Positions 1 to 64,000 of a stretch of DNA of 64,000 bases are shown here, in pieces. The number at the start of each line of letters is the position of its first letter. Within the stretch, counting starts at the first letter, position 1. Made by a program: the position numbers and the translations under genes. The notes beneath the pieces were generated by a model. It searched no databases. It saw nothing but the letters and a program-made list of their open reading frames with translations, and was not told where the DNA came from. Source of the stretch: Deltaproteobacteria bacterium (lineage in GTDB: Bacteria > Myxococcota_A > Polyangia > Polyangiales > JADJMO01); contig JANYDK010000103.1 in NCBI GenBank assembly GCA_025363655.1, forward strand, positions 1 through 64,000, written 5' to 3'.

Positions 1-72
1 ACGCATCAGGCGCTCGTCCATGACCGGCCCGAGGGCGAGAAACTTCCGACGAATCGAGTCCACGTTCTCCAT
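1..72 (-). CDS. ISAzo13-like transposase, N-terminal fragment (runs off window)
   Basis: An open frame begins with ATG at 72 and is open through position 1 (24 codons). It starts MENVDSIRRKF and continues with GPVMDERLMR. This pattern (a short lead, then IRRKF..LGPVMDER) is how I recall ISAzo13-family transposases beginning, usually followed by a Trp-Ala-Ala-Glu-Ala stretch that would lie outside the window. It overlaps the 3' end of the lipoprotein gene at 6-527 in another frame, which fits an insertion into that gene. No terminal repeat can be verified from one end. The family call is from memory of its N-terminus and the fragment is short, so confidence is moderate. Confidence 0.5.
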   Translation of the reverse strand, partial: MENVDSIRRKFLALGPVMDERLMR

Positions 73-527
73 CGAAGCGTGGAACGAGGCGGGCCATCCG
101 AAAATTCATTCTTCCGGGCGATTATTTCCGCGCGGCGCCTATCGATGATGATCGGGAATTCGCTTCGGCCCGCTGTACAACGCACCTCGCCGCAATTCGT
201 CGTCGGACCGCCGCAGGTCGTCGAGCAGTTGACGTTGATGACCTTCGATGGGCACGGGTCGCCCGCAGAAGTCGGCGTGTCCGAGCCAATCGAATCGCCC
301 GCGCTGGTTTCCGTACTCGTTTCGGCGCCGACATCAGCCCCAGGCACGGTCGAGTCCGTGGTCGAAATCGTGTCGGCGCCACTTGTGTCGCTACCACCAT
401 CCGCGACGACACAAACCCCATCACGCAACTCCGTCCCCACCCCGCAGGAGGCCACGGAGTTGTTGGTCGTGCTGCTGCACCCAGCGAGCATGCCCGCTAC
501 GACCATGAATCCAACCAAGCCCTTCAT
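6..527 (-). pseudogene. Lipoprotein, 3' end probably replaced by an insertion
   Basis: The 173-residue frame starts with ATG at 527, preceded by GGGAGG at good spacing; a GTG lies directly upstream at 530. The N-terminus is a lipoprotein signal with lipobox LAGC (Cys17), then a Ser/Thr/Asp/Gly-rich linker and a cysteine-containing stretch with STTCGGP and CGEVRCT. The start overlaps the TGA of the gene at 527-2194, so translation is probably coupled. The last 50-60 residues are Arg/Trp/Ser-rich and unlike the rest. They lie where an apparent transposase begins in another frame (1-72), so I infer the gene has lost its own 3' end to an insertion. The junction is not resolved. Confidence 0.6.
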
Positions 528-2194
528 CACGAACCTCCCAACCTCAGCACCGGCACCGGCGCCTTTTCGACCACCACATCGCCGTTCCCGTCGCTCAGCC
601 CAAACGTCTTCCCGAGATCATCCCAAGCCCCCACGAGCGCCTCCCCACCGGGTATCGGCACGCTCAGCAGCGCCGAATGCCGTTGGTCACCCAACCGATG
701 TTCGACGCTGCGCGGAAGAAGAAACTCCGCTGTCGAAAGCGGCAACCCGCCTCCCGTCCACACGACTTCCTTCACCCACAGCTCATCGCCATCCTTGTCC
801 CCGGCAATGGCAGCCGCGCGCCACGCGATGAACAATCGGCCACTCACCACGACGAGATTCGGATCACGTCGATCGTCGGCGCTCGCTCCGCTCGTCACCG
901 GCACCACGACACTCGTCACGACACCAGGCGCAGCCATATCGAACAACGCCGCTCGAATCTCGTAGCCGGAGCTCACTCCGGCATCGCTCGTGTCAGGCCG
1001 CGCCGCCGCGAAGACCGCCAGCAGGTGCGTCGCGTCGAGCTGCGTGACTGCCGGCCGCGAGGTCGAGGGCCCCGGCAAATAGGCCTCCGTCTGCCATTGG
1101 GTCGTCCCGGCTTTGACGACCAGCGACTCGAGCCCTCCGCTCGCCGACTTCCACGCAATGGCCCAGCTCCCCGCGAACGGCGCCAGCGCGATGTCAGCCT
1201 CGGACGCGGTCGTCGTCGCGACCGGCTGTTCGGCGCTCGTCGGCGTGAGGTGCCGATCGAAAGTCCGCACCTTCACGTCCGAACCCGTTGTTGCACTCGA
1301 ATCGTCGACCCATGCGACGACGACCTGCGAGCCGAGGACGAGAACGTCGGGGTCATACTGACTGAAAGACGTGGTCGTGTTCGCGTGGAGCGGGACCGTC
1401 GAGGAAGGCGATGCGGGGTCGACGATTCGCATCGCGATGCCGAGCTCGTCACCATCGCCGTCGAAGTCGGTCCACGCGACGACGTAGGTGCCGTCATCCA
1501 ACGCGCCCAGGACGGGATTCGCCGCCAGCACCGCAGTAGAACCGACGCTGAAGGAGGTGACGCGATCCGATGCCACTCCGTGCGCGTCGAATGCGGTCAG
1601 CGAGACGCGAACGGGCGACGCGTCCGGCTCGACGAAGGCGACCGCGAAGCTTCCTCCGCCTCCGCCGCTTCCTGCGAGCGGGTGGCGGCCTAGGCCAAGG
1701 GTCCGCGCCGCGGGGGAGGGTCCTGCGTCGACGATGCTCGGGGCGACGGCGAGAAGGTCGACGACTCGACATGCATCCGTGCAGAGCGCGCGCGAGGAGA
1801 CAGTTGCATCGCCCCCGTCGCCGCTGACCGTCCCTTCGTCGCACTCCTCGTCCGACCCACGCACGCCGTCGCCACAACGAATCGACACAGGAATTGCTGC
1901 ATCTGCGTCACCCGTCCCATCGGTGACGGCATCTGTGATCGCATCCGAGAACGAGTCGCCACCGTCGACCGACGCAGCGCCATCGCCAGCGTCGCCATCG
2001 ACCTCGGTGCCGACCGCATCCACGCCCGTCTCCAGCACGCCGACCTCCGACGTCTCTATCGAGCTCTCGCTCGCCGCGTCGCTGCCGCCATCGTCCGTCG
2101 TTGCGCCGGCAGGACCGCACGCCGTGAAGGCGAGCAGAAACCAGACAAAGCGAGGCCGAAGGAGCGCCTCTTGGGTGCGCACCAGGTGAGACAA
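527..2194 (-). CDS. Lipoprotein with DUF4215-like Cys motif and propeller-like repeats
   Basis: About 555 residues. The likely start is TTG at 2194 (GGAGG 4 nt upstream) or GTG at 2182; the frame is open back to 2227, but that would place a long tail before the signal peptide. The signal ends in lipobox FTAC, followed by an Asp/Ser/Val-rich linker. Next comes CGDGVRGSDEECDEG...CTDAC, which fits the DUF4215/Myxococcus cysteine-rich repeat. The remainder has recurring strands such as GTYVVAWTDFDGDGD, suggesting a beta-propeller. Probably anchored in the outer membrane facing outward; binding partner unknown. It is the first gene of a pair with the truncated lipoprotein downstream. Confidence 0.7.
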   Translation of the reverse strand: MSHLVRTQEALLRPRFVWFLLAFTACGPAGATTDDGGSDAASESSIETSEVGVLETGVDAVGTEVDGDAGDGAASVDGGDSFSDAITDAVTDGTGDADAAIPVSIRCGDGVRGSDEECDEGTVSGDGGDATVSSRALCTDACRVVDLLAVAPSIVDAGPSPAARTLGLGRHPLAGSGGGGGSFAVAFVEPDASPVRVSLTAFDAHGVASDRVTSFSVGSTAVLAANPVLGALDDGTYVVAWTDFDGDGDELGIAMRIVDPASPSSTVPLHANTTTSFSQYDPDVLVLGSQVVVAWVDDSSATTGSDVKVRTFDRHLTPTSAEQPVATTTASEADIALAPFAGSWAIAWKSASGGLESLVVKAGTTQWQTEAYLPGPSTSRPAVTQLDATHLLAVFAAARPDTSDAGVSSGYEIRAALFDMAAPGVVTSVVVPVTSGASADDRRDPNLVVVSGRLFIAWRAAAIAGDKDGDELWVKEVVWTGGGLPLSTAEFLLPRSVEHRLGDQRHSALLSVPIPGGEALVGAWDDLGKTFGLSDGNGDVVVEKAPVPVLRLGGS

Positions 2195-2227
2195 AGAACC
2201 TCCCGGAGGGGCGTGTGGCGATTGCAC

Positions 2228-2562
2228 AGAACCCCGTCGACATGACTCGTCCGGTGGTTGCGTGAACTCGCGAGGAGACTTACCTCGCCATGTCGACTCT
2301 GCATCGTCAAGCGCGCCGCGGCTTGATTTGGCGCACGCCCGATCACCCTAACGGGTGGGGCAAAACGACGAACGGACGGACGAGCGGCATCTACGCCACG
2401 TCGATTTCGACCGCATTCGACGAATGCAACTGTCCAGAGGTTTTCGGCCGCCGGCAATCGAGCCGCCGAAGTTATTTTTTCCGCGCCACATGTCGACGTG
2501 TCGGTCTCGTGTCGAGACCGTATCCCTACGGGGACATCCCACCCGCCACCATGGCCCGTTCT
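2228..2562. other. Intergenic spacer
   Basis: This 335-bp stretch lies between the end of the protease gene and the lipoprotein gene, both on the minus strand, and should hold the lipoprotein promoter. Apart from the inverted repeat at 2502-2520 I see no gene or RNA in it. Confidence 0.5.
2502..2520 (-). terminator. Inverted repeat, possible terminator of the protease operon
   Basis: CGGTCTCG and CGAGACCG form a perfect 8-bp stem around a 3-nt loop, 43 nt past the stop of the protease gene. No T-run follows on the minus strand, so it is not a classical intrinsic terminator and could instead be an operator. Confidence 0.3.
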
Positions 2563-3759
2563 TCAAAACGAGAACGTCACCGCCACCCGATGAGAGCTGA
2601 CGTCATCGCCCTTCGTCTTCAGCAAATACGCATACGAAAGCTCAATCCCGAACAAATCCACGCCGCTGAAAAAGACCAGCGGAAAGCGCCCACTCGACGT
2701 GCTCGTGCCGTTGGCCTCGACGTGCGACGAACAGCCCACCGTGCACGCCGGATCGTCGGCGACGACCGTCGCGAGCGTCTGCCGCAGGGTGGTCGTGCGC
2801 CAGACGATGCCGACGCCGAAGTTGAGGAAGAAGTGCGCGCGCCGGCTCAAGTTGAGGCGATATCGCTCCCCGAGCTCGACCTCGTAGCGCGTGCCCGACT
2901 GCGTGAGGGCGACCCCCTTGGCCGAACCGCTCCAAAAATAGGCGGCGAGCCGAACGTCGGTCGACCAATGATCGGCGACGGTCCACGAACGGTTGAGCTC
3001 GAGGCCGGTGAAGATGTGATCGGGCTCGAACTCGAAGGCGACGCCGAGTTGACCGAGGCTCTCGACGCCGCCGCCGGAGTAGACCTCGGGCGCCGTCACG
3101 GCGCGGGCTTCGAGCGCGGGCAGCAGGTTCGCAGAGACGGCGAAGGTGACGCCGCTGCCGATACCGAACGAGACGACCCCGAGGACGTCTCCGCCGCAGT
3201 CGAGGAGCGGCCCCCCCGAGTATCCAGGCGCGATCGGAGCGTCGGTCTGCACCAGGTTGGCGTTGTGCCCTCCGACGATGCCCGCCGTCGCCGACCACGA
3301 GAGGAGTCCGGCCAGCTCGCCTCCTTCATGGGTCGCGAGTGGATGGCCGAGGGCGACGCACGAGGCGCCCGTCGCCGGCGATCCGGACGCTGCGACGAGC
3401 GGCTTGGCTTCGGGGACCGGCACCTCGAGCTCGAGGATGGCGAGATCGTCGGCCTCGCCGGTGGCGATGACTTGCGCAGGGATCTTGCGGCCATCGGCGA
3501 GGACGACGCGGAGCTCGTGCCCGGTGGCGATGACGTGGTACGCGGTGACGATGTGGCGCTGGGTGGTGCCGTAGAAGAAGCCGGCGCCGATGCCCTTGGT
3601 CGTCTCGATGCGCACGATCGACGTGATGCGTTCGCGATAGACGCGCTCGACCCAGCCCGGCTCGCAGATTGGCGCCGCGCGCGCGGGACCGATCGTCGCG
3701 AACGCGACGAAGGCGAGCGAACCGACGACGTTGAGGATCGCGCGCTTTCGTATGGTCAT
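2563..3759 (-). CDS. Secreted trypsin-like serine protease with C-terminal beta-barrel-like region
   Basis: 398 residues. A signal peptide (residues 1-28, cleaved near ARA-AP) precedes a trypsin/DegP-type domain at about 40-220. The catalytic triad is visible as His75 (TAYHVI), Asp104 or 105 (EADDLAILEL) and Ser181 (GYSGGPLLD). No PDZ domain follows. Residues 230-398 instead consist of alternating polar/hydrophobic strands with aromatic ends, and the protein ends in Phe (VAVTFSF), as outer-membrane beta-barrels do. I infer an exported protease tethered in, or docked to, the outer membrane. It lies 18 bp downstream of the lipoprotein gene at 3778-4407, probably in one operon. Confidence 0.75.
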   Translation of the reverse strand: MTIRKRAILNVVGSLAFVAFATIGPARAAPICEPGWVERVYRERITSIVRIETTKGIGAGFFYGTTQRHIVTAYHVIATGHELRVVLADGRKIPAQVIATGEADDLAILELEVPVPEAKPLVAASGSPATGASCVALGHPLATHEGGELAGLLSWSATAGIVGGHNANLVQTDAPIAPGYSGGPLLDCGGDVLGVVSFGIGSGVTFAVSANLLPALEARAVTAPEVYSGGGVESLGQLGVAFEFEPDHIFTGLELNRSWTVADHWSTDVRLAAYFWSGSAKGVALTQSGTRYEVELGERYRLNLSRRAHFFLNFGVGIVWRTTTLRQTLATVVADDPACTVGCSSHVEANGTSTSSGRFPLVFFSGVDLFGIELSYAYLLKTKGDDVSSHRVAVTFSF

Positions 3760-3777
3760 GCGAGTCGAGTCGAGTCT

Positions 3778-4407
3778 CTACTCGACGCCGTCCCCGGGCA
3801 CGATGGTGCGGTCGCCCAGGTCTTCCGCGTTCTGCTCGGCGAGGTGCTTTTTTCCAGCGTCGATCTCGTCGTGCAGATCGTCGGGGTGCTCGTTCAGCGC
3901 TGCCTGACCGGCGACGCGATTGGGCACCAGCTCCTGGGTGTCAGCGAGCCAGGTGGTGACGTCGGCCCAGGTCTCGCTGCGCGGCGTGATGGCGAGGATG
4001 TCGATGCCGGTCATCTTCGGCGCCAGCTCGACGAAGTAGACGCGACCAGGCGCGAGGTTGGCGCGCATCGCGTCGCTGCGAGAGACCGAATCGTTGTCGG
4101 CGTAGGCGATGAAGACGTGCTCGCCCGGCGGCAAGGTGACCGCGAAGTGCGTGTGCGCGAGGGCATCGCCGAGGAAGTGTCCTTCGCCATCGATGACCTG
4201 GTAGCGCGCGAGGAACGCGTACTCCGACGGGCGGATGAAGACGACCAGCGCCTGTCCCACGGGCGCATGACGCGCGCTCGGCGTCGCCGCTTCACGCATG
4301 AAGTCCGAGTGAGGCGCGCACCCAACGGAGGAGAGAGGGAGGAGCGCGAGGCACGCGAGGAGCGCGAGGCGCGTGGCGGGCTTGAAATAGGGCTTCCAGC
4401 GAGACAT
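3778..4407 (-). CDS. DUF2846-like lipoprotein
   Basis: 209 residues from ATG at 4407; the frame is open further upstream, but the signal peptide begins here. The signal MSRWKPYFKPATRLALLACL... ends in lipobox SVGC (Cys30). The body has the pattern of DUF2846-type lipoproteins: an opening strand ALVVFIRPS, a middle PPGEHVFIAYAD, and a late GRVYFVELAPK. The C-terminal 40 residues are charged. Function is unknown. The next gene, 18 bp downstream, encodes the secreted protease, so the two may act together in the envelope. The start faces the divergent lipoprotein gene at 4555. Confidence 0.7.
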   Translation of the reverse strand: MSRWKPYFKPATRLALLACLALLPLSSVGCAPHSDFMREAATPSARHAPVGQALVVFIRPSEYAFLARYQVIDGEGHFLGDALAHTHFAVTLPPGEHVFIAYADNDSVSRSDAMRANLAPGRVYFVELAPKMTGIDILAITPRSETWADVTTWLADTQELVPNRVAGQAALNEHPDDLHDEIDAGKKHLAEQNAEDLGDRTIVPGDGVE

Positions 4408-4554
4408 GGCTGTTTGCGCGAGAGCACTCGGCGTGCCAGCGCAGGGCTCGACGAATTGCGCGTGCGACAAGGTGTCCCGGTGAGGGGATCGTGAACGGCC
4501 GGCTTCGATCGATGCATGCGCCACGTTGACAGCCGATGTTGTACATCGAGGGAG

Positions 4555-5034
4555 GTGACGGCGCCCGGGCTTCGAATTCGACGGCTCTTCTGGCTCTTCT
4601 GGCCGGCCGCGCTCGCGTGCGTCGGCTGTCGAGGCGGAACGAAGGACGCGCCCGACGCCGACTCCCGAGCCGACACGTCGACGGCCCACCACGATGCGAC
4701 GGTAGACACTGGGCCTGCGACGTTCGCCGGTCGCTACACGGGGAGCGTCGGACCGACGACGCTGACGCAAAAAGTGAACGTCGTCACGCTGACCTACTCG
4801 GTGGGCCGCGCCGATTGTCTCACTGCCGGTGAAGTCCTCGTCTGCACGTGGCGCGAAGGCACTTCGACGGGTCGGGCGAAGCTCACGCGCCTCGCCGAAG
4901 GACACCTCGTCGGCACCTGGGGCGCAGGTCCTAGTGACAACGACGGCGGCGAATGGCGCTTCGTTCCCGCCGCCGACATGCCCGACGCGATGGTGCCTGC
5001 GCTACCGCCGCCCACGGATGCACGGCGAGATTAG
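4555..5034 (+). CDS. Small lipoprotein
   Basis: 159 residues from GTG at 4555, with GAGGGAGG running into the start codon; an in-frame ATG at 4516 is an alternative. The leader is Arg-rich then Trp/Phe-rich (RIRRLFWLFWPAAL), ending at Cys22 or Cys25 in ACVGC, so lipidation is likely. An Asp/Ser/Thr linker is followed by about 100 residues of beta-type sequence (GRYTGSVGPTTL, HLVGTWGAGPSDNDGGEWRF), which looks like a small barrel of the extracellular-binding type. I do not recognise a family. It is divergent from the gene at 3778-4407 and convergent with the VOC gene 25 bp away. Confidence 0.6.
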   Translation: MTAPGLRIRRLFWLFWPAALACVGCRGGTKDAPDADSRADTSTAHHDATVDTGPATFAGRYTGSVGPTTLTQKVNVVTLTYSVGRADCLTAGEVLVCTWREGTSTGRAKLTRLAEGHLVGTWGAGPSDNDGGEWRFVPAADMPDAMVPALPPPTDARRD

Positions 5035-5059
5035 CGCCCGTGCAGGTGACCTCCGCTGC

Positions 5060-5458
5060 TTAGACGTGCACGACTTCGAGCTTCATTCCGTCGGGATCGA
5101 GGAAGAAGACGGCGTAGTAGTTGACCTCGTACTTCGGGTACTCGGCCGGCGCGTCGAGGATGGTGGCGCCCCAGGTGACGAGCTTCTGGTGCACCGCGTC
5201 GACGAAGGCGCGATCGGGCGCGTTGAACGCGAGGTGGTGAAGACCGACGCGGTAGCGATCGAACTGCTCGGCGCGCTGCCCGGTGTGGGCGAGCTGGAAG
5301 AGGAGCTTGAGCTGATCGGCGCCGACGAAGCCGAAGGAGTCTTCCGCGGAGAAGAGCAGCCGGTAGCCGAGCGCAGGGAGGAGCCGTTCGTAGAACTCGC
5401 GGCTCTTCTGCAGATCGTTCACGGTGAGGACCACGTGGTTGAGGGATCCGACGCGCAT
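5060..5458 (-). CDS. VOC (glyoxalase/dioxygenase superfamily) protein
   Basis: 132 residues, the usual length for a single-domain VOC protein. It has the paired beta-alpha-beta-beta-beta pattern: SLNHVVLTVNDLQKSREFYERLL at the start, HHLAFNAPDRAFVDAV in the middle and FFLDPDGMKLEVVHV at the end. Candidate metal ligands are His8, the His of GLHHLAF and the final Glu of KLEVV. The substrate cannot be told from the sequence; members include glyoxalases, dioxygenases and resistance proteins. GGAG lies about 8 nt before the ATG. It follows metG by 71 bp on the same strand and could be read from the same message. Confidence 0.85.
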   Translation of the reverse strand: MRVGSLNHVVLTVNDLQKSREFYERLLPALGYRLLFSAEDSFGFVGADQLKLLFQLAHTGQRAEQFDRYRVGLHHLAFNAPDRAFVDAVHQKLVTWGATILDAPAEYPKYEVNYYAVFFLDPDGMKLEVVHV

Positions 5459-5529
5459 GGCTCACGCTCCGTGGCAGGTTGCGAGGCAGTCTTCTCTCGA
5501 AGCTGCCGAGAAAGAGGCTGAGATGCCCA

Positions 5530-7569
5530 CTACTTCACGCGCGTTCCCGGGGCGCGCGGCTTTCCCGGCATCAGCAGCGCGAGATCGCTCTCGCCCGCTT
5601 CCCCGGAGGCGGCGAAGATCATCCCGCGCGACTCGAGGCCCATCAGCTTGGCGGGCTTGAGGTTGGCGACGACGACGACCTGCTGACCGACGAGCGCTTC
5701 GGGCGCGAAGCTCTTGCCGATGCCGGCGACGATTTGCCGAGGACTCGACTCGCCGAGATCGACCATCAGCTTGAGGAGCTTGTCGCTCTTGGGCACGCGC
5801 TCGCCGGAGACGACGAGGCCGATGCGTAGATCGAGGCGCGAGAACTCTTCGTAGGTGATCTCGGCGGCTGGCGGCGCGATCTCCTTCGACTTCTTCGGTG
5901 CGGGCGCTCCCTTGGTTCCATCGGGCGATGCAGCGGCAGCCGGCGTGGCCGCGTTGGCCTCGGCAAGAGCCGCGTCGACGCCGAGCTCTTTGAGGATCGC
6001 CGCCTGACGATCAGGCTCGATTTTGGGGAAGATCGGCGTGCCGACGGGGAGCTTGGCGGCGTCCCAGCTCGGGCTCCAAATGAGCTGCCAGAGATCGGCG
6101 CCGGACTTTCCCGATGGCGTCGGCGCGAGCTTGGCGAGGCCGAGCTGCTCGTGAATGCGATCGCTCACAGAGGGCATCACCGGCCAGAGCATGGTCGCGA
6201 TCCAGCGCAGCGTTTCGAGCGCGGTGGCGAGGATGGTGTCGACGCGAACGCGACCCTCTTCGCCCTTCTTGCCCTCGTTCCATGGCGCCGCCTCGTCGAT
6301 GTATTTGTTGCCGGCGCGACCGAGCGCGAGGGCCGCTTCGAGCGCCTTGTGCGGGGCGATTTCGTCCCACGCGCCGATCACCGTGGCGAGCGAGCTGCGC
6401 GCGACGTCGGCGAGCTTGGTCTCGAGCGGACCATCGACTGCAGTGAGCGTGCCTCCCCCCGACGCTGGTCGCAGCTTTGCGCAGAGCCCGAGCGAACGGT
6501 TGAGGAGGTTGCCGAGGTTGTCGGCGAGATCGGCTTTGTAGCGGGCGAAGAGCTGCTCGTGGCTGAAGTCGCCGTCGAGCCCGAAGGCGACCTCGCGGAG
6601 GAGATAGAAGCGGACCACGTCGGCCGTGAAGACCTCGACGAGCTTCTTCGGCTCGACGGTGTTCCGCAGCGACTTGCTCATCTTGTGGCCGTTCACGTTC
6701 AGCCAGCCGTGCGCGAAGACCTGCTTCGGCACCGGAATGCCGGCCGCCATGAGGAACGCGGGCCAGTAGATGGCGTGGAAACGGAGGATGTCCTTGCCGA
6801 TGAGATGGACGCTTTCAGGCCAGTATTTGGCTCGATCGGCGGCATTCTCGAGCGCGCTCAAGTAGTTCGTGAGCGCGTCGAACCAGACGTAGACGACGTG
6901 TTTGTCGGCTCCTGGAACCGAGATGCCCCACTTGAACGACGTGCGCGAGAGCGAGAGCTTCTGGAGGCCGCCTTTGACGAACGAGATGACCTCGTTGCGA
7001 CGCGACTCGGGCTGGATGAACTTCGGGTTCTTCTCGTAGAGCTCGAGGAGCTGACCTTCGAGCTTGTCGAGATCGAAGAAGAACGAAGGCTCTTCGACCT
7101 TCTCGACCTTGGTCTTGTGGATCGGACAGAAGAACGCGCCGTCCTTCGCTTCCAGTTCTTTCTCCGTGTAGTAGGCCTCGCAGCCCACGCAGTAGAGGCC
7201 GGCGTAGGTGCCCTCGGAGATGAAGCCGTTCGCGCGACACTTCTCCCACAGCTCGTGCACCACCTTCTTGTGGCGCGCTTCGGTGGTGCGGATGAAGTCG
7301 TTGGGCTCGCACGCGAGCACCGCCGGCAGTGAGCGGAAGGTCTCGCTCACTTGATCGACGAACTGCTGCGGCGTCACGCCTTTTTCCGCGGCAGCGCGCT
7401 CGATTTTCTGCCCGTGCTCGTCGGTCCCCGTGAGGAAGCGGACGTCGTCGCCGCGCATGCGGTGGTAGCGCGCGAGGGCATCGGCTGCGATGGTCGTGTA
7501 CGCGTGGCCGAGGTGGGGGACGTCGTTGACGTAATAAATGGGCGTGGTGATGTAGAAGGCGCCGGGCAT
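5530..7569 (-). CDS. metG: Methionyl-tRNA synthetase
   Basis: 679 residues. Class I aminoacyl-tRNA synthetase that charges methionine onto initiator and elongator tRNA-Met in the cytoplasm. The HLGH signature is at 19-22 and KMSKS at about 295-299. A zinc-knuckle insertion of the CxxC...CxxH type (CVGC, then CPIH) lies near 127-148. Residues about 575-679 form the C-terminal EMAP/Trbp111-like tRNA-binding domain (EFSRLDLRIGLVV...ANLKPAKLMGLESRGMI) that dimerises MetG in many bacteria. A Pro/Ala/Lys linker joins the two parts. All key motifs are intact. It is divergent from the RCC1 lipoprotein gene. Confidence 0.97.
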   Translation of the reverse strand: MPGAFYITTPIYYVNDVPHLGHAYTTIAADALARYHRMRGDDVRFLTGTDEHGQKIERAAAEKGVTPQQFVDQVSETFRSLPAVLACEPNDFIRTTEARHKKVVHELWEKCRANGFISEGTYAGLYCVGCEAYYTEKELEAKDGAFFCPIHKTKVEKVEEPSFFFDLDKLEGQLLELYEKNPKFIQPESRRNEVISFVKGGLQKLSLSRTSFKWGISVPGADKHVVYVWFDALTNYLSALENAADRAKYWPESVHLIGKDILRFHAIYWPAFLMAAGIPVPKQVFAHGWLNVNGHKMSKSLRNTVEPKKLVEVFTADVVRFYLLREVAFGLDGDFSHEQLFARYKADLADNLGNLLNRSLGLCAKLRPASGGGTLTAVDGPLETKLADVARSSLATVIGAWDEIAPHKALEAALALGRAGNKYIDEAAPWNEGKKGEEGRVRVDTILATALETLRWIATMLWPVMPSVSDRIHEQLGLAKLAPTPSGKSGADLWQLIWSPSWDAAKLPVGTPIFPKIEPDRQAAILKELGVDAALAEANAATPAAAASPDGTKGAPAPKKSKEIAPPAAEITYEEFSRLDLRIGLVVSGERVPKSDKLLKLMVDLGESSPRQIVAGIGKSFAPEALVGQQVVVVANLKPAKLMGLESRGMIFAASGEAGESDLALLMPGKPRAPGTRVK

Positions 7570-7633
7570 CGCCGAGGCTCGTTAGCACACCCTCGCGCGG
7601 GCGCGACGCCTCGGCCCCCGATCCGACGAACGG

Positions 7634-7662
7634 AAGTTGGGAAGCAATCTTTGGCGAAACGA
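7634..7662. repeat. Half copy of the REP-like element at 36484-36630
   Basis: The 29 bp here match, on the opposite strand, the core of each 36.5-kb unit (shared segment AGCAATCTTTGGCGAAACGA, with a near match just before it). Only half of the hairpin of the full unit is present. It sits in the metG/RCC1 divergent promoter region, just before the -10-like box of the RCC1 gene. Confidence 0.6.
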
Positions 7663-7663
7663 C

Positions 7664-7669
7664 TACTCT
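7664..7669 (+). promoter_or_regulatory. -10-like box, leaderless-type start
   Basis: TACTCT ends 7 nt before the ATG at 7677, and no Shine-Dalgarno sequence precedes that ATG. Confidence 0.4.
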
Positions 7670-7676
7670 TGCGGGC

Positions 7677-8909
7677 ATGTCGCGGCCGGAGCGGATGCGA
7701 GATCACCTCGCGCTCGTCGTGCCGTGCATGCTCTTTGCGGTCTTCGCGATCATCGCACCGACCTCGCTCGCGGCCTGTCGACGGGCGCACTCCGAAGAAG
7801 GCGTGACCGCGCCGGCGCCCTCGGCGAACCCACCGCAGCCGCCGAAAAAGGGCGTCACGGGCCCGATGTTGGCGCTCGGTGGTGCGCACAGCTGCGTGCT
7901 CGAAGGGGGCGTCGTCCGCTGCTGGGGCGCCAACGTGAATGGACAGCTCGGCAACGGCACGCACCTCGATCTCGCGCGGCCGAGCCTCGTCCCCTCGCTC
8001 GAGGGAGTCAGCACGCTGTCGCTCGGCGTGCACCACACGTGCGCCTCGCTCACCGACGGCACCGCGCGCTGTTGGGGTGCCAATGGCAGCGGGCAGCTCG
8101 GCGACAACAGCCGCGTCAGCAGGCCCAATCCGGTGCAGGTGGCTGCCCTCCACGCAGTCACCGCGATCGAGTGCGGCGGGGCGTTCAGCTGCGCGCTCCT
8201 CCTCGACACCACCGTCCGCTGCTTCGGTCAAAACGTGCAGGGACAGCTCGGCGACGGCACCAGCAAAGATCAACGCGCCCCCGTCGCAGTGCGCGGATTG
8301 CGCGGCGTCGCAGAGCTCGCGCTCGGGGATGCCTTCGCCTGCGCGCGCATCAACGACGGCACCGTCAAGTGCTGGGGAGAGAACGAGCACGGCGAGCTCG
8401 GCGATGGCAGCGGCGCACCGCATCGCGATCCGATGCCGGTTTCGGGCCTGAAAGACGTCATCCAGCTCTCGGCCGGCGCGGTCCACGCTTGCGTAGTCCT
8501 CGCCGCGGGCACCGTGCGATGCTGGGGCGCCAACATCATGGGCGAGCTCGGCGACGGCACGCAGCTCGACCACCCGACGCCCGTCGACGTCCCCGGCCTG
8601 ACCGGCATCGCCGAGGTGCGGCTCGGTCGACACCTCTCGTGCGCCCGTCGCAACGACGGCACCACTGCCTGCTGGGGTTGGCGCGCCTTCGGCCAGACAG
8701 GGGACGGCACCTGGCACGCAACGCCTGAATTTCTGGCGATTCCGCGCACGATCGAGGGGCTCGTCGCGGCGCACCTGGCGGTCGGCGACGAGCACGCGTG
8801 CGCGCGCGACGTCCAAGGCGCGGTGCGTTGTTGGGGCCACGACGAGCGCGGACAACTCGGCGGAGGGAGCCGCGAAGATCGGCCCTTGCCGACCGCAATC
8901 TCTTGGTGA
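7677..8909 (+). CDS. RCC1-repeat lipoprotein
   Basis: 410 residues. The signal peptide ends in lipobox SLAAC (Cys34), so it should be lipid-anchored in the envelope. From about residue 60 to the end there are seven or so RCC1 repeats with the recurring core CWGxNxxGQLGDGT, predicting a seven-bladed RCC1 beta-propeller. Such proteins are common and duplicated in myxobacterial genomes; the ligand is unknown. Each repeat has a Cys pair (SCVLE, VRCWG), so disulfides between strands are plausible outside the cytoplasm. The next gene is a kinase that also has a propeller-like half. Confidence 0.85.
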   Translation: MSRPERMRDHLALVVPCMLFAVFAIIAPTSLAACRRAHSEEGVTAPAPSANPPQPPKKGVTGPMLALGGAHSCVLEGGVVRCWGANVNGQLGNGTHLDLARPSLVPSLEGVSTLSLGVHHTCASLTDGTARCWGANGSGQLGDNSRVSRPNPVQVAALHAVTAIECGGAFSCALLLDTTVRCFGQNVQGQLGDGTSKDQRAPVAVRGLRGVAELALGDAFACARINDGTVKCWGENEHGELGDGSGAPHRDPMPVSGLKDVIQLSAGAVHACVVLAAGTVRCWGANIMGELGDGTQLDHPTPVDVPGLTGIAEVRLGRHLSCARRNDGTTACWGWRAFGQTGDGTWHATPEFLAIPRTIEGLVAAHLAVGDEHACARDVQGAVRCWGHDERGQLGGGSREDRPLPTAISW

Positions 8910-8951
8910 GCTCTCGGTAACCAAAAAAGCCCCTCCGGCCGTGCGCCCGTA

Positions 8952-8957
8952 TAGATT
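8952..8957 (+). promoter_or_regulatory. -10-like box, leaderless-type start
   Basis: TAGATT ends 6 nt before the second of two adjacent GTG codons (8961 and 8964). If transcription starts at the codon, as in the neighbours, this favours GTG 8964. Confidence 0.35.
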
Positions 8958-8963
8958 GGAGTG

Positions 8964-11003
8964 GTGCCTGGGCCTTGGGTCGACGACGAGCTGCGATCCC
9001 TAGTCGGCGCGACGCTCGAGGCCACCTCCTCGCAGTCGGGTCCGGCGGCGGCACCGGCGCGCTTTCGACTCGAGCAACCGCTCGGGGAGGGCGGCACCGG
9101 CGTGGCGTTCTTCGCGCTCCGGCAATCCGATCAGGGCGAGGCGCCGCACGTCGTCAAGGTCTTCCGGCCCAACCTCCTCCTCAAGGCGCCGGAGATCGCC
9201 GAGGTCTCGAAGCGCAAAGAGCACACCGCGATGAAGCGCCTCAACGAGCGCTTCCCACCGAGCCCGTACATCGTGCGGATGGTCGACACCGGCGAGCTCG
9301 AGGTGACGTACAAAGACGGGGCGGTGATCCTGCCGTGGATCGCCTCCGAGTTCGTCAACGGCGGGCTCGAAGGGACGACGCTGACCGAGCGCATCACACG
9401 CGCGGTCGAGGCCACCGGCGTCGGTTGGGATCCCGAGCGGGTCGTGCGCGCGCTTCGTTGCATCACCGAGGGGCTCGCCGTCATCCACGAGCTCGGCGTC
9501 ATCCATCGCGACATCAAGCCCGACAACATTCTCCTCTGCGGGTTCGCCGACGACGAGGTGGCGAAGATCACCGACTTCGGCGTCGCGCGCGCGCAGGGCC
9601 TCGAGACCACCTTCGGCCCGCAACCGATCGGCACGCTCGGCTACGCGGCACCCGAACAGCTCGGCCTCCTGGTCGCGCCCACCACCGAGGCGACCGACAT
9701 CTTCGCGCTCGGCGTCCTGCTCTTCAAAATGCTCAGCGCCGAAGACTATTTCCGCCGCATTCCCTTCGCGCAGCTGGCGATGCGGCGCGACGACAGCGGC
9801 GTCGATCCACGCCCGCGTCTGCGCGACTCGTCACGCCTGCACCCCGAGTTCGCCGCCGGCGGCGCCCACCTCGAAGAGATCGACGCCGCGATTCGGAAAG
9901 CCACCTCGGTGCGACCGGAGAACCGCTTCGCCTCCGCGCGTGAGTTCCGCGCCGCCGTCGACCGGCCGCTGCGCACGCTCGTCCGTCCGATCACCGCCAA
10001 AGGTCGACGCTCGGCGACACGTGAGCGCCTACGCACCATCATGATGCAGGTCGGCGCGCGCACCTCGTGGACGACGCGTCATCGTCCGGGAGACGATCGC
10101 GTGCTCCGCTCGGTCGCGTGGGAGCCCGACGGTCGCTGTCTCGGCGTCACCCGCGAAGGGCTCGTCTATTGGGATGGGCGCGCTTGGTTCCAAGTGCCGA
10201 TGCCCGCCGGGCTCGAGGCGAGCGCGATTCGCTTCGTCCTCCGCCTCGCCGCGGGTCACTTCCTCCTCGGCGGCGACAAGGGGCTCCTCATCGAGCTCTC
10301 CGAAGCCGGTTGGGGACAGCCTTCGAGCGCCGATCCTCGGCTGCTGTTCGAGCGCGCAGCCGGCTCGCTCGATCACACGCTCGCCCTCGCCGCGACCTCG
10401 GAGGGCGCCTCGTTTCTCTACATCGCCAGCGGCGGCTCGTTCCGCCCGGCGCTGCAGCTGGAACACGCCTCGGCAATCAACGGCATCGATCAACTCGACG
10501 ACACCCACTTCGTGCTCGTCGGTCGTTCGCAAGCCGGCGGCGCCTACGTCTCGGTCTACGACAGCGCCGCGCACGCGGTCGTGCCTTTCCTCGCGACCAT
10601 GCGGCCTCTCCTGGCGGTCGCGAGCGATCACGACGGCTGCGCCTACGCGGTGGGTCCCGGCGGCCTCGCGGTGGCGATTCGGCTCGATCCGCAGCTCGGC
10701 GCGTCGCTGGCGCTCGAACAGGTCGGCAGCGAGCGCGATCTCTCCTCGGTCGCGATCGATCCGATGGGCGTCGCCTGGGCCACCGCGCAAGGTCGCGTCC
10801 TCAAGCGCGTCGAGCTCAGCGCCGGAACTCCGAAATGGGAAGCGGTCCACGTCTACGATTGGCTGGTGCCAGTCGTCAGCTCCCTTGCTGCAGGTGGCGG
10901 CGTCTCCATCGTCACCGTCGACGGCGCGATCCTCGAAGGTCGTGACGAACGCGTGCAAGTGCCGGCGCCTTCTCCGAGCTTCGCACCTCCACCTCCGCGC
11001 TGA
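8964..11003 (+). CDS. Ser/Thr protein kinase with C-terminal propeller-like sensor region
   Basis: 679 residues from GTG 8964 (GTG 8961 is the alternative). The Hanks-type kinase domain spans about 37-340. Counting from GTG 8961, the glycine-rich loop is LGEGGTG, the ATP lysine is Lys66 (VVKVF), the catalytic loop is HRDIKPDN with Asp184, the DFG is 205-207 and the activation-segment end is YAAPEQ. All catalytic residues are present. Residues about 370-680 hold recurring beta strands (VAWEPDGRCLGVTREGLVYWDG...) like a WD/NHL-type propeller, with no membrane segment between. It therefore looks like a soluble kinase with its own binding platform. It is followed by a PH-like membrane protein 24 bp downstream. 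Confidence 0.85.
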   Translation: MPGPWVDDELRSLVGATLEATSSQSGPAAAPARFRLEQPLGEGGTGVAFFALRQSDQGEAPHVVKVFRPNLLLKAPEIAEVSKRKEHTAMKRLNERFPPSPYIVRMVDTGELEVTYKDGAVILPWIASEFVNGGLEGTTLTERITRAVEATGVGWDPERVVRALRCITEGLAVIHELGVIHRDIKPDNILLCGFADDEVAKITDFGVARAQGLETTFGPQPIGTLGYAAPEQLGLLVAPTTEATDIFALGVLLFKMLSAEDYFRRIPFAQLAMRRDDSGVDPRPRLRDSSRLHPEFAAGGAHLEEIDAAIRKATSVRPENRFASAREFRAAVDRPLRTLVRPITAKGRRSATRERLRTIMMQVGARTSWTTRHRPGDDRVLRSVAWEPDGRCLGVTREGLVYWDGRAWFQVPMPAGLEASAIRFVLRLAAGHFLLGGDKGLLIELSEAGWGQPSSADPRLLFERAAGSLDHTLALAATSEGASFLYIASGGSFRPALQLEHASAINGIDQLDDTHFVLVGRSQAGGAYVSVYDSAAHAVVPFLATMRPLLAVASDHDGCAYAVGPGGLAVAIRLDPQLGASLALEQVGSERDLSSVAIDPMGVAWATAQGRVLKRVELSAGTPKWEAVHVYDWLVPVVSSLAAGGGVSIVTVDGAILEGRDERVQVPAPSPSFAPPPPR

Positions 11004-11015
11004 ACGCGTTGGCGC

Positions 11016-11021
11016 TATCCT
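11016..11021 (+). promoter_or_regulatory. -10-like box, leaderless-type start
   Basis: TATCCT ends 6 nt before the ATG at 11028 with no Shine-Dalgarno sequence. The 9-mer GCTATCCTC also occurs upstream of the 1318-residue kinase. Confidence 0.45.
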
Positions 11022-11027
11022 CGCGCC

Positions 11028-12395
11028 ATGGCAGCCGAAGAAGAATGCGCGCTGAGTGGCGTCACGGTGCTGAAGGGCAATCGCGTCGGCGTCGCCCTCT
11101 CGCTCGGCGTGTCGCTGCTCTGCTTCGCGTCGTTGGTGTTCTTCGGCGTCAAGGCGGGTATGCCGCACACCAAGGACTTCGGCGATTTCGTCCGCGTGAT
11201 GATCCTCGGCATGATCGGCGGCGGCGTCGGCTCGTTCTATTTCGGCCGAATTTCTCGCAAACCGTCCGATCTCTCGGGTGAGCTCCGCGCCACGCGCAAC
11301 GGCGTCTACGTGCGCGGCAAACGCCTCGTGGCGCGACGCGAGATCTCGCGCGCCTACGTGTGGCCCGGCACCGGCGTCGGCACGCTCGTGCGCATCGAGC
11401 GCAAAGGGCTCCTCGGCGGACCGATCGACCTCAAGGTGAAGGACGTCGACGAGGGGCGCGCGCTGTTGCATGCGCTCGGGCTCGACGCCACGCAGTCGGC
11501 GACCGAGTACAGCGTCGCCGGGCCGAGCCGCGGCCATTGGCGAAAACGCCTCTATTTCTGCTGGGCGGGCACCGGCTCGGCGTTCGCGTCGCTGATCGCG
11601 CTCGGCGTGCTTCATCGCCCACTGGCGCTCGGAGGCGTGGCCAGCGCTGCGGTCGGCACGTTCGCGGCGCTCGCCTACGCGGTCTCGATGCTGCAGCTCT
11701 TCTGGCAATCCCGGGTCGTCGTCGGCGCCGACGGCGTCTACGTCCGTTGGCTCTGGCAGAAGCGCTTCATCCCCATCGAAGAAATCGCCTCTGTGTCGGT
11801 CGTCGAGGGCGACTACGCGTTCAACGGTTATCCCATCTACGTGCGCATGAAGTTGAAGTCGGGGCCCGACGTCGACCTCTTCGTCCAGTTCGGTCGCAAG
11901 CTCGGCGGTCGCTCGACGAAGCTCGGTCAGTTCACCCGCATGCGCGCCGAGATCCTCGCCGAGCGCATCAGCGAGGCCCTCACCGGCGGCGGCAAGGGCA
12001 GCTCGTCGGTCCTCGAGTGGGACGCCTCGCTCCTCGCGCAAGGTGAGCGCGCGATCGAAGAGTGGGTCGGCGCGCTGCGTGGAATCGCTGCCAAAACAGC
12101 GACGTTTCGTGAACCGGGCGCGATCATGGACCAGCTCTGGACGGTGCTCGAGGACGTGCAGGCGCCGGCGGAGAAACGCGCCGCTGCCGCCGTCGCGCTC
12201 TCACCGCACCTCGACGAAGGTGGACGGGAACGGGTGCGCCTGGCAGCGCAAGCCACCGTCGCGCCCAAGCTGCGCATCGCGCTGGAAGCGGCGGCCGACG
12301 ACGACGACGATCGACTCGTCAGCGCGCTCGACGGCGTCGCCGATGCGAAACACGCACGGGTCTCCTCGTCACGCGCCGCCAGCGAACCGACCTGA
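11028..12395 (+). CDS. Membrane protein with two PH-like domains
   Basis: 455 residues. Two membrane hairpins are visible, at about 22-70 and 183-228. Each is followed by a region of similar pattern: LRATRNGVYVRGKRLVARREISRAYV and VVVGADGVYVRWLWQKRFIPIEEIASV. These resemble the first strands of bacterial PH-like domains, so the protein appears to be an internal duplication of a 2TM-plus-PH unit. The C-terminal 120 residues are helical and Ala/Asp-rich. Function is unknown; it may serve as a membrane scaffold for the neighbouring kinase (inference only). Its last 27 bp overlap the end of the convergent Kelch gene. Confidence 0.6.
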   Translation: MAAEEECALSGVTVLKGNRVGVALSLGVSLLCFASLVFFGVKAGMPHTKDFGDFVRVMILGMIGGGVGSFYFGRISRKPSDLSGELRATRNGVYVRGKRLVARREISRAYVWPGTGVGTLVRIERKGLLGGPIDLKVKDVDEGRALLHALGLDATQSATEYSVAGPSRGHWRKRLYFCWAGTGSAFASLIALGVLHRPLALGGVASAAVGTFAALAYAVSMLQLFWQSRVVVGADGVYVRWLWQKRFIPIEEIASVSVVEGDYAFNGYPIYVRMKLKSGPDVDLFVQFGRKLGGRSTKLGQFTRMRAEILAERISEALTGGGKGSSSVLEWDASLLAQGERAIEEWVGALRGIAAKTATFREPGAIMDQLWTVLEDVQAPAEKRAAAAVALSPHLDEGGRERVRLAAQATVAPKLRIALEAAADDDDDRLVSALDGVADAKHARVSSSRAASEPT

Positions 12396-15092
12396 CGCGC
12401 GCCGCTTCCTTCCGACGAGCCACGCGAGCCCCGAGATCGCGAGCGCGATCCAAGCGCCACGGCCGCTCTCGTCGTCGTTGCCTCCTTCATGGACTGCACG
12501 GACTGCACGGACTGCACATCCTCCGGAGTCGGACACTGCCGGAGCGACGCAGTGCTGGGTCGTCGCGTCGCAGACGAAGTCGGCCTCGCACTGATCGCTC
12601 GAGGTGCAAACCGTCAGGCAGGCGCCGAGCGCGCAGATGTACGGCGAGCAGCTGCGCGTCTCGATGTGCGAGCTGTCACAGACGCCGACGCCGCTGCAGA
12701 TCGCCGCCGCACTGACCACCGTCGAAGGCGAACCAGGGACGCAACCCGCCGGTCGACATTGATCTCCCTTGATCGAGGGACGACAGCCGCCGGCGCCGTT
12801 GCAGACGGTCTGGCATTGGGTGGCCTTGCAGTCGCCGCGCAGGTCGAAGCCCGGCGGCTGCGGGATGCATTTGCCTTGAAAACCAGGGAATGCGCAGGTG
12901 TGGCAGGCCTCGCCGCACTTGCTCTCGCAGCAGAGACCGTCGACACAGAAGCCACTCGGACACGCGTGCGCGGCGTCGCAGAGGGTGACGGCGGCGGTGA
13001 ACGAAGGCGCGCCGGCGTCGTTGGTCGGCAGAACGCAGCTGCCGCCGACACACGTGAGACCGGTCGGGCAACCGGGCCCCCCGCCGCAGACGCCGAGATC
13101 GGGACCGGCATCGGTCGCCGTCTCCGGCTTGGTGTCGGCCACGGTCGTGTCGGCCACGGTCGTGTCGGGTGGCGTCACGTCGGGTGCCGTGTCGAGCGTC
13201 ACGTCGGGCGTCGTATCGGCCACCGCGCCGTCCGAGCCAGCATCCGACGCGTCGGCGTCACCGGGACTGCAGGCGCTCGACGTCGCGCCGCAGGTCCCGT
13301 CGAGGCCGGTGAATTTGCTCGCCTCCCGGCAGGAGTCGCAGCTGCCGGCGCACGTGGTGTCGCAGCAGACGCCGGTGACGCAATGACCCGAGGTGCATTG
13401 CCCGTCGGTGGTACATGCATAACCTAGATATCCTTCGAGGATCTCGTCGTCGACGACCATCGAGGTGTTGGTGGGGTTGAACGTGCTGTCGAAAGAGCCG
13501 CCGGTGACGAGGATGCGACCATCGGGAAGCCTCGCCGAAGCCGCTCCCCAGCGCGCGGTCTTCAAGCTCGGACCCGCGCTCCAAGCGTCGGCGACGGGAT
13601 CGTAGATTTCCGACGTGTCGCTGACCAACGCGCCGGTGAAGCCGCCGACGGCGATCACGCTTCCATTGGCGAGCATTTCGAGGTTGAACGAGGCGCGCGA
13701 GGTGGTCATCGCGGCCACGGGATCGCTCTTGGCCGTCGAGGGCGTGAACGCCTCGGCGCCAGACGAATAGACGGGCGAGGCGGTGCCGGTGCTGCCACCG
13801 ACGAGGAGCACGCGATCGTCACGGAGGAGGATCGCGGAGTGCCCCGTACGCGCCTCTGCGAGCCCGACCGAGGCACCGAAGCCCGTCGTGGGGACGAAGA
13901 CTGCGGCGTCGGCCACCGCGCCGCCCGTGCCATCGGTGCCGCCAGCGACGAAGACGCCGGTGGAGAACGCGGTCGCGGTCGGCGCGAGCCGTGGGCGACC
14001 TGCGCCGGTGGCGAACGACCAGCCCGAGCCTCCGAACACCTCCGCGCGGCCATCCGATCCGAAGGCGAAGGCCGAGCCGCCGTAGACGACCAGCGGCGTT
14101 TGGTAACGGGCAGCGCCGAGATCGTCGGTCGGGCTGCAGCTCGTCCCCGCAGCGTTGCAGAGGTTCGAGGCCTTCATCGGACCCGTGAGGTCATTGAAGC
14201 CCCCGGCGATGAGCACCTCGTTCGTCGGCAGACGCACGACACAGGGCACGTTGGCGCGAGTGGACAGCGTGCCGCCCGCGCTCCAGGTGTTGAGGACCGG
14301 ATCGTAAATCTCGCTGCTGGTGAGCCAAGCGGCGCCGCTGTAGCCGCCGACGACCATCACCTTGCCGCTGCTGAGCACGATCGCCGCGTGTCCGTACCTT
14401 CGCGTCGTCATCGTCGCGACGGTGGTCCAGAGCGGATCGACGAGCAGCGGATAGGCCGCATTTTCCAGGGATTCAGGGGCGAGGCGCAGCGTCACGCGAT
14501 AGCGTGAAGCGCTCTCTTTCTCGACCGAGATGGCAACCGGATGCCGAGCGCCGGCGGCATCGACGACGACGATCGGCGAGGTGCCGAGACGCACGCGGCC
14601 CGCGCCATCGAGCGCTTCGAGCCGACCTTCGCGCACGCGGAGCGAGACCAGCGCGGGACCGAGGATCAGCGACTGGGTGAGCGTCGTCGGTGCGCGTGCA
14701 TCGTCGAGGAGCCACGCCTCTTCGACGCCTCCGCCGTGAGGCCCGAGCACGAGGTGCGCCTGTGGCGCGACGTCCGAGACCGCGACGTGCAGCTCTTCGT
14801 CGTGGTGGAGCCCGACGCCGGTGTCGACCTCGACGAACGCCGAGCGATCGTCCTCGCGCGCGAAACGCACCGGCGCGCCGTAGGCCGGCTTGGCGACGAG
14901 GGCGATCGAAGGCCGGGGAGAGGCCTTGCCAAATCTCGAAAACGAGGGAAATCGTCGTACGGCGGCGATCACCGAAGGAGCATCGACACGCGCGGCGCTG
15001 GTGCTCGTTTCGTGGCGAGGCGTCTCGCGTGAGCACGAGAGGACACTCAGGCCGGCGAGAAGAAGGGGAGCCGAGAGCGGGCGCAAGCGCAT
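12369..15092 (-). CDS. Kelch-repeat surface lipoprotein with MYXO-CTERM-like tail
   Basis: 907 residues from ATG at 15092; the frame extends 12 codons upstream, but the signal peptide starts here. The signal ends in LSC (lipobox-like VLSCS). Residues about 230-560 hold Kelch/galactose-oxidase repeats (RYGHAAIVLSSGKVMVVGGYSG, RTGHSAILLRDDRVLLVGGS), predicting a beta-propeller. An Asp/Thr-rich linker and a cysteine-rich region with EGF-like spacing follow. The end is GGC, a charged spacer, a hydrophobic helix (WIALAISGLAWLV) and an Arg/Lys cluster, which resembles the MYXO-CTERM sorting signal. I infer a cell-surface adhesin or recognition protein. A 9-bp tandem repeat lies within the tail coding region. 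Confidence 0.8.
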   Translation of the reverse strand: MRLRPLSAPLLLAGLSVLSCSRETPRHETSTSAARVDAPSVIAAVRRFPSFSRFGKASPRPSIALVAKPAYGAPVRFAREDDRSAFVEVDTGVGLHHDEELHVAVSDVAPQAHLVLGPHGGGVEEAWLLDDARAPTTLTQSLILGPALVSLRVREGRLEALDGAGRVRLGTSPIVVVDAAGARHPVAISVEKESASRYRVTLRLAPESLENAAYPLLVDPLWTTVATMTTRRYGHAAIVLSSGKVMVVGGYSGAAWLTSSEIYDPVLNTWSAGGTLSTRANVPCVVRLPTNEVLIAGGFNDLTGPMKASNLCNAAGTSCSPTDDLGAARYQTPLVVYGGSAFAFGSDGRAEVFGGSGWSFATGAGRPRLAPTATAFSTGVFVAGGTDGTGGAVADAAVFVPTTGFGASVGLAEARTGHSAILLRDDRVLLVGGSTGTASPVYSSGAEAFTPSTAKSDPVAAMTTSRASFNLEMLANGSVIAVGGFTGALVSDTSEIYDPVADAWSAGPSLKTARWGAASARLPDGRILVTGGSFDSTFNPTNTSMVVDDEILEGYLGYACTTDGQCTSGHCVTGVCCDTTCAGSCDSCREASKFTGLDGTCGATSSACSPGDADASDAGSDGAVADTTPDVTLDTAPDVTPPDTTVADTTVADTKPETATDAGPDLGVCGGGPGCPTGLTCVGGSCVLPTNDAGAPSFTAAVTLCDAAHACPSGFCVDGLCCESKCGEACHTCAFPGFQGKCIPQPPGFDLRGDCKATQCQTVCNGAGGCRPSIKGDQCRPAGCVPGSPSTVVSAAAICSGVGVCDSSHIETRSCSPYICALGACLTVCTSSDQCEADFVCDATTQHCVAPAVSDSGGCAVRAVRAVHEGGNDDESGRGAWIALAISGLAWLVGRKRRASGRFAGGA
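12491..12517. repeat. 9-bp tandem repeat, three copies
   Basis: GGACTGCAC is repeated three times without change inside the C-terminal tail of the Kelch protein, encoding a repeated Val-Arg-Ala/Val-His run just after the Gly-Gly-Cys. Being a multiple of three, copy-number change would alter spacer length without a frameshift. Confidence 0.9.
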
Positions 15093-15137
15093 GCGATCAT
15101 GGAGCACGGGATCGCCCGTCGCGTCCACCCACGCCGT

Positions 15138-15641
15138 TCAGTGGGTGTCGTCCATCTGGAAAATGGTCTTCGGATCGTCCTCGTGACGAATCTCGTCGAT
15201 CGGAGATTTGCGCGCCTTGCCCATGAAGAGCTGGTTCGGGAGGTTGGTGACGAGCCCGTCCTTGCCGCCGACGTTGCGATAACCGTGGACGACGCCAGCG
15301 GGGACGATGACCACCGTCGGATCGTCTTCCCCGACGACGATGCGCACGCGGTTGCCGAACGTCGCCGAGCCCGGGCGATTGTCCCAAAGCACCACGAGGA
15401 AATTGGAGGGGCCGAGGAAGCAGAAGTAGTCGGCTTGATCGACGTGCTCGTGCGGACCGCGCTGCACGCCGGGCCGGGAAATCGACGCGTAGCACATGGC
15501 CGGCGCGAGCGGGCCCGCGACCTCGTCGTTGCGCCAGAGCTCGCAGAGCCAGCCTCGCTCGTCGACGAACTTGCGGAGCTTGCGGATCTCGACGCCCTCG
15601 ATCGGTCCTTTTTTGAAGGTCATTCGCGCTTCCATCGTCAT
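15138..15641 (-). CDS. rfbC: dTDP-4-dehydrorhamnose 3,5-epimerase family protein
   Basis: 167 residues, a little shorter than typical RmlC (about 180). The start is ATG 15641, which overlaps the TGA of rfbA by 4 bp. The cupin-type RmlC fold is suggested by FKKGPIEGVEIRKLRKFVDERGWL, ASISRPGVQRGPHEHVDQADYF and VVIVPAGVVHGYRNVG. The usual RGLHYQ motif reads RGPHEH, so the active-site region is altered and the exact reaction (3,5-epimerase, 3-epimerase or ketoisomerase) is open. It acts on dTDP-4-keto-6-deoxyglucose made by the RfbA and RfbB homologues upstream in the same operon. Confidence 0.8.
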   Translation of the reverse strand: MTMEARMTFKKGPIEGVEIRKLRKFVDERGWLCELWRNDEVAGPLAPAMCYASISRPGVQRGPHEHVDQADYFCFLGPSNFLVVLWDNRPGSATFGNRVRIVVGEDDPTVVIVPAGVVHGYRNVGGKDGLVTNLPNQLFMGKARKSPIDEIRHEDDPKTIFQMDDTH

Positions 15642-16717
15642 TCCTTGGAGAGCTCGACGACGCAATCGTCGCCGATCATGAGGGAGAGCGTGTGGTGACG
15701 CGGCGAGCCCTGACGGAGGACGACGCGCTTTCCGATGAGCGAGTCGGCGACGCGCTCGATGTCGACGATGCTCGTCTTCTCCATCACCACCGAGTGCGCC
15801 ACCGTCGAACGAACGACGGTGACCCCGTCTCCGATGGCGGTGAAGGGCTCGATGCGGGCGTCGCAGATGTGGGCGTTCTCGCCGATGATCACCGGGCCGC
15901 GGATGACCGAGCGTTCGATGCGCGTCCCCTTGCCGATGCGGACGCGACCGGTGCAGACGCTCGCCGCGTCGACTTCGCCCTCGACGCCCGAGACGAGCCA
16001 GTCGTCGAGCACGGTGTCGTTGGCGAGGAGTAAATCGTCCTTTTTCCCCGTGTCGAGCCACCATTTGTCGAGGTGGGTGAACCGGACCCGGCCACCGTCG
16101 AGGATGAGCCGATTGATGGCGTCGGTGATCTCGAGCTCGCCACGGGCCGAGGGCTGGATGCGGGCGATGGCGTCGAAGATCGACTTGCGGAAGAGATAGA
16201 TGCCGACCAGCGCGAGGTTCGACTTCGGCTCCTTCGGCTTCTCGACGAGCCCCACGACCTCGCCCTTCTCGTCGGTCTCGGCGACCCCGAACGCCGACGG
16301 GTTGGGGACCTCCTTCAGCATCACCGATCCGGCGAGCGACGCGTCGCGCGCGAACGACTCGACCATCTCGCGGATCTTCATGCCGACGAGGTTGTCGCCG
16401 AGGTACATGACGAAATCGTCGTCGCCGAGGTACGTGCGCGCCGTCGCCACCGCGTGGGCGAGCCCGGCAGGCTTCTCTTGAAGAATGTAGGAGAAATTGG
16501 CGCCGAACGCGCTGCCGTCACCGAGCGCGCGCGTGATCTCGGCGCTGCTCTCGGGCGAGACGATGACGCCGATGTCGACGACGCCGGCATCGACGAGGTT
16601 GTCGACGACGTAGAAGAGCACCGGACGATTGGCCACCGGCACCAGCTGCTTCGCCCCGGTGTGCGTCAGCGGGCGAAGACGCGTGCCTGCTCCGCCGGCG
16701 AGGACGAGGGCCTTCAC
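15638..16717 (-). CDS. rfbA: Glucose-1-phosphate thymidylyltransferase, long form
   Basis: 359 residues. It makes dTDP-glucose from glucose-1-phosphate and dTTP, the entry step to dTDP-deoxysugars. The nucleotidyltransferase signature [13 protein letters not shown] is at 7-19, with [10 protein letters not shown] next and YLGDNL further on. Residues about 245-340 carry hexapeptide-like repeats ([28 protein letters not shown]) forming a left-handed beta-helix. This makes it the long StrD/RmlA-long type rather than the 290-residue RmlA. It overlaps rfbB by 4 bp upstream and rfbC by 4 bp downstream, so the three genes are probably translated together. Confidence 0.93.
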
Positions 16718-17796
16718 GAGGCGCCTCCCGCGCGGACGCCGGCCGCGAGACCGAGCCGCTCACGACGATACGTGCCCTGCGCGATGCGCTCGCACCAAGG
16801 ACGATTGGCGAGGTACCACTCGACCGTCTTCTGGATGCCGACCGCGAACGAGGTGCGCGGACGCCAACCCAATTCACGCTCGATTTTCCCGGGATCGATG
16901 GCGTAGCGGCGATCGTGGCCGGGGCGATCTTTCACGAAGGTGACGAGCTCGCGGTGCCTCTTCGGCGTCGGCGCCAGCTCGTCGAGCAGCGCGCAGATGG
17001 TCTCGACGATGTCGATGTTGGTACGCTCTTCGTTGCCGCCGATGCAGTAGGTCTCACCGGGCACCCCACGAGCGGCGACGAGGGCGAGCGCCTCGGCGTG
17101 ATCGTCGACATAGAGCCAATCGCGGACGTTCTTGCCGTCGCCATAGACGGGCAACGGCTTGCCCTCGAGCGCGTTCAACGTCACGAGCGGGATCAATTTC
17201 TCGGGAAACTGGTGGGGCCCGTAGTTGTTCGAGCAGTTGGTGACGATGGTCGGGAGGCCGTACGTATGATGATAAGCGCGCGCGAGGTGATCGGCCGACG
17301 CCTTCGACGCCGAATACGGCGAGCGCGGATCGTAGCGCGTGCTTTCGGAGAAGAGCCCCTCGGCGCCGAGCGAGCCGAAGACCTCGTCGGTCGAGACGTG
17401 GACGAAGCGAAAGCGCTTGCGACGCTCGCCTTCGAGCGCGCCATGGAGCGTGCGCGCGGCGTCGAGCAGCTCGAAGGTTCCGACGACGTTGGTGCGGATG
17501 AACTCGCCAGGCCCGTCGATGGACCGATCGACGTGCGACTCGGCGGCGAGGTTGAGCACGACGTCGGGTTGATGCCGCGAAAACGACTCGCGCACGACCG
17601 CACGATCGCAGATGTCGCCGTGGACGAAGTGGTAGCGCGGGTTGCCGACGAAGGCGGCGAGGTTGTCGGGATTTCCCGCGTAGGTGAGCGCGTCGAGGAC
17701 GACGACGCGATGCCCTTCACCGGCCGCGAGGAGGTGACGCACGAGGTTGCCGCCGATGAACCCGGCGCCGCCGGTCACGAGGAAGGTGAGACCCAT
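16714..17796 (-). CDS. rfbB: dTDP-glucose 4,6-dehydratase
   Basis: 360 residues, typical length. It converts dTDP-glucose to dTDP-4-keto-6-deoxyglucose with bound NAD. The Rossmann motif TGGAGFIGG is at 8-16; the catalytic region STDEVFG carries the Thr-Asp-Glu set, and YSASKAS the Tyr/Lys pair. It is the first gene of a rfbB-rfbA-rfbC operon in which each junction is a 4-bp overlap. There is no rfbD (4-reductase) in the window, so the final sugar cannot be named. A TATACG element lies about 12 nt before the ATG in the divergent spacer. Confidence 0.95.
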
Positions 17797-17852
17797 GGGG
17801 GGTGGGCGGCGTATAGCACGTGGCGGCGCTGTCCAAATACGCTCGGCTTCGC

Positions 17853-17858
17853 TACTCT
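17853..17858 (+). promoter_or_regulatory. -10-like box, leaderless-type start
   Basis: TACTCT ends 6 nt before the ATG at 17865; no Shine-Dalgarno sequence is present. Confidence 0.4.
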
Positions 17859-17864
17859 CGGCGC

Positions 17865-18230
17865 ATGACCTGGCGGGCGTGGGCGATGGCTGCGGCGCTC
17901 TCTGCGCTCGGCTCGCTCAGCGGGCTCGGGTTGCTCGGTACGGTCGGCTGTCGGCTGCAGAGCGAAGGTCTCGGGCCGGCGGTGGGTCCGTGCCTCGATG
18001 ACTGCGGGTCGGTCGACTCCAGCGTCGATGGCTCCGTCGACGGCGCCGACGTCGTGGTCGTCGATGCACCGGAAGAGAGCGCCCCGCCCGGCACCACCGT
18101 GCTCGGCACCTTCACCGGAGGCAACGCGTCCGGGAGCGGTGACGGCGTGACCCTGCATGGAAGCTTCCTCTGGAACGGCAACGTCCGTGGCAGCGCCGGC
18201 GGCATCACGCTCGAGGGCTCCTTACACTGA
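17865..18230 (+). CDS. Small lipoprotein
   Basis: 121 residues from ATG 17865; the frame is open 15 codons further, but the signal peptide ([15 protein letters not shown]...) begins here. Lipobox TVGC is followed by a Val/Asp/Ser linker with an [12 protein letters not shown] repeat. The last 50 residues are Gly-rich and beta-like ([18 protein letters not shown]...[13 protein letters not shown]), with two similar half-repeats. I do not recognise a family. Its stop codon lies in the 8-bp repeat that leads directly into the DUF58 gene, so it may be cotranscribed with the DUF58/BatA pair. Confidence 0.6.
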
Positions 18231-18258
18231 TGCGCTGATGCGCTGATGCACTGATGAT
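18227..18258. repeat. 8-bp tandem repeat of stop/start codons
   Basis: Four units of CTGATGCG (the last two imperfect: CTGATGCA, CTGATGAT) join the lipoprotein stop to the DUF58 start. Every unit holds TGATG, so stop and start codons recur in successive frames. Confidence 0.85.
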
Positions 18259-19237
18259 GAAGCTCTCCCCGATCAAGTCCGCCATCGACTGGGGCGATCT
18301 CGCGCCGCTCCAACTTCGCGCCAAGGTCGTCGCCGACGGCATCTTCGCCGGGTCGCACCGCTCTGCGCGTCGCGGCGCCGGCGTCGAGTTCGCCGGTCAT
18401 CGCGTCTACGTCCCTGGTGACGAGCTCCGCTTCATCGACGTACGTGCGTCGATGCGTCACGAGCGCATCGTCGTCCGTCACTTCGAAACCGAGACCGAAC
18501 GCGCGCTTCGCTTGGTCGTCGACGCCACGGCCTCGATGGGTTTTCGCGGCAAAGGCGCGCCCGGTTCGAAGCTCGCCTACGCGTCGCTCCTCGCCGCCGC
18601 GCTCGCCCGCGTCTCCATCGCGTCGGGCGATCCGGTCGGCCTCGACTTCGTCGGTGGCGGCGATCGGGCGCGTCGCATTCCGCCTTCCGCGCGCTCCGAG
18701 ACCTTCGAGCGCGTGGTCGCGGTGCTGGAAGAGCTGACGGCCGAAGGCGACGCCCGCGCCGTCCCGGGGCTCGTCGACGAGGGCCTCGGCATCGCCCTTC
18801 GTGGCGCCCGTCGCGGCTCGGCGATCGTCGTCTTGAGCGATCTCCTCGATCTCCCCGACGACGCCGCCGAATCGATCGCCGCGCTCGGCATGCGCGGAAG
18901 ACCACTCGCGGTCGTCGAAATCCTCGATCCGATCGAGGCGACGTTCCCCTTCGATGGACCGATTCGATTGCGCGCGCTCGAGAGCGGTCCGGGCGACGTC
19001 ACCGTGGTGCAGACCGACGGTCCCGGCGTGCGCGACGCCTACCTCGCCAAGCTCGAGGCTCGCGCGAGGCACTTTCGCGAGACGCTCGCCCGCCACGGCG
19101 GCGCGCTCGTGCGCTCGGTGACGACCGACGATCCGATCGCCGTGGTCCGCGACGTCTTGCGCGCGATCGCGAGGCCGGCGGAAGGCCAGGAGCTGGTGAG
19201 CGACGCGCGAACGTCGGTGCCGCCGAGGAAGGGATGA
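18254..19237 (+). CDS. DUF58 domain protein
   Basis: 327 residues. The DUF58 signature is visible in GIFAGSHRSARRGAGVEFAGHRVYVPGDELRFIDVRAS, followed by a vWA-like half with VDATASMGF (Asp-x-Thr-x-Ser type) and a later RGSAIVVLSDLLD. Family members are cytoplasmic or membrane-associated and usually sit beside a MoxR ATPase and BatA-like vWA proteins, acting in envelope stress or chaperone-like roles. Here a BatA-like gene follows after 4 bp, but no MoxR gene is present in the window. The start lies in an 8-bp repeat; a second ATG follows at once (18257). Confidence 0.85.
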   Translation: MMKLSPIKSAIDWGDLAPLQLRAKVVADGIFAGSHRSARRGAGVEFAGHRVYVPGDELRFIDVRASMRHERIVVRHFETETERALRLVVDATASMGFRGKGAPGSKLAYASLLAAALARVSIASGDPVGLDFVGGGDRARRIPPSARSETFERVVAVLEELTAEGDARAVPGLVDEGLGIALRGARRGSAIVVLSDLLDLPDDAAESIAALGMRGRPLAVVEILDPIEATFPFDGPIRLRALESGPGDVTVVQTDGPGVRDAYLAKLEARARHFRETLARHGGALVRSVTTDDPIAVVRDVLRAIARPAEGQELVSDARTSVPPRKG

Positions 19238-19241
19238 CGTC

Positions 19242-21417
19242 GTGAAATTCCTCTTCCCCCTCGCCCTCCTCATCGCGGTCGGCGTCGTCGGTCCGATCGT
19301 CGCGCACCTGCTTCGCCGGAGAAAACCCGAGGAACAGCCCTTTCCGCCGGCGCGCCTGGTGCCGACTGCGCCGCCGTTGGCGCGACGACGGGCGAACCTC
19401 GAAGATCGGCCGCTGCTTCTCCTTCGTGCACTCGCGGTCGCGCTCTTGGCGATGCTCGCGGCGTCGCCGCTGGTGCGTTGTTCGAGCCTCTCGCTCGATC
19501 GGCGAGGTGGCTCTTCGGTCGCGCTCGTGCTGGTGATCGACGACTCGATGTCGATGCGCGCGGCGCTTGCCGACGATGCGCGGCGCGATGGGGCGAAGAG
19601 TCGCTTCGACTTGGCGCTGGTGGCGGCGCAGGAAATCGCCGGGTCGCTGCGCAGCGGAGACGTCACCGCGATCGTGCTCGCGGGCTCGCCGGCGCGGGTG
19701 ATGCTCGCGCCGACGGGGGAGCCGAGCAACGTGCGTGCGGCGCTCGAGCTCTTGGCACGCGAAGGACCGAGCGATCGCGCGACCGATCTCGACGGCGCGG
19801 TGGCGCTCGCGGCGGCGTCCTTGCGCGATCTGCCGCACGTCGATCGACGCGTCGTCCTCCTCTCCGATCTCGCCGATGGAAATGCTTCCGGTACGCCGCT
19901 CGCGCCACCCGATCTCGAACGACTCGAGCTCGCAGCGCCGCTCGAAGCGTTGACCAAGCCGTCACCGACGGGCAACGCCGACTGCGCGCTCCTCGCCGCC
20001 AGCCCCGATGGGGAAGCGTCGCTCCGCGCGCGCGTGGTGTGCGCGCTCGGGGGTACTCCGGTCGGCAAGCGAGCGATCGAGGTGCGCCTCGTCGCCGCCG
20101 ACGATGCCGGCCGCACCGTCGTCGGAACAGCTGCTTTTCCGCAGGAAATCCCGCCCGCGCCGGCCACCTTCGACGTCGTCGTGCCGCTCGATCGGAGCAA
20201 GCTTCCTGGCGCGAGTGGTTCGAATGGCACGCTCGATCCGCAAGCGGGCAAGCCGACCCTGACGGCGCGCATCGTCGGAGCGATCGACGCCATCGCAGCC
20301 GACGACGAGGCTCCGGTGCTCGGAGTCGCGAGCACTCCGTTGGTCGGCGTCGTCGTCGGCGAAGGAGGCGCGCTCGACGAGGTGGTCGCGACCGGCGGAC
20401 CTCCGCTCCTCGAACGAGCGCTCGGGGCCCTCGGTCAGGGGAGCCCGGCGGAGAGCGCGATCGCCGTTCGGCCGCTCCCATCGATCCCCGATCGCGACCT
20501 CGATCTGGCGCCGTTCGCTGCCCTCGCGATCGACGATCCGCCTGGCCTCGGGCCGGAGTCGCGCGAGGCCCTTCGCTCGTGGATGGAGCAAGGTGGCGTG
20601 CTCCTTCTCGCGCTGGGTCCACGCGCGGCATCACCTCCGCTCGGACAGACGATGGGACCGATGCTCGAGCAGCTCCCCAAGTGGGATCGGCTCGATCTCG
20701 CCGGAAAGGCGCTCGGCGTCGATCCGAACCACGCCGGTCCGCTCGGTGCTTCGGTGGTCGCGCCGACCGATCTGGCGGCCAAGGGGCGCGCGCGCTTCGA
20801 TCCCGCCGACCTCGCGCACGTCGTCGTCACCAGCGCCTTCACCGACGGCGCGCCGCTCCTCGTCACGCGCGCGATCGGCCGCGGCGAAGTATGGATGACG
20901 ACGCTCCCCTTCGCGCCCGACGTCAGCGATCTCCCGCTCCGTCCCTCGTTCCTCGCGATGCTCGATGCCTTCCTCGATCGCGCCGAAGATCGCGGCGCGG
21001 GCGAACGGCTCGAGGCCGGCAAGCTCTGGCTCGCGGGGCCCGACGACCAACTCGAGGTGGCAGCGCTCGACCTGGCCGGCGTCGTCAAACCAGGACCGCC
21101 GCTCCCCGTCGAGCGCTCGAAGACGGGCATCCGCGTCGCGCCTCGCGAGATCGGCGCCTATCTGGTGACGACGACGCCGAAGGGTGGCGCTGCACGTCGT
21201 GAGGTCCGCGCCGTGAGCCCGGTCGCCCGTGAGGTCGATCTCGCCCCCCGCGCGCTCGTCGACACCATCGCATCCGGCGCGAAAACAGGCCTCCAACGCA
21301 CCACCAAGGAGCTCGCGCCGACGCTCGCCTGGCTCCTCTTCGCCCTCTTTGGCGGCGAGCTGGTCCTTCGCATCGTCCGCCTGCTGACGACGCCGAAAGA
21401 TCGCGACGAGGACGCGC

Positions 21418-21440
<23 letters not shown>
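19242..21440 (+). CDS. BatA-like membrane protein with vWA domain
   Basis: 732 residues from GTG 19242. It begins with the BatA/aerotolerance N-terminal module: membrane helix 1-24 (FLFPLALLIAVGVVGPIVAHLLRRRKP), a basic loop, then a second helix near 57-77. A vWA domain follows with the MIDAS motif DDSMS at 100-104 and later VVLLSDLAD. The middle is a long Ala/Asp/Arg-rich extracytoplasmic-type region, and a final helix (LAWLLFALFGGELVL) lies near the C-terminus. Membrane-anchored; its role is inferred from the family. It is paired with DUF58 4 bp upstream and ends overlapping the convergent kinase gene by 23 bp. Confidence 0.85.
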
Positions 21441-22758
<1,318 letters not shown>

Positions 22759-22798
22759 GAGGTCCCTCGTGGTGCGGCTCGGCGCACCTCTTCGGAGA

Positions 22799-23542
22799 TC
22801 ACTTCGACGGCGGCGGAGGTGACATCGACGCGGAGGGATCGGCGTAGAGGTATCGGCTGCAGCTCGGGCATTGCTCGAGGATGTCGCCTCGCATGATTCG
22901 CTGCGCCAGTTGCGGCGGAATGCTCATGTTGCACGCCCTGCATCGCCCCGCCTCCAACCGCGCCGCACCCGAGTTTCGCTTCGCGCGAACCTGATCGTAC
23001 TTGCGGAGGGTCGGAATGGGCAGATTCTTGGCGATGAGGTCGCGGGCGACGGCTTTCGTGCCGCGTTCGCCGCCCACTTCGGCGAGCTTCTGCGACACCG
23101 CCCCTTCGGTTTCGGCGATTTTCGCCGAGTGACCGGCCTCTTCCTCTTCGTGGTCGATGATCGCCTTCTTCAGCTCTTCGAGCTCGATGAGGCGGCGACC
23201 GACGGCGTCCTCGACGTCACGGAGGAGCTTGCGGGTCTCCTCGATTTCTCGCTGGACCGCGTTCGCTTCTTTCTCGTTGCGCGTGCGGTTCAACTTCTCG
23301 CGCGAGCGCTCGAGCTGCTGACCGAGGACGCGCCCCTCTTGGATGCGCGCGCCGCGATCGGCCTCGAGGATGTCGTACTGCGCCCGCTCGGCTTCGATCT
23401 TCTCTCGCACCTTGGCGAGGTCCTTCTTCAGGCCGTCGATCGATTCTTTCTCTTTGCCGAGCTCCAAATCGAGCTTGCGGATCTCCTCGTCGGCGACGAC
23501 GAGCTGCTTCAAGATCTCCATCTGCTCGCGAACTGTGGCCAA
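22799..23542 (-). CDS. Coiled-coil protein with C4 zinc ribbon (zf-RING_7/DUF164 family)
   Basis: 247 residues from TTG 23542, chosen because AAGGA lies 6 nt upstream and because an earlier GTG at 23575 would place the start inside the tRNA gene. Residues about 10-190 are a long heptad-rich coiled coil (EKESIDGLKKDLAKVREKIEAE...). The C-terminus has a zinc ribbon of CxxC...CxxC form (CRACNMSIP, then CPSCSRYLY). The family is widespread; members have been implicated in chaperone-like or nucleic-acid-linked roles, but the function here is not set. It is probably in one transcript with the kinase downstream. Confidence 0.85.
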   Translation of the reverse strand: MATVREQMEILKQLVVADEEIRKLDLELGKEKESIDGLKKDLAKVREKIEAERAQYDILEADRGARIQEGRVLGQQLERSREKLNRTRNEKEANAVQREIEETRKLLRDVEDAVGRRLIELEELKKAIIDHEEEEAGHSAKIAETEGAVSQKLAEVGGERGTKAVARDLIAKNLPIPTLRKYDQVRAKRNSGAARLEAGRCRACNMSIPPQLAQRIMRGDILEQCPSCSRYLYADPSASMSPPPPSK

Positions 23543-23566
23543 AGGGGTGTCCTTCTTGCTGCGCGG

Positions 23567-23640
23567 TGGGCCCACCTGGACTCGAACCAGGAACGGCCCG
23601 GTTATGAGCCGGGAACTCTGACCTCTTGAGCTATGGGCCC
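23567..23640 (-). tRNA. tRNA with anticodon CAU (Ile2 or elongator Met)
   Basis: The 74-nt cloverleaf folds fully: acceptor GGGCCCA/TGGGCCC, D stem GCTC/GAGT, anticodon stem CCCGG/CCGGG around loop CTCATAA, T stem CCTGG/CCAGG with TTCGAGT, discriminator A. The CCA end is not encoded (CC then G). CAU is read as Met, or as Ile (AUA codons) after lysidine modification. The acceptor C4-G69 and C5-G68 pairs match the TilS identity pairs of tRNA-Ile2, so I favour Ile2. The acceptor start does not show the initiator mismatch, so it is not tRNA-fMet. Confidence 0.93.
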
Positions 23641-23663
23641 GAAGCTCCTACGTCTTCCAGTCA

Positions 23664-23691
23664 ATCGTATCGAGAGCGTATCGAGAGCGTA
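23664..23691 (-). promoter_or_regulatory. Three phased -10-like boxes upstream of the tRNA
   Basis: Read on the minus strand, TACGCT, TACGCT and TACGAT occur exactly 11 bp apart, the last ending 23 nt before the tRNA 5' end. They are created by the 11-bp tandem repeat at 23666-23698 and are plausible tRNA promoter elements. Confidence 0.35.
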
Positions 23692-23698
23692 TCGAGAG
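23666..23698. repeat. 11-bp tandem repeat, three copies
   Basis: CGTATCGAGAG is repeated three times without change between the tRNA gene and the divergent hydrolase gene. Confidence 0.9.
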
Positions 23699-23774
23699 TT
23701 CGAGCCGGAACGCCGGCTCGGGCTCGGATCGCGCAATGTAGTCGGATCGGACGCCAAGGGGAAGCAGGACCGGC

Positions 23775-24680
23775 ATGTCGATGCAGATCGAGCGAGCGTT
23801 CTTCCTCACGACCGGAATGTTGGCCACGCCGCGGGCAGCGTTCGGCCTCCCTCCGCCGGCGGGAAGTGGCGCTTTTCGGCGTCTTTTCTCTCCGCTCGGG
23901 TTCGCGCTCACCCCGATTGCTTGCCTGGTGCTCGAGCACAAGGAGACGACGGAGGGTGAAGGCGGCGCGAAGGGCGCGGGGCCGGTCACGCTCGTCGACA
24001 CCGGCTGGAGCGCCGCGCAGTGTCGTGATCCGCGTCGCGAGCTCGGGCTCGTGCAGGCGCTCTTCCTCGGCGTTCGCGCGAAGCCGGGAGACGATCTGCG
24101 CACGCAGCTCCTCGCCCACGGCATCGCTCCCGAGCGCGTGCGCACCATCGTCGCGACGCATCTCCACGTCGATCACGTCGGCGGGCTCGCCGATTTTCCC
24201 GACGCCGAGGTGGTCACCACCGACGACGAGCTGACGAGCGCCAAGGCTCGGGGACAGCGCGCCGGCTTCGACGTCAAGGCGCTGGCCCGCGTCGGACGCT
24301 TTCGTATGGCCCCTTGGCGAGAGGCGCCGCACCTCGGTTTCAGGCGCAGTACGCCGCTCTTCGGTGACGATGGCGATGACGGCGATGTGATGCTGCTCGA
24401 CGCGCGCGGGCACACTGCGGGGACCCTCGGCGTGGCGGTGAAGACGTCCGAGGGCACGCTGGTCCACGTCGGCGACGCTGCCTACACGCTCGCCGAAGCG
24501 GTCCGCGGTCGCCCTTCACTGCTCGCCCGTCGCACGACGATCGACCCTGAAAACCAGGCCCGCGCCTATCGCGCAATCGCGGACCTGACGCGCGCTCCGA
24601 ACACCACCGTCGTCACCTCGCATGATCCGTCGTCGTGGTCGGTCGTCGAGTCGAAGACCTTTCGCGGTCAGCCCGCGTAG
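23775..24680 (+). CDS. Metallo-beta-lactamase-fold hydrolase (lactonase-like)
   Basis: 301 residues; GCAGGA precedes the ATG. The zinc motif THLHVDHVGG is at 128-137 (His129, His131, Asp133, His134). Later ligand candidates are the His of ARGHTAGTLGV, the Asp of VHVGDAAY and the His of TSHDPSSW. The overall pattern, including DTGWS near 75-79, fits the AHL-lactonase/glyoxalase II branch of the superfamily. The substrate is not identifiable from sequence. No signal peptide, so it should be cytoplasmic. It is divergent from the tRNA and ends 13 bp from the convergent sensor gene. Confidence 0.85.
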   Translation: MSMQIERAFFLTTGMLATPRAAFGLPPPAGSGAFRRLFSPLGFALTPIACLVLEHKETTEGEGGAKGAGPVTLVDTGWSAAQCRDPRRELGLVQALFLGVRAKPGDDLRTQLLAHGIAPERVRTIVATHLHVDHVGGLADFPDAEVVTTDDELTSAKARGQRAGFDVKALARVGRFRMAPWREAPHLGFRRSTPLFGDDGDDGDVMLLDARGHTAGTLGVAVKTSEGTLVHVGDAAYTLAEAVRGRPSLLARRTTIDPENQARAYRAIADLTRAPNTTVVTSHDPSSWSVVESKTFRGQPA

Positions 24681-24693
24681 AACGCTTCCCGAC

Positions 24694-26496
24694 TCAGCCC
24701 TCTTTGATCGGCGTCGCCTTGAGCGCGGCCTTGCCGTCCTTCTCGTAGACGGTGAAGCGGACGCGCTTGCAGTTGTACTGCTTCACCAGCTGCTCTTTGT
24801 TCTTGCGCAGCTGACCCTGGAATTTCTCGAACGAGAGGCCGGTGGTGGCCTCGCCGCACTTCTTCCGCATCTCGACGAACTCGTCGAAGGTCTTGCGCCA
24901 GGCGATGAGCTCGTCGGCGTTGTCGATCATCTGCTGCTCGCCGGTGGTCGCGGCGCGCATCAGCTCTTCGGGAATGCGTGCGACCTGCGTCGCCTCGTCG
25001 TCCTCGTCGTTCGCCTGCGCGAGGGCCTGCGGAGACTGCGGCACCGGAGCCGCGGGAGCTGCAGGTGCTTGCGGTCTCTGGACCGGCGCTTGCGGCGGCG
25101 TGGCCGGCTTCGGCGTCGACGCGGGTGCCCCGAGACCGGCCGGGGGCAGGTTGGGGAAGAGATCGTTGCCCGCGCCGCCTGGCTTCGACGTCGGAGCGCC
25201 CGGTGCCTGAGGCGCGTTGCCATCGAAGTTGAAGGAGAACGCCGACATCTGCGGAGCGGCCGGCACTGGGCCGAGGATCTGCTCGAGATCGGCTGCTTTT
25301 CGCGACGCGCCGCCGCCTTTGGAGATGACGCGCTCGGTGGCTTCGTTCACGTCCTGCGCGATCTTGCGATAGTCGCCGGAGAGCTTGGCGAGCGGCAGCG
25401 TGTCCTGCTCGCCCTTGGCGTACTTCTTCGCCTCGCGGCTCAGCGCCGAGAGCGGCCGACTGTGCTCGAAGAGCGTGAAGAGGATGCCGAGGAGCAGCGC
25501 CCCGAGCCCGACGCCGGCGACGAGCGGGATCGGCACCGCCTTCTTGTCGTCTTCGTTGGCGCCTTGGAGGAGCGCGCCCGGATCGGCGATGGTCGTGACC
25601 TTGCGAACGACGGCATAGCCGGCGCCGAGATCCCACGCCCCGCCGACGATGCGCGAGTAGATGGTGCTGCGATCTTTCTCGGTCTTGAGCGAGCTGGCGC
25701 CGTTGTCGCTGTTGTAGAACTTGTCGCCCTCGAGCTGCTTCGGATCGATGGTGAAGCCGTCGAAGCTGACGCCCGTCTTCTCGGGCGCCTCGCGACCGAC
25801 GACGATCGCCGCGTTGCCGTCGGGCGGAATGACGTAGAACGCGACCGGCGAGCCTGTCTTCTCGGAGACGAGCTTGGCGTAGGTGTCGTCGACGCGACGG
25901 AGCGCGAGGACCGCGCCGATCGGCGGGGCGTCGGCTTGCTTCACCACCGGGCGGACGACGACGCGATAGACGCCTTCGCGATCGAGCACCCAGGTGTCGT
26001 CGCGGAGCCACCCGTGGAGCGCGTCGACGACGGCGGGATGACCCCCCATCTCGAAGGTCTCGTCCTTGACCAGGTTCTGGCGGTCGAAATTCACCGACGC
26101 GGCGACGCGGCCGTGGGCATCGACGGCGAAGAGCATGACCGGGTTCTGGCCGCCTTTGCCTTCGTCGCGCGCGAGGGTGGCGACGCGGAGGGCGAGCTCG
26201 TTGAGCCTCTTTTTCAGGGCTTCGCGCACGCCAGCGTCGATCTTCTCTTGGCCGTTGGCCTTGACGAGCCCGTCTTGCACCGCGCTGTCGACGCTGACGA
26301 TGGCGAGCGCGTCGAGCCGACGGCGCGCGTCGAGCTGGAGGAACCAATCGACCACGTCGCGATCGTGGCTCACGATCTCGTAGGTGTCGGTCGCGCGAAG
26401 GCGATTGTGCTCGTGGATGGAGATGTAGAGCAGGCCGATCGAAGCCGCGAGCGCGACCGCGAGGATCGCGTACCAGAAGCGGGAGAGGAGCATCAT
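24694..26496 (-). CDS. Membrane sensor protein (Cache-like/HAMP-like, MXAN_5187-type C-terminus)
   Basis: 600 residues. Membrane helix near 7-28, an extracytoplasmic region of about 280 residues with Cache-like strands (PVMLFAVDAHGRVAASVNFD, GVYRVVVRPVVKQADAPPIGAVLALRRVD), a second helix near 318-338, then a HAMP-like stretch (SALSREAKKYAKGE). A 90-residue Pro/Ala/Gln linker joins it to a basic C-terminal domain (AWRKTFDEFVEMRKKCGEATTG...). That C-terminus matches what I recall of the MXAN_5187 family of myxobacteria; this is unverified. No kinase or methyl-accepting region is present, so it must signal through a partner. It follows the cupredoxin-like gene by 15 bp. Confidence 0.7.
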   Translation of the reverse strand: MMLLSRFWYAILAVALAASIGLLYISIHEHNRLRATDTYEIVSHDRDVVDWFLQLDARRRLDALAIVSVDSAVQDGLVKANGQEKIDAGVREALKKRLNELALRVATLARDEGKGGQNPVMLFAVDAHGRVAASVNFDRQNLVKDETFEMGGHPAVVDALHGWLRDDTWVLDREGVYRVVVRPVVKQADAPPIGAVLALRRVDDTYAKLVSEKTGSPVAFYVIPPDGNAAIVVGREAPEKTGVSFDGFTIDPKQLEGDKFYNSDNGASSLKTEKDRSTIYSRIVGGAWDLGAGYAVVRKVTTIADPGALLQGANEDDKKAVPIPLVAGVGLGALLLGILFTLFEHSRPLSALSREAKKYAKGEQDTLPLAKLSGDYRKIAQDVNEATERVISKGGGASRKAADLEQILGPVPAAPQMSAFSFNFDGNAPQAPGAPTSKPGGAGNDLFPNLPPAGLGAPASTPKPATPPQAPVQRPQAPAAPAAPVPQSPQALAQANDEDDEATQVARIPEELMRAATTGEQQMIDNADELIAWRKTFDEFVEMRKKCGEATTGLSFEKFQGQLRKNKEQLVKQYNCKRVRFTVYEKDGKAALKATPIKEG

Positions 26497-26511
26497 CGGG
26501 CGGGTTCTCGC

Positions 26512-27255
26512 TTACTTACCGGAGGCCGAAGCCGAGGGGGCGACGGGAGAGACTGCCGTGTCTTTGGCGTCGGAGGAGCCTTTGGCGTCGACCTTGAAGT
26601 TGTTGATCGCCGCCTTCTCCTTGCCCTCGAAGAAGATCTTGAAGGTGTACTCGTTGGGCTCGAGCGCGATTTTCACGCTGCCGTCGAGCGCCGGGGCGCG
26701 GTTGGCGATGACGCCGTCGTCGACGACGATCCACGCTTTGAACGCCGGGAAAAGCGTGTCGGTGTAGGCGAAGACGCCCTTGTCCTTCGGCTGCACCTTG
26801 TGCGACTCGCCGGGCTTGAGATCGCGATCGACGTCGGGGCCGATGATGTGATGGGTGAACGGGTCGTCGTTGCGGAAGAAGACCGCGGTTCCCTTGGGAA
26901 CGACGACGGTGCCGGGGACTCCGCGCGCGCCCGCGAGACGAATGACCGCGCCCTGCCCGAACGCGGCGTCGCCGGGCCCGTAGATGCCGACGGTGAGATC
27001 GTGCTCGGCGTCGGCCGTGATGACGTTGAAGTCCTTCTTTACGAGCGGATCGAACTCTCGCAGCGAGTACGCATGTCCCGCCGACGCGCTGGCCGCCGCC
27101 ACCCACGAAGGGCGGAGGCCGCTCGTGCCGACGAGGCGCGTTCGGAACTCACCGGCTGCATTGGCTGCGCCGAGAGAGAGGGCGAGCGGTGCGACGAGCG
27201 CGGCCGCGATGACGAGGAGGGGCCTGAGCGAGCCAGGAGAGCGCCGGAATAACAC
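26512..27255 (-). CDS. Secreted cupredoxin-like protein
   Basis: 247 residues from GTG 27255, with a -10-like TAGCGT 6 nt upstream. The signal peptide is residues 1-33 (LALSLGAANAAG). A middle region has cupredoxin-type features: GTVVVPKGTAVFFRNDDPFTHHIIGPD, then PGESHKVQPKDKGVFAYTDTLFPAFKAWIVVDD. The His pair after FxNDD is where blue-copper proteins place their first ligand, but the usual Cys-x-His-x-Met set is missing, so copper binding is doubtful. A Ser/Ala tail ends the protein. It probably forms an operon with the sensor 15 bp downstream and may be its ligand-sensing or extracytoplasmic partner. Confidence 0.65.
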   Translation of the reverse strand: MLFRRSPGSLRPLLVIAAALVAPLALSLGAANAAGEFRTRLVGTSGLRPSWVAAASASAGHAYSLREFDPLVKKDFNVITADAEHDLTVGIYGPGDAAFGQGAVIRLAGARGVPGTVVVPKGTAVFFRNDDPFTHHIIGPDVDRDLKPGESHKVQPKDKGVFAYTDTLFPAFKAWIVVDDGVIANRAPALDGSVKIALEPNEYTFKIFFEGKEKAAINNFKVDAKGSSDAKDTAVSPVAPSASASGK

Positions 27256-27261
27256 GCTCTG

Positions 27262-27267
27262 ACGCTA
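27262..27267 (-). promoter_or_regulatory. -10-like box, leaderless-type start
   Basis: On the minus strand TAGCGT ends 6 nt before the GTG start at 27255, with no Shine-Dalgarno sequence. Confidence 0.4.
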
Positions 27268-27338
27268 CCTGGAGCGTGGGTCGGACGACAACAGGTATGG
27301 ATCGGCGTCGCAAAAGCGTGACCGCCGCGAGCATTACA

Positions 27339-27352
27339 GGGCGCAAGCGCCC
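27339..27352 (-). terminator. Possible terminator after envC-like gene
   Basis: GGGCGC-AA-GCGCCC lies 21 nt past the stop of the envC-like gene, with a weaker CTCT-type inverted repeat before it. No T-run follows, so the call is weak. Confidence 0.25.
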
Positions 27353-27372
27353 CCTCTCGGAGGCTCAGAGGT

Positions 27373-28380
27373 TCAGAGCCCGAGCCACGCCTGCGGAGGA
27401 ACTTTCTGGTTGCCGACGCGGATCTCGAAGTAGAGCGACGGTCCACGGCCGTCGTCGCCGACGGTGCCGAGCTTCTCACCGGCCGAGACCTCGTCTCCGA
27501 CCTTGACGTCGGCGGTCCCGAGGTTGGCGCTGATGGTGTAGCAGCGGTCGCCGTGATCGAGGATCACCAGCGATCCATAAGTTCCATATCGATCGGCGAA
27601 GGCCACGCGACCAGGGTGCACGGCGCGGACGACGGCGCCGAGCGGGGCCTTGATCTCCACGGCGGGGCCGCCCTCTTTGGTCGTCGCCTTGATCTCGGCC
27701 TCGCCGGCGACCGGAAAGGTGAGACGCCCTTTGCGCGCGGCGAACGACGACGGATCGGCCGACTCGAGCGGCATCTTGCCGGATGGCCCGTAGACGACGA
27801 TTTGTCCTTCGGGGCTCGTCGGGCCTTGCCACTGGCTGACCGCGAAGGCGCGCTCGAAGGCCTCGCGACGGCGCTTCTCTTCTTCGATCGCGACCTTCGC
27901 CGTTTCGGCGAGCGTCTTGCGTTCGGCGAGCTCGCGGCGCTCCTTGCTCGAGGTCTCGAGCGCCTTCGCCAGCTCGACGCCGCGCGTGCCGAGCTTGCCT
28001 TGCTCGAGGAGATCGCGATCGATGGCGCGCTTGAGACGCTCGACGTTCTGCGCGTGCTCGACGAACTCGGCGAAGCCCCCGGAGAGCGGCATCAGCCCCG
28101 CGCGAAGGAGACGATAGAGACGTCGCCCGCGGAGGCGCACGCGCACGTCGGCGGCGGCATGCGCAGGCCCGACCGCCTCGAGCTCGGTGCGATCTTTGGC
28201 GATCTGTTTGTCGAGCTCGGCGATGCGCCCTTCCATGCCCGCGAGCGCGAGATCGGACGTGAGGGCGAGGCCTGGCGAGGGTGGCTGCTGCGCCGACGCG
28301 ACCCCTGCGATGAGGACCACCAGCGCCGAAATCGCCACCTTTTTTCCGTGCGAAACGAGCTTCATCGGAGTGCGCTTCAT
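27373..28380 (-). CDS. EnvC-like murein hydrolase activator (degenerate M23/LytM)
   Basis: 335 residues from ATG 28380 (ATG 28365 also possible). A signal peptide (VVLIAGVASAQ) precedes a coiled coil at about 45-190 and a LytM/M23 domain at about 225-335. The zinc-binding HxH of active LytM enzymes is replaced: the motif reads PSLYFEIR, the same replacement as in E. coli EnvC, which activates amidases rather than cutting peptidoglycan itself. It lies directly downstream of ftsE and ftsX on the same strand, matching the known FtsEX-EnvC partnership at the division site. The coiled coil would contact the extracytoplasmic loop of FtsX. Confidence 0.88.
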   Translation of the reverse strand: MKRTPMKLVSHGKKVAISALVVLIAGVASAQQPPSPGLALTSDLALAGMEGRIAELDKQIAKDRTELEAVGPAHAAADVRVRLRGRRLYRLLRAGLMPLSGGFAEFVEHAQNVERLKRAIDRDLLEQGKLGTRGVELAKALETSSKERRELAERKTLAETAKVAIEEEKRRREAFERAFAVSQWQGPTSPEGQIVVYGPSGKMPLESADPSSFAARKGRLTFPVAGEAEIKATTKEGGPAVEIKAPLGAVVRAVHPGRVAFADRYGTYGSLVILDHGDRCYTISANLGTADVKVGDEVSAGEKLGTVGDDGRGPSLYFEIRVGNQKVPPQAWLGL

Positions 28381-28385
28381 CGGAG

Positions 28386-29261
28386 TCACACCGTCGTCAG
28401 TCGTCGTAGGCCGAGGGCGCCGCCGAGCGCGCCGAGGAGCGCACCGACGCCGACCATGCCGAGGGCGACGAACCAAGGGAGGAACATCGGATCGAGCCCG
28501 AGGAGGCTGCCGAGATCGCCGTCCATGCGTGAGCGGACGAGCGCGAAGAGCGCTCCGAGGATGGCGATGGCGGCGGCCGAACCGAGCGCACCTTGGAAGG
28601 TGCCCTCGAGGACGTAGGGAGTGCGGACGAAGGAGTCGGAGGCGCCGACGAGCTTGAGCACTTCGACCTCGGTGCGACGACGGGTGAGCGCGAGGCGCAT
28701 CGTCGAGGCGACCACCGCGAGGACCGCGCCGAAGACGATCGCGGCGAGCGCGGCGGCGGCGAGCGTGCCTCCCGAGAGGAGCGTGCCGAGTCGCTCGGTC
28801 CACGTGCCGTAGGTCTCGATGCCTTCGACGGCCGGGAGCGACTGCAGCTTGGCGACCATCGCCTGCACGTCGGCTTCCTTCACCTCGGGCTGGACGTCGA
28901 TCTCGATCGACGCCGGGAAAGCCTCTTGCGGGAGGGCCTTCAACGTCGAGTCGGTCATGTTGCCGGAGAGCACCTGCCCGCGCGCGTCGGCCGGCGAGAG
29001 ATAGCGAACCTCGCGGACCTCGGGCGTGGCCTGGAGCGCGACGAGGATCGCCTCGACCTGCTGCGGCGGCGCGCCGTCCTTGAGATAGACGGAGGCGCGA
29101 CCCGTGCGACCCCAACGTTCTTTGAGGGCGTGAATGTTCACCACCACGAGGAGCGCGGCGCCGAGACAGACGAACGCGACCGCCAGGCTGACGACGCTGA
29201 GCGCGTGCAATCGCCACTCCGAATAGAGCCCCCGCTTCGCTCGCTCGACGCTGCCGGCCAT
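28386..29261 (-). CDS. ftsX: Cell division protein FtsX
   Basis: 291 residues; GGGAGG lies 7 nt before the ATG. Topology fits FtsX: one N-terminal helix near 20-42, an extracytoplasmic domain (residues about 45-165, with VYLKDGAPPQQVEAI and PASIEIDVQPEVK), then three helices near 165-190, 215-245 and 255-285. FtsX transmits ATP-driven changes in FtsE across the membrane to EnvC-type activators. The gene sits between ftsE (60 bp upstream) and the envC-like gene (5 bp downstream). Confidence 0.93.
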   Translation of the reverse strand: MAGSVERAKRGLYSEWRLHALSVVSLAVAFVCLGAALLVVVNIHALKERWGRTGRASVYLKDGAPPQQVEAILVALQATPEVREVRYLSPADARGQVLSGNMTDSTLKALPQEAFPASIEIDVQPEVKEADVQAMVAKLQSLPAVEGIETYGTWTERLGTLLSGGTLAAAALAAIVFGAVLAVVASTMRLALTRRRTEVEVLKLVGASDSFVRTPYVLEGTFQGALGSAAAIAILGALFALVRSRMDGDLGSLLGLDPMFLPWFVALGMVGVGALLGALGGALGLRRLTTV

Positions 29262-29280
29262 CGCATAGCCTCCCTATGTA

Positions 29281-29310
29281 ACCCCAAGAAACCCAAAGAA
29301 ACCCGAAGAA
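29281..29310. repeat. 10-bp tandem repeat, three copies
   Basis: Three units of ACCCnAAGAA lie in the 60-bp spacer between ftsE and ftsX, upstream of the ftsX ribosome-binding site. Confidence 0.7.
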
Positions 29311-29321
29311 AAAATGGAAAG

Positions 29322-30269
<948 letters not shown>

Positions 30270-30321
30270 TGCTGGCGTTATCGAACGGGGATGGCGGAGG
30301 CCAACTCTTCGTCAAGCAAAG

Positions 30322-31086
30322 GTGCACGTCGAGGCCCGCGCCTTTTTCTCGGGCCCGACGTGGCATACCTTCGCCCCCGCCGTGGACGCCCCGATTCGCG
30401 CCGAAGATCTGGCGATGCTCTTCACTGGGGCGGTGCCGTATTTGCGAGCGTTCGCTCGGGTTCTGCCGATGGCGACGTTGGTCCCGGCGCTGGCGATGCG
30501 GGGCGCGCCCAACTCGGTGCGGCTCGCGCTCGCGTTCGGGCTCGCGATGCCGATCGCCGGGAGCTTTCCGCAGTCGACCGCGCCGCTCGGGATGACGCTC
30601 GCGCTCGACGTCGTCCTCGGGCTGCCGCTGGCGATCTTGGTGGCGACACCGCTGTGGATGGCGACGCACGTCGGGGCGATCGCCGACCTCTTGCGAGGTG
30701 CTCCCGAGGTGACCCAAGCAGCGCCACCAGCGACCGACGGCGCGCGCGGCACACTGGCGACGTTGACCGCGCTTCTGGCGGCCTCGGCGTGGGTGGCGAG
30801 CGGCGGCGTCGTTCGCGCTCTCGCGCTCCTCGCGACGGTGACACCGGCCGCCGGCGCAGCTCCTTTTGCCCTCGCCGCGCGCGCCCTCACCGACGGGCTT
30901 CGTCTCGGAGTCGCGGCTTCGGCCGGCGTGATCGTCGCGGCGCTGGTCCTCGAGGTCGCCCTCGTCGCCATCGGCCGCGCGGCGACGCCGATTTCTCCGC
31001 AACCGATCGCGACGATGGCGAGGCCGATCGTCTCGGTGCTGGCGCTCGCCGCGTCGCTCGAGGGCGTGCGACGCCTTGTCGGGTGA
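30322..31086 (+). CDS. SctT/FliR-like export apparatus membrane protein
   Basis: 254 residues, the usual FliR/SctT length, with six or so membrane segments. Family pattern is seen in ARVLPMATLVPALAMRGAPNSVRLALAFGLAMP, GLPLAILVATPLWMATHVGAIADLLRGA and the final LVLEVALVAIGRAATPISPQ. FliR/SctT proteins form part of the export gate of flagellar and type III secretion systems. No other such component (SctR, S, U, V, ATPase) is in this window, so this copy is an orphan here. The start GTG 30322 has only weak ribosome-binding support. Its TGA overlaps the ATG of a 59-residue membrane protein. Confidence 0.7.
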   Translation: MHVEARAFFSGPTWHTFAPAVDAPIRAEDLAMLFTGAVPYLRAFARVLPMATLVPALAMRGAPNSVRLALAFGLAMPIAGSFPQSTAPLGMTLALDVVLGLPLAILVATPLWMATHVGAIADLLRGAPEVTQAAPPATDGARGTLATLTALLAASAWVASGGVVRALALLATVTPAAGAAPFALAARALTDGLRLGVAASAGVIVAALVLEVALVAIGRAATPISPQPIATMARPIVSVLALAASLEGVRRLVG

Positions 31087-31265
31087 TGTCGCAGGCTGAT
31101 TTTCTCTCCATTTTGTTGGCCGCAGCCGACGGGTCGAGCGACCACCGTCGCATGTTCATCGCCTTCGCCGTCGTCGCCATCCTCGCGGTCGTCGTCGGTC
31201 ACGACGTCGTCGAGCTCGTCATCTCGCGCAAATCCCTGCGTCGTCCGAGCTCTTTGGTGCGCTGA
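31086..31265 (+). CDS. 59-residue single-span membrane protein
   Basis: It begins at the ATG formed within TGATG, sharing one base with the stop codon of the SctT-like gene, so translation is probably coupled. The protein starts MSQADFLSILLAAADGSSDHRR, has one membrane helix (FIAFAVVAILAVVVGHDVVELV) at about residues 24-45 and ends in a basic stretch (SRKSLRRPSSLVR). I recognise no family. The location and the basic inner tail suggest it works with the export protein. Confidence 0.6.
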   Translation: MSQADFLSILLAAADGSSDHRRMFIAFAVVAILAVVVGHDVVELVISRKSLRRPSSLVR

Positions 31266-31315
31266 AGCCCCGGTCGCCCTTTGTCGTGACGGGCGAGCCA
31301 AATCGCCACAACTAC

Positions 31316-31339
31316 TTCAGGGGGGCACCTGAATGCCCC
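31316..31339. promoter_or_regulatory. Two overlapping inverted repeats
   Basis: TTCAGG...CCTGAA and GGGGCA...TGCCCC overlap in the spacer between the 59-residue gene and the sigma-factor gene. They are about 100 bp upstream of the sigma-factor -10-like box and could be an operator or end the previous transcript. Confidence 0.35.
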
Positions 31340-31436
31340 ACCCCTCCCCTGCATCCCATCCTCTCGTGCAGGCGATGGCCCCCTTCCCTCATCTCGCGAG
31401 CTCCCTCCCCCTATGGTTGCGAGACCGACCGACGAG

Positions 31437-31442
31437 TACGCT
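31437..31442 (+). promoter_or_regulatory. -10-like box, leaderless-type start
   Basis: TACGCT ends 7 nt before the GTG at 31450. Confidence 0.35.
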
Positions 31443-31449
31443 CGAGCCC

Positions 31450-32181
31450 GTGAACGACCGCATGGGCGCTGAAGCACCGCGACCCTCGCTTCCCGGAGCA
31501 GACGAAGCGGATGACTCCGCGGCGCTCGTCACCAGGGTGCGAGCGGGAGACCGGCAGGCCTTTCGGATTCTCTTCGACCGTCATCGCGAGACCGTCGCGC
31601 GCCTGGTCTACCGCATGGTCGGACCGCGTCCCGAGCTCGAAGATCTGGTGCAGGACGTGTTCGTCCAGGTTCACCGAAGTCTCCGAGATTTTCGCGGCGA
31701 ATCGCGATTCTCGACCTGGCTCCATCGGGTCACCGTCAACGTGGTGCTCATGCATCGGCGTGCCGAGCGGAGCCGTCCGGTGCTCACCGAAGAGCTCGCC
31801 CCTGGAAGCGTCGAAGACGCTCGCGCGGTGCAACCGGATGAAGAAGCCTTTCGTCGCACGCGCATCGGCGCCTTCTTCGACACGTTGAAAGAGATCTCCG
31901 AGAAGAAGCGCGTCGTCTTCATCCTCCACGACCTCGAAGGCATGACCCCGGCCGAAATCGGGGAAGTCGTCGGCGCGCCGGTCCTCACGGTGCGCACGCG
32001 GCTCTTCTACGCGCGTCGCGAGCTCGAAGAGAAGATGAGCAAGAACCCCGTGCTCGCCTCCGTGCTCCTCGCCGAGGGCGGATTCGCCGGTGAGGTGGTG
32101 GCGTCGGAGACGAGGCGAAAGAGTGCGCCCGATGCGCTCGAGGGTGGCCCCGGCAAGGCCGATGCTGGAGGTGACCGGTGA
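31450..32181 (+). CDS. ECF RNA polymerase sigma factor
   Basis: 243 residues from GTG 31450 (ATG 31462 also possible); the open frame reaches back to 31333, but that segment is Pro/Leu-rich and unlike a sigma factor. Sigma region 2 is visible as FRILFDRHRETVARLVYRMV...DLVQDVFVQVHRSLRDFRGESRFSTWLHRVTVN, and region 4 as LKEISEKKRVVFILHDLEGMTPAEIGEVVGAPVLTVRTRLFYARREL. It directs transcription of an unknown regulon. Its TGA overlaps the GTG of the FecR-like gene (GTGA), the usual layout for a sigma factor and its membrane regulator. Confidence 0.93.
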   Translation: MNDRMGAEAPRPSLPGADEADDSAALVTRVRAGDRQAFRILFDRHRETVARLVYRMVGPRPELEDLVQDVFVQVHRSLRDFRGESRFSTWLHRVTVNVVLMHRRAERSRPVLTEELAPGSVEDARAVQPDEEAFRRTRIGAFFDTLKEISEKKRVVFILHDLEGMTPAEIGEVVGAPVLTVRTRLFYARRELEEKMSKNPVLASVLLAEGGFAGEVVASETRRKSAPDALEGGPGKADAGGDR

Positions 32182-33455
32182 GCGAGCAAGAACGCGATCA
32201 CGATCACATCGAGCCGCTCGAGGGGCCGCTTCGTCGCGTCGTCGACGAGGTGCGCGCCGAGGGTCCGAGCGTCGACTGGGCTCGGCTCGAGGCGAAGCTC
32301 TTCGACGCCGATGGCAACGTGCAAGGTGAGCCGTCGATGCCGATGCAGGCCGAAGCTCCGCGTCGGAGCCGCTCGACGACGTTCGTTGCCGTCGGAGCGG
32401 CACTGGCGATCGCCGCGTCATTCGTCTTCGCCATCGTCACGCCGAAGACCGAAGCGCCCCCAAACAACGGGAACGGCGTGGTCGCGACGGCGCGTCCCAA
32501 GCTGGTGGTCGACGGCTCGGGCCGTCAGCTCGCGGTCGGCGACGAAATCGTGGCCGGCGACGTGGCGCTGGTGATTCGCGCCACCGATCGCGTGGTCGTG
32601 CACTTGCCTGCGGGTAGCAAGGCGCGACTCCTCGACGACGGTGAGCGCATTCGCTTCGCCCTCGAGGTCGGCAGCATCGCCGCCGAGGTCGTGCCGGTGC
32701 CGGGCGGTGAGCCCTTCGCCGTCGACGTCGATGCGCGTCGCGTCGCGGTGCACGGCACCAAGCTGTTCGTCTCGCGTCTCGCTGCGAATGGCGCTGCCAA
32801 TGGCGGCGTCCAGGTCGCGGTCTCCGAAGGCAGCGCGGTCGTCGGTCCCTCGAAGGGCGACGGACGCACCGAAGGCCCGGTCGTGGCGGCTGGCTCGATC
32901 GGCAACTTCAGCGAGATGCAGCAAACGCAACAAGTGGTGGCCAATCCGGCCGAAGCCGCCCGTCTCGTCGGCGATGCCATCGCGGCCCCGGCGTCGACGA
33001 CCGCGGTCCTCGAGAAGACCGCGCCGCCCTCGAACGTCCCCGAGCTGCCAGCCCCTGCGGCGACGCTCGTTCCTGCGCCGAAACCGGCGACGACGGTGGC
33101 CATCGCCCCGACCATGGAGCCGACCACGGCCCCGCTCGCGACCACCGTCGCGCCGCCTCCTCCTGCCCCCGGCCTCGCCGACGCGCAGATCTCGCCGACC
33201 ATGAGCACCATCGTCGGCGCGGTGAAGGCCTGCGTTCCGCGCACCGCTGCGGGCGTCACCTACAGCACCGAGACGACGATGACGCTGACCATCGCCTCGA
33301 CCGGCGTCGCCTCGTGCAACGGCTCGAGCTTCAACGATCCGCCGCTCGACACCAAGCTCTGGGGCTGCATCTGCGGCGTCGTCGCGCAGCATGCCTTCCC
33401 GACTGCGCCAGGCTCGACGACGGTCTCGCGTCACATCGTGCTCGGCGTGAAATAA
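32178..33455 (+). CDS. FecR-like membrane protein, probable anti-sigma factor
   Basis: 425 residues. A cytoplasmic N-terminus of about 65 residues (LRRVVDEVRAEGPSVDWARLEAKLF) precedes one membrane helix (TTFVAVGAALAIAASFVFAIV, near 68-88). A FecR-type beta domain at about 105-240 follows (VVVHLPAGSKARLLDDGERIRFALEVGSIAAEV, VAVHGTKLFV), then a Pro/Ala/Thr linker and an extracytoplasmic C-terminal domain with two Cys pairs (KACVPRT, GCICGV). The 4-bp overlap with the ECF gene supports an anti-sigma role, but a classic ZAS motif is absent. Confidence 0.8.
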   Translation: MSEQERDHDHIEPLEGPLRRVVDEVRAEGPSVDWARLEAKLFDADGNVQGEPSMPMQAEAPRRSRSTTFVAVGAALAIAASFVFAIVTPKTEAPPNNGNGVVATARPKLVVDGSGRQLAVGDEIVAGDVALVIRATDRVVVHLPAGSKARLLDDGERIRFALEVGSIAAEVVPVPGGEPFAVDVDARRVAVHGTKLFVSRLAANGAANGGVQVAVSEGSAVVGPSKGDGRTEGPVVAAGSIGNFSEMQQTQQVVANPAEAARLVGDAIAAPASTTAVLEKTAPPSNVPELPAPAATLVPAPKPATTVAIAPTMEPTTAPLATTVAPPPPAPGLADAQISPTMSTIVGAVKACVPRTAAGVTYSTETTMTLTIASTGVASCNGSSFNDPPLDTKLWGCICGVVAQHAFPTAPGSTTVSRHIVLGVK

Positions 33456-33460
33456 GCGCG

Positions 33461-33492
33461 CGACGACGCGACGACGCGAGGACGCGAGGACG
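33461..33492. repeat. 8-bp tandem repeat, four copies
   Basis: CGACGACG twice followed by CGAGGACG twice, just after the stop of the FecR-like gene and before its terminator. Confidence 0.85.
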
Positions 33493-33510
33493 CGACAGAC
33501 CCAAAAAAGA

Positions 33511-33540
33511 AGCCGCGAGGGACCACTTCCCCTCGCGGCT
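33511..33540. terminator. Bidirectional intrinsic terminator
   Basis: AGCCGCGAGGG and CCCTCGCGGCT form an 11-bp perfect stem with an 8-nt loop between two convergent genes. On the minus strand it is followed by TCTTTTTT, a good U-tract; on the plus strand by a weaker TTCGTGTTT. Confidence 0.85.
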
Positions 33541-33561
33541 TTCGTGTTTCGAATCGCGAGC

Positions 33562-36189
33562 TCAGTGCACTCGGCCGATGCCCTTGCTGATGGACGTCTT
33601 GCTCGTCGGGCTCGTCGGTGCCGTCGGTGCCGACTTCGCGGGGACCGACTTCGCGGCGACGGTCGGCAGGCAGACGAGGCCTTCGAGATCGGTCTTGCGC
33701 CGTGCGAGGTCACGAAGGACGCGCGGAACGCCGGTCACCGGATCGAAGACCGTGGTGCCGGTGAGAAACGGCGAGAGCGCCGCTTCCGAGCCGGGAAAAC
33801 GCGGTGAAATCTGCAAGAATGCGGTGTTCGTCTCGGCCGAGGAGTGGCAGCCGTTGCAGGTGTTGAGCGAGAACTTGTGACGAGCGTCGTCGTTCTTGAT
33901 GCCTTTGCCGGTCCACGCGATCAAGTCGTTGAAGACCGCGCCGCCGAGGAACGGTGCACCGTTGAAGACGAGCGGAACGTCGAAGCGCTCGGCGAGGATG
34001 GCCGCCTCGTTGTCGTTCACGAACTGCCCGACCGCGTCGGTGCCGTTGAAGGAGAGATCGGGCGTCAGCTGAATGGGGCTCGGGGCCAACTGACCGGTCG
34101 TCGGCGAGAGCGTGAACTCGCGCAGCTCCCAACGGAAATCGAGGGCGATTTCGTTGGTGCGAAGTTGACCGAGTGCGCTCCCGTTGGGCCGTCCGCTGGC
34201 CGCGTTGCGACCGGCGAAGCGCGAGGTGAGGGCCTGCAGCGCGACGTTGTACGCCTCCGACGGGAAGGGGAGCGCGCCGAGGGCATGCCACGCGTTCGCC
34301 CACCCGAGGACGTCGGCGGTGGTCGTCGCCGGCAGCTTGTACTCGAGGATCACGGTGAATTGCAGGGGATTTCCCGAAGGATCGAGCACGCCGAAGACGA
34401 AGCGCCCTTCGCCGGCGTTCCCCTTGTCGAGATCGCGGACGTCGACGCGATCGACGATCGCGAGGAGACGCAGCGGCGACCTGTCGAGATCGAGCTCGCC
34501 GTTCTTCGTGCGCGGCCAAGCGTCGAGCACCAGCTTCTGCATCGCGGGACGGGCGGCGATGGTGAAGCCGTTGACGGTCTGGTTCGTGAGCCACGACTGG
34601 AGGAGCTTCTCGGTGAAGGCCGGCGCCTCCGCAGCCGAAGGAGCCATGTCGCGGATGAGACGACCGAACGTCCAGACGCCGAGGCGCGGATCGCCGGCCG
34701 GCCCCGAGAAGCTCGTGCGCACCGGATCGTCGACCACGCTGGTGCTCGTGATCATGAGCTCTCGCGAGGTCGTCACGTGACAACCGGTGGGCGCGCTGAG
34801 CGTGAAATCGAGCACGCCCGACGTACTCTGGCCGCGCGCGAAGTCGAAGACGGAGAGCGGAATTTCATGGAGCCCAGGATCGGCGTCCTCGGAGCCGGTG
34901 ACGTCGATGCCGAAGTGCGCGGTCCCTCCCGGCGCGACATCGGAGACGAAGGACGGGCTCACGAGCGCGCTGATGCCCGTGTTGGAGGTGGCCGAGGGTG
35001 ACGGTCCTCCCTTGGGACCGAAGGTGTCGGCAGAGAGGAAGTAGCTCGAGGCAGCGCAGGCGCCGACGTCGTGGTTGGTGAGCGCGGCGTCGTAGTGCAC
35101 GGTCGTGTCCGGAGGCACGGCGCCCGTCGTCGAGGTGGTCACCGAGAGCGTCGGCGGCGCAGCGATGCAGGAGAGCGCCATCACTTCGGACTTGCTGACG
35201 ACGCGCGTGGAGAGCCACACCTCGTCGATGAGGCCGTCGAAGTGCTGCGTTCCGGTGGTGGAGCCGATTCGAATCGGCGCGAAGACGTTGCGAACGGTGC
35301 CCACCTGCAGCACCTGCCCGACCTGCTCTCCGTTGACGAAGAGGAAGAGGAAGCGGCCGTCGTAGAGCCCGGCGACGTGCGTCCAGGCGCCCGTGGCGAT
35401 CGGCGCGCGCGAGAGCACGGTGGTGCCGCTCGAGAGCACGACCGAGAACTCGACGTTGCCATCGTGGATGCCGAGCGAGAACCCGGTGTCGTTGCCCAGA
35501 CGCTTGAGAGCGATCGGGTGATGACCGGTGACGTTGGTCGGTTTCACCCACGCAGCGACCGCGACGTGTGCGCCGAGCGTGAATTGCGGCTCGTCGGGCA
35601 CCTGGACGATGTCCTTCGTCGACTTGAACTCGATCGCGCCGCCGCTGATTCCAGGCTTGCAAGAGCCCTTGAGCGCGTGCGTCGCGTTGGCGCCACCACC
35701 GCTCGAATCGGCGAGGAAGTGCGACGTCGGCGAGCAGTCGTCGAAGCGCCAGAACCCCGAGGGACCGCCGGAAGGACCCGCGTCGCTGCCGGTGTCGAAG
35801 CCGCCGCCGCCGGTGTCGCCTCCCGTGCTGCCGTCCATCACGCTGCCGTCCATCACGCCGCCATCGGTTGATCCTCCGTCTCCGGCTCCTCCATCGCTTC
35901 CGCCGTCGACGGCTCCGCCATCGCTCACCCCGACGTCACTGACGGCGCCGCCGGCGTCGAACGCGAGATCGACGGGAGCCTTCTCCGAGTCGTCGGGGAG
36001 CGACTTGCTGGTCGCGACGACGAGTGGGCCGGTCGATTGTCCGACGTATTCGTCGTCGGTTTTGGCGGAGAACGGATCTTTCTGATCCGGCGCGCCACCG
36101 CAGGCGCCGAACATCGAAGTCGCGAGCATGAATCCTACGGACATGGTCGGTCGAAGCCGCCGTCCTTTGGGACGCCAAGCATGGATCAT
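33562..36189 (-). CDS. LamG-domain lipoprotein with one C-terminal heme (CxxCH) motif
   Basis: 875 residues from ATG 36189, supported by GGGG 6-10 nt upstream. Lipobox FGAC (Cys30) is followed by an Asp/Gly/Ser linker. A LamG/concanavalin-type domain starts at GFWRFDD and ends near VWLSTRV; it would bind sugar or matrix. Next comes a beta domain and a large unrecognised region with LAIVDRVDVRDLD. Near residue 775 is NTCNGCHSS, a single c-type heme site, with a Met-poor tail rich in Ser/Thr/Lys repeats. An outer-membrane protein combining adhesion and electron transfer is one reading. It ends 22 bp from the shared terminator. Confidence 0.7.
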   Translation of the reverse strand: MIHAWRPKGRRLRPTMSVGFMLATSMFGACGGAPDQKDPFSAKTDDEYVGQSTGPLVVATSKSLPDDSEKAPVDLAFDAGGAVSDVGVSDGGAVDGGSDGGAGDGGSTDGGVMDGSVMDGSTGGDTGGGGFDTGSDAGPSGGPSGFWRFDDCSPTSHFLADSSGGGANATHALKGSCKPGISGGAIEFKSTKDIVQVPDEPQFTLGAHVAVAAWVKPTNVTGHHPIALKRLGNDTGFSLGIHDGNVEFSVVLSSGTTVLSRAPIATGAWTHVAGLYDGRFLFLFVNGEQVGQVLQVGTVRNVFAPIRIGSTTGTQHFDGLIDEVWLSTRVVSKSEVMALSCIAAPPTLSVTTSTTGAVPPDTTVHYDAALTNHDVGACAASSYFLSADTFGPKGGPSPSATSNTGISALVSPSFVSDVAPGGTAHFGIDVTGSEDADPGLHEIPLSVFDFARGQSTSGVLDFTLSAPTGCHVTTSRELMITSTSVVDDPVRTSFSGPAGDPRLGVWTFGRLIRDMAPSAAEAPAFTEKLLQSWLTNQTVNGFTIAARPAMQKLVLDAWPRTKNGELDLDRSPLRLLAIVDRVDVRDLDKGNAGEGRFVFGVLDPSGNPLQFTVILEYKLPATTTADVLGWANAWHALGALPFPSEAYNVALQALTSRFAGRNAASGRPNGSALGQLRTNEIALDFRWELREFTLSPTTGQLAPSPIQLTPDLSFNGTDAVGQFVNDNEAAILAERFDVPLVFNGAPFLGGAVFNDLIAWTGKGIKNDDARHKFSLNTCNGCHSSAETNTAFLQISPRFPGSEAALSPFLTGTTVFDPVTGVPRVLRDLARRKTDLEGLVCLPTVAAKSVPAKSAPTAPTSPTSKTSISKGIGRVH

Positions 36190-36336
36190 TTTGAACCCCA
36201 CATGAAGTTGAAGACGTTGATGTCGACGTCGCATGACACCCGCGAGGCGCGCGACGCGAAGCGCGGCAAGAGCTAGCGACGTGCCACGACGAGTCGCGGC
36301 GAACGATGCATGAATTCTCGTGCGATCGTGGAATCA

Positions 36337-36351
36337 CACCCCGCGGGGGTG
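36337..36351. other. Small inverted repeat
   Basis: CACCCC and GGGGTG flank GCG, about 150 bp upstream of the LamG lipoprotein start; possible operator, not distinctive. Confidence 0.25.
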
Positions 36352-36483
36352 GACGAAGTCAGAGGCACCGATCGGCACATCGACTGCTCCATCGCACACG
36401 CGATCGATGATCGATGACGGCGACGTTTGCCTTCGCGCAAGCGAAACGCATGGGCGTGCATCGAGTGACGGTGACGCGGCGTG

Positions 36484-36630
36484 AGCTTCTCGTTACGCCA
36501 AAGATTGCCACGCAACTTTGGCCGCTCCGGTCAATCTCGCTCCGCTCGGTTGCCGAAGCTTTCTCGTTTCGCCAAAGATTGCTACGCAACTTTGGCCGCT
36601 TCGGTCAATCTCGCTCCGCTCGGTTGCCGA
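36484..36630. repeat. REP-like element, two tandem copies of about 73 bp
   Basis: Unit 1 is 36484-36556 and unit 2 is 36557-36630; they differ at only a few positions (including one added T), and a third copy begins for about 7 bp at 36631. Each unit holds a hairpin: CCAAAG-A-TTGC, a 3-nt loop, then GCAA-CTTTGG. A half copy on the other strand is at 7634-7662, so the element is dispersed. It lies 8 bp past the end of the crotonase gene. Confidence 0.85.
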
Positions 36631-36637
36631 AGCTTCT

Positions 36638-37420
36638 TCAGCGACCCGTGAAGCGCGGCGCGCGACGAGCTGCTGCCGCCGCCAAACCTTCGGCGAGGTC
36701 GGCGCTCGCGTAGCTGATCGATTGCTGTTCGGCTTCGAAGGTGAGGGCCGCGTCGAGCGCGACTCGATCGACACCGAGCGTTTGCTTGAGCCCGCGCAGG
36801 GCGAGGGGCGCGTTTCCCGCGAGGGTGCGGGCAAGCGTGAGAGCCTCGTCGAGGACACGCGCCGCAGGGACCGCGCGCAGCGCCATGCCCATCGAGGTCG
36901 CCTCTCGACCATCGAATCGACGCCCCGAGAAGAGCAGCTCGGCCGCCCTTTGTGCGCCGACGCGACGAGAGACCAGGTACGTCGCACCCATGCCGGGGTG
37001 AAGGCCGAGAGAGGCGAAGTTGAGTGCGAGCTTGGCGTCCTCGTCGACGATGCAGAGATCGCAGGCGAGCGCGACGCAGAGACCGGCGCCGATCGCCGCA
37101 CCTTCGACCGCTGCGACGACCGGGACCTCGAGGTCGAGAATGGAGAGATATTTGGCGTAGAACTCGAGCATGAAGGCGCGCGACTCGTCACGCGTGGCGG
37201 CGCGGAGGCGCTCGAGCATGCGCAGGTCACCGCCCGCCGAGAACACCCCGCCGGCACCGGTGAGCACCACCGCGCGGACCTCGGGATCGGCACGAAGCCG
37301 GGCGACGGCAGCGCGCAAGGCGTCGCCGAGCTCGGGCGTCATCGCGTTCTTTGCGTTCTTTCCAGGGGCGTCGGAGAAGACGAGGGTGGCGACGGCACCG
37401 TCGCGAAGAACGTCGAGCAT
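36638..37420 (-). CDS. Crotonase-superfamily (enoyl-CoA hydratase/isomerase) protein
   Basis: 260 residues from ATG 37420; the upstream frame is a shadow of the kinase gene. The crotonase fold is clear: oxyanion-hole motif GAGGVFSAGGDLRMLE, CoA-binding region EGAAIGAGLCVALACDL and LGLHPGMGATYLVSRRVG. The two catalytic Glu residues of enoyl-CoA hydratase are not present: the position after AIGAGL holds Cys-Val, and the second falls in NFASLG. The reaction is therefore open (isomerase, hydrolase or another acyl-CoA reaction). It is 40 bp downstream of the receptor kinase on the same strand. Confidence 0.88.
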   Translation of the reverse strand: MLDVLRDGAVATLVFSDAPGKNAKNAMTPELGDALRAAVARLRADPEVRAVVLTGAGGVFSAGGDLRMLERLRAATRDESRAFMLEFYAKYLSILDLEVPVVAAVEGAAIGAGLCVALACDLCIVDEDAKLALNFASLGLHPGMGATYLVSRRVGAQRAAELLFSGRRFDGREATSMGMALRAVPAARVLDEALTLARTLAGNAPLALRGLKQTLGVDRVALDAALTFEAEQQSISYASADLAEGLAAAAARRAPRFTGR

Positions 37421-37460
37421 GTCGTTGCTTACTCGTAGTCGCCGGCGAAGGGGAGTCTTC

Positions 37461-40010
37461 TCACGGGCAATGCAGCTGGCCGAGCAAGCGATGCTCGGTC
37501 GCCGAGTAGACGAGCCCCGATTCGACGCCATCGGTGGCGAGCCCACTGCCGTCGGCGGCGACGCAGAGGATGGCTTGGTCCATCGCCGTTTCGCCGGTCT
37601 GGAGATCGAAGTCCATGCTCCCGGTCGCGCCGACGACGTCGACGTTGCCACCAGCGACGAGCTCGTCGTACGCCTCGACGATGCCCGCCTGACCGACTTC
37701 GATCGAACGTCCTGGCGGGAGGAGCCGTGCGAGCGATCGCGACAGCACGTCGCCGGTGATCGGCGTCTCGGGGGCCACGGCGTAGGTGGCGTAGGCGAGC
37801 GCGTAGTACGCGTCGTACGTCGAGTTGGGCGCGTTGGTCTCCGTGACGACGTCGCTCGGGAACGTCTCGTGGAAGTGAGCGACGAAGCGCGCGTTCACGG
37901 CCGTCCCGGAGGCGGGCGCCACCCCGAAGACCCTTCGCCGCAGCGACTCGTCGCGACCTATGACTTGGAGAAACGTCTGCCCGATGGTCGCGATGCTCGC
38001 GTAGCGGGGCTTCGTCGCCGCGAGTCTCGGCGGGCTCAGCTTCGACCATTGCGCCTCGAGGGGCGGAACGAGCCCTTCGACCGCGGCGCCTTCGGCCATC
38101 AGGAGGATGACGTCGGGCTGGAAGGTGAGGAGCTCGCTGACGATCTCCGCGTAGCGCGGCGGGTCGGGGGACGTGCCCTCGAGGGTGAGCTCGCGGTAAC
38201 GACCGGCCATCTTCCCATCGGCGACGTTCGCGCCCTCGAGCCGGAGGAGACGCACGATGTCGTCGGCGATACTCGCGCCGAGCCCATTTTTCTCACGAAT
38301 GAGCGCGACACGCGCGGCGCGACCCAGCGCCTTCTCGATCGATGCGGTGACGAACGCGGCGAGCGCCTGTGCCGTCCCATCGGCGCGATACGTCGTACGA
38401 AAAATCAATCGCGGCGCTCCGAGTGGCTGCGGCACGTGCGTCACCAGCGGATTGGTCGACATCGTCACCATCGAGAGCACGTGCTTGGGCAAGAAGCTGG
38501 TGGTCGCCAGCTCGGTGAGCTCGATGCCGCTCTTGAAGCCGAGGACTGCCGGGACGCCGACGTCGTCGACGAGGTGCGCCGCGGCGCGCTTCGAATCGGC
38601 GGCGTCGTCGCAGGAGACGAGACCGAGCGGACGCGCGGAATCACCGGTTTTTTCGAGCGCCCGTGCGAGCATCGCAGCGTCGAAATCGCGGCGGGCCAAG
38701 TCGGCTGCGCGGGCTTCGCGGAGGCCGAACTCGTCACCCGTCGGCCCCGTCTGCGGAAGCAGGGCTCCGAGCCACACCGTGTCGTCGTCGACGAGCGCTC
38801 GCTCATCGGCGAGCACGTGACAGTCGACGGACGCGAGCGGAACGCAGCGCCCTTGCGAACGCTTGCACACGGCCGCGGCGCCCCCTGCGAGCTCGACGCA
38901 CGCGCGGTTCGAGGTGCACGCCTGCGAGCTCGAAGTGGTCGGCGCGCTTGCATCGGCGGGGCGCGGCGCGGCAGACCTCTCGCCGCGCGACCGAGCGATG
39001 AGCGCTCCGAGCAGCAGCACCGCGGCCACACCGGCACCGACGAAGCGCGCGTTCGACCTCGGAGACGGTGCCGCAGCTGGTGGCCGCAGCGCAGCCTCGA
39101 GCTCGGCGAGGAGGACGCCGGCGTTCGGTTGGCGCGCGCTCGGCTTCACCGCCAACGCACGTGCGAGCACCGGCTCCCAAGCGCCGACGTCGATCCCGAC
39201 CTTCTTCGGCGTCGGCCGCGTCGCATCGAACACCGCAGCGAGGCGCTCGTTGGCGTCGCCCTCGGGATACGGACGAACGTGGGTGAGCACTTCCGTGAGC
39301 ATGAGCGCGAGCGAATAGACGTCGGTCCACGGGCCGGTGCGGGTGCCCGCAATCTGCTCCGGAGCCGCGGAGTTCGATGAAAACGCGCGAAAACCGCTGC
39401 TCGTCGTCGTGTCGCCGCTCGGCTCGCGATCGTCTTCTCGGACGTCACGTGTCTTGGCGATCCCGAAGTCGACGACGCGGACGCCTGGCTCGTGCTGCGG
39501 CACCAACATCACGTTGTTCGGTTTCAGATCGCGATGCGTGATTCCGATCGCGTGCGCGGCGGCGATCGCCTCGAGGACCGGCCGGAGCAGCGCGAACGCC
39601 TCCCTCGGCGCGCGCGGCGAAAGGTCGCGTCGCGAGGCGAGGTGCGCCTCCAACGTCTCACCCTCGAGCCACTCGAGGACCATCCAGGGCACGTGTCGCA
39701 CGCCGTCGAGCGCCGTCACGCCGACGTCGAGCACGTCGACGACGGCAGGATGATGGAGACGCGCGATCGCCTTCGCCTCCTCGACGAAGAGCTCGACGTG
39801 ATCGGACCAGGCCGTCACCCCGTCGTCGAGCTGCGGCCGGAGGACCTTGATCGCAATCGGAAGGTCGAGCTCGAGGTGACGCCCGGCGTAGACGATGCCG
39901 AAGCCACCTTCGGCGACGACGCGCTCGACGCGATATTTACGCGCCAACGTCTTGCCGACCAACTCGAAGACGTCGGAAGGATGCGCTCGTCCCTCCATGT
40001 CTCGGCTCAT
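37461..40010 (-). CDS. Receptor-type Ser/Thr kinase fused to a periplasmic ligand-binding domain
   Basis: 849 residues from ATG 40010 (ATG 39998 also possible; TAGTAT lies 10 nt before it). The kinase domain is at about 20-310: EGGFGIVYAG, AIKVL, HRDLKPNN, VVDFGIAK. A single membrane helix (FVGAGVAAVLLLGALIA) near 325-342 separates it from a large extracytoplasmic half. That half begins with a Cys pair region (CTSNRACVELAGG) and then reads as a type I periplasmic-binding protein of the Leu/Ile/Val (Peripla_BP_6) kind: VWLGALLPQTGPTGDEFGLREARAAD, AVLGFKSGIELTEL, RVALIREKNGLG, NAPNSTYDAYYALAYATYA. A ligand outside would control the kinase. Confidence 0.88.
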   Translation of the reverse strand: MSRDMEGRAHPSDVFELVGKTLARKYRVERVVAEGGFGIVYAGRHLELDLPIAIKVLRPQLDDGVTAWSDHVELFVEEAKAIARLHHPAVVDVLDVGVTALDGVRHVPWMVLEWLEGETLEAHLASRRDLSPRAPREAFALLRPVLEAIAAAHAIGITHRDLKPNNVMLVPQHEPGVRVVDFGIAKTRDVREDDREPSGDTTTSSGFRAFSSNSAAPEQIAGTRTGPWTDVYSLALMLTEVLTHVRPYPEGDANERLAAVFDATRPTPKKVGIDVGAWEPVLARALAVKPSARQPNAGVLLAELEAALRPPAAAPSPRSNARFVGAGVAAVLLLGALIARSRGERSAAPRPADASAPTTSSSQACTSNRACVELAGGAAAVCKRSQGRCVPLASVDCHVLADERALVDDDTVWLGALLPQTGPTGDEFGLREARAADLARRDFDAAMLARALEKTGDSARPLGLVSCDDAADSKRAAAHLVDDVGVPAVLGFKSGIELTELATTSFLPKHVLSMVTMSTNPLVTHVPQPLGAPRLIFRTTYRADGTAQALAAFVTASIEKALGRAARVALIREKNGLGASIADDIVRLLRLEGANVADGKMAGRYRELTLEGTSPDPPRYAEIVSELLTFQPDVILLMAEGAAVEGLVPPLEAQWSKLSPPRLAATKPRYASIATIGQTFLQVIGRDESLRRRVFGVAPASGTAVNARFVAHFHETFPSDVVTETNAPNSTYDAYYALAYATYAVAPETPITGDVLSRSLARLLPPGRSIEVGQAGIVEAYDELVAGGNVDVVGATGSMDFDLQTGETAMDQAILCVAADGSGLATDGVESGLVYSATEHRLLGQLHCP

Positions 40011-40193
40011 ACTACGGATGCGCGCATGCGACCTTCGCGGCGTCGCATGCCACTGCTCAGGTGTCGCAGTCTGGCGCGGCGCCGCGAGAGCGGGCGGGCA
40101 GATCGCACGACGTGGCCCCAAATCGCGTGCTGGCGTGGCCCGTGCTATTCCCCGCCGCGACTCGCGAACCCCGAGCTCATCGAGGAGATTTCC

Positions 40194-40724
40194 ATGTCCA
40201 GCCGCGTCCTCCACTTCGCCGTCACGTCGTCGCTCTCGTCATTGATCGCGCTCGCGCTCTCCGCTTGTGTGGTCGCAGGCGAGCCCAATGGTGCCGAGGA
40301 GAACGTAGCTGCCGAGCGAGCGTCGGTGACGGTGACCCCGGTCGCCTACCCGCCGGCGAACGCGCAGTACTGTCCGCAGACCGATCCGAAGCTCGTGGCG
40401 TCGTCCGCCTGCAGCGTCAGCGTCTCGTTCCCCCACGTCGTCAGCAGCCCGAGCCCTTACGCGTTCTTGAATGGGCTCGTGGAAAACGGATGTGTGTCGG
40501 TCACGGTGTCCGGCCCAGCCCTCGCGACGACGGACTTGATGCTCTGTCCAGACAACGCCACGACCACGATCGCGACGTCGCACATCGGTCCCGTGCGGGC
40601 GAGCAAGCTCGACAAGGCCTATTGTTCGCCCTGCGTTCCGAAAGCCCCTGCCGGCCAGGTCTACGTGAAAATCTGGACCGACAGCGGGCCGGGCTGCACG
40701 AGCGGTTGTCTTCACCAGCACTGA
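40194..40724 (+). CDS. Small lipoprotein
   Basis: 176 residues from ATG 40194, with GAGGAG 6 nt upstream. Signal peptide with lipobox LSAC, then an Ala/Glu linker. The mature part has several Cys residues (QYCPQTD, SSACSVS, ENGCVSV, LMLCPDN, AYCSPCVP, GPGCTSGC), consistent with disulfides in the periplasm or outside the cell. I recognise no family. It is divergent from the receptor kinase (183 bp spacer) and convergent with the sigma-54 activator gene. Confidence 0.7.
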   Translation: MSSRVLHFAVTSSLSSLIALALSACVVAGEPNGAEENVAAERASVTVTPVAYPPANAQYCPQTDPKLVASSACSVSVSFPHVVSSPSPYAFLNGLVENGCVSVTVSGPALATTDLMLCPDNATTTIATSHIGPVRASKLDKAYCSPCVPKAPAGQVYVKIWTDSGPGCTSGCLHQH

Positions 40725-40751
40725 GTCCGTCGCGCCCGCAGAGGCGCAGCG

Positions 40752-42155
40752 TCACCGCCGCTGGCGAAACGACTCGGCGTCGATCTCGAGCCTTTGCAGC
40801 CACCGCTGCACCTGCCGGCGCGCCGTTCCCATCAAGCGCGCGACCTCGCTGACGTTGCCGTGCGTCTCGGCGAGCTTGCCGAGGAGATCGCGCCTGAGCG
40901 CCTCGTCGGAGGGACCCGTGAGGCCGCTCTCGGCGTCCTCGGTCGCGGGCGGCTCAGCGTCGGCGATCGCGCTGGGAAGCTCTTTCAGCGTCACGAGGCC
41001 GTCGTCGTCGGCGAGGACGCAGATGGCGGCGAGGCACTGCTGCAGCTCGCGCACGTTCATCGGCCACCGGTAGCGGAGCATCGCCGACACCACCTCGTCG
41101 TCGAGCTCGATGCGCGGCGGCGGCACGACACGTCCTTGTTCGACGAGCCCGGCGATGAGGAGGCCCAAGTCGACGATGCGCTCACGGAGCGGCTCGGCCT
41201 CGAAAACGAAGCCTGCGAGGCGCGCGTAGAGGTCACGACGAAAGCTACCCTCGGCCATCCGCTGGTCGAGTGGGGCGTGCGTCGCGGCGATGACGCGGAC
41301 GTCGATCGGGATCGTTTGGCTACCACCGACCGGCACCACCTCTTCTTCTTGCAGCACGCGGAGCAGCGCGGCCTGCGACGCCGGCGGGAGATCGCCGATC
41401 TCGTCGAGGAGCAAGGTGCCTCCCGCGGCCGCACGAAAGAGCCCGGGCTCGTCGCGGAGGGCTCCGCTGAACGCGCCCTTCACGTGACCGAAGAGCTGCG
41501 CCTCGACGAGGTTTTCCGGGATCGCTCCGCAGTTGACCGCGAGGAACGGACCGGGGCGCCCGGTGAGGCGATGAATCGCCCGCGCGAGGACCTCCTTGCC
41601 GGTGCCGGTCTCGCCGAGGAGGAGCGTCGGCAAGGGCGATGCTCCGACGCGCGCGAGCCTGGCGAGTTGTTTCGCATAGAGCGGATCGAGCGTGGCGAAG
41701 CCGAGCGGCTCTCGAGCCTTCGACGACGGATCGAGATCGCCGGCGTTGCCACGTGAGGCTTCGTCGACGATCTCGCGATAGATGAAGTGCGTCTGACCGA
41801 GCTGGAGATGATCGCCATCGGCGAGGCGCGCGCTCGTCACCTCGGCGCCATTGCGCCGCGTGCCGTTGGTCGAGCCCCCGTCGGTGAGATGGAAGACGCC
41901 GTCGCGCCGCGCGATCGTCGCGTGCGAGGTCGACATCTTCGCGTCGGCGACGATCAGCTCGCGTCGACGATCGTCTTGTTTTCGTAGGCTTCGCGCGTCA
42001 CCTCGTCCGATCGTGAGCTCGTCCACCTTGGCGAGCGAGACCCGAAGGCCTCCAGCGCCGAGACGATTCGCCTCGAGCACGAGAAAGAGAAACGGCTCCA
42101 CCGTCGTCGAAGGATGGCGCTTGTGCGCCGTCGCGGGCTCGGTCTGGTCGCGCAT
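40752..42155 (-). CDS. FHA-domain sigma-54-dependent transcriptional activator
   Basis: 467 residues. An FHA domain at about 46-120 has the IGRG, S-x-S-H and GSTNGT (94-99) marks, so it should bind phosphothreonine. The AAA+ domain follows: Walker A GETGTGKE 181-188, sigma-54 contact loop GAFSGA 227-232 (GAFTGA in most activators), Walker B LLLDEIGD 248-255. A Fis-type helix-turn-helix ends the protein (NVSEVARLMGTARRQVQRWLQRL). FHA plus sigma-54 activation is typical of myxobacteria, where kinases can control such factors; four kinases are encoded in this window. Confidence 0.95.
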   Translation of the reverse strand: MRDQTEPATAHKRHPSTTVEPFLFLVLEANRLGAGGLRVSLAKVDELTIGRGDARSLRKQDDRRRELIVADAKMSTSHATIARRDGVFHLTDGGSTNGTRRNGAEVTSARLADGDHLQLGQTHFIYREIVDEASRGNAGDLDPSSKAREPLGFATLDPLYAKQLARLARVGASPLPTLLLGETGTGKEVLARAIHRLTGRPGPFLAVNCGAIPENLVEAQLFGHVKGAFSGALRDEPGLFRAAAGGTLLLDEIGDLPPASQAALLRVLQEEEVVPVGGSQTIPIDVRVIAATHAPLDQRMAEGSFRRDLYARLAGFVFEAEPLRERIVDLGLLIAGLVEQGRVVPPPRIELDDEVVSAMLRYRWPMNVRELQQCLAAICVLADDDGLVTLKELPSAIADAEPPATEDAESGLTGPSDEALRRDLLGKLAETHGNVSEVARLMGTARRQVQRWLQRLEIDAESFRQRR

Positions 42156-42266
42156 CGATCGAACAGTCTACTCGGACCTCGACGCGCGCGCGCCTGCGAC
42201 GCGTCCGCGCGTGCATGCAACGCCGCCGCAGTCGCAGCGCGCGCCGCTTTGCGCTACCAGGGCAGG

Positions 42267-43298
42267 GTGAACGACACGCAAGACCGGCGCATCTGCGTCA
42301 TCGTCAACGGCAACGCCAAGAGCGTCACGCGCGAGGTGGTGGCGACGCTCGACGAGATCCTCGACGCCGGCGACCTCTTCATCTCCCGATCGGTCGAGGA
42401 CGGCGCCAAGTTCGCGCGAACGATCATCGAACGCGAATACGGCACGGTGCTCACCGGCGGCGGCGACGGAACCTTCACCAGCGTCGTCACGCAGGTGGTC
42501 CGCGAGGCGCGCGCACGCGGTGTGAAGCCTCCGCGCTTCGGTCTCCTGCGCCTCGGCACCGGCAACTCGCTCGCCTGGGTGGTCGGCGCCTCGAAGGCCA
42601 AAGGTCGCGGGCTCGCGGCCGACGTCGCGCGCCTGAAGAGAGACGCCGGCGCGAGACCGCTGCGTCTCGTCGAGGTCGAGGGCATCCTCGCGCCCTTCTG
42701 CGGATTCGGCATCGACGCCAACGTGCTCGCCGACTTCCACAAAGTGCGCGACGGCTTCCGCAAGTTGCCGCTGCCCATCTCCTGGACGGGTGGCGCGCTG
42801 TCGTACGCGGTCGCGGCGACGACCCGCACCATCCCCAGCTACCTCGTGAAAAAAGTCCCCTACGTGCGGGTCATCAACCTCGGCAGCGACGCGGTGCACA
42901 TGGGCGAGAACGGGCGCCCCGCGGGCACGCCGATCCGCGCCGGCGAGGTCATCTACGAGGGAAAGGCGCGCATGGTCTCGGCGTCGACCATTCCCTACTA
43001 CGGCTTCGGCTTCCGCGTCTTTCCCTTCGCCGACGAGCGGAGCGATCGCATGGCCCTCCGCATCACCACCATCGGTTCGGTCGAGTTCGTCCGCCATTTC
43101 AAGGAGATTTGGCGCGGCGAGTACCGCAGCCCGACCACGCTCTTCGATTATCTCGTCGACAAGGTGCGCATCGAGGTCGAGCCGCGGACGGCGTTCCAAG
43201 TCGGCGGCGACGCGATGGGCGATCGCGACGCGGTCGAAGTGGCGATGTCCGCCGAGCCGATCGAGATCGTCGATTTCTACGCGCCGCCGCGAGGGTGA
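42267..43298 (+). CDS. Diacylglycerol/sphingosine-kinase-family lipid kinase
   Basis: 343 residues from GTG 42267 (AGGG upstream); the earlier open frame is a shadow of the divergent gene. The catalytic motif is LTGGGDGTFTS near 65-75, with RLGTGNSLAW near 95-104. Later residues GFGIDANVLADF and GDAMGDRD fit the DAGK/LCB5 superfamily. It would phosphorylate a lipid at the inner membrane; the substrate (diacylglycerol or other) cannot be told. Cytoplasmic/peripheral, no membrane helix. Confidence 0.88.
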   Translation: MNDTQDRRICVIVNGNAKSVTREVVATLDEILDAGDLFISRSVEDGAKFARTIIEREYGTVLTGGGDGTFTSVVTQVVREARARGVKPPRFGLLRLGTGNSLAWVVGASKAKGRGLAADVARLKRDAGARPLRLVEVEGILAPFCGFGIDANVLADFHKVRDGFRKLPLPISWTGGALSYAVAATTRTIPSYLVKKVPYVRVINLGSDAVHMGENGRPAGTPIRAGEVIYEGKARMVSASTIPYYGFGFRVFPFADERSDRMALRITTIGSVEFVRHFKEIWRGEYRSPTTLFDYLVDKVRIEVEPRTAFQVGGDAMGDRDAVEVAMSAEPIEIVDFYAPPRG

Positions 43299-43446
43299 GT
43301 CCGCGGTGAGTCCGCAAGGCTGCCCCAGCGCTGGAATGGCTCGTAACCCGCGACGCGTTATGTCATGACCTCCAGGTACCGATTCGATGCCGAGGCGTCG
43401 TTTGCGATACGTGATTGATCCCGGAAAAAGCAGCGGAGAACGAGCA

Positions 43447-44580
43447 ATGGCGAAGGCGAAGGTCGCGGTCATCAAGGTGAAGCCCCAATCCGTGCTGCGC
43501 GATACCGTGCGGCTCTGCGAGCTGGCGGGAATGAGCAAAGTGCTCGACCCGAAGGCGACCACGATCCTCAAGGACAACATCTCGTGGCACTTCCCCTTCC
43601 CCGGCGCGAACACGACGCCGTGGCAGATGGAAGGCACCATCCTCGCGCTGCAGAAGGCCGGTCTCACCGACATCAGCTGCGTGCAGAACAAGACGGTCGT
43701 CACCAACGCCTTCAAGGGCGAAGACCTCAACAACTACATTCCGCTCTTCAAGAAGTACCAAATCCCCGTCCTCTACAACTTCAAGGACGAGGACATGAAG
43801 TGGGTCGAGTATCAGCCGAAGGCGAAGATGCACGTCCTTCCGAACATCTTCCCGGAAGGCATCTTCATCCCCGACTACTTCTTCGGGAAGAACATCGTCC
43901 ACCTGCCGACGGTGAAGTGTCACATCTACACGACCACCACCGGCGCGATGAAGAACGCGTTCGGCGGGCTCCTCAACACCAAGCGTCACTACACGCACTC
44001 GTGGATCCACCGAACTCTCGTTGACCTGCTCGCGATTCAGAAGGAGATCCACAGCGGTCTCTTCGCGATCATGGACGGCACGACCGCCGGCAACGGTCCC
44101 GGGCCGCGGACGATGTTCCCGGTCATCAAGGACTACATGCTCGCGTCGGACGATCAGGTCGCCATCGACGCGGTCGCCGCCAAGATGATGGGCTTCGATC
44201 CGATGACGCTCGAGTACATCAAGGTCGCGCACGACGACAAACTGGGCGTCGGCGATCCGCGTGACATCGAGATCGTCGGAGACGACCCCGAGCAGGTGAA
44301 GCGCGAGTCGTGGCGCTTCTCGGTCGGCGACAACGGCGCCAGCATGGTCGGCGACTTCATCTGGTTCGGGCCGCTGAAGCGCTTTCAGCGCCTCCTGATG
44401 CACACGCCGCTGGTGAACGTTTTCATCATGGGGAGCGAGGCCTACCACGACTATTACCGCTGGCCCCTCAAGGACAAGAAGACCTTCGAGGACTGGAAGC
44501 ACGACACCTCATGGGGTCGTCTCTTCGCCGCCTATGAGCGTGGCGAGGCCGAAAAGCAGCTCGATCAAGTGCGCGTCTGA
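43447..44580 (+). CDS. DUF362 domain protein
   Basis: 377 residues from ATG 43447 (GGAGAACGAGCA precedes it). The DUF362 pattern is visible in VAVIKVKP, then HLPTVKCHIYTTTTGAMKNAFGGLLNTKRHYTH and FAIMDGTTAGNGPGPRTMFP. No ferredoxin-type CxxCxxC cluster is present, unlike in several relatives. Codon use and the many aromatic residues match the surrounding genes. Function is unknown. It is 148 bp downstream of the lipid kinase on the same strand. Confidence 0.85.
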   Translation: MAKAKVAVIKVKPQSVLRDTVRLCELAGMSKVLDPKATTILKDNISWHFPFPGANTTPWQMEGTILALQKAGLTDISCVQNKTVVTNAFKGEDLNNYIPLFKKYQIPVLYNFKDEDMKWVEYQPKAKMHVLPNIFPEGIFIPDYFFGKNIVHLPTVKCHIYTTTTGAMKNAFGGLLNTKRHYTHSWIHRTLVDLLAIQKEIHSGLFAIMDGTTAGNGPGPRTMFPVIKDYMLASDDQVAIDAVAAKMMGFDPMTLEYIKVAHDDKLGVGDPRDIEIVGDDPEQVKRESWRFSVGDNGASMVGDFIWFGPLKRFQRLLMHTPLVNVFIMGSEAYHDYYRWPLKDKKTFEDWKHDTSWGRLFAAYERGEAEKQLDQVRV

Positions 44581-44667
44581 CCTCGTGTGACGATCTCGCG
44601 GCTTCGCTCGCCCTGAGGCAGCCCCTCCCGCGACCGAGCGAGGCGAGACTTCGGCACGGTGGGCCGC

Positions 44668-44673
44668 TATCCT
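44668..44673 (+). promoter_or_regulatory. -10-like box of the giant kinase gene
   Basis: TATCCT (in GCTATCCTC, as at 11014) is followed 4 nt later by a palindrome, putting the palindrome at the transcription start. Confidence 0.4.
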
Positions 44674-44676
44674 CCT

Positions 44677-44701
44677 CATCTGGCTCCAGCTGAGCCAGAT
44701 G
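44677..44701. promoter_or_regulatory. 25-bp perfect inverted repeat before the giant kinase gene
   Basis: CATCTGGCTC and GAGCCAGATG are exact reverse complements around CAGCT. It starts just after a -10-like TATCCT, at the expected transcription start and 14 nt before TTG 44716. It could be a repressor site or a 5' RNA hairpin. Confidence 0.65.
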
Positions 44702-44715
44702 GGTTCGGGTAGTGG

Positions 44716-47700
44716 TTGCGCGGCGCCCTGTACGTCGCGAAGGGGCACGTGTCGGCGAGCATCGTCAGCAGGGTCGCAGATGAATTCGGCGGGACCGACC
44801 GCTATGCCGTGGTGCGCCGCATCGGTGCAGGCGGGATGGGCGTCGTCTATCACACCGTCGATCGCGAGCGAGGCGTCGACGTCGCGCTGAAGACGCTCCG
44901 CCACCTCAACCCTGGCGCCATCTACCACCTGAAGCAGGAGTTCCGCTCCCTCGCCGATCTCGCGCACCCCAATCTCGTGACGCTCCACGATCTCGTCATC
45001 GGCGACGGGCTCTGGTTCTTCACGATGGAGCTGATCGACGGCAAGGACTTCGTCGCCTACGCCCGTTCGAGTCACGCGGCGCCCGCGGTCGAGACGATGG
45101 ATGCCGAGGTCGCACCGAGCGCGCCGCCGTCGGCTCCCCGGGACGCGCTCGCGGCTGGCTCTCGCGTGCAGCTCAGCTCACGCCTCGACGTCGCCCGCCT
45201 GCGCAATGCCTTACGACAGCTCGTCGAGGGCATCGCCACGCTGCACCGCGCGAGCAAGCTCCACCGCGACATCAAGCCGTCCAACGTGATGGTCGAGCCG
45301 AGCGGGCGCGTCGTCATCCTCGACTTCGGCCTCGCCGCCGACTTCGCGGCGATGGACGATCGCGACCGTTCGGCGATGGATCTCAACAGCGCCGAGCAGA
45401 CCGTGCTCGGTACGCCCGAGTACATGTCGCCCGAGCAAGGCAACGCCAGCCCGGTGCCGCTCGGACCGGCGACAGATTGGTACAGCGTCGGCGTCATGCT
45501 CTTCGAGGCGCTCACCGGCGGCCTGCCCTTCCAAGGCGGACCGCTCGAGATCCTGATGGCGAAGTGCGAAGCCGACGGTCCCGCGCCGAGCGAGTTCGTC
45601 GACGGCGTGCCGGAAGATCTCGATCGACTCTGCGCCGACCTCCTGCAGCGACGTCCCGACAAGCGGCCGACTGGAGAAGAGATCGCGCGGCGCATCGAGT
45701 CGACGTCGGTGCCGATGCCGGTCTCGCAGCGCAGCCTCCCAGCGCCTCCCTCCCAGCGCAGCGGCGCGCCGCTTCCGCTCGTCGGACGCGAGATGCACAC
45801 CGCCATGTTGCAGGCGGCCTTCGCGCGCACACGGCAAGGTCGCGCCATCGCCGTGCACGTCTATGGTTCGGCCGGCCTCGGGAAATCGTCGCTGGTGCGA
45901 AACTTCATCGACTGGGCAGTCGAGTCGCAGCGTGCGGTCGCGCTCGTCGGCCGCTGTTACGAGCGCGAATCGGTGCCCTACAAAGCGCTCGACGGCGTCA
46001 TCGACGCGCTCTCGCGACATCTCCGCCGCATGTCCCGGCTCCAGGTGGAGGCGGTCTTGCCGCGCGACGTTCGCGCCCTCTCGCGGCTATTCCCGGTGCT
46101 CCTTCGCGTCGAGTCGATCGCCAAGGCGCCGAAGCTCGCGCTCGAGCAGGCCGATCCGAAAGAGCTGAGAAAACGTGCCTTTGCTGCGCTTCGCGAGCTC
46201 CTCGCGCGGGTCGCCGATCGTCGTCCGCTCGTCGTCGCCATCGACGATCTGCAATGGGGCGACGTCGACAGCATGACCTGCCTCGTCGAGGTCCTCCGCC
46301 CGCCGAGCCCGCCCGCGGTGCTCTTCATCGCCAGCTATCGTCGCGAAGACGTCGACAAGAGCCCCGCCCTGCGCGCGCTCGAAGCCCTGGAAAATCACGG
46401 AGGGTCGAAGGCGTCGATGGCGCGCATCACGGTCGCGCCCGCGATCGTCGATCTGCGACGGAGCACGAGCTCGCTCCGCCGCGTCCGCGTCGACACTGCG
46501 TGCGAGGTGCGTCGACTGGCGATCGAGCGGCTCGGCAACGACGACAGCGCCGCGCTCGTGAAGACCCTCCTCGACGCCGAGAGCCCGACCGTCCGCGCGC
46601 ACGCCGCCACGATCGTCGCCGAAGCGGGTGGCAGTCCCTTCCTCACGCTCGAGTTCGTTCGCTACCTGCGAGGCCTCGAAGAGCGCGGCGAGGGGCTCGA
46701 TGGCAAGGCGATCACCATCGAGGCGGCAATTTCAGCTCGTTTCGATGCGCTGCCCGACGACGCTCGACGTCTCCTCGAAGCGGTCGCGGTCGCGGGTCAC
46801 CCGATCGCGGTGGACGTCGCGCGCAAGTCGGCGGGGGTCTCCGACGAGCGGCCGGCGCTCGCGCTCCTTCGTACGCAACAGCTCGTGCGCACGTTGCAGG
46901 TCGGCGAGCTGGCGACGACCGCGCTCGAGACCTACCACGATCGAATTCGCGAGGCGGTGGTGGCGCGGCTCACGCCGACGACGCTGGTGACGATGCACCG
47001 CGCGCTCGCCCGCACGCTCGAGGCCTCGGGAAATGAAGACCCGGAGGCGATCTGCACCCATTACCGCGCCGCCGGCGACGACCTCAAAGCGAGCGCCTTC
47101 GCCGCCCTCGCCGGTGCACGCGCCGCGCGAACTCTCGCCTTCGAGCGCGCGGCGATGCTCTATCGGCTGGCGATCGAGCTCGGCGACGCCAAAGATCCGG
47201 CGACGCGCGGACATCGCATCAAGCTCGCCGACGCGCTCGTCGACTGCGGGCGCAGCGCCGAAGCCGCCCACGAGTACTTGGCAGCGGCAGCCGGCGCGAC
47301 GGGCGACGAGGCGCTCGATTTGCAACGTCGCGCCGCCGAGCAGATGCTGGTCAGTGGTCACATCGACGAAGGTCTCTCGGTCGTCCCGGCGGTGCTCGAG
47401 GCCCTTGGCGCCGATCTCCCCGAGACCCCGCGCGGCGCCCTCAGCTCGCTGCTCTTGCGCCGCTTTCAGCTGTGGATGCGCGGGCTCGAGCCGTCGAAGC
47501 CGAAGGCCACCGTCGATCCGCGCGAGCTGCTCCGCATCGACACCTATTGGTCGCTCGGCATCGGCCTCTCGATGGTCGACAACATCCGCGCGCAGGACTG
47601 TCACACGAGGCACCTGCTCTACGCGCTCCGTTCGGGCGATCCGTATCGCGTCGCTCGCGGTGTCGCCGCCGAGGCCGGCTTTCGATCGTCGGTCGGTGGA

Positions 47701-48672
47701 CCCGCTCGTGCGAAGACGCGCGCGCTCGTTCTTCGCGCACAAGAGCTCGCCGAGAAGGTCGGTCACCCGCACGCGCTCGGGCTCGCCGCCGGCGCCGCGG
47801 GGCACGAGAGCTACCACCTCGGCGAATGGCACGTCGCGCGTGAACGCCTGGAAAACGCAGAGAAAATCCTTCGCGAGCGCTGCGCCGGCGTCGGTTGGGA
47901 GCTCGCCTCGGTCGTTACCTTCCTCCTCGGCGCGCTCTACTACCTCGGTGACGTTCGCGCCCTCGGCGATCGCGTGCCGGCGTTGATCGACGAAGCCGAG
48001 CGACGCGGCGATCTCTTCCTTCTCACCAACCTCCGGCTCGGTCACGCCAGCTTCCTCTGGCTCGCGGACGACGATCCCGACGGCGGCCTCCGCGACGTCA
48101 AGAGCGCGCTCGATGGTTGGTCGCAGCGCGGCTACCACGTGCAGCACTACTACGAGCTGGCGGCACGCGCACAGATCCTCCTCTATGCCGGCAAGGCGAA
48201 GAAGGCGCTCGAGGCGCTCGATGCGGCGTGGCCGGCGCTCGAAGCGTCGTTCATGTTGCGGCTCCAGCGCGTGCGCATCGAAGCGTTCGTGCTCCGCGCG
48301 CGCACCGCCCTCAGCTGCGCGAGCCTCTGCGAAGGTGCCGAACGCGAGGCGCTGATCGCGAGAGCACGCAAAGACCTCACCCGGGTCGAGCGCGAGCACA
48401 TGCCTTGGGGCGACGCCCTCGTCAGGCTCGCGCGCGCGGGAATTTTCGGCCTCCAGGGTCACGCCGAGACCCAAGCGAGGGAGCTCGAGGTGGCCGCCGA
48501 TCTCCTCCAGAAGTGCAACATGCACCTCCACGCCGCCGCCGCCCATCACCGCTTCGGCGAGCTCGTCGGCGGCGACGACGGCAAATCGACCCGCAAAGAG
48601 GCCGACGCGTACTTCGCCACCGAGGGCATCGTCGATCCAGAGCGAGTGACGCTCCTGCTGGTCTCGGCCTAG
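44716..48672 (+). CDS. Multidomain Ser/Thr kinase with AAA ATPase and TPR-like repeats
   Basis: 1318 residues from TTG 44716 (GTG 44749, with AAGGGG upstream, is the alternative). The kinase domain spans about 30-320: glycine loop GAGGMG, Lys59 (ALKTL), HRDIKPSN with Asp185, DFGLA at 203-207, TPEYMSPEQ. Next is an AAA/STAND-type ATPase: Walker A GSAGLGKS 384-391 and Walker B LVVAIDD 505-511. Residues about 700-1318 are Ala/Leu/Arg-rich helical repeats, like the TPR half of the PknK/STAND kinases. Such proteins act as ATP-switched signalling hubs in the cytoplasm. No membrane helix is seen. Its promoter carries a 25-bp palindrome. Confidence 0.92.
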   Translation: MRGALYVAKGHVSASIVSRVADEFGGTDRYAVVRRIGAGGMGVVYHTVDRERGVDVALKTLRHLNPGAIYHLKQEFRSLADLAHPNLVTLHDLVIGDGLWFFTMELIDGKDFVAYARSSHAAPAVETMDAEVAPSAPPSAPRDALAAGSRVQLSSRLDVARLRNALRQLVEGIATLHRASKLHRDIKPSNVMVEPSGRVVILDFGLAADFAAMDDRDRSAMDLNSAEQTVLGTPEYMSPEQGNASPVPLGPATDWYSVGVMLFEALTGGLPFQGGPLEILMAKCEADGPAPSEFVDGVPEDLDRLCADLLQRRPDKRPTGEEIARRIESTSVPMPVSQRSLPAPPSQRSGAPLPLVGREMHTAMLQAAFARTRQGRAIAVHVYGSAGLGKSSLVRNFIDWAVESQRAVALVGRCYERESVPYKALDGVIDALSRHLRRMSRLQVEAVLPRDVRALSRLFPVLLRVESIAKAPKLALEQADPKELRKRAFAALRELLARVADRRPLVVAIDDLQWGDVDSMTCLVEVLRPPSPPAVLFIASYRREDVDKSPALRALEALENHGGSKASMARITVAPAIVDLRRSTSSLRRVRVDTACEVRRLAIERLGNDDSAALVKTLLDAESPTVRAHAATIVAEAGGSPFLTLEFVRYLRGLEERGEGLDGKAITIEAAISARFDALPDDARRLLEAVAVAGHPIAVDVARKSAGVSDERPALALLRTQQLVRTLQVGELATTALETYHDRIREAVVARLTPTTLVTMHRALARTLEASGNEDPEAICTHYRAAGDDLKASAFAALAGARAARTLAFERAAMLYRLAIELGDAKDPATRGHRIKLADALVDCGRSAEAAHEYLAAAAGATGDEALDLQRRAAEQMLVSGHIDEGLSVVPAVLEALGADLPETPRGALSSLLLRRFQLWMRGLEPSKPKATVDPRELLRIDTYWSLGIGLSMVDNIRAQDCHTRHLLYALRSGDPYRVARGVAAEAGFRSSVGGPARAKTRALVLRAQELAEKVGHPHALGLAAGAAGHESYHLGEWHVARERLENAEKILRERCAGVGWELASVVTFLLGALYYLGDVRALGDRVPALIDEAERRGDLFLLTNLRLGHASFLWLADDDPDGGLRDVKSALDGWSQRGYHVQHYYELAARAQILLYAGKAKKALEALDAAWPALEASFMLRLQRVRIEAFVLRARTALSCASLCEGAEREALIARARKDLTRVEREHMPWGDALVRLARAGIFGLQGHAETQARELEVAADLLQKCNMHLHAAAAHHRFGELVGGDDGKSTRKEADAYFATEGIVDPERVTLLLVSA

Positions 48673-48717
48673 CCCCTGGCGCGAGGCCGCTGCGACAATT
48701 CCGCCCAACGTCAGGGA

Positions 48718-48742
48718 GCGAGAAATGCCCAGCATTTCTCGC
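48718..48742. promoter_or_regulatory. Palindrome over the -35 region of the adenylate cyclase gene
   Basis: GCGAGAAATGC and GCATTTCTCGC flank CCA, an exact 11-bp inverted repeat, AT-richer than its surroundings. The TATACT at 48752 would put the -35 at about 48729-48734, right at the palindrome centre. Confidence 0.65.
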
Positions 48743-48751
48743 CTCCGACTA

Positions 48752-48757
48752 TATACT
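48752..48757 (+). promoter_or_regulatory. -10-like box, leaderless-type start
   Basis: TATACT, the closest match to TATAAT in the set, ends 8 nt before the ATG at 48766. Confidence 0.5.
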
Positions 48758-48765
48758 CCCGCGCG

Positions 48766-50520
48766 ATGTCGATTCGTCTTCGGACGGTGCGCGGGAAGCT
48801 GACCGCGCTCGTGGCGCTCTCGGTGGTCGTCATGTTGGCGACCATCCCGGTGCTCTCGTGGCTGCTCCATCGTCAGCTCATCGACGAGGTCGACGATCGC
48901 GTCGTCGAGGCCGAGCGCTCGTTCCAGACCGAGCTCGACGACGACCTCAACGAGATGACGCTGACCGCGCGAATCATGGCGGTCGACGAGGAGACGGCGC
49001 TGGCGCTGAAGACGCACGACGCGGTCCTCGCGCTCGAGCTCGCGAACGAGTTCGCCCGCGTCTATCCGGAGCTCGACATCGTCTTCGGGGACGCCGAGGG
49101 CAAGGTGTTGGCGCAGCTCGGGGTGACGGCGCCGCCCGATCGCATCGACTCCATCGCCGAGCTCGCCGGCATCAAAACCGGCGCTGATTTCGCCGGCATC
49201 ATCGCCCACGGTTGCGAACATCCGCAGAAGGGTGGTCCGCCGGCGCTGGTGGTCGCGCGCGGGCTTCCCGGCATCGGCTCGGTCGTCGTCTGCCAACCGA
49301 TCGGCGATCGCTACCTCGTCAATTCCGGCGGGAAGCTCGGCCTCGAGCTCTCGTTTCTCGATCCGACGCGCCGCTCGCTGGCGACGACGGCGAAGTTCCC
49401 CAAAGGAGCGAGTCCGGCGGCGAGTGGCGCGGTCACGATCGTCGACGACGGCAACACGACGTGGGCGACCGCCACCTACGAGCCCAAGGGCCTCGTCGGG
49501 ACCGAAGGCAAATACGCGATCATCGCCGCGCTCGACGTCGGCGACATCCAGACCATCGTCCGCCGCAACCTCATGCTCGCGCTCGCGGTCATCCTCTTCG
49601 CCGCCGTCGTCTCGGTGGCCTTCGGTTGGCGCCTCGCCTCGGTGATGTCGAACGCCCTTCGCCGGGTCAACGACGCGCTGAAGAAGCTCGAACAGCAGGA
49701 ATACGTGCACGTCGTCGGGGTGCAGACCGGCGACGAGCTGGAAGATTTGGCGAGCGGCTTCAACACCATGGTCGACGGCCTGAAGGAGCGCGACAAGCTG
49801 CGCACGACGATGGGCAAGTACATGACGGCGGCGGTGATGGACAAGGTGATGAGCGGTCAGGTCGCGCTCGGCGGCGAGTCGCTCGACGTCACCATCCTCT
49901 TCTCCGACATCCGCAGCTTCACCACGCTCAGCGAGAAGATGAACGACGCGCAGGCGCTCGTGGCGCTCCTCAACGAGTACTTCACCGAGATGGTCGGCAT
50001 CGTCATGCAAGAGGGCGGCGTCGTCGACAAGTACATCGGCGACGCGATCATGGCCGTCTTCGGGGCGCCGGTGTCGAAGCCGGAGGACGCGAAGAACGCT
50101 GTCCGCGCCGCGGTGCGCATGAGGCAAGCGCTCCGTCACCTCAACGCACGCCTCGCCGAGCGCGGCATCGAACCGATCAAGACCGGCATCGGGCTCCACA
50201 CCGGCCCCGTCGTCGCCGGCAACATCGGCAGCGAAAAGCGCATGGAATATACGGTCATCGGCGACGCGGTGAACCTCGCCTCACGCCTCGAGAGCAACAC
50301 CAAGGAGCTCGGCGTCAACATCCTCATCAGCGAGGACACCTACGAGCTGACCAAAGACATCGTCGTCGCCCGCGCGATCAAAGAGATTCACGTGAAGGGG
50401 CGCGTCAAAGGCGTGATGACGTACGAGGTCCTCGGCCTCGAGGGCGAAGAGCCGCTCGAGAGCTCGCGAGCGAAGTCGGTCTCCGACTCTACTGACGGGA
50501 CTGACGCGACGGACGCTTGA
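48766..50520 (+). CDS. Membrane-bound class III adenylate cyclase with HAMP domain
   Basis: 584 residues. Helix 1 at about 11-34, an extracytoplasmic sensor region (about 35-265), helix 2 at 268-288 and a HAMP region at 289-345. The cyclase domain follows: metal Asp381 (FSDIRSF), Lys422 and Asp426 (DKYIGDAIMAVF), Thr496 (EYTVIGD), Asn503 and Arg507 (NLASRLE). The Lys/Thr pair indicates ATP as substrate. It makes cAMP in the cytoplasm in response to an extracytoplasmic cue. The C-terminus ends in a 9-bp-repeat-encoded STDGTDATDA tail. It ends 1 bp before the convergent ABC gene. Confidence 0.93.
   Translation: MSIRLRTVRGKLTALVALSVVVMLATIPVLSWLLHRQLIDEVDDRVVEAERSFQTELDDDLNEMTLTARIMAVDEETALALKTHDAVLALELANEFARVYPELDIVFGDAEGKVLAQLGVTAPPDRIDSIAELAGIKTGADFAGIIAHGCEHPQKGGPPALVVARGLPGIGSVVVCQPIGDRYLVNSGGKLGLELSFLDPTRRSLATTAKFPKGASPAASGAVTIVDDGNTTWATATYEPKGLVGTEGKYAIIAALDVGDIQTIVRRNLMLALAVILFAAVVSVAFGWRLASVMSNALRRVNDALKKLEQQEYVHVVGVQTGDELEDLASGFNTMVDGLKERDKLRTTMGKYMTAAVMDKVMSGQVALGGESLDVTILFSDIRSFTTLSEKMNDAQALVALLNEYFTEMVGIVMQEGGVVDKYIGDAIMAVFGAPVSKPEDAKNAVRAAVRMRQALRHLNARLAERGIEPIKTGIGLHTGPVVAGNIGSEKRMEYTVIGDAVNLASRLESNTKELGVNILISEDTYELTKDIVVARAIKEIHVKGRVKGVMTYEVLGLEGEEPLESSRAKSVSDSTDGTDATDA
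50492..50518. repeat. 9-bp degenerate tandem repeat, three copies
   Basis: ACTGACGGG, ACTGACGCG and ACGGACGCT encode the Thr-Asp-rich tail of the cyclase and run to the stop codon. Confidence 0.7.
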
Positions 50521-50521
50521 T

Positions 50522-52426
50522 TCACTCGCCGTCGGCCGGCTTCTCTTCGCGCCCGAATTGCAGGCGATAGAGGCGCGCGTAGAGGCCGTCTTGGGTGAGC
50601 AGCTCTTCGTGCGTACCGGTCTCGGCGACGCGCCCGCGGTGCATGACGACGACGCGGTCGGCTTCGCGAATGGTCGAGAGCCGGTGGGCGATGACGAGCG
50701 ACGTGCGATTCTCGAGCACCGCGTGAAGGGCTGTTTGCAAACGCGCTTCGGTGTCGCTGTCGACGCTGGCCGTGGCTTCGTCGAGGACGAGCACCGGCGG
50801 ATCGCGATAGAGCGCGCGGGCGAAGGCGACGAGCTGCCTCTCGCCGGTGGAGAGGCCGCCGCCACGTTCGCCGACCGAGGCCTCGAGACCGCCCGGACGC
50901 GCCTCGAAGAACTCGAGAGCACCGATGCGACGGAGTGCCGCGCGTACGCGTTCGAGGTCGATGTCCTCGCCCATCGCGACGTTGGAGGCGACGGTGCCGG
51001 AGAAGAGGTAGACGTCTTGCGGAACGACCGCGAATTGGCGGCGTAGCTCGTCGCGCGGGTAGTCGCGGACGTCGCGGCCGAGGACGCGGATGACGCCGCC
51101 GTCGCGTTCGTAGAGGCGTAGGACGAGCGACGCGATGGTGCTCTTGCCCGCGCCGGTGGCCCCGACGATGGCGATGCGCTCGCCTTTGCGGGCGACGAGG
51201 TCGACGCCTGCGAGGGTCGGGGTGCCCTTCTTGTAGGAGAACGTGACGCCGGAGAGCTCGACGGCGAGCTCGGTGTCACCCGTCGGCGCCACGGACAAAC
51301 CCGCCGATTTCGCGTCGGGAGCGTCTTCGATGCCGGGCGTGTCGAGGAGCTTGAAGACGCGCTCGGCGCCCGCCATCGCCGACTGGAGCAGCGTGTAGCG
51401 CGCCGTGAGATCGCGAATGGGGACGAAGAACTGCTCGACGTATTGGAGGAACGCCACGAACGTTCCGAAAGTCACGACCGCCGCGCCCCACTTGGCGCCG
51501 CGGAAGCCGACGAACCAGAGGATCATCGCCACGCAGACGATCGACACGCCCTCGACGATGGCGTCGAGCATCGCGTCGTAGAGGATGGCGCGGTTGTTGG
51601 CCTCGCGATAACCCTCGTTTTCCCCGTCGAATTCGCGCTGACAGGCCTCTTCGCGGCCGTAGGCCTGGGTCACCGCGACGCCCTGCACCTGCTCGCCCAT
51701 GTAGCTGTTGAGACGCGCGGTGCGAGCGCGGATGTCGCGGAAGGCGTCGCGGGCGCGGCGGCGAATCCAGTTGGCGGCGAGCGCGAGGATCGGCAGCGTG
51801 AGGAGCGCGATGGCCGAGAGGTGCCACTCGAGCTGCGTCATCATGACGACGATGAGGACGAGCGAGAGCAAATCGCCGACGGCGTTGAGCGCACCCGAGG
51901 CGAAGAGCTCGTTGATGGCGTCGACGTCGTTGGTGACGCGGGTGACGAGGCGCCCGACCGGCTGATCGTCGAAGAAGCCGAGCTTTCCCTTCTGGAGGAA
52001 GCGGAAGACCGTGCTGCGCAGGTCGGCCATCGCGCGCGCGCCGGCGAGCTGCATCGAGTACATCTGGACGAAGCGGGCGACGTATTCGACGACGACGACC
52101 ACCAGGTAGACGAGCGCCGCCTTGTCGATGACGCTGGTGTCGTGGGCGAGGACGCCCTGATCGAGCCCCCACTTCATGATGCGCGGTCGCGAGGTGACGA
52201 GCACCGCGGTGACCGGGAGGAGGATCATCGAGAGCACGAGCGAGCGAGCGTGCGGGCGGACGAAGGGCACGAGCCGCTTCATCAGCTGCATGTCGACTGC
52301 TTTGCCGAGCGGGTCTTCGTCGTGGAACGAGCGCTTGCCTCGCGGCGGCGCGACCACGCTCTTCGCGGCGTTCTTCGGCGTGTTCTTTTCGGTGCTCTCT
52401 TCGAGCTTGCTCGCCTGCGCGCTCAT
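50522..52426 (-). CDS. ABC exporter half-transporter B
   Basis: 634 residues from ATG 52426, which overlaps the TGA of its partner by 4 bp. Six membrane helices at about 60-330 and an ATPase domain after 380. Walker A is GATGAGKST (near 420); the signature reads LSTGE, not LSGGQ; Walker B is VLVLDEATASVD with the catalytic Glu; the switch His is in VIAHRLST. With partner A it should form a heterodimeric exporter with one working and one degenerate ATP site. The substrate is unknown (drugs, lipids or peptides). Confidence 0.93.
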   Translation of the reverse strand: MSAQASKLEESTEKNTPKNAAKSVVAPPRGKRSFHDEDPLGKAVDMQLMKRLVPFVRPHARSLVLSMILLPVTAVLVTSRPRIMKWGLDQGVLAHDTSVIDKAALVYLVVVVVEYVARFVQMYSMQLAGARAMADLRSTVFRFLQKGKLGFFDDQPVGRLVTRVTNDVDAINELFASGALNAVGDLLSLVLIVVMMTQLEWHLSAIALLTLPILALAANWIRRRARDAFRDIRARTARLNSYMGEQVQGVAVTQAYGREEACQREFDGENEGYREANNRAILYDAMLDAIVEGVSIVCVAMILWFVGFRGAKWGAAVVTFGTFVAFLQYVEQFFVPIRDLTARYTLLQSAMAGAERVFKLLDTPGIEDAPDAKSAGLSVAPTGDTELAVELSGVTFSYKKGTPTLAGVDLVARKGERIAIVGATGAGKSTIASLVLRLYERDGGVIRVLGRDVRDYPRDELRRQFAVVPQDVYLFSGTVASNVAMGEDIDLERVRAALRRIGALEFFEARPGGLEASVGERGGGLSTGERQLVAFARALYRDPPVLVLDEATASVDSDTEARLQTALHAVLENRTSLVIAHRLSTIREADRVVVMHRGRVAETGTHEELLTQDGLYARLYRLQFGREEKPADGE

Positions 52427-54258
52427 TCGGCCCCCGAGTGCGCCGCCGCGGCGGTGGTCTTCTGCGAGCGTGAAGAGACCGCTTCGACCTCGGCGGCGGC
52501 CAAGTCTTCGAGCTCTCCGGCGATCGCCTGTTCGTCGGCGAAGCGCGCGTAGAGGCCTTTTTTTGCGACCAATTCGGAGTGGGTGCCCTCTTCGACGACC
52601 TTGCCCTCGTCGAGGACGACGATGCGATTGCACCGCGAGGCGGCGGCGACGCGGTGGGTGATGAGGACCACGGTGCGCGCGCGTTTTTGATTCTCGATCG
52701 CCTCGAGGATCGCCGTCTCGGTCTTGGCGTCGACGGCGGAGAGAGGATCGTCGAGGACGAGGATCGGCGGCTCACGAAGGAGCGCGCGGGCGAGGGCGAT
52801 GCGCTGGCGTTGTCCCCCCGAGAGCTGCACGCCGCGTTCGCCGACGATGGTCTCCATGCCTTCGGGGAAGCGCTTCACCTCGTCGAGGACGAAGGCCTCT
52901 TGCAAGGCGTGCTCTTCGCGGGCGATCGACTCCGGCGCGTCGGGATCGTCGAGCGAGAAGCCGACGTTGCGGTGCACGGTGGTGGAAAAGAGAAAGCTGT
53001 CTTGCTGGGCGTAGCCAATGGCGTTGCGCACGGTGGTGAGCGGGAGATCGCAGACGTCGACGCCGTCGAGGAAGATGGTGCCGCGCGGCGTCGGGAGGAG
53101 ACGCGGTAAGAGCGAGGCGAGCGTGGTCTTGCCCGCGCCGGTGCGACCGACGATGGCGAGCGAACCGCCGGGTTCGACCTCGAGCGACACGTCGTCGAGC
53201 ACGCGGCGTTTGCCGTGCGAGAACGAGAGACCCGAGACGCGCAGGCCACCAGCGACCTTCGCCGGCGCGGGCAAGTCTCCCGACAGAACCTCGGGGACCG
53301 CTTCGAACACCTCGGCGAGGCGGGCGAACGATGCGCGTCCACGCTGCACGATCGCGAGCATGAAACCGAGCGCCATCGTCGGCCAGGCGAGGCGCGCGAG
53401 GGCCGAGAGGAACGCCACGAACGCGCCCGGTGAGAGCCGCCCGTCGATGACCTGACGACCGCCGTACCAGAAGACGACCAAGGTGCCCGCGGTGGCGAGG
53501 ACGCCGGCGATGGGCATCATCATTCCGCGGAGACGCGCGATCGCGAGGCCCTTGTCGAGGTAGAGCGCGTTGACCTTCTCGAACGCCTTTTCCTCGCTCG
53601 CTTCCAGGGCGAAGCTGCGGACGACGCGGACGCCGGCGAGGTTCGCCTGCACCTTGTCGCTGAGCGCGCCGAGCGACTCTTGGTTCTCTCGGTTGCGGAG
53701 GAAGAGCGCCCTCGAGAAGCTGCGCGTCAGCAGCATGAGCGGCGGATAGACGACGAGCGAGGCGAGCGTGAGGCTCGGCGAGAGCCCGACCATGACGACG
53801 ATCGCGGTGGCGAACGCGAAGACCGTGTTGACGACGTTGAGCGCGCCGAAGCCGAAGAGGAGACGCACCTGCGCGAGGTCGTTGGTGGTGCGGCTCATCA
53901 CCTCGCCGACGGGCATTTTTCGGAAGAACGAGGGGCCGAGTGTGTGCAACTTGGCGAGGAGCGCGCCGCGGAGCTCGTACTCGATGTTGCGACCGGCGTT
54001 GAACACGATGTTGCGCGAGAGCACCCGCACGATGACGGCGGCGAAGGCCATCCCGACGAGGATGAGCCCGATGCGCCCGACCTTGTCGTAGGCCTGCGCC
54101 GAGAGCGCATCGACGCCGTTGCGCATGAGCAAGTCGATGCCCGCGCGGAGCACGTTGAACGCCAGGAGGTACGCCGTGCCGTGGAGGAACGTCGGCAGGT
54201 GACGACGGAGCTGACCGCCGAGCGTGGTCGGGACGTCGGACGAGAGTGCGGCAGGCAT
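52423..54258 (-). CDS. ABC exporter half-transporter A
   Basis: 611 residues, first of the pair. Six membrane helices at about 20-310, then an ATPase domain. Walker A is GRTGAGKTT (near 372), the signature is LSGGQ (near 480), but Walker B reads ILVLDDPLSAVD, with Asp in place of the catalytic Glu. The His switch is kept (LITHRVAA). So this subunit supplies the normal signature and a degenerate Walker site. An Ala/Glu-rich tail of about 30 residues ends the protein. The start has no clear ribosome-binding site. Confidence 0.93.
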   Translation of the reverse strand: MPAALSSDVPTTLGGQLRRHLPTFLHGTAYLLAFNVLRAGIDLLMRNGVDALSAQAYDKVGRIGLILVGMAFAAVIVRVLSRNIVFNAGRNIEYELRGALLAKLHTLGPSFFRKMPVGEVMSRTTNDLAQVRLLFGFGALNVVNTVFAFATAIVVMVGLSPSLTLASLVVYPPLMLLTRSFSRALFLRNRENQESLGALSDKVQANLAGVRVVRSFALEASEEKAFEKVNALYLDKGLAIARLRGMMMPIAGVLATAGTLVVFWYGGRQVIDGRLSPGAFVAFLSALARLAWPTMALGFMLAIVQRGRASFARLAEVFEAVPEVLSGDLPAPAKVAGGLRVSGLSFSHGKRRVLDDVSLEVEPGGSLAIVGRTGAGKTTLASLLPRLLPTPRGTIFLDGVDVCDLPLTTVRNAIGYAQQDSFLFSTTVHRNVGFSLDDPDAPESIAREEHALQEAFVLDEVKRFPEGMETIVGERGVQLSGGQRQRIALARALLREPPILVLDDPLSAVDAKTETAILEAIENQKRARTVVLITHRVAAASRCNRIVVLDEGKVVEEGTHSELVAKKGLYARFADEQAIAGELEDLAAAEVEAVSSRSQKTTAAAAHSGAE

Positions 54259-54341
54259 CGGTGGGGAGAGGTGTGGATGTCGAGAGCGGGGCTCCCGTCA
54301 CGCATGATTTAGGGGTTTGTCGCCGCCGCGGCTACCCGCAG

Positions 54342-55553
54342 CTACCCGCGCCGCCGATGTGACGACGAAAACGCCGTGCGCCGCTGGGCTTCGAGGGGGG
54401 AGGCTTTTTCTGCGACCGGCAGATGGGAGGAGGACGGCGGCCGCGGACCGAAGGTGACGGCAGGGGTGAGATCGACGAGCTCGAGGCGCGCCGAGAGGAG
54501 GCCGAGGAGGACGCGAGCGCTCCCCTTGCCATCGAGCTCCTGGACGACGCCCTCTTTGCCCTCGAACGGACCTTGGAGCACGCGGACGCGGGTGCCGCGA
54601 TCGACGACCTCGGCGCCACGGAGCGCGTTGGCGCGCGCGGTGAGCGACGAACCGAGACGAATTCGGGTGGTGCCGCTGCGACCGAGAACGTGCCGACCGA
54701 GCTGGCCTGGCGACGCTGGTGATGTTGGCGAGGTTGGCGAGGTCGACGAGGCAGAGGTCGATCGCGGGAGGGGCTTCGCCGCCGACGAATGGAGCGCCAA
54801 GGTCGGCCGTTGCTCACCGCCACGGAGCGCCGCGAGCGCACGTTGGACGCGGACCCGCGAGCTCGTCGGACGATCGGGAGGAGGCGCGGGAGGCCGTCGA
54901 ATCGCTTCGCCGCCAATGGCGAGGAGCAGCGGCGAAAGCGCTAGAAGCGCGTCGGCGAGTTGCTCGTCGAGGAGCGCGGCGTGCTCGATGGCGACGTCAC
55001 GCGGCAAGAACCAACCGATTCGCAACGGATCGTGTGGCGCGCGCGCGGCGACGATGCGCTCGTGGAGCTCGCGACGATCGAGCGAGGCGACGAACGCGCT
55101 CAGGCTCGGACCATCGGCGGGTCCGGTGCGCACTTCGAATGGATCGGGGAGGCGCGAGAGAACGGGCTCGAGGGAGTCGTCTTCGAGCGCGCGCAGTAGG
55201 GCACGCAGGCCTTCCGTCGAAGGCTCGAGCGACACCGACACTTCGTCGCGATCGAGGCTGAAACGGAGGACGCCGACGCGGCCCCGTCGCGGACGGAGCA
55301 AGAGCGTGACGCCGTGACGGTCGCTGCCGCCGTCGCGACCGTGATCGCCGATCGGCTCGAGGGTCAGATCGACGCCGTCGCGCGCGAAACGCGGCAAGAC
55401 GGCGCGAAAGAACGAGAGAGCCCTCGCCCGCAGCGCTTTTCGCGGCCTCTCACCGCCCTCGAAGTCGGCGAGGCTGAGAGCCAGGCCAGCGGCGAGGCCA
55501 GCGGTGAGGGCGCCTTCGGCAGGTGACCGGGGGCGGCGGGCGCTCGAGGACAC
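54342..55553 (-). CDS. KOW-domain protein of unknown function
   Basis: 403 residues from GTG 55553. The C-terminal part has a NusG-type KOW module (GTRVRVLQGPFEGKEGVVQELDGKGSARVLLGLLSARLELVDL) near 305-350, a fold that binds RNA or ribosomal protein. The N-terminal 200 residues are Arg/Leu-rich helical and beta mixed (FFRAVLPRFARDGVDLTLEPIGDH, FLPRDVAIEHAALLDEQLADALLALSPLLLAIGGEAIR) and not recognised. A Ser/Thr/Pro linker with TSPTSPTSPASP separates them. No NusG NGN domain is visible, so this is not a NusG paralogue. Confidence 0.65.
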   Translation of the reverse strand: MSSSARRPRSPAEGALTAGLAAGLALSLADFEGGERPRKALRARALSFFRAVLPRFARDGVDLTLEPIGDHGRDGGSDRHGVTLLLRPRRGRVGVLRFSLDRDEVSVSLEPSTEGLRALLRALEDDSLEPVLSRLPDPFEVRTGPADGPSLSAFVASLDRRELHERIVAARAPHDPLRIGWFLPRDVAIEHAALLDEQLADALLALSPLLLAIGGEAIRRPPAPPPDRPTSSRVRVQRALAALRGGEQRPTLALHSSAAKPLPRSTSASSTSPTSPTSPASPGQLGRHVLGRSGTTRIRLGSSLTARANALRGAEVVDRGTRVRVLQGPFEGKEGVVQELDGKGSARVLLGLLSARLELVDLTPAVTFGPRPPSSSHLPVAEKASPLEAQRRTAFSSSHRRRG

Positions 55554-55741
55554 GTACCATGAGAGTGCGGGGAGTGGCCTATGGCGTCAACAAGAGAACT
55601 CTCGTCGCGGGCCTGTGAATCGATTGCGTGCCAAGCCGTCGAAGGGCCGCTGGCCAAAGTCGCGACCCGAGCTTTGGCGAACGTTCGGGTCGGCGCGACA
55701 CCTACGCGCGCCGACCATTTTCGGCTAGGGAGCCCCACATC

Positions 55742-57253
55742 ATGCGCAGCTTCGCCCGTTCGCTCTTCGCAGTTCGCCTCGCCTCCGCGTCGTCCATCGT
55801 CGGTCTCCTCGCGCTCGCCGCGGCGTGCGGTGGCGGCATGGGGGCCAAGCCCGGGGGCAACCTGATGGATCAGACGTTCGCCGGGCAGAACGCGTGCAAC
55901 CCGAAGAACCACGATCGTCCGTTCATCATCAACTGGGACGCGACCGATCAATCGAGCTTCCAATCGGCGGCGAAGCGCGACGTCATCTACGTCCACTACG
56001 AGGGCTGCGAGCTCAAGGTGCTCGACGGCTGTCGCGACGACTCGGTGGCCGGCACCCTCGGCAGCTACAGCCCGGTGGTGTGGACGAGCGGCGGCGTCGA
56101 GTCGATCGACATCCACGACAAGGGCGAGCTCTACGCCAAGCTCCCGCTCGGCGCGCTCTCGCTCAGCGGCAAGGTCGAGAGCGGCGAGAAGCTCCACATG
56201 GAGTACTACGTGAGCGGCACGCAGACCGCGACGCGTGAGAAGGTCTACCGCAGCGACCTCACGAAGATGAAGGGCTGCGAGGGCGCGACGCACTTCGTCT
56301 ACAACTACAACCTCGGCGCCTTCGCGCTCGCCTCGCAGAGCTCGCTCCACGCAGAGGTCAACGGCAGCTACTTCGGCTTCGGCGGCGGTGGCAGCAAGGA
56401 CAACCTCACCAAGGCCGAGAAGAAGGGCGGCGACATCTCGACCTGCACCGGGCAGTCGGCGAAGGAAGTCGAGAGCTGCAAGGTGCCGGTGCGGCTCACG
56501 CTCCGCGCCATCGAGGACGGAGCCAACCCCGACATCGCCGCTTCGAAGACGCCCGACACCGACGAGTCGCTCAACGCCGCCGGAAAGCTCAAGGCCGAGA
56601 GCGACACCGAGAAGAAGGCCGCCGAGCACCTCGCCACCGCGAACATCAAGAAAGAGTCGAAGGACGGCAAATCGTGCCTCGCCGAGCTCGACGAGCACGA
56701 CAAGCTCGATCCGCGCCCGACCGGTCTCTCGACCAACCCGGCCAGCGGCAAGACGGCCGGCCTCCGCGCCGAGTGCGTGATGCTGAGCGGTCAGTGCGAC
56801 GCCGGCAAGGTCGCCTTCCGCAAGGCGCTCGAGGCGACGAAGGCAGGCAGCATCGGTGCCGAGCAGATGGACAAGATCGTCGACGCCGAGGCCGGCATGT
56901 TCTGCCAGGGCTCGAGCATGTCGGAGAAAGATCAGTTCGCGAAGGCGAAGACCGAGCTCACCAACGGCGGCCTCGGCGTGCAGAAGAAGTCCCTCGGCGA
57001 GTGCCAGGCGGCCTTCGACACCTTCATGAAGCTCTACAAAAAACAGGGCGGCGACGATCCGGGCAAGGCGCTCACCGGCATCCAGATGCCCGCCCCGAAC
57101 TGCTTCGCCAAGGCCGGCGACTGCGCCGCGGCGTTCAAGACCTACAAGGCCATCGACGACGCGCGGGACGCCAAAGACAGCCTCAAGTCGAAGAACGAGA
57201 AGTTCCTCCGCTCCAACTTCGAGAACCTCGTCGACTCCTGCAAAGGCAAGTGA
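55742..57253 (+). CDS. Large lipoprotein with helical repeat region
   Basis: 503 residues from ATG 55742 (AGGGAG upstream). Signal with lipobox LAAACGG, then a beta-rich domain (FIINWDATDQSSFQSAAKRDVIYVHYEGCELKVLDGC) and, from about residue 290, Cys-containing helical segments (CLAELDEHDKLD, CVMLSGQCDAGKVAFRKALEATK, CQAAFDTFMKLYK, CFAKAGDCAAAFKTYKAID) that look TPR-like. I do not know the family name. The GTG of the next lipoprotein overlaps its stop by 3 bp, so they form one unit. Confidence 0.7.
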   Translation: MRSFARSLFAVRLASASSIVGLLALAAACGGGMGAKPGGNLMDQTFAGQNACNPKNHDRPFIINWDATDQSSFQSAAKRDVIYVHYEGCELKVLDGCRDDSVAGTLGSYSPVVWTSGGVESIDIHDKGELYAKLPLGALSLSGKVESGEKLHMEYYVSGTQTATREKVYRSDLTKMKGCEGATHFVYNYNLGAFALASQSSLHAEVNGSYFGFGGGGSKDNLTKAEKKGGDISTCTGQSAKEVESCKVPVRLTLRAIEDGANPDIAASKTPDTDESLNAAGKLKAESDTEKKAAEHLATANIKKESKDGKSCLAELDEHDKLDPRPTGLSTNPASGKTAGLRAECVMLSGQCDAGKVAFRKALEATKAGSIGAEQMDKIVDAEAGMFCQGSSMSEKDQFAKAKTELTNGGLGVQKKSLGECQAAFDTFMKLYKKQGGDDPGKALTGIQMPAPNCFAKAGDCAAAFKTYKAIDDARDAKDSLKSKNEKFLRSNFENLVDSCKGK

Positions 57254-57684
57254 CGAGGCGATCACCAGTCGGATGGAACTCGGCTGCGCGCCTTGCTTCG
57301 ATCGCGGGCGCGCTCGTGATCGCTTCGTGTAGGCCGCGCGACGGGAACAGCTGCGGTGACGAAGCACCTCGCTGTGGCGAGGACGGCAAAGCGTACGCGT
57401 GCGTCGATCGGCGGTGGGAATCGATGCGCTGCGAGGGCCCGTGCAGCGGTGGCACGTGCAAGCCAGCGTCGCCACCGCGCGTCGGCGAGCTCTGCTTTCA
57501 TCCGCGCTGGTGCACGGAGGGACAGTTCAATGGCTCGATGCCTCCAGGCGCCTGCGCCGAAGACGGTCGCGCGACCCTCGTCTGCGGATGCAGCGATCTG
57601 GTTTGGAAAGCCGGCCGCCGTTGCAACGAGCGCTGCGTCGACGGCGAATGTAGCGAGGACCAGCACCTGAAGGAGAAGCCGTGA
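57250..57684 (+). CDS. Cys-rich small lipoprotein
   Basis: 144 residues from GTG 57250, within the GTGA overlap at the end of the previous gene. Signal peptide with lipobox VIASC, then about ten cysteines in patterns such as CGDEAPRCGEDGKAYACVD, CEGPCSGGTC, CGCSDLVW and CNERCVDGEC, typical of disulfide-stabilised extracellular domains. Too short for the ligand to be guessed. Coupled translation with the larger lipoprotein suggests a complex. Confidence 0.65.
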   Translation: MTRRSPVGWNSAARLASIAGALVIASCRPRDGNSCGDEAPRCGEDGKAYACVDRRWESMRCEGPCSGGTCKPASPPRVGELCFHPRWCTEGQFNGSMPPGACAEDGRATLVCGCSDLVWKAGRRCNERCVDGECSEDQHLKEKP

Positions 57685-57706
57685 TTTCCAGGACCCGATC
57701 GCCAAC

Positions 57707-58651
57707 ATGAAGCCCTTCCGGCGCGGCAAATTCGAGGAGCTCCCTGACGCGCCGCGGGTCGCACATCCGTACTTCCAGACCCGCGGCGAGTCGGTGCCGG
57801 TCGTCGTGCCGGGGCTCGGCAAGCTCGACGCGCACGTGCGCGTCTTCGGCGAAGGGCCGCCGCTCTATCTCGTGCACGGACTGATGACCTCGAGCTACTC
57901 GTGGCGCTACGTGCTCGCGCCACTGGGGAAGCACTTCACGCTCTACGCCGTCGACTTGCCTGGCAACGGTCGCACCGAAGCGCCGCCGGGCGCGTCGTTC
58001 CATCCCGACGTCCTCGCTGCGTTCATCGGGGAGGTGCAGCGCGCGCTCGGCATCCACGGCTGCAAGACCATCGGCAACTCGATGGGCGGCTACCTCTGCA
58101 TGCGCCTCGCGCTGCACGATCCGAGCGTATTTTCTCGACTCGTCAACGTGCACTCGCCGGGCGTACCCGAGGCGCGTCTGCTCGCCCTCGGCGCCGCGCT
58201 CACGGTGCCCGGTTCGGGACGACTGCTGTCGTGGATGGTCGGTCGCGACCCGCAGCGCTGGGTGCATCGCAACGTGCACTACTACGACGAGTCGCTCAAA
58301 TCGCTGGAAGAGGCGCGCGAGTATGCCGCGCCGTTGTCGACGAAGAGCGGCCTCCGCGCCTTCCGCGGTCACCTCCGCGAGACGATGGCGATCGGGCCGG
58401 TTCGGCAGTTCCAGCGCGAGCTGCGTGCACGTCGCGATCGCGGCGAGCCCTTCCCGATGCCGCTTCTGCTGCTCTATGCCGAGAAGGATCCGATGGTCCC
58501 TCCGCGCTTCGGCGACGTGATGGCGGCGGCGATCCCCGACGCCAAGTTGGTGAAGCTGCGCGAGGCCTCGCACTTCGCTCACGTCGACGCGGTGTCGCGC
58601 TTCTTACCGCCAGTGCTGGAGTTTCTCGGGGCTGATCCGCTGATCGGCTGA
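57707..58651 (+). CDS. Alpha/beta hydrolase
   Basis: 314 residues. The lid-less core begins LYLVHGLMTSSYSWRYVL (oxyanion region), nucleophile Ser125 in GNSMGG, acid in YAEKDPMVPP (near 262-266) and His in ASHFAHVDAV (near 289). All three catalytic residues are there. No signal peptide, so cytoplasmic. The family covers esterases, haloalkane dehalogenases and epoxide hydrolases; the substrate is open. It is 22 bp past the Cys-rich lipoprotein and may be read in the same transcript. Confidence 0.9.
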   Translation: MKPFRRGKFEELPDAPRVAHPYFQTRGESVPVVVPGLGKLDAHVRVFGEGPPLYLVHGLMTSSYSWRYVLAPLGKHFTLYAVDLPGNGRTEAPPGASFHPDVLAAFIGEVQRALGIHGCKTIGNSMGGYLCMRLALHDPSVFSRLVNVHSPGVPEARLLALGAALTVPGSGRLLSWMVGRDPQRWVHRNVHYYDESLKSLEEAREYAAPLSTKSGLRAFRGHLRETMAIGPVRQFQRELRARRDRGEPFPMPLLLLYAEKDPMVPPRFGDVMAAAIPDAKLVKLREASHFAHVDAVSRFLPPVLEFLGADPLIG

Positions 58652-58677
58652 TCGTCGAATCGATCCCCGGTGGCGAT

Positions 58678-59934
58678 TCATAGCCGCCGCAAATACGACA
58701 GCAGATCGGCGCGCGCTGCGACGTCGAGCTCGAGCCCGAATTCGTGTCCGACCACCGCGCCCGGCGCTCGCCCGCCGGTGAAGGCCGGATCGATGCGCCC
58801 CGGATCGAGCAGCGCCGCGAGCGATGGCAGCGAGGCGTCGTGCAAGAGCGGTCCGCGCGATGAAACGAAGCGCAGCGAAGGTACGCGGTAGTTTCCCGTG
58901 CCGCGGTCGTGCGAGAGACCGACGCGTGGATCGGTCCCTATGGTCGCGAGCGACACCGGTGGTCCCGTGAAGGCCGGCGGCGTGTGGCACGAGGCGCAAT
59001 CCACGGCGAAAATGGCTTCTCCACGCCGTTCGGCGTCGCTCGTGATCCTCGGAGCCGGGACGTCGGCTGCGAGCGACCAGAGGTAGAGCGCGAGCCCGAG
59101 GGCGACCTCGCGCGGAGGACGGAGGAGCCCGTTGCGACCGGTGATCATCAGCGTCTCGATGCGCACGGCGAGCGAGATCACGTCGCGCTGCAAGACGTTG
59201 CCGTCGGCGTGCAAGTGCGTGACGAAGCGAACCGGACGCAAATCGGCGATGCGGACCGGCTCGGTTCCCTCGGCCGTGGTGACGTCGACGAGACCATGAC
59301 CGAAGCCCAAATCGAGCTGCGCGTTGGGACGTCCGATCGAGAGGCGACCCTCTTCACCTGGCTGCGCGTGACAGCTGGCACACGAGAGGAAGACACCCGT
59401 CGAGCCGTCACCGAGCGGTGCGCGCACGAGACCGCCGATGCCGCGCACGTCGTCGCGCCAGAGCCCGAAGCGATTCGCCGACTCGTCGGTCGCGAGGACT
59501 TCGTCGGGCGCGTCGACGAGCTGCAATGGATAGCGGAAGAACGCCGCCTCGCCGAGCGCGCGCAGTGCGTCGGCATCACCTTCCGACGCTGCGGGCGAGA
59601 CCGACAGTGGGCGAGCTTCGGCGGCGAGCGGCCGGCTCCACGACGAACCGAACGTCGCCACCGTCGCTGCCGGCGGATTCCACTCGGGCGCGAGGCTCCA
59701 GTCGCCCGGCGCGCCCGAATCGTAGTGCGCGAGACGGAGCGTCGCGTACCCGTTGTCCTTTACCACCAGCGAATCGACGAGCGCAGCGCGTCGAAAGCTC
59801 GGCTCGCGCAAATACCGCTCGAGCGCGGCCTTCGGCGGTGACTCGATCGGTCCGCCAATGCTCGAGGAGCCGCACGCACCGGCCAACATCGCGACGAGCC
59901 CGAGCGCGACCCGGACGACGGCCCGATCAGCCAT
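58678..59934 (-). CDS. Diheme c-type cytochrome lipoprotein
   Basis: 418 residues from ATG 59934, 8 bp inside the upstream lipoprotein gene. Lipobox AGAC (Cys21) puts it in the envelope. Two heme motifs, CASCH at 185-189 and 313-317, split the protein into two cytochrome halves; the second contains GNYRVPSLRFV and a final LLSYLRRL as in di-heme peroxidase-like (MauG/CcpA-type) proteins. Distal Met and other ligands were not assigned. Probably an electron-transfer or oxidoreductase component in the periplasm. Confidence 0.8.
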   Translation of the reverse strand: MADRAVVRVALGLVAMLAGACGSSSIGGPIESPPKAALERYLREPSFRRAALVDSLVVKDNGYATLRLAHYDSGAPGDWSLAPEWNPPAATVATFGSSWSRPLAAEARPLSVSPAASEGDADALRALGEAAFFRYPLQLVDAPDEVLATDESANRFGLWRDDVRGIGGLVRAPLGDGSTGVFLSCASCHAQPGEEGRLSIGRPNAQLDLGFGHGLVDVTTAEGTEPVRIADLRPVRFVTHLHADGNVLQRDVISLAVRIETLMITGRNGLLRPPREVALGLALYLWSLAADVPAPRITSDAERRGEAIFAVDCASCHTPPAFTGPPVSLATIGTDPRVGLSHDRGTGNYRVPSLRFVSSRGPLLHDASLPSLAALLDPGRIDPAFTGGRAPGAVVGHEFGLELDVAARADLLSYLRRL

Positions 59935-60634
59935 GGCAGCCGGAATCGAGAGCGCACGCCCAATACCCGGCGACGCGATCGTATTGGCACTTGCCGTAGA
60001 GACCTCCGTAGTAGCAATCGGCATCGTCGATGCAACGATCGAGCTTGGTGTGGCAGTACCAACCCTCGAGCCCGCTGTTGCACCCCCTGACGACCGTGTT
60101 CGGCGAGCAATACCCGCCCGGTCCGCAGTTGGCGTCGACCACGCAATTACCCTTCGCGCAGACGGTGGGCCACGCCTGTCGGAGGGTGGCCGAGAACTCG
60201 TTGCGGCAGATGCAGACTTCGCCGGCCGCGCAATCGCCGTCCGCGAGGCACGCATCGTAGGTGCACTTGTCCCTCGACGTGGCGCTGTCGTAGCCGCAGC
60301 GACCTTCCTTTCCTTCCGTGCATTCGGCATCGGCGGTGCAGCCCGGGGTGCCGCCGCGAATGCCGGCAATGCGATCGGGCGCACAGGCGAGGGGTGCCGG
60401 GCGGTGTCGAACGGGCTCCCGACCCGCTGCGTCGATGGGCGGAGAGTCGGGGTAGCTGTCGAGAAAGACGAACGTGTCGGCGACCGAGTCGGCGACCGAG
60501 TCGGCGCCGCCGTCGATCGCCGGTGTGGCGGAATCCGCGGCCGCGCCGCCTTCGGAGCGCCCACCACAGCCGCCGACCGACGCGAAGAGGGCGAGCGTGA
60601 ATGGAGTGAGCAGGACGACGCGCGCAGCGGTCAT
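59927..60634 (-). CDS. Cys-rich lipoprotein
   Basis: 235 residues. Signal with lipobox VGGC, then a linker with SVADSVADT repeats. The C-terminal 130 residues have about sixteen cysteines (GCTADAECTEGKEGRCGYD, CTYDACLADGDCAAGEVCIC, CVVDANCGPGGYC, CIDDADCYYGGLYGKC), a repeating D-x-x-C disulfide-rich pattern. It ends inside the start of the diheme cytochrome gene, so the two are probably made together. A near -10 box (CATCTT) lies 6 nt before its ATG. Confidence 0.7.
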   Translation of the reverse strand: MTAARVVLLTPFTLALFASVGGCGGRSEGGAAADSATPAIDGGADSVADSVADTFVFLDSYPDSPPIDAAGREPVRHRPAPLACAPDRIAGIRGGTPGCTADAECTEGKEGRCGYDSATSRDKCTYDACLADGDCAAGEVCICRNEFSATLRQAWPTVCAKGNCVVDANCGPGGYCSPNTVVRGCNSGLEGWYCHTKLDRCIDDADCYYGGLYGKCQYDRVAGYWACALDSGCHG

Positions 60635-60747
60635 CGCGCCAAGATGCCTGGTTTGGTGGGCGAGTGCTACTTGGCATGATGAAAGTTGCGGCCTCGCGGT
60701 GACGCGACACCTCGACTGGCGACGATGTCCGGTCTACCTCGCGACCC

Positions 60748-61146
60748 ATGACCCCTATCGAAACCGTGCAGTCGTTCCTCTCGGCACTCGAACGCAGCGA
60801 GCGCGACGCCGCCTTCGCGCTTCTCGCGGACGACGTCGTCTACCAAAACGTGCCCTTCCCCGCCGACAAGGGGAAGGCCGCGGTGATGCGCACCTTCGCG
60901 CGCTTCGAGAAGGTGATGACCTCGTTCGAAGTGCAGTGGAAAAACATCGCGGCCAACGGCGACATCGTTCTCACCGAGCGCATCGACGTGCTCAAGGGGC
61001 CGATGCTCCATCTCGACATCTGGGTGTGCGGCACCTTCGAGGTGAAGAATGGGAAAATCGTGCTTTGGCGCGATTATTTCGACCTCGCCCAGGTGACGTC
61101 GAAGCTGGTGACGGGGCCGATTCGCAAGTTGCTCGGAATGGTTTGA
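60748..61146 (+). CDS. Limonene-epoxide-hydrolase-like/SnoaL-fold protein
   Basis: 132 residues, single domain. The pattern ETVQSFLSALERSERDAAFALLADDVVYQN, ERIDVLKG and LDIWVCGTFEVKNGKIVLWRDYFDL is that of the limonene-1,2-epoxide hydrolase branch of the SnoaL/NTF2 fold; the Asp-Arg-Asp catalytic set of that family could be supplied by the ERID and WRDYFD motifs. A role in epoxide or lipid-product turnover is inferred. No signal peptide; cytoplasmic. Confidence 0.82.
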   Translation: MTPIETVQSFLSALERSERDAAFALLADDVVYQNVPFPADKGKAAVMRTFARFEKVMTSFEVQWKNIAANGDIVLTERIDVLKGPMLHLDIWVCGTFEVKNGKIVLWRDYFDLAQVTSKLVTGPIRKLLGMV

Positions 61147-61227
61147 CCATCGTCGAGCGCCAACGAAGGTCGACGTCTCCGGCACGAGCGCAGTGAAACC
61201 TGACATTCGCCTGTCACACCCTGCCGC

Positions 61228-61233
61228 TACCGT
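61228..61233 (+). promoter_or_regulatory. -10-like box, leaderless-type start
   Basis: TACCGT ends 7 nt before the ATG at 61241. Confidence 0.35.
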
Positions 61234-61240
61234 CGTCCCT

Positions 61241-61876
61241 ATGAAGCTCTTCTTCCATCCCATGTCCGGAAATTCCCGTCGCGTTCTCCTCGTCGCCACG
61301 CACCTCGAGGTGGCGATGGAGCGAATCGTCGTCGACCTCACGACCGGCGAGCAACGGCAGTCGCCGCACCTCTCGCGCAACCCCAACGGGCGCGTGCCCG
61401 TCCTCGACGACGACGGCTTCGTGCTCTGGGAGTCGCGGGCGATCATGCAGTATCTCGCCGACAAGACGCCGGGACAGACGCTGTATCCGACCGAGGCCCG
61501 CGGACGCGCCGACGTGAATCGGTGGCTCTTCTGGTGTGCGCAGCACATGGCGCCGGCGAACACCGTGGTGGTGTTCGAGAACTTCGTAAAGGCGATGACC
61601 GGCCGCGGTGCACCAGACCCGGCCGAGGTCGCGCGCGGAGAGGCGCTGATTGCCCAGTACGCGTCGGTGCTCGATGGGCACTTGGCGGACAAAGAGTGGG
61701 TCTCGCAAGGTCGCGTGACGCTCGCAGACTATTCGCTGGCTTCGTCGTTCGCGCTGGCCGGTCCGGCGCGTCTGCCAATAGCCCAGTATGCGCATCTCCG
61801 CGCGTGGCTCGGCCGCGTGCAGGAGCTCGATGCGTGGAAGCGCACGCAGCCAGCGATGCCAGCGAAGGCGGGTTGA
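61241..61876 (+). CDS. Glutathione S-transferase family protein
   Basis: 211 residues from ATG 61241. The thioredoxin-like N-terminal domain starts MKLFFHPMSGNSRRVLL (candidate catalytic Ser in the SGNS stretch), and the GSH-binding region is NGRVPVLDDDGFVLWESRAIMQYL. The C-terminal helical domain has VSQGRVTLADYSLASSF. It fits the theta/zeta-like bacterial GSTs; the acceptor substrate is unknown. It lies 94 bp past the LEH-like gene. Confidence 0.9.
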   Translation: MKLFFHPMSGNSRRVLLVATHLEVAMERIVVDLTTGEQRQSPHLSRNPNGRVPVLDDDGFVLWESRAIMQYLADKTPGQTLYPTEARGRADVNRWLFWCAQHMAPANTVVVFENFVKAMTGRGAPDPAEVARGEALIAQYASVLDGHLADKEWVSQGRVTLADYSLASSFALAGPARLPIAQYAHLRAWLGRVQELDAWKRTQPAMPAKAG

Positions 61877-61973
61877 GCAAAGACCGAGCGACCTACAGCA
61901 CCGGCGTACTCTTGTTGTTGCACAACGTGACGAGCTGCACGCGGAGCGTCGACGCGAAGGGTCAGTCGCAAGC

Positions 61974-62243
61974 TCAGTTGATCGTGTCGTCGCCTGGCGT
62001 CGTCACCACCGGCTCGTCGCCGAGGTCGACCACTCGCGAGGCAGCCATGAGGGCGTTGGCGACGTGACGGAGGGCGTCGCCATCGGGCAGACGCATCGTG
62101 ATGCCGTTGCCGAGGAAGTGCACGTGCACGGTGCCACATCCGCAGCGCGTGATGCGTGCGGCAGCGTTCGACGAGAGCTCGACGTGAGGGCCGCAGGGAC
62201 GCTTCTTTTTGGTCTTGCGCGCGGCGGGAGGCGTCGAGGACAT
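61974..62243 (-). CDS. Hypothetical protein, 89 residues
   Basis: Begins at ATG 62243 with a basic Lys/Arg/Pro-rich lead, then RCGCGTVHVHFLGNGITMRLPD and a helical end (ALRHVANALMAASRVVDLG). The Cys-x-Cys followed by VHVHF could bind a metal. No family is recognised and the ribosome-binding site is weak, so it may be spurious, but the compact composition looks real. Divergent from the sugar kinase gene. Confidence 0.45.
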   Translation of the reverse strand: MSSTPPAARKTKKKRPCGPHVELSSNAAARITRCGCGTVHVHFLGNGITMRLPDGDALRHVANALMAASRVVDLGDEPVVTTPGDDTIN

Positions 62244-62292
62244 CGACTCAGGTGTGCGCGCGGCCGGCCCTCTCGTCAAGCCTAGGGCGAGT

Positions 62293-62298
62293 TATGCT
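62293..62298 (+). promoter_or_regulatory. -10-like box, leaderless-type start
   Basis: TATGCT ends 6 nt before the GTG at 62305; no Shine-Dalgarno sequence is present. Confidence 0.45.
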
Positions 62299-62304
62299 GC
62301 GCGC

Positions 62305-63270
62305 GTGGATTCCTCGCTCCGCATCGGCGTCGACCTCGGCGGGACCAAAATCGAAGCGGTGGTGGTGCGACTCCCGGCCGATTCTTCGAGCGGGCAGGCC
62401 CCCGAGGTGCTCGCGCGGGTGCGAAGGCCGACGGGCAGCGAGCTCGGATATGCGCACGTCGTCGAAGGTGCGGCGGCCGTCGTCGCCGACGTCGCGCGCG
62501 AGGCGGGGCTCACGTCGCTCCCGAAGATCGGCATGGGCATGCCCGGCTCCATCACCTGGCGCACGAGCGAGGGCCGACCTTCGAGCGCGGCGCTGGTGAA
62601 GAACAGCAACGCGACGTGCCTCAACGGGCGGCCCTTCCGTGACGACCTCGCGCAGAGAGTCGGCAGCGCGATCGTCTTCGGCAACGACGCCAATTGCTTC
62701 GCGCTCGCCGAGGCGACGATCGGCGCCGCGCGGGATGGCATCGTCACCTTCGGCGTCATCATGGGCACCGGCGTCGGGGGTGGCGTCGTCGTCCGCGACG
62801 GGCTCTCCCGCGAAGGGAGACCCCGTGCGTGGGACGGCGCCCAGGGCATCGCCGGCGAGTGGGGGCACGTCGCGCTCGACGCAGGACACGGTCCCGCCTG
62901 CTACTGCGGCAAGCGTGGTTGCATCGAGCGCTACCTCGGCGGCCCCGCCATCGAAAATAGCTATTTTTCTCGCGTGAACGAGCGCCGAGACCTTCGAGAG
63001 ATCGCGGCTCGGGTCGAGAGCGACGAGCACGCGCGGCAGACGATCGACGAGCTCGTGGAGACGTTCGGACGCGCGATGGCCGTGGTCGTGAACGTCCTCG
63101 ATCCCGACGTCATCGTCCTCGGGGGCGGCGTCTCCAACGTCGAGACGCTCTACGATCGGGGCGTCTCCGCGCTCGCGCGTTCGATCTTCAACGACGAGCT
63201 GCGGACGCGCGTGGTGAAGAACGCGCTCGGAGACAGCGCAGGAGTGATCGGGGCCGCGCTCCTCCCCTGA
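62305..63270 (+). CDS. ROK-family sugar kinase
   Basis: 321 residues from GTG 62305. The ATP-binding motif is GVDLGGTKIEAVV near the start; later GNDANCFALAEA and MGTGVGGGVV hold the sugar-binding and phosphate residues. The ROK zinc motif GHGPACYCGKRGCIERYLGG is complete. ROK members phosphorylate glucose, fructose or N-acetyl sugars; the exact substrate is not fixed by the sequence. Cytoplasmic, with its own leaderless-type promoter. Confidence 0.9.
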   Translation: MDSSLRIGVDLGGTKIEAVVVRLPADSSSGQAPEVLARVRRPTGSELGYAHVVEGAAAVVADVAREAGLTSLPKIGMGMPGSITWRTSEGRPSSAALVKNSNATCLNGRPFRDDLAQRVGSAIVFGNDANCFALAEATIGAARDGIVTFGVIMGTGVGGGVVVRDGLSREGRPRAWDGAQGIAGEWGHVALDAGHGPACYCGKRGCIERYLGGPAIENSYFSRVNERRDLREIAARVESDEHARQTIDELVETFGRAMAVVVNVLDPDVIVLGGGVSNVETLYDRGVSALARSIFNDELRTRVVKNALGDSAGVIGAALLP

Positions 63271-63385
63271 CCCTCCGAGCGCGCCTCCGCACCCGTGCGC
63301 AGGTGCACGAGTTTGCTTGCCAAGTTGCCCGAGATCTCCGAATCTCAGCGGCTCGGCGCGAGCATATTTCCCGGGAGAGAACGCT

Positions 63386-64000
63386 TTGGCCAAACCTTGG
63401 AAGCCCTTCGTCGTCGCCGCGGGTGACCACCTCGACCAAATCGCGTTTCGACTGGGCACGACCCCCGACGAGATTTGGAACAAGCCCGACAACGCGGACC
63501 TGAAGGCGCGTCGCAAAGACCGCAACATGCTCTGCGCCGGCGACGTCGTGATGGTGCCCTCGGAGCCCGTCGAAGGTCTCAGCTTCTCGGTCGGCACCAG
63601 CAACAGCTTCAAGGCCGCGGTGCCGAAGGTGAAGGTGCAGCTACGGCTGCGGGGCGACGAGAAGAAAGGAAACGGCGACGGGAAGAACGCGACCTACGGC
63701 AATCAACCGTTCGTCGTCGATGGCGCGATGGGTGACGGGCCTCTCGAAGGGACGAGTGAAGCCGACGGCACGGTGAAGTTCGAGGTCTCGGTCCTCGTGC
63801 GCGAGGTGATGCTGCGTCTTCCGAAGCTCGGCATGCGCATTCCGATCGCGATTGGCGGCCTCGATCCGATCGACGAGCCGAGCGGCGTCGCGCAGAGACT
63901 GCAACACCTCGGCTTCTTGCCGAACGGATCGCCGACGCCGGCCGCGCTGACGCACGCGATTCGAACGTTCAAAGCCCGCAATGGCCTGCCGGTGGACGCC
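63386..64000 (+). CDS. LysM/peptidoglycan-binding-like protein (5' part; runs off window)
   Basis: Starts at TTG 63386 with GGGAGAGA about 5 nt upstream; 205 residues are visible and the frame is still open at the end. Residues 8-55 (FVVAAGDHLDQIAFRLGTTPDEIW...CAGDVVMVP) form a LysM module. A middle beta region follows (PKVKVQLRLRGDEKKG, VKFEVSVLVREVMLRLP). From about 170 a PGB-1-like domain begins (SGVAQRLQHLGFLPNGSPTPAALTHAIRTFKARNG). No signal peptide is seen, which suggests a cargo or contractile-system component rather than a Sec-exported hydrolase. The C-terminal function is outside the window. Confidence 0.75.
   Translation, partial: MAKPWKPFVVAAGDHLDQIAFRLGTTPDEIWNKPDNADLKARRKDRNMLCAGDVVMVPSEPVEGLSFSVGTSNSFKAAVPKVKVQLRLRGDEKKGNGDGKNATYGNQPFVVDGAMGDGPLEGTSEADGTVKFEVSVLVREVMLRLPKLGMRIPIAIGGLDPIDEPSGVAQRLQHLGFLPNGSPTPAALTHAIRTFKARNGLPVDA

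Follow-up and report, generated by a model that had tools for sequence, protein, structure and literature searches.

A candidate outer-membrane-tethered HtrA-like protease family with one bamD-linked clade and many triad-less members

In the window, by which we mean the whole stretch of 64,000 nucleotides that was analysed, we examined a gene, P0002, that encodes a signal peptide, a trypsin-like protease domain of the HtrA type, and a C-terminal domain that is predicted to form an eight-stranded outer-membrane barrel. We read P0002 as a protease tethered to the outer membrane, belonging to a family in which one clade is tied to barrel assembly and many relatives are pseudoproteases, and we put the probability of this reading at roughly 0.6. 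The features of the gene and its product are listed in Table 1.

Table 1. Features of P0002, its product, and the gene upstream, with positions in the window
Feature	Residues	Position	Strand	Remarks
Lipoprotein-like gene upstream of protease gene		3781..4401	minus	start approximate
Protease-barrel gene P0002	398 aa	2563..3759	minus	ATG at 3759; stop TGA 2565-2563
Sec-type signal peptide	1-29	3673..3759	minus	cleavage near ARA-A, placed by eye; predicted helix 3-22
HtrA-like chymotrypsin-fold protease domain	31-222	3094..3669	minus	Pfam, NCBIfam, PDB, model
Cys32	32	3664..3666	minus	co-varies with Cys188
Catalytic His75 (TAYHV)	75	3535..3537	minus	family alignment and sequence
Catalytic Asp105 (DDLAILEL)	105	3445..3447	minus	family alignment and sequence
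Catalytic Ser181 (PGYSGGPL)	181	3217..3219	minus	family alignment and sequence
Cys188	188	3196..3198	minus	putative partner of Cys32
C-terminal domain	224-398	2566..3090	minus	putative eight-stranded outer-membrane barrel
Strand b1	237-245	3025..3051	minus	
Strand b2	251-262	2974..3009	minus	
Strand b3	264-276	2932..2970	minus	conserved R270 opposite hydrophobic face
Strand b4	290-304	2848..2892	minus	conserved E295 and R301 opposite hydrophobic face
Strand b5	309-321	2797..2835	minus	G317 in 45/45
Cys339 and Cys343	339, 343	2731..2745	minus	longest predicted outer loop
Strand b6	357-370	2650..2691	minus	
Strand b7	371-382	2614..2649	minus	Y376 in 45/45
Strand b8 and C-terminal beta-signal HRVAVTFSF	390-398	2566..2592	minus	by eye and end motif

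The protease gene and its family

The open reading frame and the sequence itself indicate that P0002 is a real, single gene, as the sequence-only reading of this DNA had proposed; it lies on the minus strand, a detail that the earlier reading did not give. The N terminus of the product, MTIRKRAILNVVGSLAFVAFATIGPARAA, resembles a signal peptide. A Pfam scan placed Trypsin_2 (PF13365) at residues 58-195 (E value, 1.9e-22; 81 bits versus a gathering cutoff of 27.6), and Trypsin (PF00089) also matched (3.7e-9). Matches to NCBIfam were mostly of the HtrA type, although none of the 13 models listed reached its own curated cutoff. The best PDB match was plant Deg1 (3qo6), both by sequence (4.6e-21) and by fold (3.9e-15), and DegQ, DegS, and HtrA structures were also recovered by fold. 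The model used for the fold search was built from an alignment of protease relatives only; for residues 31-222, mean pLDDT in ten-residue blocks ranged from 50 to 96 and was mostly near 90. The full His/Asp/Ser triad claimed previously was recovered as H75, D105, and S181 in a 45-member family alignment, and the claim that no PDZ domain follows the protease held not only for P0002 but also for the 18 and 33 family members scanned with Pfam. P0002 therefore shares the protease fold, motifs, and best PDB matches of the HtrA/Deg proteases (DegP, DegQ, DegS, and Deg1) but differs from them in having no PDZ domain, in scoring only 85.5 of the 416.2 bits set as the cutoff of its best NCBIfam match, degP_htrA_DO (TIGR02037), and in carrying a barrel-like C-terminal domain instead. 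The serine motif is PGYSGGP rather than PGNSGGP, a variant also seen in several of the protease's archaeal relatives. Three loci from archaeal metagenome-assembled genomes (L011:5857-7825, L012:5794-7822, and L014:5893-7915) each carry two tandem trypsin-like genes on the same strand, less than 100 bases apart.

The protease gene follows a lipoprotein-like gene whose stop codon lies 18 bases from the protease ATG and whose product matched no family in the Pfam or NCBIfam scan; this gene is a possible operon partner. Elsewhere in the window, positions 7677-8909 encode an RCC1-like repeat protein (identified by eye) whose BLAST cluster recurs in 5 of 20 neighbourhoods compared, but genes of this type may just be widespread in the genomes concerned.

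We surveyed the spread of the C-terminal domain with queries of increasing depth. A single C-terminal sequence matched 3 of 317 genomes of the class, its own included; a four-row profile matched 13 of 377 genomes of the phylum; and an 18-row profile matched 43 of the 317 class genomes at an E value of ≤1e-3, with 52 matches in all. The orthologue survey called for earlier thus showed that P0002 is not a one-off. None of the four other genomes from the window's own taxonomic family matched the 18-row profile, and four other places in the window's own genome matched the protease region only. A contig search beyond the phylum likewise returned protease-only relatives, and scans of viral contigs found no relatives usable in a model alignment. 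Once duplicates had been taken out and one genome of another class added, there were 51 distinct ORFs, of which 45 were kept for the alignment; L063, L067, and L068 (truncated) and L080, L081, and L082 (weak C-terminal matches) were left out. The 51 do not include the class match G233:C81:6-137. Trypsin_2 was detected in 17 of 18 members in one Pfam scan and in 26 of 33 in another, the 33 including the six dropped ORFs. In the members that we read, the domain order is constant: a signal peptide, often a Pro/Glu-rich stretch, the trypsin-like domain, and the C-terminal domain. The earlier statement that no described family has this order agrees with our Pfam and NCBIfam scans and with a search of the open-licence PMC literature. 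The parts are known; within those searches, the combination had neither a family model nor a description.

Overlap with bamD and loss of the catalytic triad

The gene directly upstream of the protease gene encodes a TPR lipoprotein in 13 of the 45 loci. We scanned four of these 13 proteins, and all matched the BamD model TIGR03302, three of them above its cutoff; the fourth, which was cut by the end of the fetched stretch, scored above the cutoff in a whole-genome search. In all 13 genomes, the neighbouring bamD is the only BamD gene above the cutoff. A start codon for the protease gene and the bamD stop codon share four bases in 12 cases and one base in the remaining case. Because this overlap occurs at all 13 loci and involves the sole above-cutoff BamD of each genome, it is a strong sign that the two genes are translationally coupled and their products made jointly in these bacteria. 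An excerpt of PMC3359395 describes BamD as the only one of the lipoprotein subunits to occur across the proteobacteria. The 13 bamD-adjacent members make up exactly one strongly supported clade (99/97), and all have an intact triad; the link with bamD possibly reflects a single event, since it is confined to one clade. In the window's genome, BamD is encoded on another contig and is followed by an exonuclease-like ORF (by eye). As the window's copy does not lie beside bamD, a role shared with the clade is one that we infer for it. In the neighbourhoods of three bamD-linked relatives (L094:7735-9657, L099:7901-9382, and L100:2-1333), the protease gene is followed on the same strand by a response-regulator gene whose product has a sigma-54 activator-like domain (by eye), giving the order bamD, protease-barrel gene, regulator.

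H, D, and S are all present in 22 of the 45 members, including that of the window, and the triad is lost in the other 23. The replacements are diverse (SDA, RER, DGE, GGA, SGT, and others), and for this reason the losses are likely to have been independent. In a tree built from the C-terminal domain only, the active/inactive label requires four changes (range of 3 to 6 in bootstrap trees; mean of about 15 after shuffling), but the backbone of this tree is weak, and a single change is all that its strongly supported branches require. A Fisher value, which takes no account of relatedness, was not counted as evidence. In the triad-less members, a binding-scaffold role for the domain is probable. 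The frequency of loss, the differing replacements, and the number of changes on the tree would also fit a broader proposal, namely, that the protease part serves mainly as a structural scaffold throughout an outer-membrane protein family, with catalysis a secondary matter and the active members no more than relics. We regard this as unlikely: none of the 13 bamD-linked members has lost H, D, or S, and the window's copy retains all three despite a very diverged C-terminal domain (end branch, 1.86).

The C-terminal domain as a putative outer-membrane barrel

The C-terminal domain is about 160 to 175 residues long, and about 15 residues separate the protease from the first strand. Eight stretches of the family alignment alternate between hydrophobic and polar residues. 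An automatic alternation scan flagged b1 to b7 in part or whole, whereas b8 was not flagged and was assigned by eye. The C-terminal beta region noted earlier, put at about 170 residues ending in Phe, is thus present as about 175 residues with eight alternating strands and the chain end HRVAVTFSF. Long loops and tight turns alternate, with very short turns after b2 and b6 and the longest loop between b5 and b6. This loop contains two cysteines in 27 of 45 members, none in 18, and never one. In the protease domain, Cys32 and Cys188 are both present in 30 members, both absent in 12, and present singly in 3, a pattern suggesting a disulfide between them. The co-occurrence of both pairs fits disulfide formation in an oxidising compartment, and we counted it as support for export. 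Of the 45 members, 31 have F as the last residue, and the ends of 34 resemble the pattern H-x-h-x-h-G-h-x-aromatic; BAM recognises C-terminal signals of this kind. Charged residues sit inside small outer-membrane barrels, as R270, E295, and R301 would in the predicted arrangement.

We used profile-profile comparison to relate the domain to known barrels. Residues 224-398 gave no Pfam match at an E value of ≤10, OMP_b-brl (PF13505) included, and in the 18 members scanned no C-terminal domain reached the gathering cutoff of OMP_b-brl, with one matching weakly (0.035). When a 45-row family profile was compared by hhalign with a 34-row OMP_b-brl alignment from the same phylum, the result was 58% with a score of 35.5 over 133 columns, reaching the domain end; in the other direction it was 69% with a score of 38.0 over 52 columns, values that denote distant similarity only. 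Control scores were 20.8 and 18.2 for reversed profiles, 12.5 for the soluble YceI barrel, and 12.5 for the family's own protease domain, and 100 block shuffles gave a mean of 18.8 (standard deviation, 3.6; maximum, 30.1). Hydrophobic alternation exceeded that of every shuffle for both the family profile (z, 4.7; 0 of 1,000) and the single sequence from the window (z, 3.8; 0 of 1,000). Comparison domains gave z values of 6.4 (OMP_b-brl), 4.2 (YceI), 3.8 (OmpA), 3.7 (OmpW), and 1.6 (OmpX); since soluble YceI approaches the value for the family, we did not take alternation to prove that the barrel lies in a membrane. With OMP_b-brl proteins, by kind OmpA, OmpX, and OmpW, the domain shares length, strand number, dyad pattern, beta-signal, and profile-profile similarity, but it falls below the Pfam cutoff and is joined to an N-terminal protease.

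A different possibility is a soluble C-terminal domain, a beta-barrel or sandwich that stands in for PDZ in binding substrates, in which case P0002 would be a free periplasmic or secreted protease. Structure prediction leaves room for this, with a pLDDT of 32 for the domain in a single-sequence AlphaFold model and of less than 50 over residues 230-398 in the model whose alignment held only protease relatives, and both the YceI alternation and the failure of Pfam to recognise the domain are compatible with it. We nevertheless consider it quite improbable, given that the hhalign scores for OMP_b-brl stand well apart from those for YceI and the reversed profiles, that the chain ends in F within an H-x-h-x-h-G-h-x-F motif, that long loops alternate with tight turns, and that the gene is coupled to bamD in relatives. 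Taken together, the evidence supports an eight-stranded outer-membrane barrel as the predicted fold of the C-terminal domain.

The sequence-only reading had suggested that the protease carries its own outer-membrane anchor or translocator. The anchor stands, on the strength of the eight amphipathic strands, the beta-signal, and a similarity to OMP_b-brl above the controls, and we judge it to be quite probable; the translocator does not. Type Va autotransporter proteases have the same order of signal, protease, and C-terminal barrel, and their translocator is a 12-stranded C-terminal domain of about 280 residues. Despite this resemblance, it is highly improbable that the protease reaches the cell surface by way of the barrel, a proposal that we rejected on strand number, since the domain has about 160 to 175 residues and eight strands, a barrel of eight strands is too narrow for a passenger, no autotransporter family was among the Pfam matches of the C-terminal domains of the window and 18 members, and only about 15 residues link the protease to the first strand. 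Two long ORFs elsewhere in the phylum (L125:1495-3348 and L136:136-2121; starts approximate) have an OMP_b-brl barrel at the C terminus preceded by more than 450 residues with no Pfam match and are possible further fusions of a periplasmic domain to a barrel.

A possible role in outer-membrane protein assembly

For the outer-membrane-tethered protease that we favour, we propose the following course of events. P0002 would be exported by Sec, and BAM would insert the C-terminal barrel, leaving both chain ends in the periplasm. Given the even number of strands and the short linker after the protease, the periplasm is the most likely location of the protease, which would be held beneath the outer membrane, at its inner face. 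There, it would cut misfolded, unfolded, or stalled envelope proteins, and in the bamD-linked clade, co-production with BamD would point to the assembly machine itself. The overlap with bamD in relatives suggests a role in assembly or quality control, for which we would give slightly less than even odds. More tentatively, and as a possibility rather than an expectation, the family may constitute a so far unnamed module for BAM-linked proteolysis in this order of bacteria, with an HtrA-type domain fixed permanently under the outer membrane by an eight-stranded barrel, translationally coupled to BamD in one clade, and represented by catalytically dead receptors or scaffolds in other lineages.

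Omptins likewise combine a protease and an outer-membrane barrel in one protein, but there the barrel itself is the enzyme and faces outward, whereas P0002 has a separate chymotrypsin-fold domain. A precedent for a protease at BAM is BepA of E. coli, which an excerpt of PMC13067283 describes as cleaving late-stalled substrates and cross-linking to BamA, BamC, and BamD. BepA, an M48 metalloprotease, shares the role proposed here, proteolysis of stalled outer-membrane proteins at BAM, which in our family is suggested by the coupling to bamD in one clade; BepA uses metal chemistry and has no barrel, whereas the P0002 family would use serine chemistry and carry a barrel of its own.

Most of what is known about proteases that oversee the assembly of outer-membrane proteins comes from E. 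coli, and there these enzymes are soluble or lipoproteins. If our reading is true, a serine protease sitting in the outer membrane and co-produced with the only BamD would solve the same problem in another way. It would connect BAM with proteolysis in a manner open to testing, in a bacterial group whose envelope biology has been little studied, and the split between active and inactive members of one family would offer natural controls for the fold without catalysis.

Follow-up and report, generated by a model that had tools for sequence, protein, structure and literature searches.

The window analyzed here, a stretch of 64,000 nucleotides, encodes at positions 37461..40010 (-) a receptor Ser/Thr kinase of 849 aa, delineated from an open reading frame and its translation. 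The start codon is assumed to be the ATG at 40010, where a ribosome site is not clearly seen and upstream of which the frame remains open. The N-terminal half of the protein consists of a Hanks kinase domain (residues 26-310; 39081..39935, -), identified by a Pfam match, a structure-sequence match and motifs. In the 849-aa protein, the Pfam Pkinase model matches residues 26-263 (E 1.6e-30), and the domain sequence matches the PknA/PknB structures (E 4e-30). The glycine loop (35-41), K55, HRDLKPNN (159-166), DFG (181-183) and APE (216-218) are all present, so that the Lys, HRD, DFG and APE motifs of Hanks-type Ser/Thr kinases are complete, and the kinase is, by its motifs, intact.

A single membrane helix follows (residues 321-339; 38994..39050, -; mean hydropathy 2.1 over 19 residues), in a position common to all fused relatives described below. 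All 8 cysteines of the protein lie C-terminal of this helix, with none in the kinase half, which is consistent with export of the outer half; the latter is predicted to lie on the outer side of the membrane. Five of these cysteines form a module (residues 365-397; 38820..38918, -), defined by conservation in the alignment, that is shared by the fused protein and its stand-alone relatives and is retained in 18/18 members of the fused clade and in 90-99% of the stand-alone sequences. The full-length structural model has an overall pLDDT of 73.8 and falls below 50 at residues 312-362, around the membrane segment, and we therefore draw no conclusion on the geometry of the kinase relative to the sensor.

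The fold of the outer half

The remainder of the chain (residues 411-849; 37464..38780, -) is a type I periplasmic-binding-protein (PBP) domain, as indicated by AlphaFold2, comparison with LivJ and a profile match. The AlphaFold2 model of residues 361-849, computed from an input with twelve homologs, has a pLDDT of 87.7 and a pTM of 0.88 and folds into two lobes, the outcome anticipated when structure prediction was proposed as a check in the preliminary description of this DNA. When this model was compared with the PDB using VIA-align, LivJ, LivK and leucine-binding proteins ranked first (Z 28-30), the best match being LivJ 4gnr (Z 30.2, rmsd 3.1, 338 residues aligned), with class C GPCR ectodomains (taste, GABA-B and metabotropic glutamate receptors) close behind at Z about 27. 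The two Rossmann-like lobes characteristic of the type I PBP fold are present, and most of a known member can be aligned.

Sequence searches were less sensitive. No Pfam model matched the window ectodomain at E<=1, and phmmer of the ectodomain against the PDB returned nothing useful. For Peripla_BP_6 (PF13458), with a cut-off of 31.7 bits, the window ectodomain falls short, as does one paralog in the same genome (contig C38, 23.1 bits), and the other paralog (contig C89) exceeds the cut-off, with 37.5 bits in the genome search. A profile of 12 homologs searched against PDB sequences retrieved a Leu/Ile/Val-binding protein homolog (7e-7). Given that the outer half has no Pfam match, its sequence by itself would be no proof of the fold, which is supplied by the profile and the structure. 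The earlier proposal of a single chain in which a complete Hanks kinase is followed by one membrane helix and by a PBP domain of the Leu/Ile/Val type is thereby borne out by Pfam, hydropathy, AlphaFold2 and the match to LivJ, and the window protein can plausibly be regarded as a receptor kinase in one piece.

On the same strand, 40 bp downstream of the receptor gene, lies an enoyl-CoA hydratase-like gene (36638..37420, -; start 37420; Pfam ECH_1, E 3e-51) that is possibly co-transcribed with it, although we do not claim it as a part of the receptor. Upstream, also on the same strand, a gene at 40752-42155 (-) encodes an FHA domain and a sigma-54 activator in one protein, with a small lipoprotein-like ORF on the opposite strand between it and the receptor gene. 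Because FHA domains read phospho-threonine, this protein is a putative output of the kinase.

One sensor family and its kinases

A single-sequence scan of the genome contigs yielded no relatives, and a profile scan recovered them. The window's own genome has two fused paralogs (on C38 and C89), 36-40% identical to the window protein over the ectodomain and located on other contigs, and one stand-alone relative (C85). The phylogenetic spread, another point singled out for checking, turned out to be phylum-wide, with the ectodomain family present in 146/379 genomes; scoring was limited to four candidates in each genome, which makes the numbers of members per genome lower limits. Fusions were found in several genomes, namely the window's own genome, a Myxococcales MAG (GL140_1), Kiruna3_bin-1548, Polyangium strains and Polyangia 2_bin.15, and further ones in two distant families, G122 and G257. 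In G122, a separate fusion (L160:4685-7819, -) consists of a kinase, a helix and a PBP domain, followed by what appears by eye to be a C-terminal sulfatase-modifying-factor-like domain. When plasmids were searched by tblastn with a stand-alone member, the matches listed were all either binding proteins of transporters or stretches lacking annotation.

In the PBP tree, the 18 fused Polyangiales ectodomains, 2 of which end at contig ends before the kinase, form a single, fully supported clade, and the G122/G257 fusions represent a second origin. The kinases attached to these ectodomains do not show such unity. In a tree of 45 kinases, the label "fused" takes six changes, five of them forced by well supported branches. 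Placement of all fused kinases in one clade is rejected (p-AU 9e-89), and monophyly of the three from the window's own genome is rejected as well (p-AU 3e-4). In that genome, the kinases nearest to the kinase domain of the window protein are attached to different outer parts; the kinase of the fused paralog on C38 scores 83 bits against this domain, far below the 213 bits of the best match. At least five lineages are represented among the fused Polyangiales kinases, and because the ectodomains are one clade and the kinases are not, the sensor has been retained while moving from one kinase lineage to another. A combination of the window kinase lineage with this ectodomain was found only in the window's own genome among the 38 searched, the 37 related genomes yielding none, with two candidate ectodomains cut by contig ends.

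The stand-alone members often have kinases as neighbors. For 53 of the 94 stand-alone PBP domains, from 14 of 17 families, a kinase domain is encoded within 2.5 kb, compared with 12.5% for controls consisting of random positions in 40 regions of 20 kb on the same contigs. A frequent third gene, adjoining the PBP gene, encodes a TPR protein with hydrophobic segments; both a kinase and a TPR gene are within 2.5 kb in 42/94 loci, against 1.8% in controls, and in all 42 the two are on one strand. Within a family, the orientation towards the PBP gene is usually the same. Kinship among the genomes makes nominal p-values too small, and more weight is therefore due to the occurrence in many families. 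Such three-gene modules occur, for example, at L193, L196, L202, L174 and L180, and in the window's own genome on contig C85 (L244:2258-6787), where the trio is full and the PBP gene is convergent. The module kinase often has a PEGA-like end, its partners being the TPR protein and a PBP lipoprotein. Two loci of one family (f26; L149 and L156) carry a tandem pair of stand-alone PBP genes with no kinase gene within 2.5 kb.

These patterns could reflect a phylum-wide sensing pathway of Myxococcota, in which a PBP lipoprotein that keeps the amino-acid clamp would act with a TPR membrane protein and a Hanks kinase. On at least two occasions this pathway would have been condensed into receptor kinases of a single chain, and in Polyangiales the captured sensor would have been adapted to a different ligand and spread over five or more kinase lineages; we advance this broader scenario tentatively, rating it at slightly below even odds.

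The ligand clamp and the nature of the signal

To compare the binding pockets, 113 family members were aligned with LivJ and LivK, and clamp positions were numbered as in E. coli LivJ, where Ser79, Thr102, Tyr150 and Glu/Asp226 are the residues that we take to be the amino-acid grip. At 13-20% identity to LivJ, with Ser79 and Thr102 possibly one residue off, this alignment indicates that the stand-alone proteins keep Ser79 in 88/93, Thr102 in 85/93, Tyr150 in 87/93 and Asp226 in 84/93 sequences. The fusions of G122 and G257 likewise keep the clamp, with E at 226. Within the fused clade, none of the 18 sequences has Tyr150, and position 226 is acidic in 1/18 (4/18 when an offset of one residue is tolerated). 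In the window protein, the position of Tyr150 is occupied by Leu577 (38280..38282, -) and that of Glu226 by Ala674 (37989..37991, -), with neither an aromatic residue nor an acid within one residue of these positions, so that the four-residue clamp of the Leu/Ile/Val receptors is incomplete. Other residues are fixed within the fused clade, namely R440, F492 and R534 (18/18) and R572 (17/18), in a set of which 7 of the 18 rows are close Polyangium-type relatives. That these residues are fixed where the clamp is lost points to retooling rather than random decay.

Our preferred reading, to which we assign a probability of about 0.65, is that the window protein is a single-pass receptor Ser/Thr kinase of Polyangiales whose PBP sensor was taken over from a lipoprotein family of Myxococcota that elsewhere has its genes next to those of separate kinases, and that it is gated by a ligand, the amino-acid clamp having been lost. 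Under the proposed mechanism, the ligand would induce closure or pairing of the PBP lobes, which in turn would bring the inner kinase domains together, presumably by dimerization, and the juxtaposed domains would then autophosphorylate. Dimerization-triggered autophosphorylation has been proposed for other single-pass Hanks kinases.

The preliminary description had instead envisaged a direct nutrient or amino-acid receptor. A kinase switched by the supply of free Leu/Ile/Val-type amino acids would agree with the fold, with the closest structures and with the clamp retained in the stand-alone relatives and the G122/G257 fusion, but the substitutions at both positions of the window protein, and the absence of Tyr150 throughout its clade, make this quite improbable here. 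Judged from the pocket residues, binding of amino acids is a better reading for the stand-alone proteins and the G122/G257 fusion than for the window protein, which is more likely to be a receptor for some other ligand or to carry a repurposed domain; any ligand would probably be other than a simple alpha-amino acid. The loss of the clamp would also fit a PBP half that no longer binds a small ligand and serves in dimerization or docking, with the stand-alone lipoprotein, the TPR membrane protein or some component of the envelope as conceivable partners: ligand-free binding-protein folds are known in other receptors, and relatives of the domain sit beside partner genes. Yet a TPR gene adjoins 0/12 of the fused loci scanned, and residues peculiar to the clade, close to the LivJ pocket segments, stay fixed even though the attached kinases differ, which speaks against random drift; we consider a docking role unlikely, though deserving of some weight. 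The genome is a 150-contig assembly, and an assembly or gene-fusion artefact was considered as well; the recurrence of this architecture in two paralogs from separate contigs and in several other genomes, those of named Polyangium strains among them, leads us to reject it, with a negligible residual chance.

Relationship to known receptor systems

Kinases fused to solute-binding domains have been noted before, with MSMEG_1200 and about 260 more in InterPro (Bhattacharyya et al. 2018, PMC6069109), including representatives in Mycobacterium and Streptomyces, and kinases genetically linked to solute-binding proteins were noted as well (PMC6069109). Hence, the one-chain architecture stands, but not as an unprecedented class. 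The window protein, like MSMEG_1200/StpK7 (NF052427), combines a Hanks kinase and a solute-binding domain in one polypeptide, with one helix between them. It reaches 112.8 bits with the StpK7 model NF052427, against a cut-off of 900, and through the kinase part only; unlike in StpK7, its PBP half is invisible to Pfam and located behind a five-Cys module, and the clamp is lost.

The GlnH-GlnX-PknG system of Actinobacteria (PMC6069109, PMC9769921) follows the same logic, in that an outer binding protein controls a Ser/Thr kinase, and its set of three genes (lipoprotein, membrane protein and kinase) is echoed by the kinase/TPR/lipoprotein module of Myxococcota. The resemblance of the window protein is an analogy of logic only, given that it is one chain with a kinase of a different lineage, where the actinobacterial pathway has a PknG-type kinase and encodes GlnX and GlnH separately, and the middle gene of the Myxococcota module encodes a TPR protein, whereas GlnX is a four-helix-bundle receptor. 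With LivJ and LivK, the PBP half shares the fold and remote sequence homology, but it has no implied role in transport, is fused to a kinase, and differs in the lost clamp, the extra Cys module and a long C-terminal end. A flytrap sensor on a membrane signaling protein is also found in class C GPCRs, other Venus-flytrap receptors and BvgS-type sensor kinases (PMC4352136), where the output is a G protein (class C GPCRs) or a histidine kinase (BvgS-type) in place of a Hanks kinase.

No named description in myxobacteria was found in the open-access literature, and as far as that search shows, the following are new: the partly Pfam-invisible Myxococcota family, a sensor whose kinases have been exchanged, a fused clade that has lost the amino-acid clamp, and the module of kinase, TPR protein and lipoprotein. 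Because the PBP half of the window protein matches no Pfam model, such receptors are hidden in annotation. If the proposed reading holds, they would constitute a widespread, little-studied route to small-molecule sensing in this phylum, in which the gene neighborhoods name a kinase, a lipoprotein and a TPR protein as candidate partners. The stimuli of bacterial Ser/Thr kinases have been called an outstanding question (PMC6069109), and a binding-protein sensor offers a handle on the stimulus that can be screened with ligands. The genome of the window protein contains more than 150 kinase matches, and the window itself encodes an additional Hanks kinase of 446 aa (21418-22758, -) and a 1318-aa protein in which a Hanks kinase is followed by an AAA ATPase domain (44716-48672, +).
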